Source of the DNA: Alphaproteobacteria bacterium
GTDB lineage: Bacteria; Pseudomonadota; Alphaproteobacteria; Rhodospirillales; Magnetovibrionaceae
Assembly (NCBI GenBank): GCA_015231605.1
Contig: JADGBG010000011.1
Coordinates: 1-46,806, forward strand
Length of the DNA stretch: 46,806 bases
Direction: 5' to 3'
The notes under the pieces: generated by a model
Told to the model about the DNA's origin: nothing
Databases searched by the model: none
What the model saw: only the letters and a program-made list of their open reading frames with translations
Shown here: piece by piece, positions 1-46,806 of the stretch
Numbering within the stretch: the first letter of the stretch is position 1
Layout: each line of letters starts with the position of its first letter
Program-made: the position numbers and the translations under genes

Positions 1-447
1 TCGTTCGTCCTGGTGCGCGCGGCCTGGGTGCTGATGGCGGTGACGATCATGGTGGGCGCGGCCGCCGCCCTGGCGCCCGAGCGGTTCCGGCTGCCCACCC
101 TGTTCGGGTTTTTCCTGATTTTCGGTTGGCTGCTGACGTTTGTCGCCGGGATCTTGCAGCGCATCCTGCCGTTTCTGGTCTCCATGCACGCGCATGCGTT
201 GGAGCGGCGCGCGCCCCGGCTCGCCGACATGGGCCATGCGGACGTGACCCTCACGACACATGCGGTCTGTCACGCCGCCGCCCTGGCGCTGGTCGCGGGC
301 GCAATCGCGTTCGACGTGGCCGATTTGGTCCTGGCCGGCGCGGTTCTGGGTGGTCTCGGGGCCGCCGCGTTCCTGTGGTTCACTCTGGAATTGAGCTGGA
401 TTCTGGCGTCCATGCACCGAAACGAAAACACGGCGGACAACGCCTGA
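1..447 (+). CDS. C-terminal part of a polytopic membrane protein (heme-copper oxidase subunit I-like or NnrS-like)
   Basis: The reading frame is open to the left edge, so this is the C-terminal part of a longer protein; a GTG at 13 is probably internal. About 145 residues are visible, with four hydrophobic segments. They include a Gly/Phe-rich helix followed by RILPFLVSMHAHALERR, and a second histidine-bearing segment (THAVCHAAALALV). Histidines at helix ends recall the heme- or metal-ligating helices of heme-copper oxidase subunit I-like and NnrS-like proteins, but I cannot assign the family firmly. The stop lies 15 bp before a hemerythrin gene on the same strand, so the two are probably co-transcribed. 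A link to O2 or NO chemistry is inferred from that neighbour and the histidines. Confidence 0.6.
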   Translation, partial: SFVLVRAAWVLMAVTIMVGAAAALAPERFRLPTLFGFFLIFGWLLTFVAGILQRILPFLVSMHAHALERRAPRLADMGHADVTLTTHAVCHAAALALVAGAIAFDVADLVLAGAVLGGLGAAAFLWFTLELSWILASMHRNENTADNA

Positions 448-462
448 AGGAGAAAACGACGA

Positions 463-969
463 ATGACCCCCGGTATCTGCAACGCCCTGCACGACGACCA
501 CATGGCGACCGTGCGCCTGCTCGAGGATTTGGAAACCGCGCTCACCCGCGCCGGACGCAAGAAACCGCCCGCGCCGGACGATGCCGGTCTCGCCCGTCTG
601 CTCGACGAGCTCGTGGCGCCCATGCGCCAGGAAATCACGGATCATTTCGCGTTCGAGGAGGAACACCTGTTTCCCCGCGTCGAGCAATTGGGCGACACCC
701 CCATGCTGACGATCCTCAAGGGCGAACACAACACCATCCGCCCGCTGGCGGAACGGCTCGCGGGGCTCATCGCCGCGTCCCGGAGGGACGGGTTCGACGC
801 CGACGCCTGGGCCGAACTGTACGACTTGGGGTTGGAGCTCGCGGAACGCGAAACCTTCCACATCCAGAAGGAGGAAATGGGCTTCCTGCCGTTGCTGGGG
901 CACATGCTCGCCCCCGACGAAGACCGCGCCCTGGCGGCGGCGTACGCCGACGCGAAGGCGCGATCGTAA
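463..969 (+). CDS. Hemerythrin HHE domain protein
   Basis: A 168-aa cytoplasmic protein with no signal peptide. It shows the spaced His/Glu pattern of the hemerythrin HHE four-helix bundle: HDDH near residue 11, DHFAFEEEHLFPR around residues 62-74, KGEHNTIRP near 86-94, and HIQKEEMGFLP near 132. These residues would hold a non-heme di-iron centre binding O2 or a related ligand. The ATG is preceded by AAGGAG at good spacing. The gene is second in a two-gene unit with the membrane protein upstream and is followed at once by a strong intrinsic terminator. Bacterial relatives serve in O2 sensing, iron handling or nitrosative stress; which role applies here cannot be told from sequence. Confidence 0.88.
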   Translation: MTPGICNALHDDHMATVRLLEDLETALTRAGRKKPPAPDDAGLARLLDELVAPMRQEITDHFAFEEEHLFPRVEQLGDTPMLTILKGEHNTIRPLAERLAGLIAASRRDGFDADAWAELYDLGLELAERETFHIQKEEMGFLPLLGHMLAPDEDRALAAAYADAKARS

Positions 970-987
970 CGCCCGAGCGCCAACGAA

Positions 988-1026
988 ACATCCCCCGCCG
1001 GAACGATCCGGCGGGGGATGTGCTTT
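988..1026 (+). terminator. Intrinsic terminator after the hemerythrin gene
   Basis: A perfect 14-bp stem (988-1001 paired with 1008-1021) with loop AACGAT is followed by a short T-run (CTTTT). It lies between the hemerythrin stop and the end of the convergent DUF4167 gene and may work in both directions. Confidence 0.8.
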
Positions 1027-1048
1027 TGTGAAACCGCGTGCGGAACCG

Positions 1049-1642
1049 TCAGGCGTTGACGGCCTTTATGCCCGGCAGTTCGGGGGCGATGTCCGCATCC
1101 TGCTCCCTGCGCCGGGCTTCGTTGGCGGCGGCGGCTTCGGCGGCCAGGGTCGCTTCGTTCTTCTGCACGCGCGGCTGGCGCGGCTGGCGGCGACGCGGGC
1201 GGCGTTCCTGAACGTCGTCCCGCTGGCCGCCGTCGTCCCCGTTGTCGTTGTCGTCGCCGGCCTCGGCCACGTCGTCGGAGCCCGCGTCGGCGGCCCCGGA
1301 CATGTCCTCAACCTGGGCGTCGTCGTCCTGTCCCTCGTCGTCAAGGGTGTCGGGTTGATTTTGGAAGCGGTCGTGGCGCGGCGGCTGGTCCTGATCCTGG
1401 AAGGAATTCAGGATGCGGAAGTAATGTTCCGCGAACTGCAGGTAGGCTTCCGCCTTCACCCGGTCGCCGCCCGACTGGGCGTCGCGCGCCAGCTGCATGT
1501 ACTTGTCCAGAACCTGCTGAGCGGTCCCGCGCACCTTGACGTCGGGACCGTTGCTCTCGAAAGTCTGATTGCGGGGGTTGCGCCGTTGTTGGTTGTTGTT
1601 GCCGCGCCCGCGCGAACGTCTTGGGTTGTTGCCTTGCTTCAT
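1049..1642 (-). CDS. DUF4167 family protein
   Basis: A 197-aa protein with a basic, Asn/Arg-rich start (MKQGNNPRRSRGRGNNNQQ) and a conserved core around residues 30-85 (VRGTAQQVLDKYMQLARDA, then AEAYLQFAEHYFRILN). A long acidic, low-complexity tail and an Arg-rich end follow. This is the layout of DUF4167, an alphaproteobacterial family of unknown function commonly found beside prmC. I chose the ATG at 1642 over an upstream in-frame start because the family begins at MKQ. The basic ends suggest nucleic acid or ribosome contact, which is inference. It is the last gene of the minus-strand prfA-prmC block, with a 261-bp gap to prmC that may hold its own promoter. Confidence 0.85.
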   Translation of the reverse strand: MKQGNNPRRSRGRGNNNQQRRNPRNQTFESNGPDVKVRGTAQQVLDKYMQLARDAQSGGDRVKAEAYLQFAEHYFRILNSFQDQDQPPRHDRFQNQPDTLDDEGQDDDAQVEDMSGAADAGSDDVAEAGDDNDNGDDGGQRDDVQERRPRRRQPRQPRVQKNEATLAAEAAAANEARRREQDADIAPELPGIKAVNA

Positions 1643-1903
1643 ATGTCTTTGTGTTCGCTGTCCAGAAAAAAACAAATCTTCCATTCCGGCCGTGCGCCGG
1701 ACATCCGTCTCGAGCCTTGTTTCCCCCGTCAATTCCGGGGACTGCACGACTACGTTTGGAAGAGGTGAATGAATTCCGTTCGGCGCATTGAACATACACG
1801 GAACGCAGCGGCTTCATCCTGCCGATCTTTCATTCACCCTAGTCCGTTTCCCGTTGCGTTCCAACTGTTTTTTTCGCCCGTCCCCGTCTTTTTCACGAGG
1901 GGG

Positions 1904-2776
1904 TCAAGGGGCCAGCGCGGACACCGCGCGGGCCACGCCGCCAAGATCCGCGCGCGCCTGCACGCCGTCCATGCCCGCCGCGGTCAGCAGCGCCCGGACG
2001 TCGTCGGCCTGGGCGACGCCGACTTCGAACACCGCCAGCCCGCCGGGGCGCAACAGTCCCGCCAACGCCCGGACCAGAACCCGGTAGGCGTCCAGCCCGT
2101 CCGCGCCGCCGGACAGGGCGAGACGCGGTTCGTGGTCGCGCACGTCCGGCTCCAACCCCGCGATGTCGGCCTCGGGGATGTAGGGCGGATTGGACACCAC
2201 CACGTCGAACGGCCCGCCCAGCCGGGCGGCCCAGCCCGGTTCGCGCCAGTCGGCCCGGATGAACCGGGCGCGGTCCGCCAGGCCCAAACCGGCGGCGTTG
2301 TCCCGCGCCACGGCCAGCGCGTCTTCGGACGCGTCCACGCCGACCCCCGAAGCGCCTTTCCATTCGCTGAGCAAGGCCAGCAGCAGACACCCCGTCCCGG
2401 TTCCGAGATCCAGCACCGACGCCGGCGTTCCGGGCGCGCGCTCCAGCGCGGTTTCGACGATGGTTTCGCTGTCCGCGCGCGGCGTCAGGGTGTCGGCGGT
2501 GACTTTGAAATCCAGCGACCAGAATTCCCGCCGCCCGACGATTTGCGACAACGGGACGCGCCGCGCACGCCGTTCCACGGCGTCGGCCAGCGCGCGGGCC
2601 TGATCCGCGCTCAAGGGTTCATCCCGGTCGGCCAGCACGCGCTCCGGCCCGCCGCCCAAAACGAAGCCCAGGAGCAGGCGCGCCTCCAACACCGGTTCGT
2701 CGATGCCCGCGCCACGCAGCACGGGCGCGACGGCGCGTTGGGCCTGCCCCACGGTCAGGACGGAGACGTCGGGCAT
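1904..2776 (-). CDS. prmC: Peptide chain release factor N5-glutamine methyltransferase
   Basis: A 290-aa class I SAM methyltransferase that methylates the Gln of the GGQ motif in release factors. An N-terminal helical domain (about residues 1-85) precedes the Rossmann domain with the SAM motif VLDLGTGTGCLLLALL and the catalytic NPPY motif (VVSNPPYIPEADI). Length is normal for PrmC. The ATG at 2776 lies 5 bp after the prfA stop, so the enzyme is made from the same message as its substrate. The reading frame stays open upstream through prfA, but MPDVSVLTVGQAQ is the sensible N-terminus. Confidence 0.95.
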   Translation of the reverse strand: MPDVSVLTVGQAQRAVAPVLRGAGIDEPVLEARLLLGFVLGGGPERVLADRDEPLSADQARALADAVERRARRVPLSQIVGRREFWSLDFKVTADTLTPRADSETIVETALERAPGTPASVLDLGTGTGCLLLALLSEWKGASGVGVDASEDALAVARDNAAGLGLADRARFIRADWREPGWAARLGGPFDVVVSNPPYIPEADIAGLEPDVRDHEPRLALSGGADGLDAYRVLVRALAGLLRPGGLAVFEVGVAQADDVRALLTAAGMDGVQARADLGGVARAVSALAP

Positions 2777-2781
2777 GCCGT

Positions 2782-3840
2782 TCAATTGAGGTCCGCCAGG
2801 CGCGCGGCCTGATCCTCGGTGGTGAGCGCGTCGACGAGGTCCGCCAGATCCCCTTCCATCACCCGTTCCAACTTGTGCAGCGTCAGGTTGATGCGGTGGT
2901 CGGTAACCCGGCCCTGGGGGAAGTTGTAGGTGCGGATGCGTTCCGACCGGTCGCCCGATCCCACCTGGCCCTTGCGCGATTGGGCGCGGGCGCGCTCCTG
3001 TTCTTGGCGCTGGGTGTCGTACAGCTTGGCCCTGAGCATGGTCATGGCCTTTTCCTTGTTCTTGTGCTGCGAGCGGCCGTCCTGGCATTGCACCACGATG
3101 CCGGTCGGGTTGTGCACGATGCGCACCGCGCTGTCGGTGGTGTTGACGTGCTGACCGCCCGCGCCCTGGGACCGGTAGGTGTCGATGCGCAAATCCTCGG
3201 GGCGGATTTCGACGTCCACGTCCTCGACTTCCGGCAGCACCGCGACGGTGGCGGCCGAGGTGTGGATGCGTCCGCCCGATTCCGTTTCCGGCACGCGCTG
3301 CACCCGGTGCACGCCGCTCTCGTATTTCAACTTGGCGAACACGTTGCGCCCGGTGATGTTGGCGACCGCTTCCTTGTAGCCGCCGATGCCGGTTTCGTTG
3401 ACTTCCATCAATTCGAACTTCCAGCCCTGGAGTTCGGCGAACCGTTGATACATGCGCATCAGTTCGGCGGCGAACAGGGCGGCTTCCTCGCCGCCGGTTC
3501 CGGCCCGCACTTCGAGGATGGCGTTCTTGTCGTCGGCCTCGTCCTTGGGCAGCAGCAGAACCTGGACCCGGTGTTCGAGCTCGGGCACCCGTTCCCGGAG
3601 GTCCTCGACCTCCGCCAGCGCCAGTTCCCGCATCTCGGGGTCCGCCAGCATGGCTTCGGCGTCCTTGAGCCCCGCGCGCGCGTCCTCCAACTCCACGATG
3701 GCGTCGACCACCGGGGTGAGGTCGGAATATTCCTTGGACATCTTCTGGAATTTTTCCGGCGCCACGTCGCCCGACGCCATCAGCGCGCCCAGCTCGGCGT
3801 GGCGGTCGCGCACGCGTTTGAGGTTCTGCTCCAGGCTCAT
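2782..3840 (-). CDS. prfA: Peptide chain release factor 1
   Basis: A 352-aa class I release factor that reads UAA and UAG and triggers peptide release at the ribosomal A site. The catalytic GGQ is at residues 228-230 ([18 protein letters not shown]), and the stop-codon recognition tripeptide is at 184-186 (RVPETESGG). It is PET here; PxT is the general pattern and PAT or PVT are usual. Length and domain order are typical: an N-terminal helical domain to about residue 100, then the core. The ATG at 3840 overlaps the ispG stop by 4 bp (ATGA), so translation is coupled. prmC follows directly. Confidence 0.96.
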
Positions 3841-5078
3841 GACGCGCCGTCTCCGTACCGTTTGTGGACGTACTCCTCGACCATCCGCTTGAACTGGCCC
3901 GCCACGTCGTCGCCGCGCAGCGTCGCGACCTTCTCGCCGTCGATGAACACCGGCACGACCGGGCTTTCCCCGGTGCCCGGCAGCGATATGCCGATGTCGG
4001 AAAACTTGCTTTCGCCGGGTCCGTTGACCACGCAGCCCATCACCGCGAGCTTCAGCGTCTCCACCCCCGGATAGCGGCCGCGCCAGTCGGTCATGCGCGC
4101 CCGCACGTAGGCCTGGACGTCCTGCGCTAGGTCCTGAAACAGGGTGGAGGTGGTGCGCCCGCAGCCGGGGCACGCGGTGACTTGCGGCTGGAAACTGCGC
4201 AGGTGCAGGCTTTGCAGCACGTCCTGGGCGATGCGCACTTCGCGTTCGCGGGGATGGCCGGGCTCGGGGGTCAGCGACACGCGGATGGTGTCGCCGATGC
4301 CTTCCGCCAACAGCACCGACAGCGCCGCCGTGGACGCCACCACGCCCCGGTCGCCCATGCCGGCCTCGGTCAGGCCCAGATGCAGGGCGTAGTCGGAGCG
4401 CGCCGCCAGCATGCGGTAGACGGCGATCAACTCCGGCGCTTCGCTGACCTTGCAGGAAATGACGATGCGGTCCTTGCCCAGGCCCAGCTCCTCGGCCCGC
4501 TTGGCGCTGTCCAGGGCCGAGCGCACCAGGGCTTCGCGGGTCACCATTTCGGGCGACCACGGATCGGACCGCGTCGCGTTTTCGTCCATCAGGCTCCGCG
4601 CCAGGTCCTGGTCCAGACTGCCCCAGTTGACGCCAATGCGCACCGCCTTGCCGAGCTTCGCGGCGAGCTCGACCATGGAGGCGAACTGGGCGTCCTTCTT
4701 GTCCTTGAAGCCGACGTTGCCGGGGTTGATGCGGAACTTCGCCAGCGCCTCGGCGCAGGCCGGGTGGTCGGCCAAAAGCCTGTGCCCGACGTAATGAAAA
4801 TCGCCCACCAACGGCACGTCGACCCCTTGCGCCAACAGCCGGTCGCGGATGTGCGGCACGGCGCGGGCGGCCTCGTCCCTATCCACGGTCATGCGCACCA
4901 GTTCCGACCCGGCGCGGGCCAGGGCCGCCACCTGGGCCACGGTGGCCTCGATGTCGGCGGTGTCGGTGTTGGTCATGGACTGCACCACCACCGGATGGCC
5001 CGCGCCGATCGTCACGCCGCCGACGCCGACGGCGGCGGTCTGGTGGCGCGGGGCCAGGATGGTTTGATCTTGGGTCAT
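3837..5078 (-). CDS. ispG: 4-hydroxy-3-methylbut-2-en-1-yl diphosphate synthase
   Basis: A 413-aa enzyme of the MEP isoprenoid pathway that reductively converts MEcPP to HMBPP using a [4Fe-4S] cluster. The N-terminal TIM-barrel domain opens with [20 protein letters not shown]. The C-terminal cluster domain carries [15 protein letters not shown] and the third cysteine in [12 protein letters not shown]. All cluster ligands are present. The stop overlaps the prfA start by 4 bp, and rodZ lies 83 bp upstream on the same strand. The neighbours suggest a growth-linked housekeeping operon. Confidence 0.96.
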
Positions 5079-5161
5079 GGGCGGCGTCCCGGATTGCTAT
5101 CGACAAGGGATATGGCGCATCCCGCGCGGGGGGGAGGTGCGAAAGGAAGGCGCGGGCTCCG

Positions 5162-6316
5162 CTAATCGCCGCGCGTCCTCAGGGCGTCCGGCGACAGCTT
5201 GACGTTGCGCATCACTTCGCCCATTTCGCCGATCGGCGGGATGGCCTTGCCGTCCACCTCGATTTCCAGCGCGCCGGCGTTGCCGGTCATCATCACCAAG
5301 TCCGCCATGTCGGGCGCCTGATATTCGTCGCCCTTGCGCAACAGGCGGGTGAACATCAGACGGTCGGCCTTGACGTCGCGCACCTGGATCCAGCTGTTGG
5401 CCTTGGCGCGGATGGTGATGCGGCTGGGCGTCTCCGTTAGCGTCGGCCCGGGATCGGGGGCGGCGATGGGCGCCGGGGAAAGCGATTCGGAGGGCGCTTC
5501 GACGGCCCCGAGCGGCGCTTCCGGCACGGATGCGGACGGGGGCGTGGGTTCGGCTTGCGCCGCGTCGGCGGCCGGCGCCATGGGTTCCCCCAATTGCGTG
5601 GGCGGGGGCGGGGCGGTTTCCGTGTCCGCCGAGGCCGGTTCCGACGCGCCGTCCGGAACGGTTTCGGCCGCGGCCGCGGCCGCGGCGGTCTGTTCCGCCT
5701 GCTCGCCCGCGCCCGGATCCAAGGTGGCCTCGCGCAGGCCGGGATCAAGCGTGGGACGGGGTTCGCCGTTCGGAACGCCTTGCGCCGACGCATCGGCGTT
5801 GGCGGCGTCGGACGCGGCCGGCCGTTCGGGGGCCGTGGGTTCGGCGGTCATGTGCTCGGGCACGGCGTCGACGCGCGCCGTTTCCACGCCGTCTTGATTG
5901 AACTGCCAGTACCACAGGCCATAGGCCAGCCCCGCCGCCACCAGACCCAGGCCGATGATGGCCGCGCCCGGAACGCCGCCTTCGGAAATGGGATTGGGGA
6001 AGTACAGGTCCTTGCGCGGGTCCAGGCCGTCGGCTTCGGACTTGTAGCGCCGTACGATTTCGTCGGAGTCGAGGCGCAGGTGATCCGCATAGCTGCGAAC
6101 GAAGCCGATGGCGTAGGCCGCTCCGGGCAGGTCGGCGTGGCGGCCATCCTCGATCGCTTCGATGTATTTCTGGCTGATGCGCAACGCGCGGGCGGCGTCC
6201 AGAACGGTTTCGCCGGCGTTCTCGCGGGTTTCGCGCAACAGCGCCCCGACCGTGGCGCGAGCGCCGGATTCCTGGCTGGCCTTTTGCACGGCGGTGTCCG
6301 AATGTGTGGTCTTCAC
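5162..6316 (-). CDS. RodZ-like helix-turn-helix membrane protein with DUF4115
   Basis: A 384-aa bitopic protein. Residues about 22-92 are a RodZ-type helix-turn-helix (VGALLRETRENAGETVLDAA, then YAIGFVRSYADHL). A single transmembrane helix follows at about 117-137. A long Pro/Ala/Glu-rich periplasmic linker (about 145-295) leads to a C-terminal beta domain of the DUF4115 type (ITIRAKANSWIQVRDVKADR). RodZ links MreB filaments to the envelope and helps set rod shape; that role is assigned by family. It is the first gene upstream of ispG. The low-complexity linker has strongly GC-rich third positions and gives long spurious frames on the other strand. Confidence 0.86.
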   Translation of the reverse strand: MKTTHSDTAVQKASQESGARATVGALLRETRENAGETVLDAARALRISQKYIEAIEDGRHADLPGAAYAIGFVRSYADHLRLDSDEIVRRYKSEADGLDPRKDLYFPNPISEGGVPGAAIIGLGLVAAGLAYGLWYWQFNQDGVETARVDAVPEHMTAEPTAPERPAASDAANADASAQGVPNGEPRPTLDPGLREATLDPGAGEQAEQTAAAAAAAETVPDGASEPASADTETAPPPPTQLGEPMAPAADAAQAEPTPPSASVPEAPLGAVEAPSESLSPAPIAAPDPGPTLTETPSRITIRAKANSWIQVRDVKADRLMFTRLLRKGDEYQAPDMADLVMMTGNAGALEIEVDGKAIPPIGEMGEVMRNVKLSPDALRTRGD

Positions 6317-6400
6317 GCTGATCTATCCCCTGGATTCGCCGGACATTCTGCCTCAAACACCAAGCCCGGCGCAAGTCGCTGAAATCATTCCCGCTCGGCG

Positions 6401-7252
6401 TCAACGCATTTTCGCCGCGATCGTCTTAAGGCCCTGGATCGCGGCCTGGACGTGCGTGTCTTCGCCCTGTTGGGCGGGATGCACCAGATAGATGGGGCGC
6501 AGGAACCAGGGCGCCCCCTTCATCGCGAACAGGGTGCCGGACTTGACGTGGCCGTGCACGGCGCGGCGCGGCAGGTACGCCGAGCCCCCGTGCTTGAGGA
6601 TGTGCGTCAGTCCCAGCATGCCGTGGCTCACCGACAATGCCGGGTACGGCGCGCCCGGATAGGTCATGGCGTATTCGGCCTGAAACTCGGGTCCCCAATC
6701 GACATGCACGTAGGCCGCGTCCAAGGGGCCGCCTCCTTGCGGGTCGGCGGACACCAACACCAGCCGGTCGTCGGTGAGCTTGTCGATCACCAGATTGGAG
6801 CGGCTTTGCGGCATGTACATGACCGCCAGGTTCAGAAGCCCTTCCTGCAACTGGCGGGTGATGGCGTCCGGCGCGGCGATTTCCACGTGCACCGCGACGC
6901 CGGGCAGGGTCTTGCGCATCCACGGCAGCCACTGTTGGATCAGTTCGTCCCACAGCGAATACTGCCCGCCCATGCGCAACACCGCGCTGAGGTTTTCCGG
7001 CAAGGTGAGCTCCTGGCGCGCCTGACCCCAGATGCGCACCAGATTGGCGGCGTGGCGGTGGAAATGCCGCCCGGCATGGGACAGCTCGGTGCCCGAGCGG
7101 GAGCGGACGAACAGCGAGCGGCCGAGCTGTTCCTCCAGGCTCATGATGCGCGTGCTGACCGTGGATTGGGTGACGTTGAGCCGTTCGGCGGCGCGGTTGA
7201 AGGTGCCGGTCTCATAAACGGCCAAGAACGTGCGGGCGAGTTCGATGTCCAT
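6401..7252 (-). CDS. LysR-family transcriptional regulator
   Basis: A 283-aa LysR regulator. The N-terminal winged helix reads MDIELARTFLAVYETGTF, then RAAERLNVTQSTVSTRI. The effector domain (about 90-280) is less typical, with ILRMGG-like strands and HVEIAAPDAITRQL. I chose the ATG at 7252 because GGAGG sits 7 nt upstream and the protein then starts at the usual LysR position; an upstream in-frame start at 7270 would add six residues. It is divergent from the secreted protein gene at 7378 across a 125-bp AT-rich gap, the classic layout for a LysR protein controlling its neighbour and itself. The ligand is unknown. Confidence 0.92.
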   Translation of the reverse strand: MDIELARTFLAVYETGTFNRAAERLNVTQSTVSTRIMSLEEQLGRSLFVRSRSGTELSHAGRHFHRHAANLVRIWGQARQELTLPENLSAVLRMGGQYSLWDELIQQWLPWMRKTLPGVAVHVEIAAPDAITRQLQEGLLNLAVMYMPQSRSNLVIDKLTDDRLVLVSADPQGGGPLDAAYVHVDWGPEFQAEYAMTYPGAPYPALSVSHGMLGLTHILKHGGSAYLPRRAVHGHVKSGTLFAMKGAPWFLRPIYLVHPAQQGEDTHVQAAIQGLKTIAAKMR

Positions 7253-7377
7253 GGCGGCCTCCGGACCCACTAATCGAATTTTTCAATATTATATATTCAG
7301 CAAATTCGTTTGAGAAATAGATGTTTTGCGCGCAGGTTGCCCCCATTTCCAACGCCTTGCATGAAGAGGATGAACAT
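7253..7377. promoter_or_regulatory. AT-rich divergent promoter region with an inverted repeat
   Basis: Between the LysR gene and the secreted protein gene the sequence turns sharply AT-rich. It contains CGAATTT (7275-7281) inverted as AAATTCG (7302-7308), flanking TATTATATATTC with overlapping -10-like boxes on both strands. This suits a LysR-bound divergent promoter. No clear -35 elements are visible, so the exact starts are unknown. Confidence 0.4.
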
Positions 7378-7650
7378 ATGCACAAATCGATGATCCCGGC
7401 CCTTGCCGTCACCGCGATGCTGATCGGCGCCGGCTCGGCCCAGGCCACCGACATCGTCAACGGCGACGAGGCCGTTCATGAAGTGACCGTCACCGTTGGC
7501 GGCGAATCCCACATCGTGACCGTGGGTCCCATGAGCGAAATCCAGAACGTGTGCGACGGCTGCGAACTCGCCGTGGGCGAAGACGCCCCGGTCGAGGCGG
7601 CCGCCGACGCCGTGGTCACCATCATCGAAGGACACCTCGTGATCGAATGA
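7378..7650 (+). CDS. Small secreted protein with a CxxC motif
   Basis: A 90-aa protein starting MHKSMIPALAVTAMLIGAG with an AQA signal peptidase I site near residue 23, giving a mature protein of about 67 residues. The mature part is beta-rich and acidic. It reads HEVTVTVGGESHIVTVGP and then VCDGCELAVG, the only two cysteines after the signal peptide. This resembles small exported alphaproteobacterial proteins with a V-G-x-G core and a C-x-x-(x)-C turn, family function unknown. I chose the ATG at 7378 because it starts the signal peptide and follows GAAGAGGATG; an earlier in-frame ATG at 7321 lacks this. It lies 76 bp before the methyltransferase/ATP-grasp gene, so the two may be one LysR-controlled unit. 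Confidence 0.78.
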   Translation: MHKSMIPALAVTAMLIGAGSAQATDIVNGDEAVHEVTVTVGGESHIVTVGPMSEIQNVCDGCELAVGEDAPVEAAADAVVTIIEGHLVIE

Positions 7651-7726
7651 CGCGTCCACGCCGGACGGAGCGTGGGCTTTCGCATCCGTCCGGCCCGTTT
7701 TCCATCCCTTCCGGCGGAGCGCAGCC

Positions 7727-9736
7727 ATGGCCAAAGACGCCTTCACCCCACCCCACCAGCCCAAGCCCCGCCTGACCCTGGGCCCGGTCGCGGACCTGGA
7801 ACCCCATCTGCCCGCCGAATGGTGGCGGGAATTGTTCGATTCGATGGCCGCGCGCGGCGACGGCGAGACCCCGGACGCGGACCAGTCGACCTCCGCCGAG
7901 GTGGACGCCATCATCGAGACGGCGCGGCTCGACAAAAACGCCGCCGTGCTGGATCTGTGCTGCGGCCAGGGCCGCCACGCCCTGGAGTTGGCGCGGCGGG
8001 GCTTCGCCCATGTCACCGGCGTCGACCGGTCGTCCTATCTCATCCGCATGGCGCGCAAGCGCGCCAAGAAGCTGTCCCGGGCCGTGGCCTTCAAGGAAGG
8101 CGACCCGCGCGCCGTCCACGTCGCCGTGGGCAGTCAGGACGCGGTGTGCCTGATGGGCAACGCGTTCGGCTATTTCGACCGCGACGAGGACGACCTGATG
8201 GTGCTCAAAGCCGTGAAGATGGCGCTGAAGCCGGGCGGAACGCTGGTGCTCGACATCGTCGACGGCGCCTGGATGCGCGATCATTTCGAAACCCGGTCGT
8301 GGGAATGGATCGACCAAAACCAGTTCGTGTGCCGGGAACGCGGCATCTCGGCGGACGGCGAACGCCTGATCAGCCGTGAAGTCGTGACCCATGCCGAACG
8401 CGGCGTCATCGCCGACCAGCTTTACGCCGAACGCCTGTACACCCGGGGGGCCATCGCGCAGCTGCTGGAAACGGCGGGGTTCAGAAACATCAAATTCCAC
8501 AAGCCGGCCGGCGGCGAGGCGGGCGCGGCGACACAACGCTTCCTCATCACCTGCGCTGCGCCCAAGGTGGCGCGGACCCAGGCCCCGGACGCGCGCCGCC
8601 CGCTCAACGTTGCGGTGGTGCTGGGCGACCCGGATCTGCCGGACGCGGTTCGCCCGGACGGTCGGTTCGGTCCGGCCGACCTGGATGCGGTGAAGCAGCT
8701 CAAGGACGCGCTCGGCCGACTTGAAGGGTACGATTTCACCTATCTCGACGCGCACCATACGCTGGTCGACGACCTGCGCGCGTCGGGGTGCGATTTGGTC
8801 CTGAACCTCTGCGACGAGGGCTTTTCCAACGACGCGTTCAAGACCGCGCACATTCCCGCCCTGCTGGACGTCCTCGACATCCCCTACACCGGGTCTGGCC
8901 CGGCGTGCCTGGGCAGCTGTTTCGACAAGGCCCTGGTGCGCGCCGTGGCGCTGGGCCACGCCATCGCCGTGCCGCTGGAAACCTACGTGCGTCCGGGCGA
9001 CCGCCTGGCGACCTTGCCGTCGGTGTTCCCGGCGTTGCTCAAGCCGGCGTCGGGCAACGCCTCGGTCGGCATCACCCGGGACGCCGTGGTGCATGACGCG
9101 CCGGGGCTGTTGGCGTACCTCAACCATCTCCACGACATTCTGCCCGGCCGGCCGGTGCTGGTGCAGGAGTTCCTCGACGGGCCGGAATACAGCGTGGCGT
9201 TGCTGGGCAACCCCGGCGGCGGGCTGGAGGCCCTGCCCGTCCTGGAGGTCGACTACGACCGTCTCGACCCGGCGCTGCCGCGCATCCTCGGCTACGAAGC
9301 CAAGTGGCTTCAGGACACGCCCTACTGGTCGCAGATCGACTACGACGAAACGGACCTCAACCCCGATGTCCAGCGCGCGCTGATCCAGACCGCCATGCAG
9401 ATGTTCGAGGCCCTGGGCTGCCGCGACTACGCCCGGTTCGACTTCCGCGCCGACCGCACGGGCGTGATCAAGCTGTTGGAAGTCAACCCCAACCCCAGTT
9501 GGGCCATCGACGGCAAGCTTGTCATGATGGCCGGGTTCGCGGGCATGAGCTATCCGGAACTGCTGGGCAAGATCCTGGAAGTCGCCTGGGCCCGTCAGCG
9601 CCGCGAGGAAACCCGGCGCGAAACCGCTCAGGCCTGGAGCCGGTCCGGGCGGCCCAACACTCTGGGCGTGGGCCGGGACGCCCCGACCAAGGTCGTCGAA
9701 CCCATGCGCATCCACCAATACCGCTACAGCCTATAG
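7727..9736 (+). CDS. Fusion of a SAM methyltransferase and a D-Ala-D-Ala ligase-like ATP-grasp enzyme
   Basis: A 669-aa two-domain protein. Residues about 1-275 are a class I methyltransferase with SAM motif VLDLCCGQGRHALELARRG (74-92) and later KPGGTLVLDIVD. Residues about 290-625 are an ATP-grasp ligase of the D-Ala-D-Ala ligase type: FDLVLNLCDEGF-like N-domain (here CDLVLNLCDEGFSN), DIPYTGSGPACLGSCFDKAL, LLKPASGNASVGI, VQEFLDGPEYSVALLG, and the metal-binding end FRADRTGVIKLLEVNPNPSW. Both active sites look intact. Such a ligase joins a carboxylate to an amine; the attached methyltransferase suggests the product or substrate is also methylated. A role in ordinary peptidoglycan synthesis is unlikely given the fusion and the lack of mur or ddl neighbours. 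The substrate is unknown. A hairpin follows the stop. Confidence 0.85.
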   Translation: MAKDAFTPPHQPKPRLTLGPVADLEPHLPAEWWRELFDSMAARGDGETPDADQSTSAEVDAIIETARLDKNAAVLDLCCGQGRHALELARRGFAHVTGVDRSSYLIRMARKRAKKLSRAVAFKEGDPRAVHVAVGSQDAVCLMGNAFGYFDRDEDDLMVLKAVKMALKPGGTLVLDIVDGAWMRDHFETRSWEWIDQNQFVCRERGISADGERLISREVVTHAERGVIADQLYAERLYTRGAIAQLLETAGFRNIKFHKPAGGEAGAATQRFLITCAAPKVARTQAPDARRPLNVAVVLGDPDLPDAVRPDGRFGPADLDAVKQLKDALGRLEGYDFTYLDAHHTLVDDLRASGCDLVLNLCDEGFSNDAFKTAHIPALLDVLDIPYTGSGPACLGSCFDKALVRAVALGHAIAVPLETYVRPGDRLATLPSVFPALLKPASGNASVGITRDAVVHDAPGLLAYLNHLHDILPGRPVLVQEFLDGPEYSVALLGNPGGGLEALPVLEVDYDRLDPALPRILGYEAKWLQDTPYWSQIDYDETDLNPDVQRALIQTAMQMFEALGCRDYARFDFRADRTGVIKLLEVNPNPSWAIDGKLVMMAGFAGMSYPELLGKILEVAWARQRREETRRETAQAWSRSGRPNTLGVGRDAPTKVVEPMRIHQYRYSL

Positions 9737-9746
9737 GCCAAAGGAT

Positions 9747-9775
9747 CGGGGGAGGAGATTTGTTCTCCTCCCCCG
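9747..9775 (+). terminator. Hairpin after the methyltransferase/ATP-grasp gene
   Basis: A 12-bp stem (9747-9758 with 9764-9775) and loop TTTGT lies between this gene and the convergent 47-aa gene. The tail GTTTGGGTT is only weakly T-rich, so efficiency is uncertain. It could serve both strands. Confidence 0.6.
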
Positions 9776-9798
9776 GTTTGGGTTCACAAAATTCGCCG

Positions 9799-9942
9799 TC
9801 AGTGACCGGATTTGGCGGCCCGGGCGGGCTTGGCGGCTTTGAGGCTGACGGCGGCGCTCGCGGCCTTTTTCTTGCGGCGGATGCGCTCGGACTCGATCAA
9901 CTTTTGGATGGTCTTCTTTTCGTGTTCGGATTTGACCCACAT
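9799..9942 (-). CDS. Small basic protein, 47 aa
   Basis: A short frame on the minus strand reads MWVKSEHEKKTIQKLIESER, then a run of Arg/Lys, then an Ala/Lys-rich tail ending in AAKSGH. It has an upstream GAGAGG ribosome site and a codon pattern like the core genes. The first 25 residues should form one amphipathic helix; the tail is histone H1-like in composition. Small Lys/Ala proteins of this kind may bind nucleic acid, which is inference. It lies 110 bp downstream of ubiG on the same strand behind an AT-rich stretch, so it probably has its own promoter. I do not recognise a named family. Confidence 0.6.
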   Translation of the reverse strand: MWVKSEHEKKTIQKLIESERIRRKKKAASAAVSLKAAKPARAAKSGH

Positions 9943-10052
9943 TGCGGACCTCTCGGACCTATGGGAGGCCACCCTCCCGACGCAATCAGGATATCAACTC
10001 CGCATATATCGACATAACGAAACTTATCAATCATTTATATCGATAACATCAA

Positions 10053-10811
10053 TCAGCCCCGCGTGGCGAACGCCAGGTAGTTCACGTCCAGATCCGTGGC
10101 GGACAGAGACCATGTGCCGGCCAGCGGGTTGTAGACCATGCCCCGGATGTCGGTGAATTCCAGCCCCTGGGCGCGCGCCAGGCGGGCGAGTTCGGAAGGC
10201 TTGAAGAACTTTTTCCAGTCGTGCGTTCCGGCGGGCAGCCAGCGCAGCACGTATTCCGCGCCGATCTTGGCCATCAGAAGGGATTTCAGATTGCGGTTGA
10301 TGGTGGACAGCACCATCGCGCCGTCCGGCTTCATCACCATCGCCGACGCGGCCATGAACGCCTGGGGATCGGCCACGTGTTCGATGACTTCCATGTTCAG
10401 CACCACGTCGAAGCGCTTGCCCTCGGCGGCCAGGTCTTCGGGCAGGACGTTGCGGTAATCGATGTCCAGTCCGCTCTTGGCGGCGTGGATCTTGGCGATT
10501 TCCACGTTCTTCGCGCCCGCGTCGATGCTGGTCATCTTCGCGCCCAACCGCGCCATGGGTTCCGACAGCAGGCCGCCGCCGCACCCGACGTCGAGGAAGT
10601 CCAGCCCCGCGAACGGACGCTCGGCGTCCGCGTCGAGGCCGAAATGGCGACACACGTTGTCGCGGATGAACTGGACGCGCACCGGGTTGAGCTGGTGCAG
10701 CGGGCGGAACTTGCCCGTGGGATCCCACCATGCATCCGCCATCGCGGTGAAGCGGGCGATTTCGTCCGGATCGGCGGTGCCGCCGGGGGCGGAGGAAACG
10801 GGATCGGCCAT
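10053..10811 (-). CDS. ubiG: Ubiquinone biosynthesis O-methyltransferase
   Basis: A 252-aa SAM-dependent O-methyltransferase acting at two O-methylation steps of ubiquinone synthesis. It shows the UbiG start DEIARFTAMADAWWDPTGKF and RPLHQLNPVRVQFI, SAM motif LDVGCGGGLLSEPMARLG, and NMEVIEHVADPQAF. Length is normal. The ATG at 10811 gives the family N-terminus (MADPVSS); an upstream in-frame start is not supported. It is divergent from lysC across a 209-bp gap, an arrangement often seen in Rhodospirillales. Confidence 0.95.
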   Translation of the reverse strand: MADPVSSAPGGTADPDEIARFTAMADAWWDPTGKFRPLHQLNPVRVQFIRDNVCRHFGLDADAERPFAGLDFLDVGCGGGLLSEPMARLGAKMTSIDAGAKNVEIAKIHAAKSGLDIDYRNVLPEDLAAEGKRFDVVLNMEVIEHVADPQAFMAASAMVMKPDGAMVLSTINRNLKSLLMAKIGAEYVLRWLPAGTHDWKKFFKPSELARLARAQGLEFTDIRGMVYNPLAGTWSLSATDLDVNYLAFATRG

Positions 10812-10866
10812 GGAATGAAACCTCGCGGTAGCTTCGAAAAATCGGGCGCGCGGCGCGCGGGCGCAC

Positions 10867-10895
10867 TTGCGGGGGCGCGGCATTCCGAGTATGTA
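10867..10895 (+). promoter_or_regulatory. Candidate sigma70-type promoter for lysC
   Basis: TTGCGG (10867-10872) and TATGTA (10890-10895) are separated by exactly 17 bp in the ubiG-lysC gap, pointing toward lysC. The match is moderate. It predicts a 5' untranslated region of about 120 nt, in which I see no recognised riboswitch. Confidence 0.35.
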
Positions 10896-11020
10896 TACCC
10901 GCCCGCCGTGGCGCAAGGGTGCGGTTTACGCCGTTCCGAGCGATTTTTCCAGGATTTTTCCCGGCTTCGCTCCATCCCGCGCGGCGGCCTTTGGATTTAG
11001 GGTGCAGGCACGGAAAGCAC

Positions 11021-12244
11021 ATGGCACTGATCGTAATGAAATTCGGCGGCACGTCGGTGGGCGACGTGGAGCGCATCAAGAACGTCGCCAAGCGCGTCAA
11101 GGGCGAGGTCGACGCCGGCAACAAGGTGGCTGTGGTGGTCTCCGCCATGTCGGGCGTGACCAACCAGCTGGTGGACTACGTCACCTCCATCACGCCGCTC
11201 TACGACACCCGCGAATACGACGTGGTGGTGTCCAGCGGCGAACAGGTGACGTCGGGCCTTCTGGCTCTGGCGTTGCAGGATCTGGGCGTGTCCGCGCGCT
11301 CGTGGCTGGGCTGGCAGCTGCCGGTCAAGACCGACAAGGCGCACGGCAAGGCGCGCATCCTCGACATCGACTGCTCGGACGCGCTGAAATGCATGGACGC
11401 CGGCGAAGTCGTGGTGATGCCGGGCTTCCAGGGCGTGACCGCTGACCACCGCGTCACCACGCTGGGCCGGGGCGGGTCCGACACCTCGGCGGTGGCGCTG
11501 GCCGCCGCGCTGAAGGCCGACCGCTGCGACATCTACACCGACGTGGACGGGGTCTACACCACCGACCCGCGCATCGTGTCGAAGGCGAAGAAGCTGCACC
11601 GCATCACCTTCGAGGAAATGCTTGAGATGGCCTCGCTCGGAGCCAAGGTCCTGCAGACCCGCTCCGTCGAAGTGGCCATGAAACACAACGTGCGCCTTCA
11701 GGTGCGTTCGAGCTTCTCGGACGAACCGGGCACAATGGTCGTGAACGAGGACGAGATCGTGGAACAGGAACTCATCAGCGGCATCGCCTACAGCCGGGAC
11801 GAAGCCAAAATCACCCTGGTCGGCGTGGCCGACCAGCCGGGCGTCGCGGCCCGCATCTTCGGCCCGCTGGCCGACGCCAGCATCAACGTGGACATGATCG
11901 TGCAGAACATCTCCGAGGACGGCAAGTCCACGGACATGACCTTCACCGTGTCCAAGACCGACATGACCCGCGCGGTCGACGTGGTCAAAAAACATGCCGC
12001 CGAATTCGGCTACCAGGAACTGAAATCCGACCCGAACGTGGTGAAGGTGTCCGTGGTCGGCGTCGGCATGCGCAGCCACGCGGGCATCGCCCAGCGCATG
12101 TTCCAGGCCTTGGCCGACAAGGGCATCAACATCCAGGTCATCTCCACCTCGGAAATCAAGGTCAGCGTGCTGATCGCCGAGGAATACACCGAACTGGCGC
12201 TGCGCGCGCTGCACACGGCCTACGGCCTCGACGCCGAAGGCTGA
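11021..12244 (+). CDS. lysC: Aspartate kinase
   Basis: A 407-aa enzyme that phosphorylates aspartate, the first step toward lysine, threonine, methionine and diaminopimelate. The kinase domain (about 1-245) has KFGGTSVGDVERI, FQGVTADHRVTTLGRGGSD and DVDGVYTTDPRI. Two ACT domains follow (about 265-400; VADQPGVAARIFGPLADASI and GVGMRSHAGIAQRMFQALAD) and would bind feedback inhibitors. Length fits the monofunctional alpha/beta-type enzyme. An internal start making a separate ACT-only subunit, known in some bacteria, cannot be excluded. The next gene starts 10 bp after the stop. Confidence 0.96.
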   Translation: MALIVMKFGGTSVGDVERIKNVAKRVKGEVDAGNKVAVVVSAMSGVTNQLVDYVTSITPLYDTREYDVVVSSGEQVTSGLLALALQDLGVSARSWLGWQLPVKTDKAHGKARILDIDCSDALKCMDAGEVVVMPGFQGVTADHRVTTLGRGGSDTSAVALAAALKADRCDIYTDVDGVYTTDPRIVSKAKKLHRITFEEMLEMASLGAKVLQTRSVEVAMKHNVRLQVRSSFSDEPGTMVVNEDEIVEQELISGIAYSRDEAKITLVGVADQPGVAARIFGPLADASINVDMIVQNISEDGKSTDMTFTVSKTDMTRAVDVVKKHAAEFGYQELKSDPNVVKVSVVGVGMRSHAGIAQRMFQALADKGINIQVISTSEIKVSVLIAEEYTELALRALHTAYGLDAEG

Positions 12245-12254
12245 GGCGAAGACC

Positions 12255-13268
12255 ATGAGCGCGGCCGCCCAGCATTTGAATGACTTGTGGGCACGGGGAC
12301 GGGAGTTCCTGGGCACCGAGCACGCCATCCTGGGCGGCGCCATGTCGTGGATTTCCGAGCGCAACCTGGTGTCCGCGATTTCCAACGCGGGCGGATTCGG
12401 CGTGATCGCCGGGGGCTCCATGGGCCCGGACCTGCTGGGCGCGGAAATCGACGCCACCCAGGCGATGACCAAGAAGCCGTTCGGCGTCAACCTGATCACC
12501 ATGCATCCGGAACTGGACGCGCTGATCGACGCGTGCCTGGACCGCAAGGTCACCCACGTGGTGCTGGCCGGCGGCCTGCCGTCCGGCAAGGCCATCGCCA
12601 AGCTGAAGGATGGCGGGGCCAAAGTCATCTGCTTCGCCCCCGCGCTGGTGCTGGCCAAGCGACTGATTCGCAGCGGCGCGGACGCCCTGGTGATCGAAGG
12701 CCACGAGGCCGGCGGTCACATCGGCCCGGTCGCCACGTCGGTGCTGGCGCAGGAGATCCTGCCCAACGTCGCCGACGTGCCGGTGTTCGTCGCGGGCGGC
12801 ATCGGGCGCGGCGAGGCGATGGTGAGCTATCTGGAATTGGGGGCAAGCGGGGTTCAGCTGGGCACGCGTCTGGTGTGCGCCACCGAATGCATCGCCCACG
12901 AAAACTTCAAGAAGGCCTTCATCAAGGCCCAGGCCCGCGACGCGGTGCCGACCGTGCAGATCGACCCGCGCTTCCCGGTCATTCCGGTGCGCGCCATCGT
13001 CAACAAGGGCACCGAAGAGTTCATGGAAACCCAGCGCCGCGTCATCGCCAAGCACAACGCCGGCGAAATGGACCAACTCGCCGCCCAGTTGGAGATCGAA
13101 CACTACTGGGCCGGCGCGCTGAGGCGCGCGGTGATCGACGGCGACGTGGAAAACGGCTCGCTGATGGCGGGACAGATCGTCGGCATGGTGAAAAGCGAAC
13201 AACCGATGGCGGAAATCTTTGCCGAATTGCTCGGTCAGGCTCACGCCGCCATTGACGCGCGCTGCTAA
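12255..13268 (+). CDS. NAD(P)H-dependent flavin oxidoreductase, nitronate monooxygenase family
   Basis: A 337-aa FMN-dependent TIM-barrel enzyme of the 2-nitropropane dioxygenase/FabK group. Key features are ILGGAMSWISERNLVSAISN near the start, the loop VIEGHEAGGHIGP with the conserved His, and the FMN phosphate-binding segment VFVAGGIGRGEAM followed by GASGVQLGTRLVCATEC. It could oxidise nitronates or reduce an enoyl substrate; the sequence does not decide. It lies between lysC and ptsP, 10 bp after lysC, and shares their transcription. No acyl-carrier genes are nearby to favour a FabK role. Confidence 0.88.
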   Translation: MSAAAQHLNDLWARGREFLGTEHAILGGAMSWISERNLVSAISNAGGFGVIAGGSMGPDLLGAEIDATQAMTKKPFGVNLITMHPELDALIDACLDRKVTHVVLAGGLPSGKAIAKLKDGGAKVICFAPALVLAKRLIRSGADALVIEGHEAGGHIGPVATSVLAQEILPNVADVPVFVAGGIGRGEAMVSYLELGASGVQLGTRLVCATECIAHENFKKAFIKAQARDAVPTVQIDPRFPVIPVRAIVNKGTEEFMETQRRVIAKHNAGEMDQLAAQLEIEHYWAGALRRAVIDGDVENGSLMAGQIVGMVKSEQPMAEIFAELLGQAHAAIDARC

Positions 13269-13321
13269 CACCCCCCACATTACGGCTCAGAACGTTTTTC
13301 CGAACCCGGAGCCGGAGGCCC

Positions 13322-15592
13322 ATGAGCACGGCCAAATCCCAAACCGTTTCGCGTAAGCTGCTGGCCGGCGTGCGTGACGTCATGGCGGGCGAAGGCTCGG
13401 CCCAGGCGCGGCTCGACCGCACCACCGGGCTGATCGCCGCCAGCATGGAAGCGGACGTGTGCTCGATCTACGTCCGGCGCGCGGGCGACGTGCTCGAGCT
13501 GTTCTCCACCCAAGGCTTGCGGCCCGAATCGGTGCATGTCACGCGGCTGCGCATCGGCGAAGGCGTGATCGGCGCCATCGCGGCGCGCGCCCAGCCCATG
13601 GCCATCGCCAACGTGCGCAACCACCCCAGTTTCGCCTATCGTCCGGAAACGGGGGAGGAACCGTTCCATTCCATGTTGGGCGTGCCGGTGCTGCGCGCGG
13701 GCCGGGTGGTCGGCATCATCGCGGTGCAGAACCGCGAACACCGCCGTTACGCCGACGAGGAACGCGAAATCCTGCAAACCATCGCCATGGTGCTGGCGGA
13801 AATGGTGGCGGGGGGCGACCTGGTGTCGCGCGACGAACTGGCCCCCACCGAGGGCGACGCGCTGCGCCCGCTGCGCGTGGAAGGGGTGTGCTACAGCCCC
13901 GGCCTCGGCATCGGCAAGGTGGTGTTGCACGAACCGGGCTTCGACATCGACCACCTGGTGGCGCAGGACCCGGACGCCGAAGTCGAGCGCCTGCGCCACG
14001 CCTTCACCGCCATGCACGGCCAACTGGACACCTTGTTCCGCAAGGGCCCCCTGGTGGGCGGCGAGGGCGAATTCCAGGACGTCATGGAAGCCTTCCGCAT
14101 GGTCGCCGAGGACGCCGGCTGGCTGAGACGCATCGAGGAAGCCATCGCCACCGGCCTCACCGCCGAAGCCGCCGTGGTCAAGGTGAAGAACGAAATGCGC
14201 GCGCGGCTGGGCTCGGCCCCGGATCCGTACCTGCGCGAACGGGTCCACGATCTGGAGGACTTGGGCAACCGGTTGCTTCAACACCTGATGGGCGCGGCGC
14301 ACCATGCCGCCGAGGACCTGCCGGAACACGTGGTCCTGGTGGCGCGCAACATGGGACCGGCGGAGCTTTTGGACTACGACCACACGCGGCTGCGCGGCGT
14401 GGTGCTGGAGGAAGGCTCGGCCACGTCGCACGTCAGCATCGTCGCGCGCGCACTCGACATCCCCGTGCTGGGCCAGGTTCCCGACGTCATGACCAAGGTG
14501 GCCAACGGCGAGAACATCGTCGTCGACGGGCGCAACGCCCAGGCCATCCTGCGCCCCAGCGAGGACATCCAGCAGAAATTCCACGAAACCCGGCGCGCCA
14601 ACGAACGCATCAAGGCCGAATACGTCCAATACAAGGATCTGCCCGCCAGGACCCGCGACGGCGTGGACGTGAGCCTGTTGATCAACGCCGGCCTGCTGTT
14701 CGACTTCGACCAGATCGAAACCACCGGGGCCGACGGAGTGGGCCTGTACCGCACCGAGGTGCCGTTCATGGTGCGCTCCCAATTCCCCGACGTTGATGCC
14801 CAACGCCAGTTGTACGAACGGGTGCTGGAACGCGCCCAGGGCAAGCCCGTCACGTTCCGCACCATCGACGTCGGCGGCGACAAGGTCCTGCCGTACTGGG
14901 AAGAACGCGACGAGGAAAACCCCGCCATGGGCTGGCGCGCCATCCGCATCTGCCTGGACCGCCCGGCGATCCTGCGCCAGCAGCTGCGCGCCCTGATCCA
15001 GGCCGCCCAGGGCCGCGCCATCGACGTGATGTTCCCGATGGTGGCCGAGGTCGAGGAATTCATCGCCGCCAAGGCGTTGCTACAGCGCGAACTGGACCGC
15101 GAGACCAAGCGCGGCGGCCTGCTGCCGCAAACGGTCCGCTGCGGGGTGATGTTGGAAGTGCCGGCGTTGGCGTTGCAATTGGACAAACTGCTGAAACGGG
15201 TGGACTTCGTCTCCATCGGATCCAACGACCTGATGCAATTCCTCTACGCCACCGACCGGGGCAACGCCCACGTGTCGAAGCGCTACGACATTCTGTCGCC
15301 GTTCGCGTTGGGATTCCTCAAGACCGTGCGCGAACGCTGCGATCACTACGGCATTCCCGTCAGCGTGTGCGGTCAGGCGGCGGGCGACCCGCTGGAGGCC
15401 ATGGCCCTGGTGGGCCTCGGGTTCCGCCGCCTGTCCATGCCGCCCCCCGCCATCGGTCCGATCAAGGAAATGGTCCGCTCCATGGAAGCCCACGCGGTGG
15501 CGCAGTTCCTGGGCAGCCTGTTCGGAATGCCGCACGCCAGCATCCGCCAACGCCTGCGCGGTTTCGCCAGGGATCACGGCGTCAAGATCTGA
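13322..15592 (+). CDS. ptsP: Phosphoenolpyruvate-protein phosphotransferase PtsP (enzyme I-Ntr)
   Basis: A 756-aa enzyme that takes phosphate from PEP and passes it to NPr in the nitrogen-related PTS. The N-terminal GAF domain (about 20-160) marks the Ntr form; it may bind glutamine or another ligand. The EI-N region follows, with the phosphorylated histidine at residue 370 in the swivel segment EEGSATSHVSIVARALDIPV. The C-terminal PEP-binding barrel has GLYRTEVPFM, FRTIDVGGDKVLPYW and SNDLMQFLYATDRGN. All key residues are present. It is third after lysC and the flavin oxidoreductase gene, and a strong terminator follows. Confidence 0.95.
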   Translation: MSTAKSQTVSRKLLAGVRDVMAGEGSAQARLDRTTGLIAASMEADVCSIYVRRAGDVLELFSTQGLRPESVHVTRLRIGEGVIGAIAARAQPMAIANVRNHPSFAYRPETGEEPFHSMLGVPVLRAGRVVGIIAVQNREHRRYADEEREILQTIAMVLAEMVAGGDLVSRDELAPTEGDALRPLRVEGVCYSPGLGIGKVVLHEPGFDIDHLVAQDPDAEVERLRHAFTAMHGQLDTLFRKGPLVGGEGEFQDVMEAFRMVAEDAGWLRRIEEAIATGLTAEAAVVKVKNEMRARLGSAPDPYLRERVHDLEDLGNRLLQHLMGAAHHAAEDLPEHVVLVARNMGPAELLDYDHTRLRGVVLEEGSATSHVSIVARALDIPVLGQVPDVMTKVANGENIVVDGRNAQAILRPSEDIQQKFHETRRANERIKAEYVQYKDLPARTRDGVDVSLLINAGLLFDFDQIETTGADGVGLYRTEVPFMVRSQFPDVDAQRQLYERVLERAQGKPVTFRTIDVGGDKVLPYWEERDEENPAMGWRAIRICLDRPAILRQQLRALIQAAQGRAIDVMFPMVAEVEEFIAAKALLQRELDRETKRGGLLPQTVRCGVMLEVPALALQLDKLLKRVDFVSIGSNDLMQFLYATDRGNAHVSKRYDILSPFALGFLKTVRERCDHYGIPVSVCGQAAGDPLEAMALVGLGFRRLSMPPPAIGPIKEMVRSMEAHAVAQFLGSLFGMPHASIRQRLRGFARDHGVKI

Positions 15593-15602
15593 CGCCAAAC
15601 GA

Positions 15603-15633
15603 AACGGGGGGAAGGCCGGACCTTCCCCCCGTT
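15603..15633. terminator. Bidirectional terminator between ptsP and the OmpA-like gene
   Basis: A perfect 13-bp stem (15603-15615 with 15621-15633), loop CCGGA, lies between convergent genes. The outer pairs are A-T, so it gives a short T-tail only. Confidence 0.65.
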
Positions 15634-15653
15634 CGCGTTGGGCGTGAGCCGGA

Positions 15654-16472
15654 TCAGCGTTCGAAAACGATTTCGACGCGGCGGTTCATGCGTTCGTTGA
15701 CCTGATCGCCCTTGTCGAGCTGCGGGCTGGTTTCGCCGGCGTGGGACTTCTTGACCTTCATGCGGTCCACGCCCGCTTCCTGGATGGCGTTGCCGACCGC
15801 GTTCACGCGCGCGCGCGACAGGCCCATGTTGTAGTCCCCGTCGCCCATGGTGTCGGCGTGGCCGATCAGCACCACGCTGGCGCCCGCGTTATTGGCGGCG
15901 GCGGCGGCCATGGAAATGATTTCCATCGCCTTGGCGTTAACCTCGAAGCTGTCGAAGTCGAAGTAGACGATGAACGGCTCCGGCATCGGCGCGGCGGCGG
16001 CCATGCCCGGCTTGCATTCCGGAATCGCCGCTTCATAGCCCGCGCGGGCCTCGGCGATGTCGTCGGCCTGATGACCTTCCGCGGACTGTTCCATCCAATG
16101 TTCGAACCACGTCTGGGCGCGGGCACAGGCGTCCGGCGTCATCTGGGGCGCGTTGCTGTTCAGCGCGGCGCTCAGCTCGGAATAGGCGGCCGCGATGGCG
16201 TCCTGGTCCTTCTTCAGGCCGCGTTCGGATGGGGCCTGAAGGGCCACGGCCTGACCCATGGCGGCCATTTTGGCGCGCGTGTTGAAGAAGTTCACCGAAG
16301 CCCAGTTGCCCTCGCCGCGTTCGAATTCGGCGCGCTCGGTGTAGCGCTTGTGCAGGGCTTGCGCGAACGCGTCGCCCTTGTCGGCCATGGCGGCGACGCC
16401 TGCGATATCATAGTTGGACGCGCAACCGCTCAGAACCGCCAGCGCCACGCCACACATCATTAATTTCTTCAT
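15654..16472 (-). CDS. OmpA-family outer-membrane lipoprotein
   Basis: A 272-aa protein with a lipoprotein signal MKKLMMCGVALAVLSGC; lipobox LSGC puts the lipidated Cys at residue 17. The following residue is Ala, not Asp, consistent with outer-membrane sorting. A helical, charged middle (about 25-165) precedes an OmpA peptidoglycan-binding domain (about 175-272): VYFDFDSFEVN, VLIGHADTMGDGDYNMGLSRAR and NERMNRRVEIVFE. The expected Asp and Arg ligands for diaminopimelate are present. The ATG at 16472 follows AAGGAGTTCCCA. It likely tethers the outer membrane to peptidoglycan. It is monocistronic between two hairpins. Confidence 0.9.
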   Translation of the reverse strand: MKKLMMCGVALAVLSGCASNYDIAGVAAMADKGDAFAQALHKRYTERAEFERGEGNWASVNFFNTRAKMAAMGQAVALQAPSERGLKKDQDAIAAAYSELSAALNSNAPQMTPDACARAQTWFEHWMEQSAEGHQADDIAEARAGYEAAIPECKPGMAAAAPMPEPFIVYFDFDSFEVNAKAMEIISMAAAAANNAGASVVLIGHADTMGDGDYNMGLSRARVNAVGNAIQEAGVDRMKVKKSHAGETSPQLDKGDQVNERMNRRVEIVFER

Positions 16473-16611
16473 TGGGAACTCCTTCACCCTTGATCCATCG
16501 TCATGCCCATCAAGTTCACGTCGGTCGGAGGTCAATCCGCATTTCTTGTTTTCCTTGCATGCGAGTGTAGTCCCTGCCGCCGTCCTTGTGAAGACCGGAG
16601 TCCCCGGAAAA

Positions 16612-16642
16612 GCGAAAACCCCCGCCACGGACGCGGCGGGGG
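16612..16642 (-). terminator. Intrinsic terminator after ilvC
   Basis: An 8-bp GC stem (16619-16626 with 16635-16642) is followed, on the minus strand, by TTTTCGCTTTT. It ends the ilv transcription unit upstream of the OmpA-like gene. Confidence 0.72.
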
Positions 16643-16671
16643 ATTCCGAAGGCCGGATCGGCGATGCCCGG

Positions 16672-17712
<1,041 letters not shown>

Positions 17713-17769
17713 TTAGAACCGGCGCACGCGCCGGACATTCCTGTCTGTATTGATCGGTTGAACGGGGGG

Positions 17770-18318
17770 TCAGTCCTGGCCTTCCATGCTTTCGGGGCCA
17801 CGCGCGATGGCGACCACGCCGGTGCGCGAAATGTCGATCAGGCCGAGCGGACGCATCAGGTCGACGAAGGCCTCCAGCTTTTCGGTCTTGCCGACGATTT
17901 CGAACACGAAGCTTTCGTTGGTCGAATCCACCACGCGGGCGCGGAAGATGTCGGCGATGCGCAACGCCTCGACGCGCTTCTCGCCGGTTCCGGCCACCTT
18001 GACCAGAGCCAGTTCGCGTTCCACGGATGGGCCTTCGATGGTCAGGTCGGACACGCTGTGCACCGGCACCAGGCGGTTCAGCTGGGCCTTGATCTGTTCG
18101 ATGATCATGGCCGTGCCCGACGTCACGATGGTGATGCGCGACAGGCCCTGGCGGTGGCGGGTTTCCGCGACGGTCAGGCTTTCGATGTTGTAGCCGCGCC
18201 CGGAAAACAGGCCGATCACGCGCGCCAGCACGCCCGGTTCGTTGTCCACCAGCACCGCGATGGTGTGGGTGCGGATTTCCTCGCTGTGGATGTTCGCGCC
18301 GTAGATTCCCGTAGACAT
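17770..18318 (-). CDS. ilvN: Acetolactate synthase small (regulatory) subunit
   Basis: A 182-aa regulatory subunit of acetohydroxyacid synthase. The N-terminal ACT domain begins THTIAVLVDNEPGVLARVIG and GRGYNIESLTVAET; a second ACT-like domain follows from about residue 95. It activates the large subunit and gives valine feedback inhibition. Length suits the IlvH/IlvN long form. It starts 24 bp after ilvB and precedes ilvC. Confidence 0.95.
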   Translation of the reverse strand: MSTGIYGANIHSEEIRTHTIAVLVDNEPGVLARVIGLFSGRGYNIESLTVAETRHRQGLSRITIVTSGTAMIIEQIKAQLNRLVPVHSVSDLTIEGPSVERELALVKVAGTGEKRVEALRIADIFRARVVDSTNESFVFEIVGKTEKLEAFVDLMRPLGLIDISRTGVVAIARGPESMEGQD

Positions 18319-18342
18319 CTTCTTGTTCTCCTCACCCGCGCC

Positions 18343-20106
<1,764 letters not shown>

Positions 20107-20186
20107 GTCATCCTCGTTTGTTTGCCGCATCGGCATATGCCGCGATGCGCGGCGGCTGCGTTCTTCACCCAAAACCCAAAGCAACA

Positions 20187-20208
20187 GGGCCGCCCAAAGG
20201 GCGGACCC
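20187..20208 (-). terminator. Hairpin between miaA and ilvB: terminator or attenuator
   Basis: CCGCCC and GGGCGG around a 3-nt loop, extended by GGG/CCC across a one-base bulge, form a stem in the miaA-ilvB gap. On the minus strand it is followed by a moderately T-rich stretch (GTTGCTTTGGGTTTTGG). It may end miaA or attenuate ilvB. I found no convincing leader peptide rich in Ile, Leu and Val. Confidence 0.5.
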
Positions 20209-20235
20209 CGTCGCAAGACAACGGAAACTAGACGG

Positions 20236-21210
20236 TTACGCCCCCGTGGTCAACAGAAACCGGCGAACAAACGAAAAGATTTCTTCGCGAAAGCTTTCCG
20301 AATATTGCGCATCGATCAAAAGATCCGGCTTCACCTGAGTACGCAGCCAGCTGAGTTGCCGTTTGGCGTAGTTGCGGCTGACCTTTTGCGCCCGCGCCAC
20401 GGCGTCCTCCAGCGCGACTTCCCCGCTCAGGCATGCCGCCAGTTCCGGCACGCCGAGCGCCTTCATCACCGGCAGCGCCGGGTCCAAATCAAGGTCCATA
20501 AGCGCCCGCGCCTCGTCCAACGCGCCGTGGTCGACCATCCAGGCAAAGCGCCGGTCGATGGCGGCGTAGAGGCGGTCCCGGGGCGGCGTCAGGACGATGG
20601 TGGCGAAGCGGGCCTCGGGCAGGACCGGTCGACGCGGCTCGTCTCGCCATTGGGAAAACGGCCGGCCGGTGTGGACCGTGACTTCCCAGGCGCGGATCAA
20701 GCGCTGGGTGTCGCCGTCGGGCAGACGCCGGGCGGTTTCCGGATCCAGCGCCGCCAGCTTGCGGCGAAACCCCGCGCCGCCCAGTTCGGCGTGCAGGCGC
20801 AGGGCCTCGGCCCGCACCTCGGCGGGCACGTCGGGAATGGGCGAGAGCCCGTCCACCAGCCCCTGGATGTACATGCCGGTGCCCCCGGCCACCACGGGCA
20901 GGCGGTCCGCGTCCCACGCGGCGCGGATCTCATGGGCCGCCATGTTCACCCAGCGTCCCGCCGAGCAGGCCTCCCGCCCATCCATGCAGCCGTACAGCCG
21001 GTGCGGCGCGCGCGCCTCGTCGCTGGCCGAGGGGCGCGCGGTCACCAGCCGCAGCTCGCGGTAGACCTGCATGGAATCGGCATTGACCACCACCCCGCCG
21101 AACCGTTCGGCGACGTCGAGCGCCAGGGCCGACTTGCCGCTGGCGGTCGGCCCGGCGACGATCAGGCAGGGGCGCCGGACCGTCGCCGGCGCCCTCCGAG
21201 GGTTCGTCAT
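20236..21210 (-). CDS. miaA: tRNA dimethylallyltransferase
   Basis: A 324-aa enzyme that adds a dimethylallyl group to A37 of tRNAs reading UNN codons. It has the P-loop LIVAGPTASGKSALALDVAE (about 17-36), the catalytic Asp segment VVNADSMQVYREL, VVAGGTGMYIQGLVDGL, and the tRNA-binding end ARAQKVSRNYAKRQLSWLRT. I chose the ATG at 21210; no good ribosome site is visible there, so translation may depend on the TrpB2 gene whose stop is 11 bp upstream. The open frame continues upstream but in the wrong frame of that gene. Its isoprenoid donor comes from the MEP pathway that includes IspG. Confidence 0.94.
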   Translation of the reverse strand: MTNPRRAPATVRRPCLIVAGPTASGKSALALDVAERFGGVVVNADSMQVYRELRLVTARPSASDEARAPHRLYGCMDGREACSAGRWVNMAAHEIRAAWDADRLPVVAGGTGMYIQGLVDGLSPIPDVPAEVRAEALRLHAELGGAGFRRKLAALDPETARRLPDGDTQRLIRAWEVTVHTGRPFSQWRDEPRRPVLPEARFATIVLTPPRDRLYAAIDRRFAWMVDHGALDEARALMDLDLDPALPVMKALGVPELAACLSGEVALEDAVARAQKVSRNYAKRQLSWLRTQVKPDLLIDAQYSESFREEIFSFVRRFLLTTGA

Positions 21211-21221
21211 GTCGCCGAACG

Positions 21222-22589
21222 TTATTCGGCCGCCACGTCGGGCAGGCCGTCCAGGGCCTTGGCGAGCATGGCTTCGTCGTAGGGTTCGTCCACCAGTTTG
21301 CCGTCGAAGAAGTCGGTGTAGGCCTGCATGTCGAAATAGCCGTGGCCCGACAGGTTGAACAGGATGGCCTTGCTCTCGCCGCTCTCCTTGCACTTCAACG
21401 CCTCGTCGATGGCCGCCTTGACGGCATGCGTGCTCTCCGGCGCGGGGACCACGCCCTCGGCCTTGGCGAACAGCACGCCGGCCTTGAAGCATTCGGTCTG
21501 CGCCACGGCGCGGGCCTCCAGCAGACCCAGAGCCTTGGCGTGGCTGACCAGCGGGGCCATGCCGTGGTAGCGCAGCCCGCCCGCGTGGATGGGCGACGGC
21601 ACGAAGGCGCTGCCCAGCGTGTACATCTTGACCAACGGCGTCAGGCTGGCGGTGTCGCCGAAGTCGTAGGCGTACCGGCCGCGCGTCAGCGTCGGGCACG
21701 ACGCGGGTTCGACCGCGACGATGCGGGTCTTCTTGCCTTCGCGGAGATTCCGCCCGATGTAGGGGAAGGCGAGCCCGGCCAGGTTCGAGCCCCCGCCCGC
21801 GCAGCCGATCACGATGTCGGGATCGTCGTTCGCCATCTCCATCTGCATCATCGCCTCCTGGCCGATGATGGTCTGATGCAAAAGCACGTGGTTGAGCACG
21901 CTGCCCAGCGCGTACTTGGTGTCGTCGCGCTGCGCCGCCATTTCCACCGCTTCGGAAATGGCAATGCCGAGCGAGCCGGTGCTGTCCGGATGTTGCGCCA
22001 AGATCGCGCGCCCGGCGTTGGTTTCGGTGGACGGGCTGGGCACGCAGCGCGCGCCGAAGGTCTGCATCAGGGCGCGGCGATAGGGCTTTTGCTGGTAGCT
22101 GACCTTGACCATGTAGACGTCGACTTCGAGCCCGAAGTACTGGCCCGCGTACGCGATCGACGATCCCCACTGCCCCGCGCCGGTTTCGGTGGTCAGGCGC
22201 TTCACGCCTTCCTGCTGGTTGTAGAACGCCTGCGGCACGGCGGTGTTGGGCTTGTGGCTGCCGGTGGGGCTGACGCCTTCGTACTTGTAATAGATGCGCG
22301 CCGGCGTATCCAAGGCCTTCTCCAGCTTGCGCGCGCGAAACAGCGGCGCGGGCCGCCATTGACGGTAGACGTCCTGCACCGGCTCGGGGATTTCGACCTC
22401 GCGTTCCTGGGTGACTTCCTGGCCGATCAGCGCCATGGGAAACAGCGGAGCGAGGTCGTCGGGGCCCACCGGCTGCCCGGTTCCGGGGTGCAGCACCGCC
22501 GGCGGCGGCGACGGCAGGTCCGCCACCAGATTGTACCAAGACTTGGGCATGTGCTCTTCGTCGAGCAGATATTTCACGCTGTCGCTCAT
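21222..22589 (-). CDS. TrpB2-type tryptophan synthase beta-like enzyme
   Basis: A 455-aa fold-type II PLP enzyme of the TrpB2 group, longer than TrpB1 by an N-terminal extension ([20 protein letters not shown]). The PLP lysine is in [15 protein letters not shown], the substrate loop is [11 protein letters not shown], and the phosphate-binding glycines are in [15 protein letters not shown]. TrpB2 enzymes condense indole or related substrates with serine or phosphoserine, usually without a TrpA partner. No trp genes are nearby. It is followed at 11 bp by miaA and is divergent from the diguanylate cyclase gene. Confidence 0.92.
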
Positions 22590-22731
22590 GGCGTTCCCTC
22601 CCTCATGACAGTGGCGCGTTGGGTCATATTATTCTGTGTTTGCACGTCAAATGCCAGCGCGGAGTCGCAGATTTCTTGTGGACGGCGGTCTTTCGCGCTA
22701 CAAGGGCGAGGAACCGACGGACCTTGCCCCC

Positions 22732-24150
22732 ATGACAGAACACCCCGCCCCGAGCATCGCCAACACCGGCATCTTCGCCACCATCCCCGCCAAGGCGGTG
22801 TGCCGGATGATGGACGCGTCAATGGACATGATGTGCGTGTGCGTGGATGGCAAGATCCGCCATATCAACAAGGCCGGCCTGGAAATCCTGCGCGCCGATG
22901 GTCCGCAAACCGTGCTGGGCCAGTCCTTCCAGGACCTGTTCGGGGGCGATCTCGCCGGAGCGGTCGACGACGTGCTGGCCTTTTTGGATGGCGAGGCCGA
23001 TGCGACGCCACTGCGCGTGAAGACCCTGGACGGCAGCCTGATCAGCCTGCGCCTCAAGGTTCAGGCCCTGCCGGACCTGGGCCCCGGGGCCTATGTCGTG
23101 TTCGGCGAGGACATCACCCGCCAGGTCGAACAGGGCGAGACCATCAAGCGCAGCGAGGCGCGCTTTCGCAAACTGATCGACCATGCGCTGGATTTCATCT
23201 GCGTGCTCCAAGACGGCGTGATCACCTACGTCAACCAGGCCGGAATGAAGATGCTCAAGGCCGCCTACGAGGACGAGGTCGTGGGCCAGCCGATCAACGA
23301 ATTCCTGCACCACGACTACCAAGGCATCCTGGACGGGGATCTCCGCGAATTCGCCGTCGCCGGAGAACTGATCCCGCTGCACATGCACGACATCAGCCAG
23401 AATTCCATCGACGTCGAGGTCGGCATCACCGTGCTGGAGGACGGGGTTCATCCGCGCTTCATGCTCGAAGCCCGCGACATCACCGCGCAAAACCGCGCGG
23501 TGACGGCGTTGCGCACGTCCATCGACACCCTGGAAATGCGGGTCGAAATGCGCACCCGCGAACTTCAGGAGGAAGTCCAGGTGCGCCGTACGGCCGAGGA
23601 AAAAATGCGCCACATGGCCAGCCACGATGGACTGACGGGCCTGCCCAACCGGGCGCTGTGCATGGACCGCTTGGATAGCGCCATTCACCACGCGCACCGC
23701 ACCGGCAAGAAGTGCGCCCTGATGTTCGTGGACCTGGACGGCTTCAAGCCCATCAACGACAACCTTGGCCACGACATGGGCGACGCGCTGCTCAAGGAAA
23801 TCGCCGGGCGCCTCACCTCAAACATCCGCGAAAACGATACCGCCGCGCGGTTCGGCGGGGACGAATTCGTGCTGGTGCTGTCGGGTCTGGAAACGGTGGA
23901 AAACGTCGTTCCGGTCGCCGAAAAGGTGCTCACGGTGGTCCGCAAGCCCGTGGCGCTGGGCGACAAGACCGGCCAGGTCGGCGCCAGCATCGGCATCGCG
24001 GTCTATCCCGATCACGGCGAGACGCCGGAAGACCTTTTGAAGCAGGCCGACTTCGCCATGTACAAGGTCAAGGGCAGCGGCAAGAACAACTTCATCATCG
24101 CCGACGGATCCGCGGAGATGAGCGCCTACGACGGCGGCCGGGACCGTTAA
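22732..24150 (+). CDS. PAS-domain diguanylate cyclase
   Basis: A 472-aa cytoplasmic protein without transmembrane segments. Two PAS-like domains (about 20-145 and 145-270) precede a short coiled coil (about 275-305; TLEMRVEMRTRELQEEVQ) and a GGDEF domain. The active site GGDEF is at 375-379, with an intact inhibitory RxxD (REND) at 366-369, so it should make cyclic di-GMP and be product-inhibited. No EAL domain is present. I chose the ATG at 22732 as the plausible start; an upstream in-frame ATG at 22636 would add a basic stretch unlike PAS proteins. The stop shares TTAA with the stop of the convergent PLP-fold gene. Confidence 0.9.
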   Translation: MTEHPAPSIANTGIFATIPAKAVCRMMDASMDMMCVCVDGKIRHINKAGLEILRADGPQTVLGQSFQDLFGGDLAGAVDDVLAFLDGEADATPLRVKTLDGSLISLRLKVQALPDLGPGAYVVFGEDITRQVEQGETIKRSEARFRKLIDHALDFICVLQDGVITYVNQAGMKMLKAAYEDEVVGQPINEFLHHDYQGILDGDLREFAVAGELIPLHMHDISQNSIDVEVGITVLEDGVHPRFMLEARDITAQNRAVTALRTSIDTLEMRVEMRTRELQEEVQVRRTAEEKMRHMASHDGLTGLPNRALCMDRLDSAIHHAHRTGKKCALMFVDLDGFKPINDNLGHDMGDALLKEIAGRLTSNIRENDTAARFGGDEFVLVLSGLETVENVVPVAEKVLTVVRKPVALGDKTGQVGASIGIAVYPDHGETPEDLLKQADFAMYKVKGSGKNNFIIADGSAEMSAYDGGRDR

Positions 24151-25586
24151 CCGGGCAATCTGATGTCCGGATAGGCCGCGCGAAGCGCCGCGAAGGACCC
24201 ATGCGCGCCCACCTCCTTCAACAGCGCGATCGCGCCGTCCGCCGACGGGCCGTCCCGCGCGCCCATGGCGAGGCGCACGGTGGCTTCGCCCGGCTCGTCG
24301 CTGACGCCCATCTCGAAACGGTGCCCGCGAAAGCCGAAACTGGACCCGGACTGGAACAGGAGGCCGCGCCGGCGCGCCTCGGTCTGCAACACCTGGCGCA
24401 GGAACAGTTTGTCGTCGCCGGTCCCTTCGCGAAGCCCCAGCACGCACACCGGGGCCACGGCCCAGGGCTTGTCCCGCGCCGGCCCCAACGCCGGATGCGC
24501 CACCCGGACGATCAATCCGCCGGTCCCTTGCAGCGCCCGCGCCGCCCGCGCATTGTTGTCGAACACCCGGGCACAGTGGGTGCGGAACAGCTCGCCGCCC
24601 GCCAGCATGGGATATTCAATAGCATAGTATTCTTCGAAATTCGCCCCGGTTCCCAGCGTTTGTCGGGTCGAGCGGAGATTGTGAACGGCGTTATTGAATA
24701 GCTCACTATTATCAGGCGCGAACACCGACAGGATGCCCATGTTGGCGAATTCGAGACCGAGCTGATGGAGTTTCAACGCCGACACCGCCTGTACCACCAG
24801 CGCCGGCGGATGCGGCGCGAGACGGGCGAGGAATGCCGCCATGTCGAAACGGTCGCCCACCAGGGAGGTGTCGACGGCGATCACGGTCGCGGCGCGGTTG
24901 GGCCGGGCGCGCCACGCGGCGAAGAACGGCGCGTCGTCCCACACGCTCAATCGCGCGTCGGCGTAGACGGGTTCGAAAATCACCACGTCGCCGCCGCCCT
25001 TTCGCAGGAAGGCGTTGAAGCTTGTCTGGTCGGCGGTGAAGCGCGCCGCGATGTCTTGGCCCGCGAGGATCTCCATCAAACGCAGGATTTCGAAATAGCC
25101 TTTGTGCCCCAGGATGGAAATGCGCGGCTTGTCGAGAGTCTTGCGGCATTGCAACAGCAACGTCGCCAGCGCCGACATGGCGTTGCCGAAAAAGAAATGG
25201 CGCCGGGACCAGCCGTCCGCCGTCTCCAGGGTTTCACCGTAGGCCCGTTCGAACGCGTCCGGCTTGCCCCAGCGGTCGTAGGGGAAATCGTAGCGCCCGC
25301 CGTCCAGCGTGCGGGCCAGGCGAAAATGCGGGGGGGATTTGAGAATGCCCGCGGCGTGGCTCCGCACCGCGCCCAGCCACAGGGCGCGCAGTTCCATCGC
25401 CAGGTCGTCGAGGTCGCGTTCGGCCGCGAGGGTTTCGAGATCCGGAGCGGCGAGACGGGCGTCCAGCCGCTCCCGCCACGTCCGGAAATCGGGTTCGAGA
25501 AAAGCGAACCGCGCCAGCAGGGCCCGATGGGCGTCAGCGAGGGTCCGCCCCTCCCGGGCCAGGCCGCCGCGTCCGCCCTCCGCCAT
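24147..25586 (-). CDS. Divergent PLP-dependent transferase-like protein
   Basis: A 479-aa protein I cannot match to a named enzyme. Its middle and end look like a fold-type I PLP enzyme: RHFFFGNAMSALATLL, ISILGHKGYFEILRLMEIL, DVVIFEPVYADARLSVWD, then TVIAVDTSLVGDRFD (Asp that would contact the pyridine N) and VQAVSALKLHQLGLEFAN, where the Lys of SALK is the best candidate for the Schiff base, as in SATK of cystathionine-type enzymes. Residues 1-130 are a helical extension. The gene starts 9 bp after degP and may be co-transcribed with it. The PLP call is inference from pattern, not from a family match. Confidence 0.55.
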   Translation of the reverse strand: MAEGGRGGLAREGRTLADAHRALLARFAFLEPDFRTWRERLDARLAAPDLETLAAERDLDDLAMELRALWLGAVRSHAAGILKSPPHFRLARTLDGGRYDFPYDRWGKPDAFERAYGETLETADGWSRRHFFFGNAMSALATLLLQCRKTLDKPRISILGHKGYFEILRLMEILAGQDIAARFTADQTSFNAFLRKGGGDVVIFEPVYADARLSVWDDAPFFAAWRARPNRAATVIAVDTSLVGDRFDMAAFLARLAPHPPALVVQAVSALKLHQLGLEFANMGILSVFAPDNSELFNNAVHNLRSTRQTLGTGANFEEYYAIEYPMLAGGELFRTHCARVFDNNARAARALQGTGGLIVRVAHPALGPARDKPWAVAPVCVLGLREGTGDDKLFLRQVLQTEARRRGLLFQSGSSFGFRGHRFEMGVSDEPGEATVRLAMGARDGPSADGAIALLKEVGAHGSFAALRAAYPDIRLPG

Positions 25587-25595
25587 GGCCGCGCC

Positions 25596-27101
25596 TTACT
25601 TCAAACGGGGCGCGACGAAGCGGAAGCCGTTCTGTCCTTCCACCAACAGGAGAACCGAACGCTTGCCGGCCTTCTTGGCCTCCTGAACCAGCTTCACGAC
25701 ATCGGCGGGGGTTTTGACCCGCGCCTGGTTGACCTCGGCCACCACGTCGCCGGCGCGCAGGCCCTCGGTGTACGCCGTGCCGTCGGTGTCGACGTCGGTG
25801 ATGATCACGCCTTCCGCGCCTTCGGGCAGATCGAAGCGTTCCAGCACCTCTCCGGTCGGTTCCGCCAAAACGAGCCCCAGTTCGGACAGGGTCAGCTCGT
25901 CCGAGCCCTTGCCCTGGGGCGTGTCCCCGGCGTCGGCGACCTGTTCGTCGTCCTCGAACCGGCCGACCGTGACCTGGACCGTCGTTTCCGCGCCGTCGCG
26001 CCAAACCTTGACGTCGACGGTCTTCTCCACCGGCGTCGCGGCGACGATGCGTTGCAGTTTGCGCACGTCGGTCACCGTCTGGCGGTCGAATTGCAAGATC
26101 ACGTCGCTGGACTTGACGCCGCCCTTGGCGGCCGGACCGCCGTCCACCACGGAAGACACCAGCGCGCCTTCGGTCTTTTTCAGGCCCAGCGTTTCGGCGA
26201 TGGATTCGGTCACCGCCTGGATGTGCACGCCCAGCCAGCCGCGCGTCACCTGGCCGTGCTTGATCAACTGGTCGATCACCGGCTCGGCGGCGCTGGCCGG
26301 AATGGCGAAGCCGATGCCGACGCTGCCGCCGGACGGGGAATAGATGGCGGTGTTGATGCCGATCACCTCGCCGTCCATGTTGAACATGGGTCCGCCCGAA
26401 TTGCCCCGGTTGATCGACGCGTCGGTCTGGATGAAGTCGTCATAGGGGCCGGCGTTGATGTCGCGGCCGCGCGCGGAAATGATGCCCGCCGTCACCGTGC
26501 CGCCCAGGCCGAACGGGTTGCCGATCGCCACCACCCAGTCGCCGACGCGGGACTTCTGGCTGTCGCCGAAACGCACCGACGGCAGCTTGCGGTCGGTGTG
26601 CACCTTCAGCACCGCGATGTCGGTCTTGGGGTCGCGCCCGACGATTTCCGCCTTCATGCGGGTGTCGTCCTGCAGGATCACGGACACCTCGTCGGCATCC
26701 TGAATCACGTGGTTGTTGGTTACCACGTAGGTGTCGCCGTTGGAGCGGCGGTCGATGATGAAGCCCGAGCCCAGCGACGTCGCCTTGCGCTTTTGCGGCT
26801 TGCCGCCGTGGCCGTTCTGCTGGCCGAAGAAATCCTTGAAGAAGTCCTCGAACGGCGAGCCGGGCGGGAACTGCGGCATGTCGGGCAGCCCCTGTTCGCG
26901 GCCCTGCACCACCTGGGTGGTGGACACGTTCACCACCGCCGGCAACAACTTGTCCGCCAATTCTGCGAAGCTGTCGGGCGCGCCGCGCGCAAAGGCCGGG
27001 GCCGGAACCGCCAGGGCCAGCGCCAACAAAAGCGCCATCGGGGCGGCCAACCGGCCGACCCGTGCGAAAGAATACCGGAAAGCGTTCTGCGTCTTGGTCA
27101 T
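25596..27101 (-). CDS. degP: Do-family periplasmic serine protease (DegP-like)
   Basis: A 501-aa HtrA-type protease and chaperone for periplasmic proteins. The signal peptide covers about 1-37 (APMALLLALALAVPAPAFA). The trypsin-like domain has His in VVTNNHVIQDAD, Asp in DPKTDIAVLKV and Ser in SINRGNSGGPMF. Two PDZ domains follow (about 285-375 and 400-490). The ATG at 27101 starts the signal peptide; an upstream in-frame start at 27215 adds residues unlike an export signal. It lies in the DegP-DUF2065-HflC-HflK group found widely in alphaproteobacteria, all serving envelope quality control. Confidence 0.94.
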   Translation of the reverse strand: MTKTQNAFRYSFARVGRLAAPMALLLALALAVPAPAFARGAPDSFAELADKLLPAVVNVSTTQVVQGREQGLPDMPQFPPGSPFEDFFKDFFGQQNGHGGKPQKRKATSLGSGFIIDRRSNGDTYVVTNNHVIQDADEVSVILQDDTRMKAEIVGRDPKTDIAVLKVHTDRKLPSVRFGDSQKSRVGDWVVAIGNPFGLGGTVTAGIISARGRDINAGPYDDFIQTDASINRGNSGGPMFNMDGEVIGINTAIYSPSGGSVGIGFAIPASAAEPVIDQLIKHGQVTRGWLGVHIQAVTESIAETLGLKKTEGALVSSVVDGGPAAKGGVKSSDVILQFDRQTVTDVRKLQRIVAATPVEKTVDVKVWRDGAETTVQVTVGRFEDDEQVADAGDTPQGKGSDELTLSELGLVLAEPTGEVLERFDLPEGAEGVIITDVDTDGTAYTEGLRAGDVVAEVNQARVKTPADVVKLVQEAKKAGKRSVLLLVEGQNGFRFVAPRLK

Positions 27102-27240
27102 GGTCAACACCTTGCGTTTCGGAACAGGGGGATTCAACGAACGCGCCCCCCCCACACATTCGACACGGAATATATAGGAACGAATTGGGGAAGAAGTATG
27201 GCGCAAAGCGTTCAATAATGCGAATTTTTCGCCACGCCGG

Positions 27241-27429
27241 TCATCCGCGCGCCAACCACGTCACCAACAGGCCCAACGCCGCCGTCGCCACGGCGCCGAT
27301 GCGGATGTGCAGTTCGTCCATGGTCAACACGGTGGCGATGGCGCGGCGCATCAACTCCGGAAACAGCGCGTAAAGCGCCCCTTCGATCACCAGCATCAGT
27401 CCGAAGGCGACCGCCAAGTCCTGCATCAT
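27241..27429 (-). CDS. DUF2065 family small membrane protein
   Basis: A 62-aa protein with two transmembrane helices (about 3-22 and 44-60) separated by LFPELMRRAIATVLTMDELH. This is the DUF2065 pattern, a family usually encoded next to hflC and degP. Function is unknown; association with the HflKC-FtsH complex is inferred from the conserved neighbourhood. Two adjacent ATG codons (27429 and 27426) could start it. It lies 77 bp after hflC, beyond a strong hairpin. Confidence 0.85.
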   Translation of the reverse strand: MMQDLAVAFGLMLVIEGALYALFPELMRRAIATVLTMDELHIRIGAVATAALGLLVTWLARG

Positions 27430-27454
27430 GGCCTTACATTCCCCCTAAACGCCG

Positions 27455-27490
27455 ACGGCCCGCCTGTTCCGCAGGGGAAAGGCGGGCCGT
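27455..27490 (-). terminator. Strong hairpin after hflC
   Basis: An 11-bp perfect GC-rich stem (27455-27465 with 27480-27490) lies just after the hflC stop. No T-run follows on the minus strand, so it may reduce read-through into the DUF2065 gene or protect the hflKC message end rather than fully terminate. Confidence 0.55.
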
Positions 27491-27506
27491 CCAGCCGTGG
27501 TTGGAT

Positions 27507-28385
27507 TTATTTCTTCACGCCGGTCTGATCGCCGAAGAAGCGGAAGAAATCGTTGTCTGGCGACAGTACCAGATTGGTGTCGCCCCCGGCCAGGGCTGCG
27601 CGATACGCGATCATGGTCCGGTAGAACGCGAAGAATTCCGGATCCTGACCAAAGGCCTCGCCCAGGATGCGGTTGCGTTCGCCCTCGCCTTCGCCCCGCA
27701 GGATCTCCGAAGTGCGTTGGGCTTCGGCGATGATCACCGTCTTCAGGCGGTCGGCATGGGATTCGATTTCCAGCTTGGCCTTGCCGCCGTCGGCGCGCAG
27801 CTGGTTGGCTTCCTTGATGCGGTCGGAACGCATGCGGTTGAACACCGTCTGCGAGATTTCCGGCGGCAGGTCGGTCCGCCCGACGCGCACATCGACGATT
27901 TCGATGCCGTAATTCTTGGTCTCGTCGGCCAGGCGCTTTTCAATTTCGACCATGATGGCGTTGCGTTTTTCCGACAACAGGTCGCCCAGGGTGTTGCGCG
28001 CCATGGAGTTGCGCACGCTGGAGTTCAGGACGCGTCCGACCTGGTCGCGGAACGCGGCTTCGGTGCGCAGGGCCTGGAAGAAGCGCAGCGGATCGACGAT
28101 GCGGTACCGCGCGAAGGCGTCCACGTTGATGCGCTTCTGATCGGCCAGGACCACCTGTTCGGTGGGCGGGTCGAGATTCAGCACGCGGTTGTCGTAATAG
28201 ACCACGTTCTGGATCAGGGGCATCTTGAAATGCAGGCCCGGCTCTTTGATCATCTGCTTGGGGTTGCCAAACTGCATGATCATCGCCTGTTCGGTCTGGC
28301 TGACGGTGAACAGGGCGCCCGAGGCCACCATACCGCCCACCACCACGATGACGCCGAGCACGGCCATGAGTGTCTTGTTCATCAC
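27507..28385 (-). CDS. hflC: HflC, SPFH-domain regulator of FtsH
   Basis: A 292-aa membrane-anchored protein with an N-terminal helix (about 5-27; LMAVLGVIVVVGGMVASGALF). The SPFH/band 7 domain follows (QTEQAMIMQFGNPKQMI, then VLNLDPPTEQVVLADQKRIN), then a coiled-coil region and EAQRTSEILRGEGEGERNRI. HflC with HflK forms a periplasmic-side cage around the FtsH protease. The start overlaps the hflK stop by 4 bp. Confidence 0.95.
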   Translation of the reverse strand: MMNKTLMAVLGVIVVVGGMVASGALFTVSQTEQAMIMQFGNPKQMIKEPGLHFKMPLIQNVVYYDNRVLNLDPPTEQVVLADQKRINVDAFARYRIVDPLRFFQALRTEAAFRDQVGRVLNSSVRNSMARNTLGDLLSEKRNAIMVEIEKRLADETKNYGIEIVDVRVGRTDLPPEISQTVFNRMRSDRIKEANQLRADGGKAKLEIESHADRLKTVIIAEAQRTSEILRGEGEGERNRILGEAFGQDPEFFAFYRTMIAYRAALAGGDTNLVLSPDNDFFRFFGDQTGVKK

Positions 28386-29521
28386 TGGGCGCTCCTCTGC
28401 TTGTTGAGTTCGGGCAACGCCAGGTAGGGCACCACGCCGCCGTTCTTCTGGTCCAGGATGACCTTGTTGGAGTTTTTGAGAACCTCCTCCATGGCTTCCA
28501 GGTAGAGGCGCTGGGTGGTTACGTCCTTGGCCGTGCGATAGCTTTCATAGACCGACAGGAAGCGCTTCGCTTCACCCTCGGCTTCCTTGGTCACCTGTTC
28601 CTTGTAGGCTTCGGCCTGCTGGATCATCTTGGCCGCTTCACCCTCGGCGGTGGGAACGATCTTGTTGGAATAGGCCTGGGCTTCGTTCTTCAAGCGGTCC
28701 AGGTCCTGGCGCGCCGACTGCACGTCGTTGAACGCGTCGATGACCTGGGTGGGCGGCTCGCCCTTGAGGAACTGCACCTGAAGCACCGTGATGCCCGAAC
28801 CGTAGCTGTCCAGGACGTCCTGCAACAAATTGCGAGACCGGTCCTGCACCTGTTGGCGGGCGGTGGTCAGGGCGTTTTCCAAGGTGGTCTGGCCGATAAC
28901 CTCGCGCATGGCGCTTTCGGCGGCCAGCTTCACGGTGATTTCCGGATCGCGGATGTTGAACAGAAAATCGCCTGCGTTCTTCACTTTCCATTGCACGGTG
29001 AAGTCAACGTCGATGATGTTCTGGTCCTGGGTCAGCATCAAACTTTCCTCAAGGACGTCGCGGTTGCCGCCGGTGGACGGCCGGCCAAAGGCGCTGGTCG
29101 CCCCGGTTTCGCGGAAGCCCACGTCGATGCGGCGCACCTGTTCGACGTTGGGGGTCAGCACCTTGCCGATGGGCGCGGGAAAATACCAGTGCAGGCCCGG
29201 TCCGGAATCCTGTTCCGGGACGTGCTTGCCGAACAGCATCACCACGCCCTGGTGGCCGGCCTCGACGCGGTATACGCCGCTCAGCATCCACAACGCGAAC
29301 GCCGCGACGACCGCCAGCGCGATCATCTTGCTCGATCCGAAGCCGCCGGGCATGTAGGTCTTGAGACTGTCTTGGGACCGGCGCAGCATTTCCTCGATAT
29401 CGGGGGGCCGCTGGCCGCCGCCGCCACCGGCGGGTCCGCCACCGCCGCCGCCCCATGGGCCGCCGCCGCCGCCCCCGTTTCCGCCGCCCCACGGGCCGCC
29501 GCCTTGAGGTTTCCAGGCCAT
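28382..29521 (-). CDS. hflK: HflK, SPFH-domain regulator of FtsH
   Basis: A 379-aa partner of HflC. A Gly/Pro-rich cytoplasmic N-terminus (residues 1-50) precedes one transmembrane helix (about 66-84; ALAVVAAFALWMLSGVY). The SPFH domain follows (VEAGHQGVVMLFGKHVPEQD, then NIIDVDFTVQWKVKNAGDFL), then the coiled-coil EGEAAKMIQQAEAYKEQVTK. The 4-bp overlap with hflC couples translation of the two subunits. It is divergent from mrp across a 201-bp gap. Confidence 0.95.
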   Translation of the reverse strand: MAWKPQGGGPWGGGNGGGGGGPWGGGGGGPAGGGGGQRPPDIEEMLRRSQDSLKTYMPGGFGSSKMIALAVVAAFALWMLSGVYRVEAGHQGVVMLFGKHVPEQDSGPGLHWYFPAPIGKVLTPNVEQVRRIDVGFRETGATSAFGRPSTGGNRDVLEESLMLTQDQNIIDVDFTVQWKVKNAGDFLFNIRDPEITVKLAAESAMREVIGQTTLENALTTARQQVQDRSRNLLQDVLDSYGSGITVLQVQFLKGEPPTQVIDAFNDVQSARQDLDRLKNEAQAYSNKIVPTAEGEAAKMIQQAEAYKEQVTKEAEGEAKRFLSVYESYRTAKDVTTQRLYLEAMEEVLKNSNKVILDQKNGGVVPYLALPELNKQRSAQ

Positions 29522-29722
29522 TCGTTCATCCCTTCAGCTTCGCAATGTGAATGGCGCGATCCGAAATATTTCCCGAAAAACGCCTTTAACATTTGGATTT
29601 CCTAATACGACACCCTATATCAGGTCCCGTAACGCTTATAGGCCAGCGGGCCCGGCGGCGCAACCGGCGCCAAACCCTGGCCGACCCAAAGGGATATCTG
29701 CTCGTTTTTGGAGATTTCAAGC

Positions 29723-30832
29723 ATGTCGCTGATCACGGAAGAAAAAATACTCAAGACCCTGTCCACGGTCATGGACGGCGACCGAAACATCGTCGACAAG
29801 GGTATGGTCCAGGGGCTTCAGGTCCAGGACGGCCACGTTATTTTCGCCGTCGTGGTGCCGCCCCAGGTCGGCGCCAAGGCCGAACCCATTCGCAAGGAAG
29901 CCGAAGAAAAGGTCCACGCCATGGACGGCGTGCTGTCCGCCACCGTGGTGCTGACCGCCGACAAGGACGCGGACGGAGGCGGCGCCCCGCAGGGCGGCAA
30001 GGCCCCGATCCCCGAAAAGAACGCCCCGCTGTTGCCGGGCGTCAAGGCCATCATCGCGGTGGCGTCGGGCAAGGGCGGCGTCGGCAAGTCCACCACCACC
30101 GTCAACCTGGCGCTGGCGCTGCGCGACAAGGGCCTGCGCGTCGGTCTTCTGGACGCCGACATCTACGGCCCGTCCATCCCGCGCATGCTGGGCATCAGCG
30201 GCGATCCGGAATCCAGCGACGGCCAACGTCTCGACCCGATGGTCGGCCACGGCATCAAATGCATGTCCATGGGCTTCCTGGTCGATGAGGACACTCCGAT
30301 CATCTGGCGCGGCCCGATGGTTCAGACCGCGTTGACGCAGCTGATGCGCGATGTCGCGTGGGGCGAGCTGGACGTGATGGTGATCGACATGCCGCCGGGC
30401 ACCGGCGACGTGCAGCTGACCATGGCGCAGCACGTGCCGCTGACCGGCGCGGTGATCGTGTCCACGCCGCAGGACATCGCGCTGCTCGACGCGCGCAAGG
30501 GCCTCAACATGTTCCGCCAGGTGGACGTGCCGGTGCTGGGCATCGTGGAAAACATGAGCTACTTCACCTGTCCGCATTGCGGCGGACGCACCGACGTGTT
30601 CAGCCACGGCGGCGCGAAGGAGGAAGCGGACCTTCTGGGCATGACCTTCCTGGGCGAAATCCCGCTGGACATCGTGATCCGCGAGACGTCCGACAGCGGC
30701 CATCCCATCGTCGACCACACCCCCGACAGCGAGCACGCCAAGGCCTACAAGGCGATCGCCGAGCAGGTGTGGAACAAGGCCTGCGAACGCCTTGAAGCCA
30801 AGGCCGCGGCCACGCCGCGCATCGTGCAGTAA
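29723..30832 (+). CDS. apbC: Mrp/ApbC-family iron-sulfur cluster carrier ATPase
   Basis: A 369-aa P-loop protein that carries Fe-S clusters to target enzymes. An N-terminal DUF59/MIP18-like domain (about 5-80) precedes the deviant Walker A motif SGKGGVGKSTTTVNLALAL, Walker B-like LLDADIYGPSIPRMLGI and the cluster-binding CPHC in YFTCPHCGGRTDVF. The ATG at 29723 gives the family start MSLITEEKILKTL; a start 15 bp upstream is less likely. A very stable terminator follows. Confidence 0.94.
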   Translation: MSLITEEKILKTLSTVMDGDRNIVDKGMVQGLQVQDGHVIFAVVVPPQVGAKAEPIRKEAEEKVHAMDGVLSATVVLTADKDADGGGAPQGGKAPIPEKNAPLLPGVKAIIAVASGKGGVGKSTTTVNLALALRDKGLRVGLLDADIYGPSIPRMLGISGDPESSDGQRLDPMVGHGIKCMSMGFLVDEDTPIIWRGPMVQTALTQLMRDVAWGELDVMVIDMPPGTGDVQLTMAQHVPLTGAVIVSTPQDIALLDARKGLNMFRQVDVPVLGIVENMSYFTCPHCGGRTDVFSHGGAKEEADLLGMTFLGEIPLDIVIRETSDSGHPIVDHTPDSEHAKAYKAIAEQVWNKACERLEAKAAATPRIVQ

Positions 30833-30854
30833 GCCGCCGCGCCACACATCGACG

Positions 30855-30895
30855 CCAAGGCCCCCGCGCTTGACGGCGCGGGGGCCTTGGCATGT
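30855..30895 (+). terminator. Intrinsic terminator after the mrp/apbC gene
   Basis: A perfect 15-bp stem (30855-30869 with 30876-30890) closes on a 6-nt loop. A second small hairpin (30901-30907 with 30915-30921) follows. Confidence 0.75.
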
Positions 30896-30942
30896 TCGCT
30901 TAAGGCATTCCATGTGCCTTAGACTCGCACACCCGGTTATCC

Positions 30943-30971
30943 ATGACATCCATACATTAGCGTTATATAAT
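30943..30971 (+). promoter_or_regulatory. Near-consensus sigma70 promoter
   Basis: ATGACA (30943-30948, five of six to TTGACA) and TATAAT (30966-30971, perfect) are 17 bp apart. This is the best promoter match I see in the window. It points to the 27-aa peptide gene and predicts a leader of about 55 nt. Confidence 0.7.
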
Positions 30972-31033
30972 ATAAAGAATGATCGGGGGGGGATCAGAAG
31001 ATCCTTCGAACCTCTGAATAAGGAGGGTGTGTT

Positions 31034-31117
31034 ATGCTCGAATCGTTCCTGTTCTGGATGCTGGTCCTTGTGGTTCTCGGCTTCATCGGCATGACCATTA
31101 CCGAAGCTTCGGAATAA
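31034..31117 (+). CDS. 27-aa single-pass membrane peptide
   Basis: The frame encodes MLESFLFWMLVLVVLGFIG followed by MTITEASE. It is one transmembrane helix (about 4-20) with an acidic end. A textbook ribosome site AAGGAGGG lies 7 nt before the ATG, and a near-consensus promoter lies 60-90 bp upstream, so strong expression is expected. A terminator-like hairpin follows at 31164. Small membrane peptides of this size often modulate a larger membrane complex (CydX and KdpF types are examples), but the sequence matches neither. The partner is unknown. It lies between mrp and the Fic gene. Confidence 0.65.
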   Translation: MLESFLFWMLVLVVLGFIGMTITEASE

Positions 31118-31156
31118 CGCCGCCGTCTCTACCTCTGTCTCTTCACACTCGCCCGC

Positions 31157-31190
31157 AAAGAAAGCCCCGGACGGTAGGGTCCGGGGTGTG
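31157..31190. repeat. Terminator-like hairpin repeat, copy 1
   Basis: AAAGAAAGCCCCGGAC, then a loop, then GTCCGGGG: a 30-bp unit that recurs in the same orientation at 32574-32603 with 28 of 30 bases identical. The stem CCCCGGA/TCCGGGG looks like a terminator serving the 27-aa peptide gene and the end of the Fic gene. Confidence 0.65.
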
Positions 31191-31201
31191 ACTTTAGGGG
31201 C

Positions 31202-32338
31202 TTATCCTCTCACAATGCGGAGCAAGGGTTCGAATGCATAGAGACCTGCACGACGGCCCGACGGTTTTTCCAGACACTTCAGCAAACCGATATCCACCAA
31301 TGTGCGCGTGAATTTTGCGGCGGTTCCTTGAGGAATGCCGCTCTTGGCGGTAAACGTATTGTTCCGAAATACGGGATTTCCGAAAATAAAATCGAGAGCA
31401 GCCATATGCCAACGGGTTGAAAGAAAATCCCTGAACGTGACTTTCATTTCCTCATATAGACCTGCGATTTCCTCAGCGACCGCAATGTTCTTGTAGGCTT
31501 GTGCTTCCAGCGCGTTCAAAAAGAAGATGCACCACTCGGTCCATTCACCACGGTTGGAAACGTTTCGCATCCTATCAACGTATTCGTCCTTCTCGTCCTC
31601 CAGATAACCGCTGACGTAAAAATGCGGTTGCGAGATGTTTCCGTAATGCCAAAGAAGCAATGTTATGAGCATCCGGCCAATACGCCCGTTTCCGTCTTTA
31701 AATGGGTGCAACGCTTCAAACTCGACATGGGCCAACGCGACCTTCAGAAGATCTTCCAACTCGCTTTCCCCAAGAAATGTAAAGAGGGCGTCCATGCCCG
31801 AGGTCAATTGCTCGGGGCTGATTGGCGTAAACAAGACTTGCCGCCTGTTTCTGCCAACAATGTAATTTTGCTCACGTTTATATTCGCCAGGAGATTTATC
31901 GGCCCCACGACCCAAGCTTAACAGAACTTTATGAGCGCTCCGGAGAAGCCAATCCGAAATCGGCGCGCCATCTTCAACCGACTTTTGCGCACGTTTCATG
32001 GCCCGAGAATAGAAGAAGACCTCGATGGCTTCGCCGCGGTATCCCGCAGCCTCTTCTTCTACATCTCCCTGATCGGCTTCATATTGCAGAACTTCATCGA
32101 GCGTGCTGATCGTTCCTTCCATACGGGAAGAAATAACGGCTTCCTGACTTCTCAAAGGAGCAAGCAAAACTTCGCTATTGTGCATGCTTTTCAGCATTTG
32201 GTCGTATCGCGCCAGAGCTGCGGACGCACCCGTCAGCGGTTTTACCAACCGGGCATAGTCCAGTTCATTCGGCGGAAACGCGCCATAGTGATAATCGACG
32301 GCTTCGCTTAAATTCAGTTCGGTTAGAGGTATGTTCAT
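31202..32338 (-). CDS. Fic-domain AMPylase-like protein
   Basis: A 378-aa Fic protein that would transfer AMP (or another nucleotide) to a protein hydroxyl. The active site HPFKDGNGRIGR is at 211-222 with catalytic His211. An N-terminal Fic_N domain carries the autoinhibitory motif S70-x-x-x-E74-G75 (SSRMEGT), so the enzyme is class II, held off by its own helix. A C-terminal winged-helix region (about 300-375; KSGIPQGTAAKFTRTLVDIG) suggests DNA binding and possible autoregulation. Base composition is clearly lower in GC than its neighbours, and the gene sits between two copies of a hairpin repeat, both signs of acquisition. No separate antitoxin is visible. Confidence 0.92.
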   Translation of the reverse strand: MNIPLTELNLSEAVDYHYGAFPPNELDYARLVKPLTGASAALARYDQMLKSMHNSEVLLAPLRSQEAVISSRMEGTISTLDEVLQYEADQGDVEEEAAGYRGEAIEVFFYSRAMKRAQKSVEDGAPISDWLLRSAHKVLLSLGRGADKSPGEYKREQNYIVGRNRRQVLFTPISPEQLTSGMDALFTFLGESELEDLLKVALAHVEFEALHPFKDGNGRIGRMLITLLLWHYGNISQPHFYVSGYLEDEKDEYVDRMRNVSNRGEWTEWCIFFLNALEAQAYKNIAVAEEIAGLYEEMKVTFRDFLSTRWHMAALDFIFGNPVFRNNTFTAKSGIPQGTAAKFTRTLVDIGLLKCLEKPSGRRAGLYAFEPLLRIVRG

Positions 32339-32351
32339 CGCTCAAGCCGCC

Positions 32352-32503
32352 TTGATAACCAAATTTCCTCGAATTGATCTCACAAACCAACTTGTCCGAC
32401 ACTAACGCTCCTCTAATCATTTTGTCTATCATTTTTGCCAATTTTTGCCTATCAAAACACTTTGATGGTCGAGATGGATACACAAAGTGTCTTGATAGCC
32501 AAA
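32352..32503 (-). promoter_or_regulatory. Operator-like array of TTTGNCTATCAA half-sites upstream of the Fic gene
   Basis: An inverted repeat has arms 32444-32464 and 32483-32503, 19 of 21 bases matching, core CTATCAARACACTTT. Further half-sites lie at 32421-32431 (TTTGTCTATCA) and, inverted, at 32352-32363 (TTGATAACCAAA). All are within 165 bp of the Fic start in AT-rich DNA. The array suits binding of a dimeric regulator, perhaps the Fic protein through its own winged helix. Confidence 0.5.
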
Positions 32504-32573
32504 ATTTAGGGATTTTAACAGCTAAACTACATTTGGTGGCAAACAACGGTTTGATCCACCAGCCACATCCCAA

Positions 32574-32604
32574 AAAGAAAGCCCCGGACGCTAAGGTCCG
32601 GGGC
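32574..32604. repeat. Terminator-like hairpin repeat, copy 2
   Basis: Same unit as at 31157: AAAGAAAGCCCCGGAC, loop, GTCCGGGG, with an 8-bp stem (32581-32588 with 32597-32604) and CGAAGTTT after it. The two copies bracket the Fic gene and its operator region. Confidence 0.65.
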
Positions 32605-32846
32605 GAAGTTTAACAGGGAGGCTTTCACGTCGGGAGACGTGAGGCTCGACCGGCCCCGCTTGTCCCTGGGGGAGGGGAGGGGGAGTGGGAGGCCACGGGG
32701 CCGGGAGCCGAACCGGGGAGGCCCCGGTAAAAGACGCTGCGTCGCAACATCTGATGACCTGAATATATGTAAGATGAACGGCGCGCACCACCGCTGGTTA
32801 GGCAGTCCACCCATGCGCTGAGCGCATGGCTTGACACATTTCGGCC
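32605..32846. other. Non-coding GC-rich stretch before the LysR gene end
   Basis: No credible gene. It holds a small hairpin CACGTC/GACGTG, a purine-rich run of G and A near 32670-32690, a GGGGCC/GGCCCC pairing around 32697-32725, and a palindrome CCATGCGC-TGA-GCGCATGG (32811-32829) 18 nt beyond the stop of the minus-strand LysR gene, which may be its terminator. The stretch could encode a structured RNA, but nothing matches a family I know. Confidence 0.35.
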
Positions 32847-33776
32847 TCAAACCTTGGCCAACTGGTCGGTCCGGATGCGGTTGATCAGGAAGTCGCGGAA
32901 CACGCCGACGCGTTTGGACTGACGCAATTCTTCTGGGTACACGAAATACGTGTTGAACCCCGGGCCTTCCAGTTCCGACAGGACCTGCACCAGGTCCTCG
33001 GCGTGGCCGGTCATGTAGTCGGGCAGCGCGCCGATGCCGATGCCGGAACGCACCGCGCGGTAGATGCCGTAGATGTTGTTGACCTTGAGAACCGGACGGC
33101 GCGGTTTCTCCCCCGCCCCGGCGTCGAGCAGCCAGTTGATGTTTTCCACCGGCGGCGCGGCGTCCGCGCCGTAGACCACGATGCGGTGGTTGTCCAATTC
33201 CTCGGCCGTGCGCGGCAGGCCGTATTCCTTGATATAGCTGGGCGCGGCGTAGATGCGGTACTTGACCCCCATCAGCTGACGCTGGATCAGGTCCGGCTGG
33301 GTCGGCGGGCGCACGCGGATGGCGACATCGGCCTGGCGCATGGACACGTCCAGTTCGTCGTCGGACAGCACCAGGGACACGTCGATGTCGGGATAGTCCT
33401 CGATGAACTCCTTGAGCCGGCGCGTCAGCCAGATGGAGCCGAACGCCACCGTGGTGGTGATGCGCAGCGGCCCCCACGGGCGTTCGCGGGTGTCCATGAT
33501 GCGCGCGGTGGCGTTGGCCAGACCGCTGACCATTTCGGCGGTGGCGCGGTAGAGATGCTCGCCCTGTTCGGTCAGCAACAGACCGCGCGCGTGGCGGTGG
33601 AACAACGACACGCCGAGACTGTCCTCCAACGCGCCGATCTGGCGCGACACGGCGGACTGGCTGAGGTTCAGCCGCTCGCCCGCCTGGGTGAAGCTGCCCG
33701 CCTCGGCCACCGCGTGAAACACGCGCAGCTTGTCCCAGTCCAGGTTTTGGCCCAGGGCCTCGCGCGCGCGGTCCAT
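32847..33776 (-). CDS. LysR-family regulator, GcvA-like
   Basis: A 309-aa LysR regulator. The winged helix is at about 15-75 (LRVFHAVAEAGSFTQAGERL, SQSAVSRQIGALEDSLGVSL) and the effector domain at about 100-300, with GPLRITTTVAFGSIWLTRRL and MRQADVAIRVRPPTQPDLIQ, the wording of the GcvA/BlaA group. It starts 16 bp after the trxB stop on the same strand, so it is probably co-transcribed with trxB and may take part in redox control. The ligand is unknown. Confidence 0.92.
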   Translation of the reverse strand: MDRAREALGQNLDWDKLRVFHAVAEAGSFTQAGERLNLSQSAVSRQIGALEDSLGVSLFHRHARGLLLTEQGEHLYRATAEMVSGLANATARIMDTRERPWGPLRITTTVAFGSIWLTRRLKEFIEDYPDIDVSLVLSDDELDVSMRQADVAIRVRPPTQPDLIQRQLMGVKYRIYAAPSYIKEYGLPRTAEELDNHRIVVYGADAAPPVENINWLLDAGAGEKPRRPVLKVNNIYGIYRAVRSGIGIGALPDYMTGHAEDLVQVLSELEGPGFNTYFVYPEELRQSKRVGVFRDFLINRIRTDQLAKV

Positions 33777-33792
33777 GACGGGCCCCTTCCCC

Positions 33793-35448
<1,656 letters not shown>

Positions 35449-35452
<4 letters not shown>

Positions 35453-35781
35453 GCCCAGACCGGCTCTTCACCGCCTACCAGCGACGCCAGACCCGCCGGA
35501 TCCGTCAGCACCACCCTGCCCCGTCCGGTCTTTGCCCATCCCCGCGCCGCGAACCGGCCCAGCCATTTGGCCACCACCTCGCGGGTGGCTCCGCTGAAAT
35601 TGGGCCCGGAATGACATTTGACGCAACCGATGCGGCGAAACAGCGCCATGCCCAACCCCAACCGCCCGGTCCAGTCAAGGCGTGGCGCGAGGTCCTTGCG
35701 TATCAACGTCGCAAGGACCCCCGCCGCCACGGCGACGGCGGCGAGGCTGTCCAGCAGGATAGGGGTTATGCCGGGGGCCAT
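35449..35781 (-). CDS. Small protein with a Crp-like DNA-binding end, possibly a gene remnant
   Basis: A 110-aa frame with two unlike halves. Residues about 65-105 (SGATREVVAKWLGRFAARGW, then GRVVLTDPAGLASLV) match the second helix and wing of the Crp/FNR DNA-binding domain. The front has a hydrophobic stretch (about 8-25) and then GMALFRRIGCVKCHSGPNF, which contains CxxCH and resembles the heme c site of cytochrome c peroxidase-type proteins. No nucleotide-binding domain exists. It may be a truncated Crp-type regulator, a chimera from a deletion, or a real small protein. The chosen ATG (35781) lies 13 bp after the DUF4242 gene. Confidence 0.45.
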
Positions 35782-35794
35782 GGCGCGGGTTCCG

Positions 35795-36106
35795 TCACGC
35801 CCCGGCCGGAGCAAGCGGGACGTCAAATACGTTGGGCGTGAGGGTGCGCACCTCGGTGATGGAATCGTAGGCCAGCCCGACTTTTTCATGGGCGCGTGCC
35901 ACCGCCTCGGCGTTGGGCACAAGCGTCACGCAGAACGCGCGCCCGGCGGCCGCGCCGACGTTGAGCTGCAGCGAAATCACGCCTTCTTCGGCGCAGGCGG
36001 CCTTGTACTGTTCGTAAAAGCCCCGCAAATCCGCTGGCGAAATGCTGGCGGGAAACGTATCTTTGCCGGCGTCGTGGGTGTCGATGAACATTTTCATGGC
36101 TTGCAT
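35795..36106 (-). CDS. DUF4242-like small protein
   Basis: A 103-aa protein (MQAMKMFIDTHDAGKDTFPA and then EGVISLQLNVGAAAGRAFCV, ARAHEKVGLAYDSITEVRTL). The ferredoxin-like repeat pattern and the FCV/AxxxHxxxG segment fit DUF4242, a group that includes proposed metal-binding proteins. The ATG at 36106 has GGGAGA at workable spacing; an internal ATG at 36097 is possible. It is divergent from trxC across 102 bp and precedes the Crp-like fragment on the same strand. Function unknown. Confidence 0.65.
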   Translation of the reverse strand: MQAMKMFIDTHDAGKDTFPASISPADLRGFYEQYKAACAEEGVISLQLNVGAAAGRAFCVTLVPNAEAVARAHEKVGLAYDSITEVRTLTPNVFDVPLAPAGA

Positions 36107-36208
36107 GGGGTGTCTCCCGTTAAGTTGCCTCGTGACGACACCCTAGGCCGCGTTCCCGGCGCGGTCTGTATGCGCGGATACACTTCGCGAACCTTTTCGG
36201 AGACCGTG

Positions 36209-36643
36209 ATGAGCGAAACCTGCCAAACCGCCTGCCCGCATTGCTCGGCCGCGCAACGCATCGACAAGTCCGTCCCGGTGGCGGTGGCGAAATGCCATGA
36301 CTGTGGCGGGCACCTGTTCGACGGACATCCGATTTTGCTCACCGGCGAAACCTTCGCCCATCATCTCGCCACCAACACAATCCCGGTGGTGGTCGACTTC
36401 ATGGCCGACTGGTGCGGGCCGTGCAAGGTGATCGCGCCGGAAATCATCAAGACCGCCAAGGCGCTGGAACCCCATGTGCGGTTCGCCAAGGTGGACACCG
36501 ACGAGGACCAGAAACTGGCCGGCCACAACGGCGTGCGCGGTTTTCCGACCCTGGTGATCTACAAACACGGCCACGAAGTCGCCCGCCACGCCGGCGCCAT
36601 GTCCGCCGCACAGATCCAGGCCTGGCTGAAACCCCATCTCTGA
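36209..36643 (+). CDS. trxC: Thioredoxin 2 (TrxC type)
   Basis: A 144-aa thioredoxin with the N-terminal zinc finger of the TrxC type (CPHC near residues 9-12 and CHDC near 30-33). The thioredoxin fold follows with the active site WCGPC (DFMADWCGPCKVIAPEI) and the cis-proline segment GVRGFPTLVIYKHG. It reduces disulfides in oxidised cytoplasmic proteins. GGAG lies 8 nt before the ATG at 36209; an upstream in-frame extension is not supported. It is the last core gene before the integrated element. Confidence 0.93.
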   Translation: MSETCQTACPHCSAAQRIDKSVPVAVAKCHDCGGHLFDGHPILLTGETFAHHLATNTIPVVVDFMADWCGPCKVIAPEIIKTAKALEPHVRFAKVDTDEDQKLAGHNGVRGFPTLVIYKHGHEVARHAGAMSAAQIQAWLKPHL

Positions 36644-36681
36644 TCCGCAAACAAAAAATCCCGCAAGGCGGAGCGGAAAAG

Positions 36682-36730
36682 AATGGCGCACCCGACAGGA
36701 TTCGAACCTGTGACCTCTGCCTTCGGAGGG
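36682..36730 (-). repeat. att repeat 1: 3' half of tRNA-Arg(CCG)
   Basis: On the minus strand this reads anticodon loop CTCCGAA, stem GGCAG, variable AGGTC, T arm ACAGG-TTCGAAT-CCTGT, acceptor CGGGTGC, G, CCA. The bases where CTGCC and the 5' half should be (36731 onward) read differently, so it is a fragment, not a working tRNA gene. It marks the junction of chromosome and element 1. Confidence 0.85.
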
Positions 36731-36832
36731 GTGGAGCTATCGTTATCTGGCGTTATCCTGAATTACTATTCAATTGAAAATAAACGATAAAAAAATCTGT
36801 CTTCATTCCGAATGGGCTGGTATATGCTGTTT

Positions 36833-36863
36833 GGTGATTGCTGGGTGATTGCTAGCAATCACC
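36833..36863. repeat. Integrase arm-type or operator repeats, left end
   Basis: GGTGATTGCT occurs at 36833-36842 and 36844-36853, 11 bp apart, followed directly by its inverse AGCAATCACC (36854-36863), making a perfect 20-bp palindrome. The block ends 25 bp before the integrase start, so it may both bind integrase and control its gene. The same unit pair occurs near the right end of the element. Confidence 0.65.
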
Positions 36864-36888
36864 GATTTGGCGAGGCAAGGACCGGCGC

Positions 36889-38112
36889 GTGAAGCAGAAA
36901 ATCACCAAGAAAGTCGTGGACGGAGCCATGCCCGACGGGCGCGTGCGGTTCCTCTGGGATACCGAGTTGCGTGGCTTCGGGGTGAAGATCACGCCGACCG
37001 GCAGCAAGGTTTACGTCATCCAATACCGCACCGGCGGACGGGGCAGTCCGACGCGCCGTTACACCGTCGGCAAGCACGGCACGATTTCCACTGATAAGGC
37101 GCGCAAGACGGCTCAGGCGCTGTTGGGCGAAGTGGCGAACGGGCACGACCCGCAACAGCGCAAAATGGCGGAGCGGGCGTCGTTGACCGTCTCCGCCCTG
37201 TGCGATTTGTATTTGGCCGAAGGCTGCGCCACCAAAAAGGCCTCGACCATCGCGACGGACAAAGGACGCATCGCGCGCCACATCAAGCCCCTGTTGGGTC
37301 GGCGCAAGGTCAAGGATCTGACGCCCAACGACGTGCGCCGTTTTATGCAGCAAGTGGCCCAGGGCAAAACGGCGGTGGACGAAAAAACCGGCAAGCGCGG
37401 GCGCGCCCGCGTGACCGGCGGCAAGGGCGCGGCCACGCGTACCGTCGGCCTGTTGGGCGGCATCCTTTCGTTCGCCGTTTCCGAAGGCATCCGCCCGGAT
37501 AATCCGGCGCGCGGCGTCAAGCGCTATCCCGACACCCGGAAGGAACGCTTCCTATCGCCCGATGAACTCGCCCGCTTAGGCGAAGCCTTATCGACCAGCG
37601 CGGAAAACCCATACGCCGTGGCGGCGATCCGCTTCCTGTTGTTGACCGGGTGCCGCAAAGGGGAGGTTCTGTTCCTGACCTGGCCGGAGGTGGATTTCGC
37701 TTTCGGCTGTTTGCGGCTTTCGGACAGCAAGACCGGGCAGAAGATCGTCCCGCTCGGCCGCGCGGCGTTGGACGTGTTGGACGCCCTCCCCCGCCTCGAA
37801 GGCAACGATCACGTCTTTCCCGGCGAGAAGGAGGGCCGCCCCCTGGTCGGCCTGCCGAAAATCTGGAACCGCATCAAAACCCGCGCCGGGTTGGATGGCG
37901 TGCGCTTGCACGACCTGCGTCACAGCTTCGCCTCCGTCGGCGCGGGTTATGGGCTGAGCCTGCACGTGGTCGGCAAACTGCTGGGCCACAGCGACCCGAA
38001 GACCACGGCGCGCTATGCGCACATCGCCGACGATCCCGCGCGCACCGCCGCCAACCATATCTCCGCCGCCATTGAGGCCGGGCTGTCGCAGCCGTTTGAA
38101 ACCGTACATTGA
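36889..38112 (+). CDS. int: Tyrosine recombinase (phage/island integrase)
   Basis: A 407-aa integrase starting at GTG with AAGGA upstream. An N-terminal arm-binding domain (DUF4102-like; MKQKITKKVVDGAMPDGRVR and GFGVKITPTGSKVYVIQYR) and a core-binding domain (about 80-190) precede the catalytic domain. Catalytic residues are Arg in LLTGCRKGEVL, HDLRH in LHDLRHSFASVGAGYG, His in LLGHSDPKTTARYAH and Tyr in the same segment. All are intact, so it should be active. It lies 158 bp inside the left att repeat, pointing inward, as is usual for tRNA-targeting islands. Confidence 0.95.
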   Translation: MKQKITKKVVDGAMPDGRVRFLWDTELRGFGVKITPTGSKVYVIQYRTGGRGSPTRRYTVGKHGTISTDKARKTAQALLGEVANGHDPQQRKMAERASLTVSALCDLYLAEGCATKKASTIATDKGRIARHIKPLLGRRKVKDLTPNDVRRFMQQVAQGKTAVDEKTGKRGRARVTGGKGAATRTVGLLGGILSFAVSEGIRPDNPARGVKRYPDTRKERFLSPDELARLGEALSTSAENPYAVAAIRFLLLTGCRKGEVLFLTWPEVDFAFGCLRLSDSKTGQKIVPLGRAALDVLDALPRLEGNDHVFPGEKEGRPLVGLPKIWNRIKTRAGLDGVRLHDLRHSFASVGAGYGLSLHVVGKLLGHSDPKTTARYAHIADDPARTAANHISAAIEAGLSQPFETVH

Positions 38113-38137
38113 CGCGATGTCTTCTATAGGATACATT
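38109..38137 (+). promoter_or_regulatory. Candidate promoter of the toxin-antitoxin pair, leaderless
   Basis: TTGACG (38109-38114, overlapping the integrase stop) and TACATT (38132-38137) are 17 bp apart. The toxin ATG begins 7 nt after the -10 box, the usual start of transcription, and no ribosome site precedes it. The message is probably leaderless. Confidence 0.5.
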
Positions 38138-38143
38138 CATTAA

Positions 38144-38434
38144 ATGATTGAAGTCCGCCAGACGGATAATTTTGCCAAGTGGTTCAAAAGCCTGAAAGAC
38201 CGTCAGGGCCGCGCCCGTATTCAAGCGCGGATCGACCGTGCCGGCCTTGGCAACTTTGGCGATTGTGAACCGGTCGGCGGCGGGGTTTTAGAAATGCGTA
38301 TCCATTTCGGCCCCGGATATCGGGTCTATTTTGTCCAGCGCGGCGCGGAAATTGTTGTGCTGCTGGCGGGCGGTTCGAAACGAACGCAGAGCAAGGACAT
38401 CCTCAAAGCAAAAACGCTGGCGGACAACCTGTAG
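38144..38434 (+). CDS. higB: RelE/ParE-type toxin of the HigB-like (Gp49) group
   Basis: A 96-aa toxin (MIEVRQTDNFAKWFKSLKDR, IQARIDRAGLGNFGDCEPVG, VLEMRIHFGPGYRVYFVQRG, LLAGGSKRTQSKDILKAKTL). This is the RelE/ParE fold of the addiction-module killer group, with the basic residues (MRIHFGPGYR) expected to contact mRNA on the ribosome. The antitoxin follows 9 bp later, so the order is toxin first, as in HigBA. It would stabilise the island. Confidence 0.9.
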   Translation: MIEVRQTDNFAKWFKSLKDRQGRARIQARIDRAGLGNFGDCEPVGGGVLEMRIHFGPGYRVYFVQRGAEIVVLLAGGSKRTQSKDILKAKTLADNL

Positions 38435-38443
38435 GAGATCAAC

Positions 38444-38749
38444 ATGGCGCCAAAAACAAAAACAAAAACCCGAACCAAAACCCGTCCTTGGGACAGCGCC
38501 GAACATCTGGAAAGCAACGAAGATATTGCCGCGTATCTGGATGCCGTGCTGGCGGAAAATGACCCGGCCTTGCTCACCCACGCGCTGGGTGTTGTCGCCC
38601 GCGCGCGGGGCATGACGGACCTTGCGCGACAAACCGGCCTTGGCCGGGCCAGTCTGTACAAGGCCCTCTCCGCCGAAGGACACCCGGAAATCGCAACCGT
38701 GATGAAGGTTTTGGATGCCCTTGGTGTGCGCATGTCCGTATCGGTTTGA
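38444..38749 (+). CDS. higA: HigA-like antitoxin
   Basis: A 101-aa antitoxin. A Lys/Thr-rich start (MAPKTKTKTRTKTR) precedes HLESNEDIAAYLDAVLAEND and a helix-turn-helix (MTDLARQTGLGRASLYKALS, then EIATVMKVLDALGVRMSVSV). This is the antidote family paired with Gp49-like toxins. It should bind the toxin and the shared promoter. AGGAG precedes the ATG at good spacing. A small hairpin (AAACCG/CGGTTT near 38767) follows and may end the unit. Confidence 0.9.
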   Translation: MAPKTKTKTRTKTRPWDSAEHLESNEDIAAYLDAVLAENDPALLTHALGVVARARGMTDLARQTGLGRASLYKALSAEGHPEIATVMKVLDALGVRMSVSV

Positions 38750-38833
38750 CGGAGAAATGACGACACAAACCGTAGTCGGTTTTGACAAGCCGCCGCGTAA
38801 TCTCCTGAACGAGACGGGTATTAAATGCACCGT

Positions 38834-38855
38834 CACCGTAACCCCACCGTAACCC
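38834..38855. repeat. Perfect tandem repeat of an 11-mer
   Basis: CACCGTAACCC occurs twice without spacing in the gap between the antitoxin gene and the HEPN-like gene. Tandem 11-mers place both copies on one face of the helix, which would suit a regulator site. The role is unknown. Confidence 0.6.
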
Positions 38856-38912
38856 TAAACTTTCAATCAATGGAAACGCTGGAGCGGCTGGCGGAAGGTC
38901 ATCGAAGGACTA

Positions 38913-39587
38913 ATGGATATGGGAAATACACCGCAAACAATTTGGGAAGACGAAGACTACGTTTATATTCCTGAAGAACTCTTCAAATGTCTGCCGCCGG
39001 AATATCGTGAAGTTGCAAAAGCGCGTAAGCAGCAGGGTAGCGACGTCTTGCAGATCGCAGACAAGGACATCAAAAGCCTTATTAACTTGGCCAACGCTAT
39101 CCCGACAACGTCAAGTTTGAGCTACATTTATCATCGGCTACGGACTGCCAAGTTCGACAATACTGCTGAGTCCCTCATGGAGCTAGAAATGCTGACGACG
39201 GCGTTCGTGGTGACTTACTCCCGGTTATTCGTAAAGGGAAATGGTGCAGTCGGGGTTTCAAAGAGCCAAATACCTGCACATCTACAAGATGTTCACGACG
39301 ATCTAATCAGCATCCGCCACAAGCGTTATGCTCACAATGACAGGCATGAATCGATTGATAGTGGCATACAGATTGATTTTGATGAGACGGAATTCCACGT
39401 CAATTTGCAAATGAACTTAGGCTATTACGTGGGAGGCAGAAACGAATGGGAAGAGCTTGTAACCTTCCTCGATGCGCATATGCACAAACAACTTCAGAAA
39501 ATACTCCATCGGCTGAAGGAAAAGACCGGCTATGAATGGAAATGCTCTGCTGGTCCAGCGCCCGATTGGGTGGGAAAGTACAGTTAG
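38913..39587 (+). CDS. HEPN-like protein, island cargo
   Basis: A 224-aa protein, all-helical in the middle, with RHKRYAHND at about 135-143, an R-x5-H pattern followed by AH. This is the signature of HEPN-type domains such as those in AbiU2-like and related proteins, some of which are RNases. The rest (WEDEDYVYIPEELFKCLPPE at the start, LVTFLDAHMHKQLQKILHRL near the end) is not recognised. ATG codons at 38913 and 38919 are both possible; AAGGA is better placed for 38919. It stands alone, 163 bp after the antitoxin gene. A phage-defence role is inference from location and domain. Confidence 0.6.
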   Translation: MDMGNTPQTIWEDEDYVYIPEELFKCLPPEYREVAKARKQQGSDVLQIADKDIKSLINLANAIPTTSSLSYIYHRLRTAKFDNTAESLMELEMLTTAFVVTYSRLFVKGNGAVGVSKSQIPAHLQDVHDDLISIRHKRYAHNDRHESIDSGIQIDFDETEFHVNLQMNLGYYVGGRNEWEELVTFLDAHMHKQLQKILHRLKEKTGYEWKCSAGPAPDWVGKYS

Positions 39588-40064
39588 CTCCCGCTATTCC
39601 ACGTCGGGTGTTACCCGCAGTGCAACGAAACCGGCTTTCTCAAGCTGAAAATGTCTTCCACGACCCCATCAAATCACCCCCTTGCCCCCCTTGCGAAGGG
39701 GACAAAAGCCCGGCAAACTGCGGCTTATCACGGAAATCGGAAGACGGATATCAGGTCTCGTTTGAGGGAACGTCTTACGACGGCAATTCTCCCACACCTG
39801 TCGCTACACATAGCGGGGCGGCCAAAAACGTTGAATTTATGCGGGTTTCAGGCCGTAAACGCCAGGGGCGATTCACGCCTACAAATGTAGGACGCCGAAA
39901 GCGCCGATTTTGCAATGCGTTGACGGCGGACGTAAGACAAACGACTACGACAACGAGGCGCGGTGCCTACGCTTGTCGTACACGCCGTCCCGATACGGCT
40001 CATTCTTCGTCCTCCTTCAAGGTCAAGAACGAACCAAACTCTTAACAATCGTCCTGGGCCACTT
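39588..40064. other. Gene-free stretch in element 1
   Basis: No convincing gene in 477 bp: open frames here have improbable composition and no ribosome sites. It holds a C-rich run (39670-39700), a short palindromic unit CGCCTACAAATGTAGGACG near 39868, and one copy of a 24-bp repeat (39967-39990) also found at 41477-41500. It looks like degraded or repetitive DNA. Confidence 0.5.
39967..39990. repeat. Dispersed 24-bp repeat, copy 1
   Basis: CTACGCTTGTCGTACACGCC and following bases match 41477-41500 at 21 of 24 positions in the same orientation. Together the two copies bracket the 402-aa gene. Confidence 0.55.
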
Positions 40065-41273
40065 TTAGGTGGTCAGGTCATTCCTTTCAAGAATTTCGAC
40101 CAGCGCCCGCTCGATATTTTCGAGTCGATATTCGATGCTGTCCTTGGGGTCATTAAGATTCATAAAATACTGGCCCTCGTCAGCAAACCATTGAGGATGC
40201 TGCTCGCGGTGTCGCTGCTCGAAAGCCAGGTACATGTTCGGGATGTCGTCCGCGGCGAAGAGGCTGCGGGCTGGGGCATCCCGGCAAACGCGCGAAAGTG
40301 CGCTTCGATTTTCCATGGAATGCCACAGATTTTCATTTTGAAGGGCGGCGTCAACAAATTCTTCACCATCCAGTTCGAGGAATGAAGGCCAGTCCTTATA
40401 GGCGGAAGGATTGAATTTTTGATAGAAAGCCATGCGAAGCGCTGCGTCATCTGACTTGCGAAGAAGCTCGTCGTCACGAATAAGGCCAGCGATGCAGACA
40501 CGAACGTTGAAGGAAAAGCTGCGTTGGTGCCACTGTGTTGGCTCTTCGACCTGCTCATCAATCTGCCAGCGCTCGAGAACTTCATCTATGTTGTCGTAGC
40601 TGTATGGTTGCTGGCAGTTTAGTAAGAGTACCCAGATAGCCTTCGCCCATTCTTGGGTGGCCGGAACCGTCTTGGCAAGTTCCCAGGCAGCGTAAAATGG
40701 TTCGTTGTAGGTATATTCATTAAAGCCGTCAATGTAGAGGCTTTCGTAGGGTGTCTTGAGGCGCTCGTTATTGTGGAGGGCATAGATGAGAAGCCGAAAT
40801 CGATCATCGTCAAGCCCCTCGAAGTCACCTGCACGTTTGAAGAAGTTAGTGAGAAATTCACTCGGCAGGTACCTGTTACAGAGAAGGGTTTCAACTGTGA
40901 AGAACGGCCCTTCCTTCAAGATGTCCAGCGCTTGCTGAATTCTGATGCCTGCATTGGGATTGGTAAGGGCGGCAAGTCGGGTGCTGGTGTCGCCACGGTC
41001 ATAGACGCGCTGTATCATTTTTATATCTGTGCCGAAGCGAGCAAGGCCATGGTCGACGACGGGGTCGTTACGTCGCCAGAGAAGGTATTCGACAAGACGG
41101 CGATTTTCCCCTCCGCGCCAATAGCGCCATAAGCCGCTGTACGCGCCTTCGTCGGGCACCTTCTTGTTGTCTTGAAGCCAAGCGTAGACGGCGTCTGGCG
41201 CGGCCTTCGATAAATAGCCAGCAACAATCCGTTCATTCGTGCCAGCCCGATAGTTATAGCTAAAACTTGCCAC
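40065..41273 (-). CDS. Unrecognised 402-aa protein, island cargo
   Basis: A 402-aa soluble protein with no signal peptide or membrane helix. It is rich in Trp, Tyr and charged residues and mostly helical by appearance: YSGLWRYWRGGENRRLVEYL, DHGLARFGTDIKMIQRVYDR, LLIYALHNNERLKTPYESLY. The spaced helices suggest a HEAT/TPR-like superhelical fold, which is a guess. No catalytic motif is obvious. The gene is convergent with the HEPN-like gene and bracketed by a 24-bp repeat. Size, cargo position and isolation resemble single-gene defence or toxin cargo, but there is no direct evidence. Confidence 0.65.
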   Translation of the reverse strand: MASFSYNYRAGTNERIVAGYLSKAAPDAVYAWLQDNKKVPDEGAYSGLWRYWRGGENRRLVEYLLWRRNDPVVDHGLARFGTDIKMIQRVYDRGDTSTRLAALTNPNAGIRIQQALDILKEGPFFTVETLLCNRYLPSEFLTNFFKRAGDFEGLDDDRFRLLIYALHNNERLKTPYESLYIDGFNEYTYNEPFYAAWELAKTVPATQEWAKAIWVLLLNCQQPYSYDNIDEVLERWQIDEQVEEPTQWHQRSFSFNVRVCIAGLIRDDELLRKSDDAALRMAFYQKFNPSAYKDWPSFLELDGEEFVDAALQNENLWHSMENRSALSRVCRDAPARSLFAADDIPNMYLAFEQRHREQHPQWFADEGQYFMNLNDPKDSIEYRLENIERALVEILERNDLTT

Positions 41274-41440
41274 TGTCCCATACCTTCGATCAAATATCCT
41301 GACTGTATCCGTATAAATAGAGTTAGTCGACGCGAAAAGTGGAACCTACGCACTACGACGAAGTAGCAATTAAATCAATTTCGCCCCATGTCTGACGTCA
41401 GCGTCTATGGGGCAAGTTAAGATGATTGCATGACGGTGGG

Positions 41441-41500
41441 CGTAGGCCAAATGCCTACGGCGGCAGGGGGCAGCGCTTACGCTTGCCGTACACGCCGCCC
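41441..41500. repeat. Hairpin and second copy of the 24-bp repeat
   Basis: CGTAGGC-CAAAT-GCCTACG (41441-41459) is a 7-bp stem. It is followed by the second copy of the dispersed unit (41477-41500, TTACGCTTGCCGTACACGCC and on). The pairing of GTAGG/CCTAC palindromes with this unit occurs at both places, so the two probably belong to one repeat family. Confidence 0.5.
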
Positions 41501-41527
41501 GGAGATGGAGTGCAGGGGGGGTAACGC

Positions 41528-41548
41528 GGTGATTGCCAGGTGATTGCT
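41528..41548. repeat. Integrase arm-type repeats, right end
   Basis: GGTGATTGCC (41528-41537) and GGTGATTGCT (41539-41548) are 11 bp apart, the same unit and spacing as at 36833 and 36844. They lie 46 bp inside the right att repeat. This symmetry supports one element between the two att copies. Confidence 0.65.
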
Positions 41549-41594
41549 GGGGCCGTTTCCGCCCCGAAGGGCCGAACGCTAACCCATTGAAAGA

Positions 41595-41643
41595 AATGGC
41601 GCACCCGACACGATTCGAACGTGTGACCTCTGCCTTCGGAGGG
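41595..41643 (-). repeat. att repeat 2: 3' half of tRNA-Arg(CCG) with a compensated T stem
   Basis: Same 49 bp as at 36682 except for two bases. The T arm reads ACACG-TTCGAAT-CGTGT in place of ACAGG/CCTGT: both differences are the two sides of one base pair. The 5' half of the tRNA is again absent (41644 onward reads TGCGATTTCG). It is therefore a junction between two elements rather than an intact tRNA gene. Confidence 0.85.
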
Positions 41644-41836
41644 TGCGATTTCGAATTAAAGTGCAATTAGATCAATGCGTTGTTCGGGCGCTGTTGTGCT
41701 TTTTTCCGAATAACGGGGATTAAACGGGATTGGAATGGAGTGGGGGTGGCACAGTTTTGGCACACCCTTGAGTGCTGTGTTTTATCAAAATCAAGACGGC
41801 CCTGAAATACACAACGGGTCTGTGCATAAAGAAATA

Positions 41837-42808
41837 TCAATATTTTGTAATCTTGGGTCCAACATAAACGATATACAATTCGTCTTTTGCAGTGACAGGC
41901 CACGAGAAATGAATTCTAAGTTGGGGCCACTTTACCTTTCCATGCCACGGACAAAAAATGTCCTCGCCTGACGTTCTGGGGTGAGGAAATGTCATTTCAT
42001 TTCTGAAATCGTCCTTTTCTGTAACTGACGAATCAGAGAACCACGACTTACCGCCTCCCTTCCCCCCTTTGTCTGCAAAAAAATCGCGATATAGGCGATG
42101 CCCTTCGGCGGTTCTTTTTCCGTCAGGGTCAAAACAACCTTCAAACTTGCTCAGCACGTCCAGTAGAGCAACAATTCGTCCTGCTGCCCCAGGGACGAAA
42201 GGGTGTCCATGTAGAGGTTGAAAGCAGTTGTCGGTAAATTTTAAGTTTGGGAATCGTGCAACGACCATATTTTGAAGGTCTTGCCAACATTGCAATGGCG
42301 CGGGGGCAGACTTCAGAACCGTGTCGAATAGGCCTTCGCTGAAATGGTTGTGCACTTTTATGTCATGACTTGTCTCATCATCATGCATCCAAGTAACTTT
42401 AATAGGTGATTCCTGCCACATTGAGGGCGTCAAACTCACCACATGACATTCATTACCCCGGAATGTTCTCATGGCCGATTCACCAATGGCGGTGTCAGTG
42501 ACCATTTCATCTGATACGACCATGTATTCATCAGGACCGTGAACTCGCTCGTCTTCCCAGAATGGCCCGGTCCTAGTTATCCAGCTGGTGAATGCTAACC
42601 GTTCTTCATGTTCGAAGTGTTGTATTGCCTGTGAAACCGTCATTTGGGGGCCGACGGCGGCATTCATCAAATTTCTATGGCTAAACAGTTCGCGGCCATA
42701 TTTAGCTGCGAGTGTCCGCATTTTCATAAGCTTACCAACGGCCTCCTTGAAGGCCTCTACATTAGGAAACTGCCCGTGTAACGACAGGTCGTTTACCAGC
42801 ACTTCCAC
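41837..42808 (-). CDS. Third gene of the DUF262-AAA operon, unknown function
   Basis: A 323-aa soluble protein I cannot assign. The N-terminal half is helical (FPNVEAFKEAVGKLMKMRTL). The C-terminal half has HNHFSEGLFDTVLKSAPAPL, HPFVPGAAGRIVALLDVLSK and a striking end: MTFPHP, FCPWHGKV, LRIHFSWPV, LYIVYVGPKITKY. The Cys/His-rich segment could bind metal. I chose the GTG at 42808, one base after the ATPase stop and behind GGGGGGATTAAG; an upstream TTG (42829) would overlap that gene. The near-zero spacing implies translational coupling and a shared complex. It may be the effector or target-sensing part of the system. Confidence 0.75.
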   Translation of the reverse strand: MEVLVNDLSLHGQFPNVEAFKEAVGKLMKMRTLAAKYGRELFSHRNLMNAAVGPQMTVSQAIQHFEHEERLAFTSWITRTGPFWEDERVHGPDEYMVVSDEMVTDTAIGESAMRTFRGNECHVVSLTPSMWQESPIKVTWMHDDETSHDIKVHNHFSEGLFDTVLKSAPAPLQCWQDLQNMVVARFPNLKFTDNCFQPLHGHPFVPGAAGRIVALLDVLSKFEGCFDPDGKRTAEGHRLYRDFFADKGGKGGGKSWFSDSSVTEKDDFRNEMTFPHPRTSGEDIFCPWHGKVKWPQLRIHFSWPVTAKDELYIVYVGPKITKY

Positions 42809-42809
42809 C

Positions 42810-43946
42810 TTAATCCCCCCAACCAGCAAAGTAATTCACATCTTTATCAAATTGATCGAAGAACCCCCTGGGCCAAACATCAATATTGCCTTTGCTATCA
42901 AGTTGCGGACTGACGACCTGAGCTCTTCCTTCAGAACGAGGTGCGAAAAAATGAATGGCAACTTTTTGCGGCGGCATCCCCGATCGAACCACTCTGCGGA
43001 TGCCATTCAACACGTGGTCACTGTGGGTTTCTATGATGACTTGCACCCCTGCTTGAGCAACTTCAGCAAGAAACTGTCCCATTAACGCCTGTCCAGCTGG
43101 ATGAAGATGGACCTCGGGATTCTCTATAAGAATGATATCGTCTTTCCCCGATGACAGCGCGGCAACAATAATTGGCAAAACCTGAGTAAGCCCAAAGCCC
43201 ACGTGAATCGGGCGATGGAAACCGGTGTCGTCAGCAGTACGCAAACCAAGCATAACGGCGTTCGCTTGTGGTACAATTTCAACAGTTAGGGAGCAGCCAG
43301 GAAAGAACTTCTGCATTCTCGCCTCAACTTGGCGAAGCCGGGTTGGGGGTATGCCGTCTATTACCAATTCATCCAACACGACTTCATCACGCCCGGAATG
43401 CAGAACCCCAATAGCATGTTCGCCAGAAGGGCCCACGGACGTTGCAACTTGAGGATCGTCGTGTAGGTAAAACTCTCTTGGTCCAACCCGTTCTGCAGTC
43501 AAGTATGTTAAATTGCGAATGTGATTGATGAAAGACGTGATTTTAATGTCGGTGTCTCTCGGAAGCATGTGCTGTAGCTCCTCGGGAGCTGACTTGGTCG
43601 TTTGATTAATGGTGACCTCATCCACCACCATGGACATTTGCGACCGTTCGCCAGAAAAACGCCAGCCAACTATTCCCTCGTCATCAGCCAGACCGATTTC
43701 AAACGCGAACCTGCCATACACCTTGTCGACCACATCGGCGACCGCCCCAAGCTTGATTGAATCACCATTCAGCACAAGCCTCGTCGACCATTCATGGTTT
43801 CTCATCGTTTGATGCAAAAGCACCAGCCCTTGCAAAACGCTTGATTTTCCGGAGGCATTTGCACCTGACAAAAGGGTCAGGTCTGCTATAGGCAGTTTGA
43901 GCGTTTCGAAACACTTAAAATGCTGAAGACGAATTGTCCTAAGCAT
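42810..43946 (-). CDS. AAA ATPase with C-terminal DUF3696
   Basis: A 378-aa SMC/ABC-like ATPase of the type found in OLD-like and other defence systems. Walker A is at 28-36 (GANASGKSS), the signature-like GFGLTQVLPII at 250-260, Walker B ILIENPEVHLHP at about 272-283, and the switch ETHSDHVLNGIR at 306-317. The tail (about 325-372; KVAIHFFAPRSEGRAQV and NIDVWPRGFFDQF) is DUF3696. There is no TOPRIM nuclease, so another subunit must act. The ATG at 43946 lies inside the end of the DUF262 gene (8-bp overlap) with GGAG upstream. Confidence 0.9.
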   Translation of the reverse strand: MLRTIRLQHFKCFETLKLPIADLTLLSGANASGKSSVLQGLVLLHQTMRNHEWSTRLVLNGDSIKLGAVADVVDKVYGRFAFEIGLADDEGIVGWRFSGERSQMSMVVDEVTINQTTKSAPEELQHMLPRDTDIKITSFINHIRNLTYLTAERVGPREFYLHDDPQVATSVGPSGEHAIGVLHSGRDEVVLDELVIDGIPPTRLRQVEARMQKFFPGCSLTVEIVPQANAVMLGLRTADDTGFHRPIHVGFGLTQVLPIIVAALSSGKDDIILIENPEVHLHPAGQALMGQFLAEVAQAGVQVIIETHSDHVLNGIRRVVRSGMPPQKVAIHFFAPRSEGRAQVVSPQLDSKGNIDVWPRGFFDQFDKDVNYFAGWGD

Positions 43947-45036
43947 TCAAAATCTCCGCTACCAAGTTGTTTACGTATGCAAATCTATCCCTAACGCGAT
44001 TAACCTGACTTGTACCAAGTGTCACAGAGGCGTGAAAATCTTCATCAATTAGAAGATCAGCAAATCTGGTTTTTATTTTTTCTTTCTTTGCTTCGACGAT
44101 GCTTTCCGGCACCTTTGACAAACTTGTAGACATAACGTCCCAGATAGATGCGTTGAAAACACTCCTGGCTGCCTCGTCGGAATAATATTTCCTGAAAGCG
44201 TGCCTGCCGAAAATAATTAAATTATTTCTTAGTCCTGCCCTAAATTCGATAGATAGGTTCTCTAATTCTTGTGGAGAAAGCCTATTCATTTTCTCTAAGG
44301 CACTAGCAAGAAAGGCGTCCATATCGCCCCTATAACTGACAAGCGGCAAAAGTTGAAAGGCGCAGAAGCGATTAACCATTTCACGATCACGCATCGTGTC
44401 GGAACGTAAACTCCTACCTGTTGCTGTTAGGAAAATGTCTGTTTTGGATTCATCCTTCAGGAATTTTGTGGCCCCTCCCATAAACAAACAGTTGCGCATT
44501 TGCTGGCGGGTCAGCGGCACACCACTGTTTACGCGTTCGAAGATATCTAGCAACGCCTTAGGGGGGACTTTCGCGTCGATGATATAGAGGATTAACGGGC
44601 AGTCCTCGACTCGGTTTTGGAGCTTAGGCGACAAATCACTGAAAAATTTTCCGTGCAATTCATCATGTTCCGGAAGTCTCAAACGGTGGTTGTTCTTAAC
44701 GAAACGCTGGAATGTCGACAGGCGCTGTAATCCATCGACAACCACCATCTTACCAACACTATTCTCTGCGAGATAAAAGACGGGCAATGGGATGCGCATC
44801 AATACGGATTCTATAAGCTTGCTTTGTTTGTCGTCGGGCCAAATGAAATCCCTCTGAAAGTCAGGATCCATCTGGAAAACCCCTTGATCGATTCTTCGCA
44901 ACACCTCATGCACGGTTCGGGGTTCATTTCGAATCAGCATCGTATCAATAGGATAGTCAGCCCAAGACGTATCCTCGTCCACATCGAGACCTTCGATCTC
45001 ATTATCTTTGTCGTTTTCGTTAGGCTGCGAATTCAT
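43939..45036 (-). CDS. DUF262 protein (ParB/GmrS-like), first gene of the operon
   Basis: A 365-aa protein. The DUF262 domain has FQMDPDFQRDFIWPDDKQSK (about 55-74), LIESVLMRIPLPVFYLAEN, and the catalytic-type motif VVVDGLQRLSTFQRF with DGLQR at 101-105, then LLDIFERVNSGVPLTRQQMR. In GmrSD this domain binds and hydrolyses nucleotides to drive a DUF1524 HNH nuclease. Here no DUF1524 or HNH is present; the protein ends in helices unlike it. I chose the ATG at 45036 because GAGG lies upstream; a longer start at 45099 is possible. The 8-bp overlap with the ATPase gene couples them. Confidence 0.88.
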   Translation of the reverse strand: MNSQPNENDKDNEIEGLDVDEDTSWADYPIDTMLIRNEPRTVHEVLRRIDQGVFQMDPDFQRDFIWPDDKQSKLIESVLMRIPLPVFYLAENSVGKMVVVDGLQRLSTFQRFVKNNHRLRLPEHDELHGKFFSDLSPKLQNRVEDCPLILYIIDAKVPPKALLDIFERVNSGVPLTRQQMRNCLFMGGATKFLKDESKTDIFLTATGRSLRSDTMRDREMVNRFCAFQLLPLVSYRGDMDAFLASALEKMNRLSPQELENLSIEFRAGLRNNLIIFGRHAFRKYYSDEAARSVFNASIWDVMSTSLSKVPESIVEAKKEKIKTRFADLLIDEDFHASVTLGTSQVNRVRDRFAYVNNLVAEILNA

Positions 45037-45443
45037 CAGCACCTCACGTTGAAAAATTAAGCAAGCCCCATGATATTCATATTGGGAAAGGGTGTTCAAC
45101 TTAGCGCGAAGAACACCTTAAAGGCTGAATAATTACGTATTGGCTATTCCAGCGAACACATGGTGTATCTCTTACTGTTTTCAAATCCCCAATCCTCTTG
45201 GGGCTTATCCAATACCTAGAAGTAGTGTTACCACGCCGTGTGGGTTATGTGCAGCCTCAAAATCCGCATCTGCATCAGGCACATACCTTATAATTGCCTA
45301 CACACATTCAATGCGATAGCAGAATTATCATGGGGTATATCCCACAATAATAGAACAGTTTGATTTACAGCACAGCTCTTCTGATATGGCGTTGGCCTAT
45401 ACAATTTTCCGAAGAGCGCATTCCTGGGGCCGTTGGTAACAAT
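45037..45443. other. AT-rich gap holding the operon promoter
   Basis: No gene is seen in 407 bp. Base composition is AT-rich. It separates two minus-strand genes, so it should hold the promoter of the DUF262 operon and the end of the ART-like transcript. I see no clear terminator hairpin with a T-run and no confident -35/-10 pair. Confidence 0.45.
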
Positions 45444-46091
45444 TCAGGAGCCCCCCCATTTTACTTGACTAGAAAAGAAATTGATCCAGGCAGTGTACCC
45501 TGGATATTCCCCAACAAGTTCATAGAACATGCCATCATATCCCTGTTTGAGAAGGGCTTTGCGTAGAACCCTGAATGCCCGGACGTGGTTGAGGCCACGT
45601 TCAACATCATCATTCTCATACTTTCCACAAAGTCTTTTGATCTTGCGGTAGGTCATAAAGCTTAAATGGCCATTCGCACGGCACATATCCGCTAGATGAT
45701 CAGCGGTATGGTTGTCGTTGCAATCCCATACCTCCAGCGGATTTTTGATGCGAAGATAGACGGGATAAATATGCCCTGAAGTAATTCCTTGATTCAAAAA
45801 AGCCCCGTCTGTTTGCGAAAATGTGCGAAATGCATCTGGATCAAACCATGTAAACGTTGCCATCCCCAAGTTCCGCCGGGACAATTGCACACCGGCATTG
45901 GCAACGAGGGAAACGGAAAAGTGCGTAAATGGCCGGAAACTACTTATAGTGTGGCATGTGCCGTGAAACTGCATTAATGGCTTATCTGGCGTCGTTTCGA
46001 AAACTTGTGATCCTTTAAACCATTCAGCAAGCGGTGCATGACGAAGCGCGAACAATTCACTAACGATTTTTTTTCTTCGAGACCGAAACAT
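45444..46091 (-). CDS. ART-PolyVal-like ADP-ribosyltransferase
   Basis: A 215-aa protein resembling ADP-ribosyltransferases of the ART-PolyVal type. It has FHGTCHTISSFRPFTHFSVS (HGT at 43-45, the NAD-binding His motif), FLNQGITSGHIYPVYLRIKN with PLEVWD after it, and an end QGYDGMFYELVGEYPGYTAW then INFFSSQVKW, the usual closing strand where a Gln/Glu would complete the site. It would modify a protein or nucleic acid using NAD. It starts 32 bp after the methyltransferase gene on the same strand, so the two may be one unit. Alternative starts are possible. It could be a phage-derived modifier or a defence effector. Confidence 0.65.
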   Translation of the reverse strand: MFRSRRKKIVSELFALRHAPLAEWFKGSQVFETTPDKPLMQFHGTCHTISSFRPFTHFSVSLVANAGVQLSRRNLGMATFTWFDPDAFRTFSQTDGAFLNQGITSGHIYPVYLRIKNPLEVWDCNDNHTADHLADMCRANGHLSFMTYRKIKRLCGKYENDDVERGLNHVRAFRVLRKALLKQGYDGMFYELVGEYPGYTAWINFFSSQVKWGGS

Positions 46092-46123
46092 CTGCCACCA
46101 GCACTGTCATTACATCTGTAAGG

Positions 46124-46806
46124 TCATAATTTTCCAGACACGAATCTGCTCTCAACCTTCTCCGCCTGACCGAGCAAGCACAGCGTGGTGAGGATTTCTT
46201 CGACTTTCTTTTCTGCGCGCTTGCCTTGGGCGAAGCGGCGCGATAGGTCGGCGGCGGTGATGGCGGTGCTTTGGGATTCCAGCACGGCGCGGATGGCGGC
46301 GACTTGTTCGGGCAGCTTGGTCGGCAGCTTGGGCTTGGCCGCACCTTCTTCGGGCAAAGCCAGATCGGCTTCGATCTGCTGGGCTTTCTTGGCGGAGGTG
46401 GCTTCCTTGGGGGCTTGGAATTCGGGGCGCAGCCACCGCACCTTGCCCTCAGCCTCTTCCGCCGCGCGTTCATGGTTAAGCGCCACCAGCCGTTCAAGAA
46501 TGGCCTCGTCGCTCAAATCAGCGGGCCAGCCATAAGCTTCGGCCACCGCAACGTCCAATTCATCGTGAATTTGTTTCAGCACACCAATAAGGCCCGCGTC
46601 ATAGACATCCTTATCGGCATCGGTGAGCACGGCTTTCGCGCGCACCTTTTCCAACACGTTATACATGCCGGTCATGGTGAGCTGCTTGTGCTCGGCTATT
46701 ACGGCCTTGCGGTGCGCATCCAACCGATCGCCCAAATCGCGAATGTGTGCCAGCTGCTTGTCGCTGGCGTCGGGGAAGGGGAAGGGGTCGAAGCATCGCG
46801 TTGTAT
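46124..46806 (-). CDS. C-terminal part of a class I DNA methyltransferase (MmeI-like), cut by the window end
   Basis: The frame is open to the right edge. The first visible residues, TRCFDPFPFPDASDKQLAHI, are the FDPFPFP segment that follows the methyltransferase domain in MmeI-like and related large DNA methyltransferases. Downstream are the helical target-recognition-associated tail (YNVLEKVRAKAVLTDADKDV, ELDVAVAEAYGWPADLSDEA) and a C-terminal winged-helix-like region (TAADLSRRFAQGKRAEKKVE). Such proteins modify host DNA and may carry a nuclease at the missing N-terminus. GC content is higher here than in the neighbouring operon. It supports a defence island. Confidence 0.8.
   Translation of the reverse strand, partial: TTRCFDPFPFPDASDKQLAHIRDLGDRLDAHRKAVIAEHKQLTMTGMYNVLEKVRAKAVLTDADKDVYDAGLIGVLKQIHDELDVAVAEAYGWPADLSDEAILERLVALNHERAAEEAEGKVRWLRPEFQAPKEATSAKKAQQIEADLALPEEGAAKPKLPTKLPEQVAAIRAVLESQSTAITAADLSRRFAQGKRAEKKVEEILTTLCLLGQAEKVESRFVSGKL

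Follow-up and report, generated by a model that had tools for sequence, protein, structure and literature searches.

Attachment at the edge of the anticodon loop defines the class A sites of islands in tRNA genes (PMC4383910; PMC8371274), while anticodon-centred attachment to a tRNA gene is sublocation I of Williams (2002), as cited in the same two papers. Islander class A islands carry a tyrosine integrase near the element end and, at the opposite end, a displaced 3′ tDNA fragment that faces the same way; the element-borne 3′ half completes the gene, identity to the tRNA runs from the anticodon loop, and tandem arrays occur. The locus described here is alike in the integrase, the displaced fragments, the start of identity and the tandem arrangement, and probably also in the completion of the gene; it differs in that the 3′ halves in its array are different natural alleles, which would record how the T stem and base 73 were replaced one time after another. 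The tandem ssrA islands of Dehalococcoides are, in the available portion of their description (PMC3146451), similar in that several elements are piled up at a single RNA gene, a displaced 3′ end repeat accompanying each of them, and in that a consistent sequence difference separates the repeats from the working gene; they differ in employing a serine recombinase and in their repeats, which are 20 bp long and cut within the T loop, and that portion describes no pairing-preserving T-stem replacement. No description of precisely this T-stem exchange was found in the literature searched, which was chiefly open-access. The mechanism considered below is of an ordinary and well-known kind, and the present instance of it is well resolved.

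The window analysed here (46,806 nucleotides) is the entire contig C47 of a draft genome (G000) of 3.18 Mb in 213 contigs, with alphaproteobacterial relatives. It contains two direct repeats of 49 bp, att_a (36682-36730) and att_b (41595-41643), which on the minus strand both represent tRNA-Arg(CCG) from about position 31 through CCA, with G73, and whose sole mismatches are 36698/41611 (G to C, plus strand) and 36708/41621 (C to G, plus strand). In the minus-strand reading 41611 and 41621 are tRNA positions 62 and 52, the partners of one T-stem pair, att_a being ACAGG-TTCGAAT-CCTGT (G52-C62) and att_b ACACG-TTCGAAT-CGTGT (C52-G62); the preliminary description had pointed to this swap, and it was confirmed in both copies at the spacing given there. 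ARAGORN detected no tRNA gene in the window, and neither 49-bp copy is an intact tRNA gene, both being displaced 3′ halves, of which att_a is the original one. When compared with these halves, the T arm of the intact tRNA-Arg(CCG) of this host (C174:1-77, minus strand) was found to carry the unswapped ACAGG/CCTGT. The 49-nt pieces folded alone gave no signal above shuffles, an expected result given that such a piece is only half a tRNA. The chance that two substitutions in 49 bp fall on both members of a single T-stem pair, of which there are five, and leave it Watson-Crick paired is about 0.0014 (5/1176 x 1/3, our own arithmetic), which rules out random decay, as the preliminary description had also argued. 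The draft and fragmented state of the assembly might favour a sequencing error, one of the outcomes that were said to undermine the swap, but other genomes, G001 among them, have the identical att_b sequence within intact tRNA genes, which rules out an assembly error; with the exact natural allele present elsewhere, a chance double mutation or a sequencing error has a negligible probability.

C52-G62 in att_b is a common natural allele of the tRNA-Arg(CCG) T stem. Joined to att_b, the 5′ half of the host gene matches in 77 of 77 letters the tRNA-Arg(CCG) that works in G001, which belongs to the same family, and the exact att_b 43-mer was found in 102 stretches of other public genomes, nearly all alphaproteobacterial, many of these stretches being intact tRNA genes. 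A survey that took in 162 genomes from the order and class, with 189 sites, yielded 22 distinct T-stem sequences, with 52:62 as the most variable pair (G-C 86, A-U 54, C-G 48, non-pair 1); the single non-pair stands against 96.7 expected were the two sides independent, and the compensation thus represents ordinary covariation of a working tRNA. One intact tRNA-Arg(CCG) (G479:C34:73386, L286) has A53-U61 where G53-C61 is nearly universal. The compensation could alternatively serve a protein-binding site and not RNA folding, if the integrase needed the T-arm dyad as DNA, and the T loop is indeed used by some integrases (PMC4383910). We regard this as highly improbable, as covariation of this pair is seen in about 120 intact tRNAs, most of them away from element 1, one integrase family lies beside halves with different T arms, and halves with a broken dyad exist. 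The diversity alone is no proof of element-driven replacement, since the control tRNA-Ala(CGC) of the same family is also T-stem-diverse with a constant 5′ half, its pattern being nearly the same (3′ part 0.083 versus 0.095; 5′ part 0.015 versus 0.004).

The host flank of the locus is represented in the window by an ORF (35618-36643, plus strand), whose C-terminal part matches relatives' thioredoxin genes (68% for that of G011). About 40 bp from its stop lies att_a, with a host-type terminator-like hairpin and T-run on its 3′ side (about 36650-36672), as the original gene end would have. The order in G011:C20 is thioredoxin, displaced tRNA half, islands, tRNA-Arg(CCG) and genes matching C174; the thioredoxin end of the window and C174 match these flanks at 74-79%, and this synteny places the intact C174:1-77 at the far end of the array. 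On its other side the window is continued by contig C13 in reverse: the two contig ends share 4 nt, in frame, and split a gene encoding an MmeI-like type IIL restriction-modification enzyme, whose C-terminal part lies at 46124-46806 (minus strand) and whose remainder lies at about C13:5095-7934; in three plasmid records both parts lie side by side within a single gene, with 1-3 codons between them. The best reading of the locus is a three-element array lying between thioredoxin and tRNA-Arg(CCG), in which three alleles are spread over four 3′ ends; from the continuity of C47 and C13, the half on C13 and the gene on C174, these read ACAGG, ACACG, GTGAG, ACAGG. The array is incomplete at the unassembled junction of C13 and C174, and the other end of C13 would, on this reading, lead to C174.

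The left part of element 2 (41644-46806) carries the Menshen defence genes (41837-45099, minus strand), NsnC at 41837-42829, NsnB at 42810-43946 and NsnA at 43939-45099, with PADLOC E values of 2.8e-114, 5.1e-101 and 1.7e-114, respectively. All three genes of the described NsnABC system are present, adjacent and in order; the difference is that here they are cargo of a tRNA-targeting element, with a predicted anti-phage role. Beyond them an ORF (45444-46091) has a weak ADP-ribosyltransferase-like Pfam match. The remainder of element 2 on C13 includes its integrase, int2 (C13:3265-4275), and a displaced tRNA-Arg(CCG) 3′ half with GTGAG/CTCGC and A73 (C13:3180-3225), and int3 of element 3, whose right end is unassembled, follows at C13:2089-3039. 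A tandem repeat of about 75 nt encoding PEGTEGYKDVALAAVQSDGDALQYV units occupies the contig end (C13, L262, 1-384) and may be the cause of the assembly break. The motif TTTCAATGACTTA and its variants CAATGGGTTA and CAAGGGGTTA recur 5-10 nt past CCA at tRNA-Arg(CCG) island ends at many loci; in this array the motif (CAATG..TTA) is found at att_b, as CAATGGGTTA (41580-41589, minus strand), and at the C13 half (L262 3232-3241), and is absent at att_a. It is a candidate integrase site common to different integrases.

Element 1, about 4.9 kb in length (36731-41594), is situated between att_a and att_b and encodes a tyrosine integrase, int1 (36889-38112, plus strand; Phage_integrase, Pfam, 3.6e-23, and Arm-DNA-bind_3), followed by a Gp49-like/HI1420-like toxin-antitoxin pair (38144-38749, plus strand). 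Relatives of this integrase were not found in viral contigs, in only two of which the att sequence had matches, and the best integrase matches were 55% in plasmid records and 32% in phage records. Two direct copies and one inverted copy of GGTGATTGC on the integrase side (36833-36863), and a direct repeat of it at the opposite end (41528-41547, plus strand), are candidate arm-type integrase sites. Imperfect direct repeats of 78 nt (74%) are present at 39921-39998 and 41431-41508, and both are also present in the corresponding element of G108. The latter genome belongs to another family and harbours the same element in the same layout (G108:C18; 95% identity over 2.1 kb), with the GGTGATTGC repeats kept at both ends. 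Its integrase end adjoins an ACAGG/CCTGT half, while its other end, 85% identical over 145 nt to the att_b-side end of element 1, adjoins an intact tRNA with GTGAG/CTCGC, the regenerated gene lying on the same contig as the element. The layout in G108 thus indicates that the att_b-bearing end of element 1 is the tRNA-completing end.

Taken together with the G001 tRNA, this layout makes it probable, at roughly 0.7 by our estimate, that att_b is a displaced tRNA-Arg(CCG) 3′ half, a natural C52-G62 allele that arrived with element 1. In the proposed history, tyrosine-integrase elements would enter the tRNA-Arg(CCG) gene by a crossover at the anticodon loop, each incoming element supplying the tRNA positions from about 30 to CCA and so completing the gene, while the previous 3′ half would be pushed to the far side of the incoming element. 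Starting from an original gene with ACAGG/CCTGT next to thioredoxin, element 1 would have carried ACACG/CGTGT (att_b) in its attP and displaced the original half as att_a; att_b would then have completed the working tRNA until element 2 displaced it by bringing GTGAG/CTCGC with A73, and element 3 would have brought the present ACAGG/CCTGT of C174. Elements are known, in general, to insert in tandem at att junctions, and the insertion order is not fixed by sequence, so that element 1 might instead have entered after element 2, into the displaced half by thioredoxin, in which case att_b would be an element-borne natural allele that at no time served in a working tRNA of this lineage. The half sites do retain the anticodon loop core that such an entry would use, but they are without one arm of the anticodon-stem dyad, the same element end adjoins an intact tRNA in G108, and att_b is intact and undecayed, resembling recently working ends; we consider late entry unlikely.

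The crossover position in the proposed history is deduced from where identity ends: of 52 distinct displaced halves, 51 first match the tRNA between positions 28 and 33, at the edge of the anticodon loop. Were the crossover instead near the T loop or the 3′ end, the T arm by the element's left end would be a decoy copy, the host would have kept ACAGG throughout, and att_b would be the copy of element 2. The finding that ACAGG lies alongside the integrase end of element 1 in both G000 and G108 counts against our preferred reading to the extent that a crossover near the CCA end also predicts it, and a hybrid half in G006 with its join in the T loop is likewise in favour of that alternative. In addition to the anticodon-loop limit of identity in nearly all halves, the left end of element 2 (41650-41764, about 115 bp) argues against it, for this end recurs next to tRNA-Arg(CCG) halves in other genomes, and its partner is ACACG in G000 but GTGAG in G016, where that allele is the working one, and a one-base derivative of GTGAG in G015. 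The halves of G008 and G009, moreover, hold the allele that is working in G007, G011, G012 and G017, the working copy of G008 and G009 being atypical. A crossover near the T loop or the 3′ end is accordingly judged quite improbable.

The arrival of att_b with element 1 has parallels at other islands. An island in G642 has a half with ACAGG (A73) and a working gene with ACACG (G73), which is the same swap as between att_a and att_b; G367, the only genome of its order, has ACAGG (A73) and AGAGG (G73), again with pairing kept; and in G008 and G009 the halves carry ATGAG and the genes TCGCG. All of the replacements in G642, G108, G367, G008 and G009 keep pairing. The T arm and the element end are not strictly linked, given that the 95%-identical elements of G000 and G108 have different 3′ halves (ACACG and GTGAG, respectively) and that two copies with different T arms in G009 have a common right flank; exchange beyond simple integration, that is, reassortment, therefore also occurs. 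The G006 hybrid (G006:C26:3092-3139, L254) is a displaced half in which TCGCG is combined with CTCGT, and G106:C85:16057-16098 is a displaced tRNA-Arg(CCG) 5′ half (positions 1-42), 10 kb from the intact gene.

The preliminary description had offered two origins for att_b, a once-working 3′ end of a tRNA or a copy that an element had brought from a host whose tRNA-Arg differed, and had suggested that it remained under selection for folding. Both origins are probably right, the former from the place of att_b at the end of element 1 whose G108 counterpart completes the tRNA, and the latter from the agreement with the working tRNA of G001, and they are probably successive steps, not alternatives. 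Continuing selection on the leftover copy is not supported: mispaired T stems occur in 3 of 52 distinct displaced halves and in none of 120 distinct intact genes, and mispairing that is confined to displaced halves argues against it. The swap would preserve pairing because both alleles originated in tRNAs that needed to function.

In itself the compensatory swap falls within ordinary tRNA variation, and it is the layered record of changing tRNA ends that is the notable part. Whether elements have repeatedly block-replaced the tRNA-Arg(CCG) 3′ half (T stem and base 73) in these alphaproteobacteria, such that part of a core tRNA is horizontally inherited and the tandem displaced halves form a stratified record of once-working alleles, is in our judgement evenly balanced; in view of the similarly diverse tRNA-Ala(CGC), a general element-driven turnover of tRNA-Arg(CCG) is put forward only as possible. 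If block replacement is general, tRNA phylogenies must allow for T-stem and base-73 differences, and island finders that require identical repeats must tolerate them. Displaced tRNA ends can serve as ordered samples of the past working tRNA, in which the identity of an allele points to the donor lineage.
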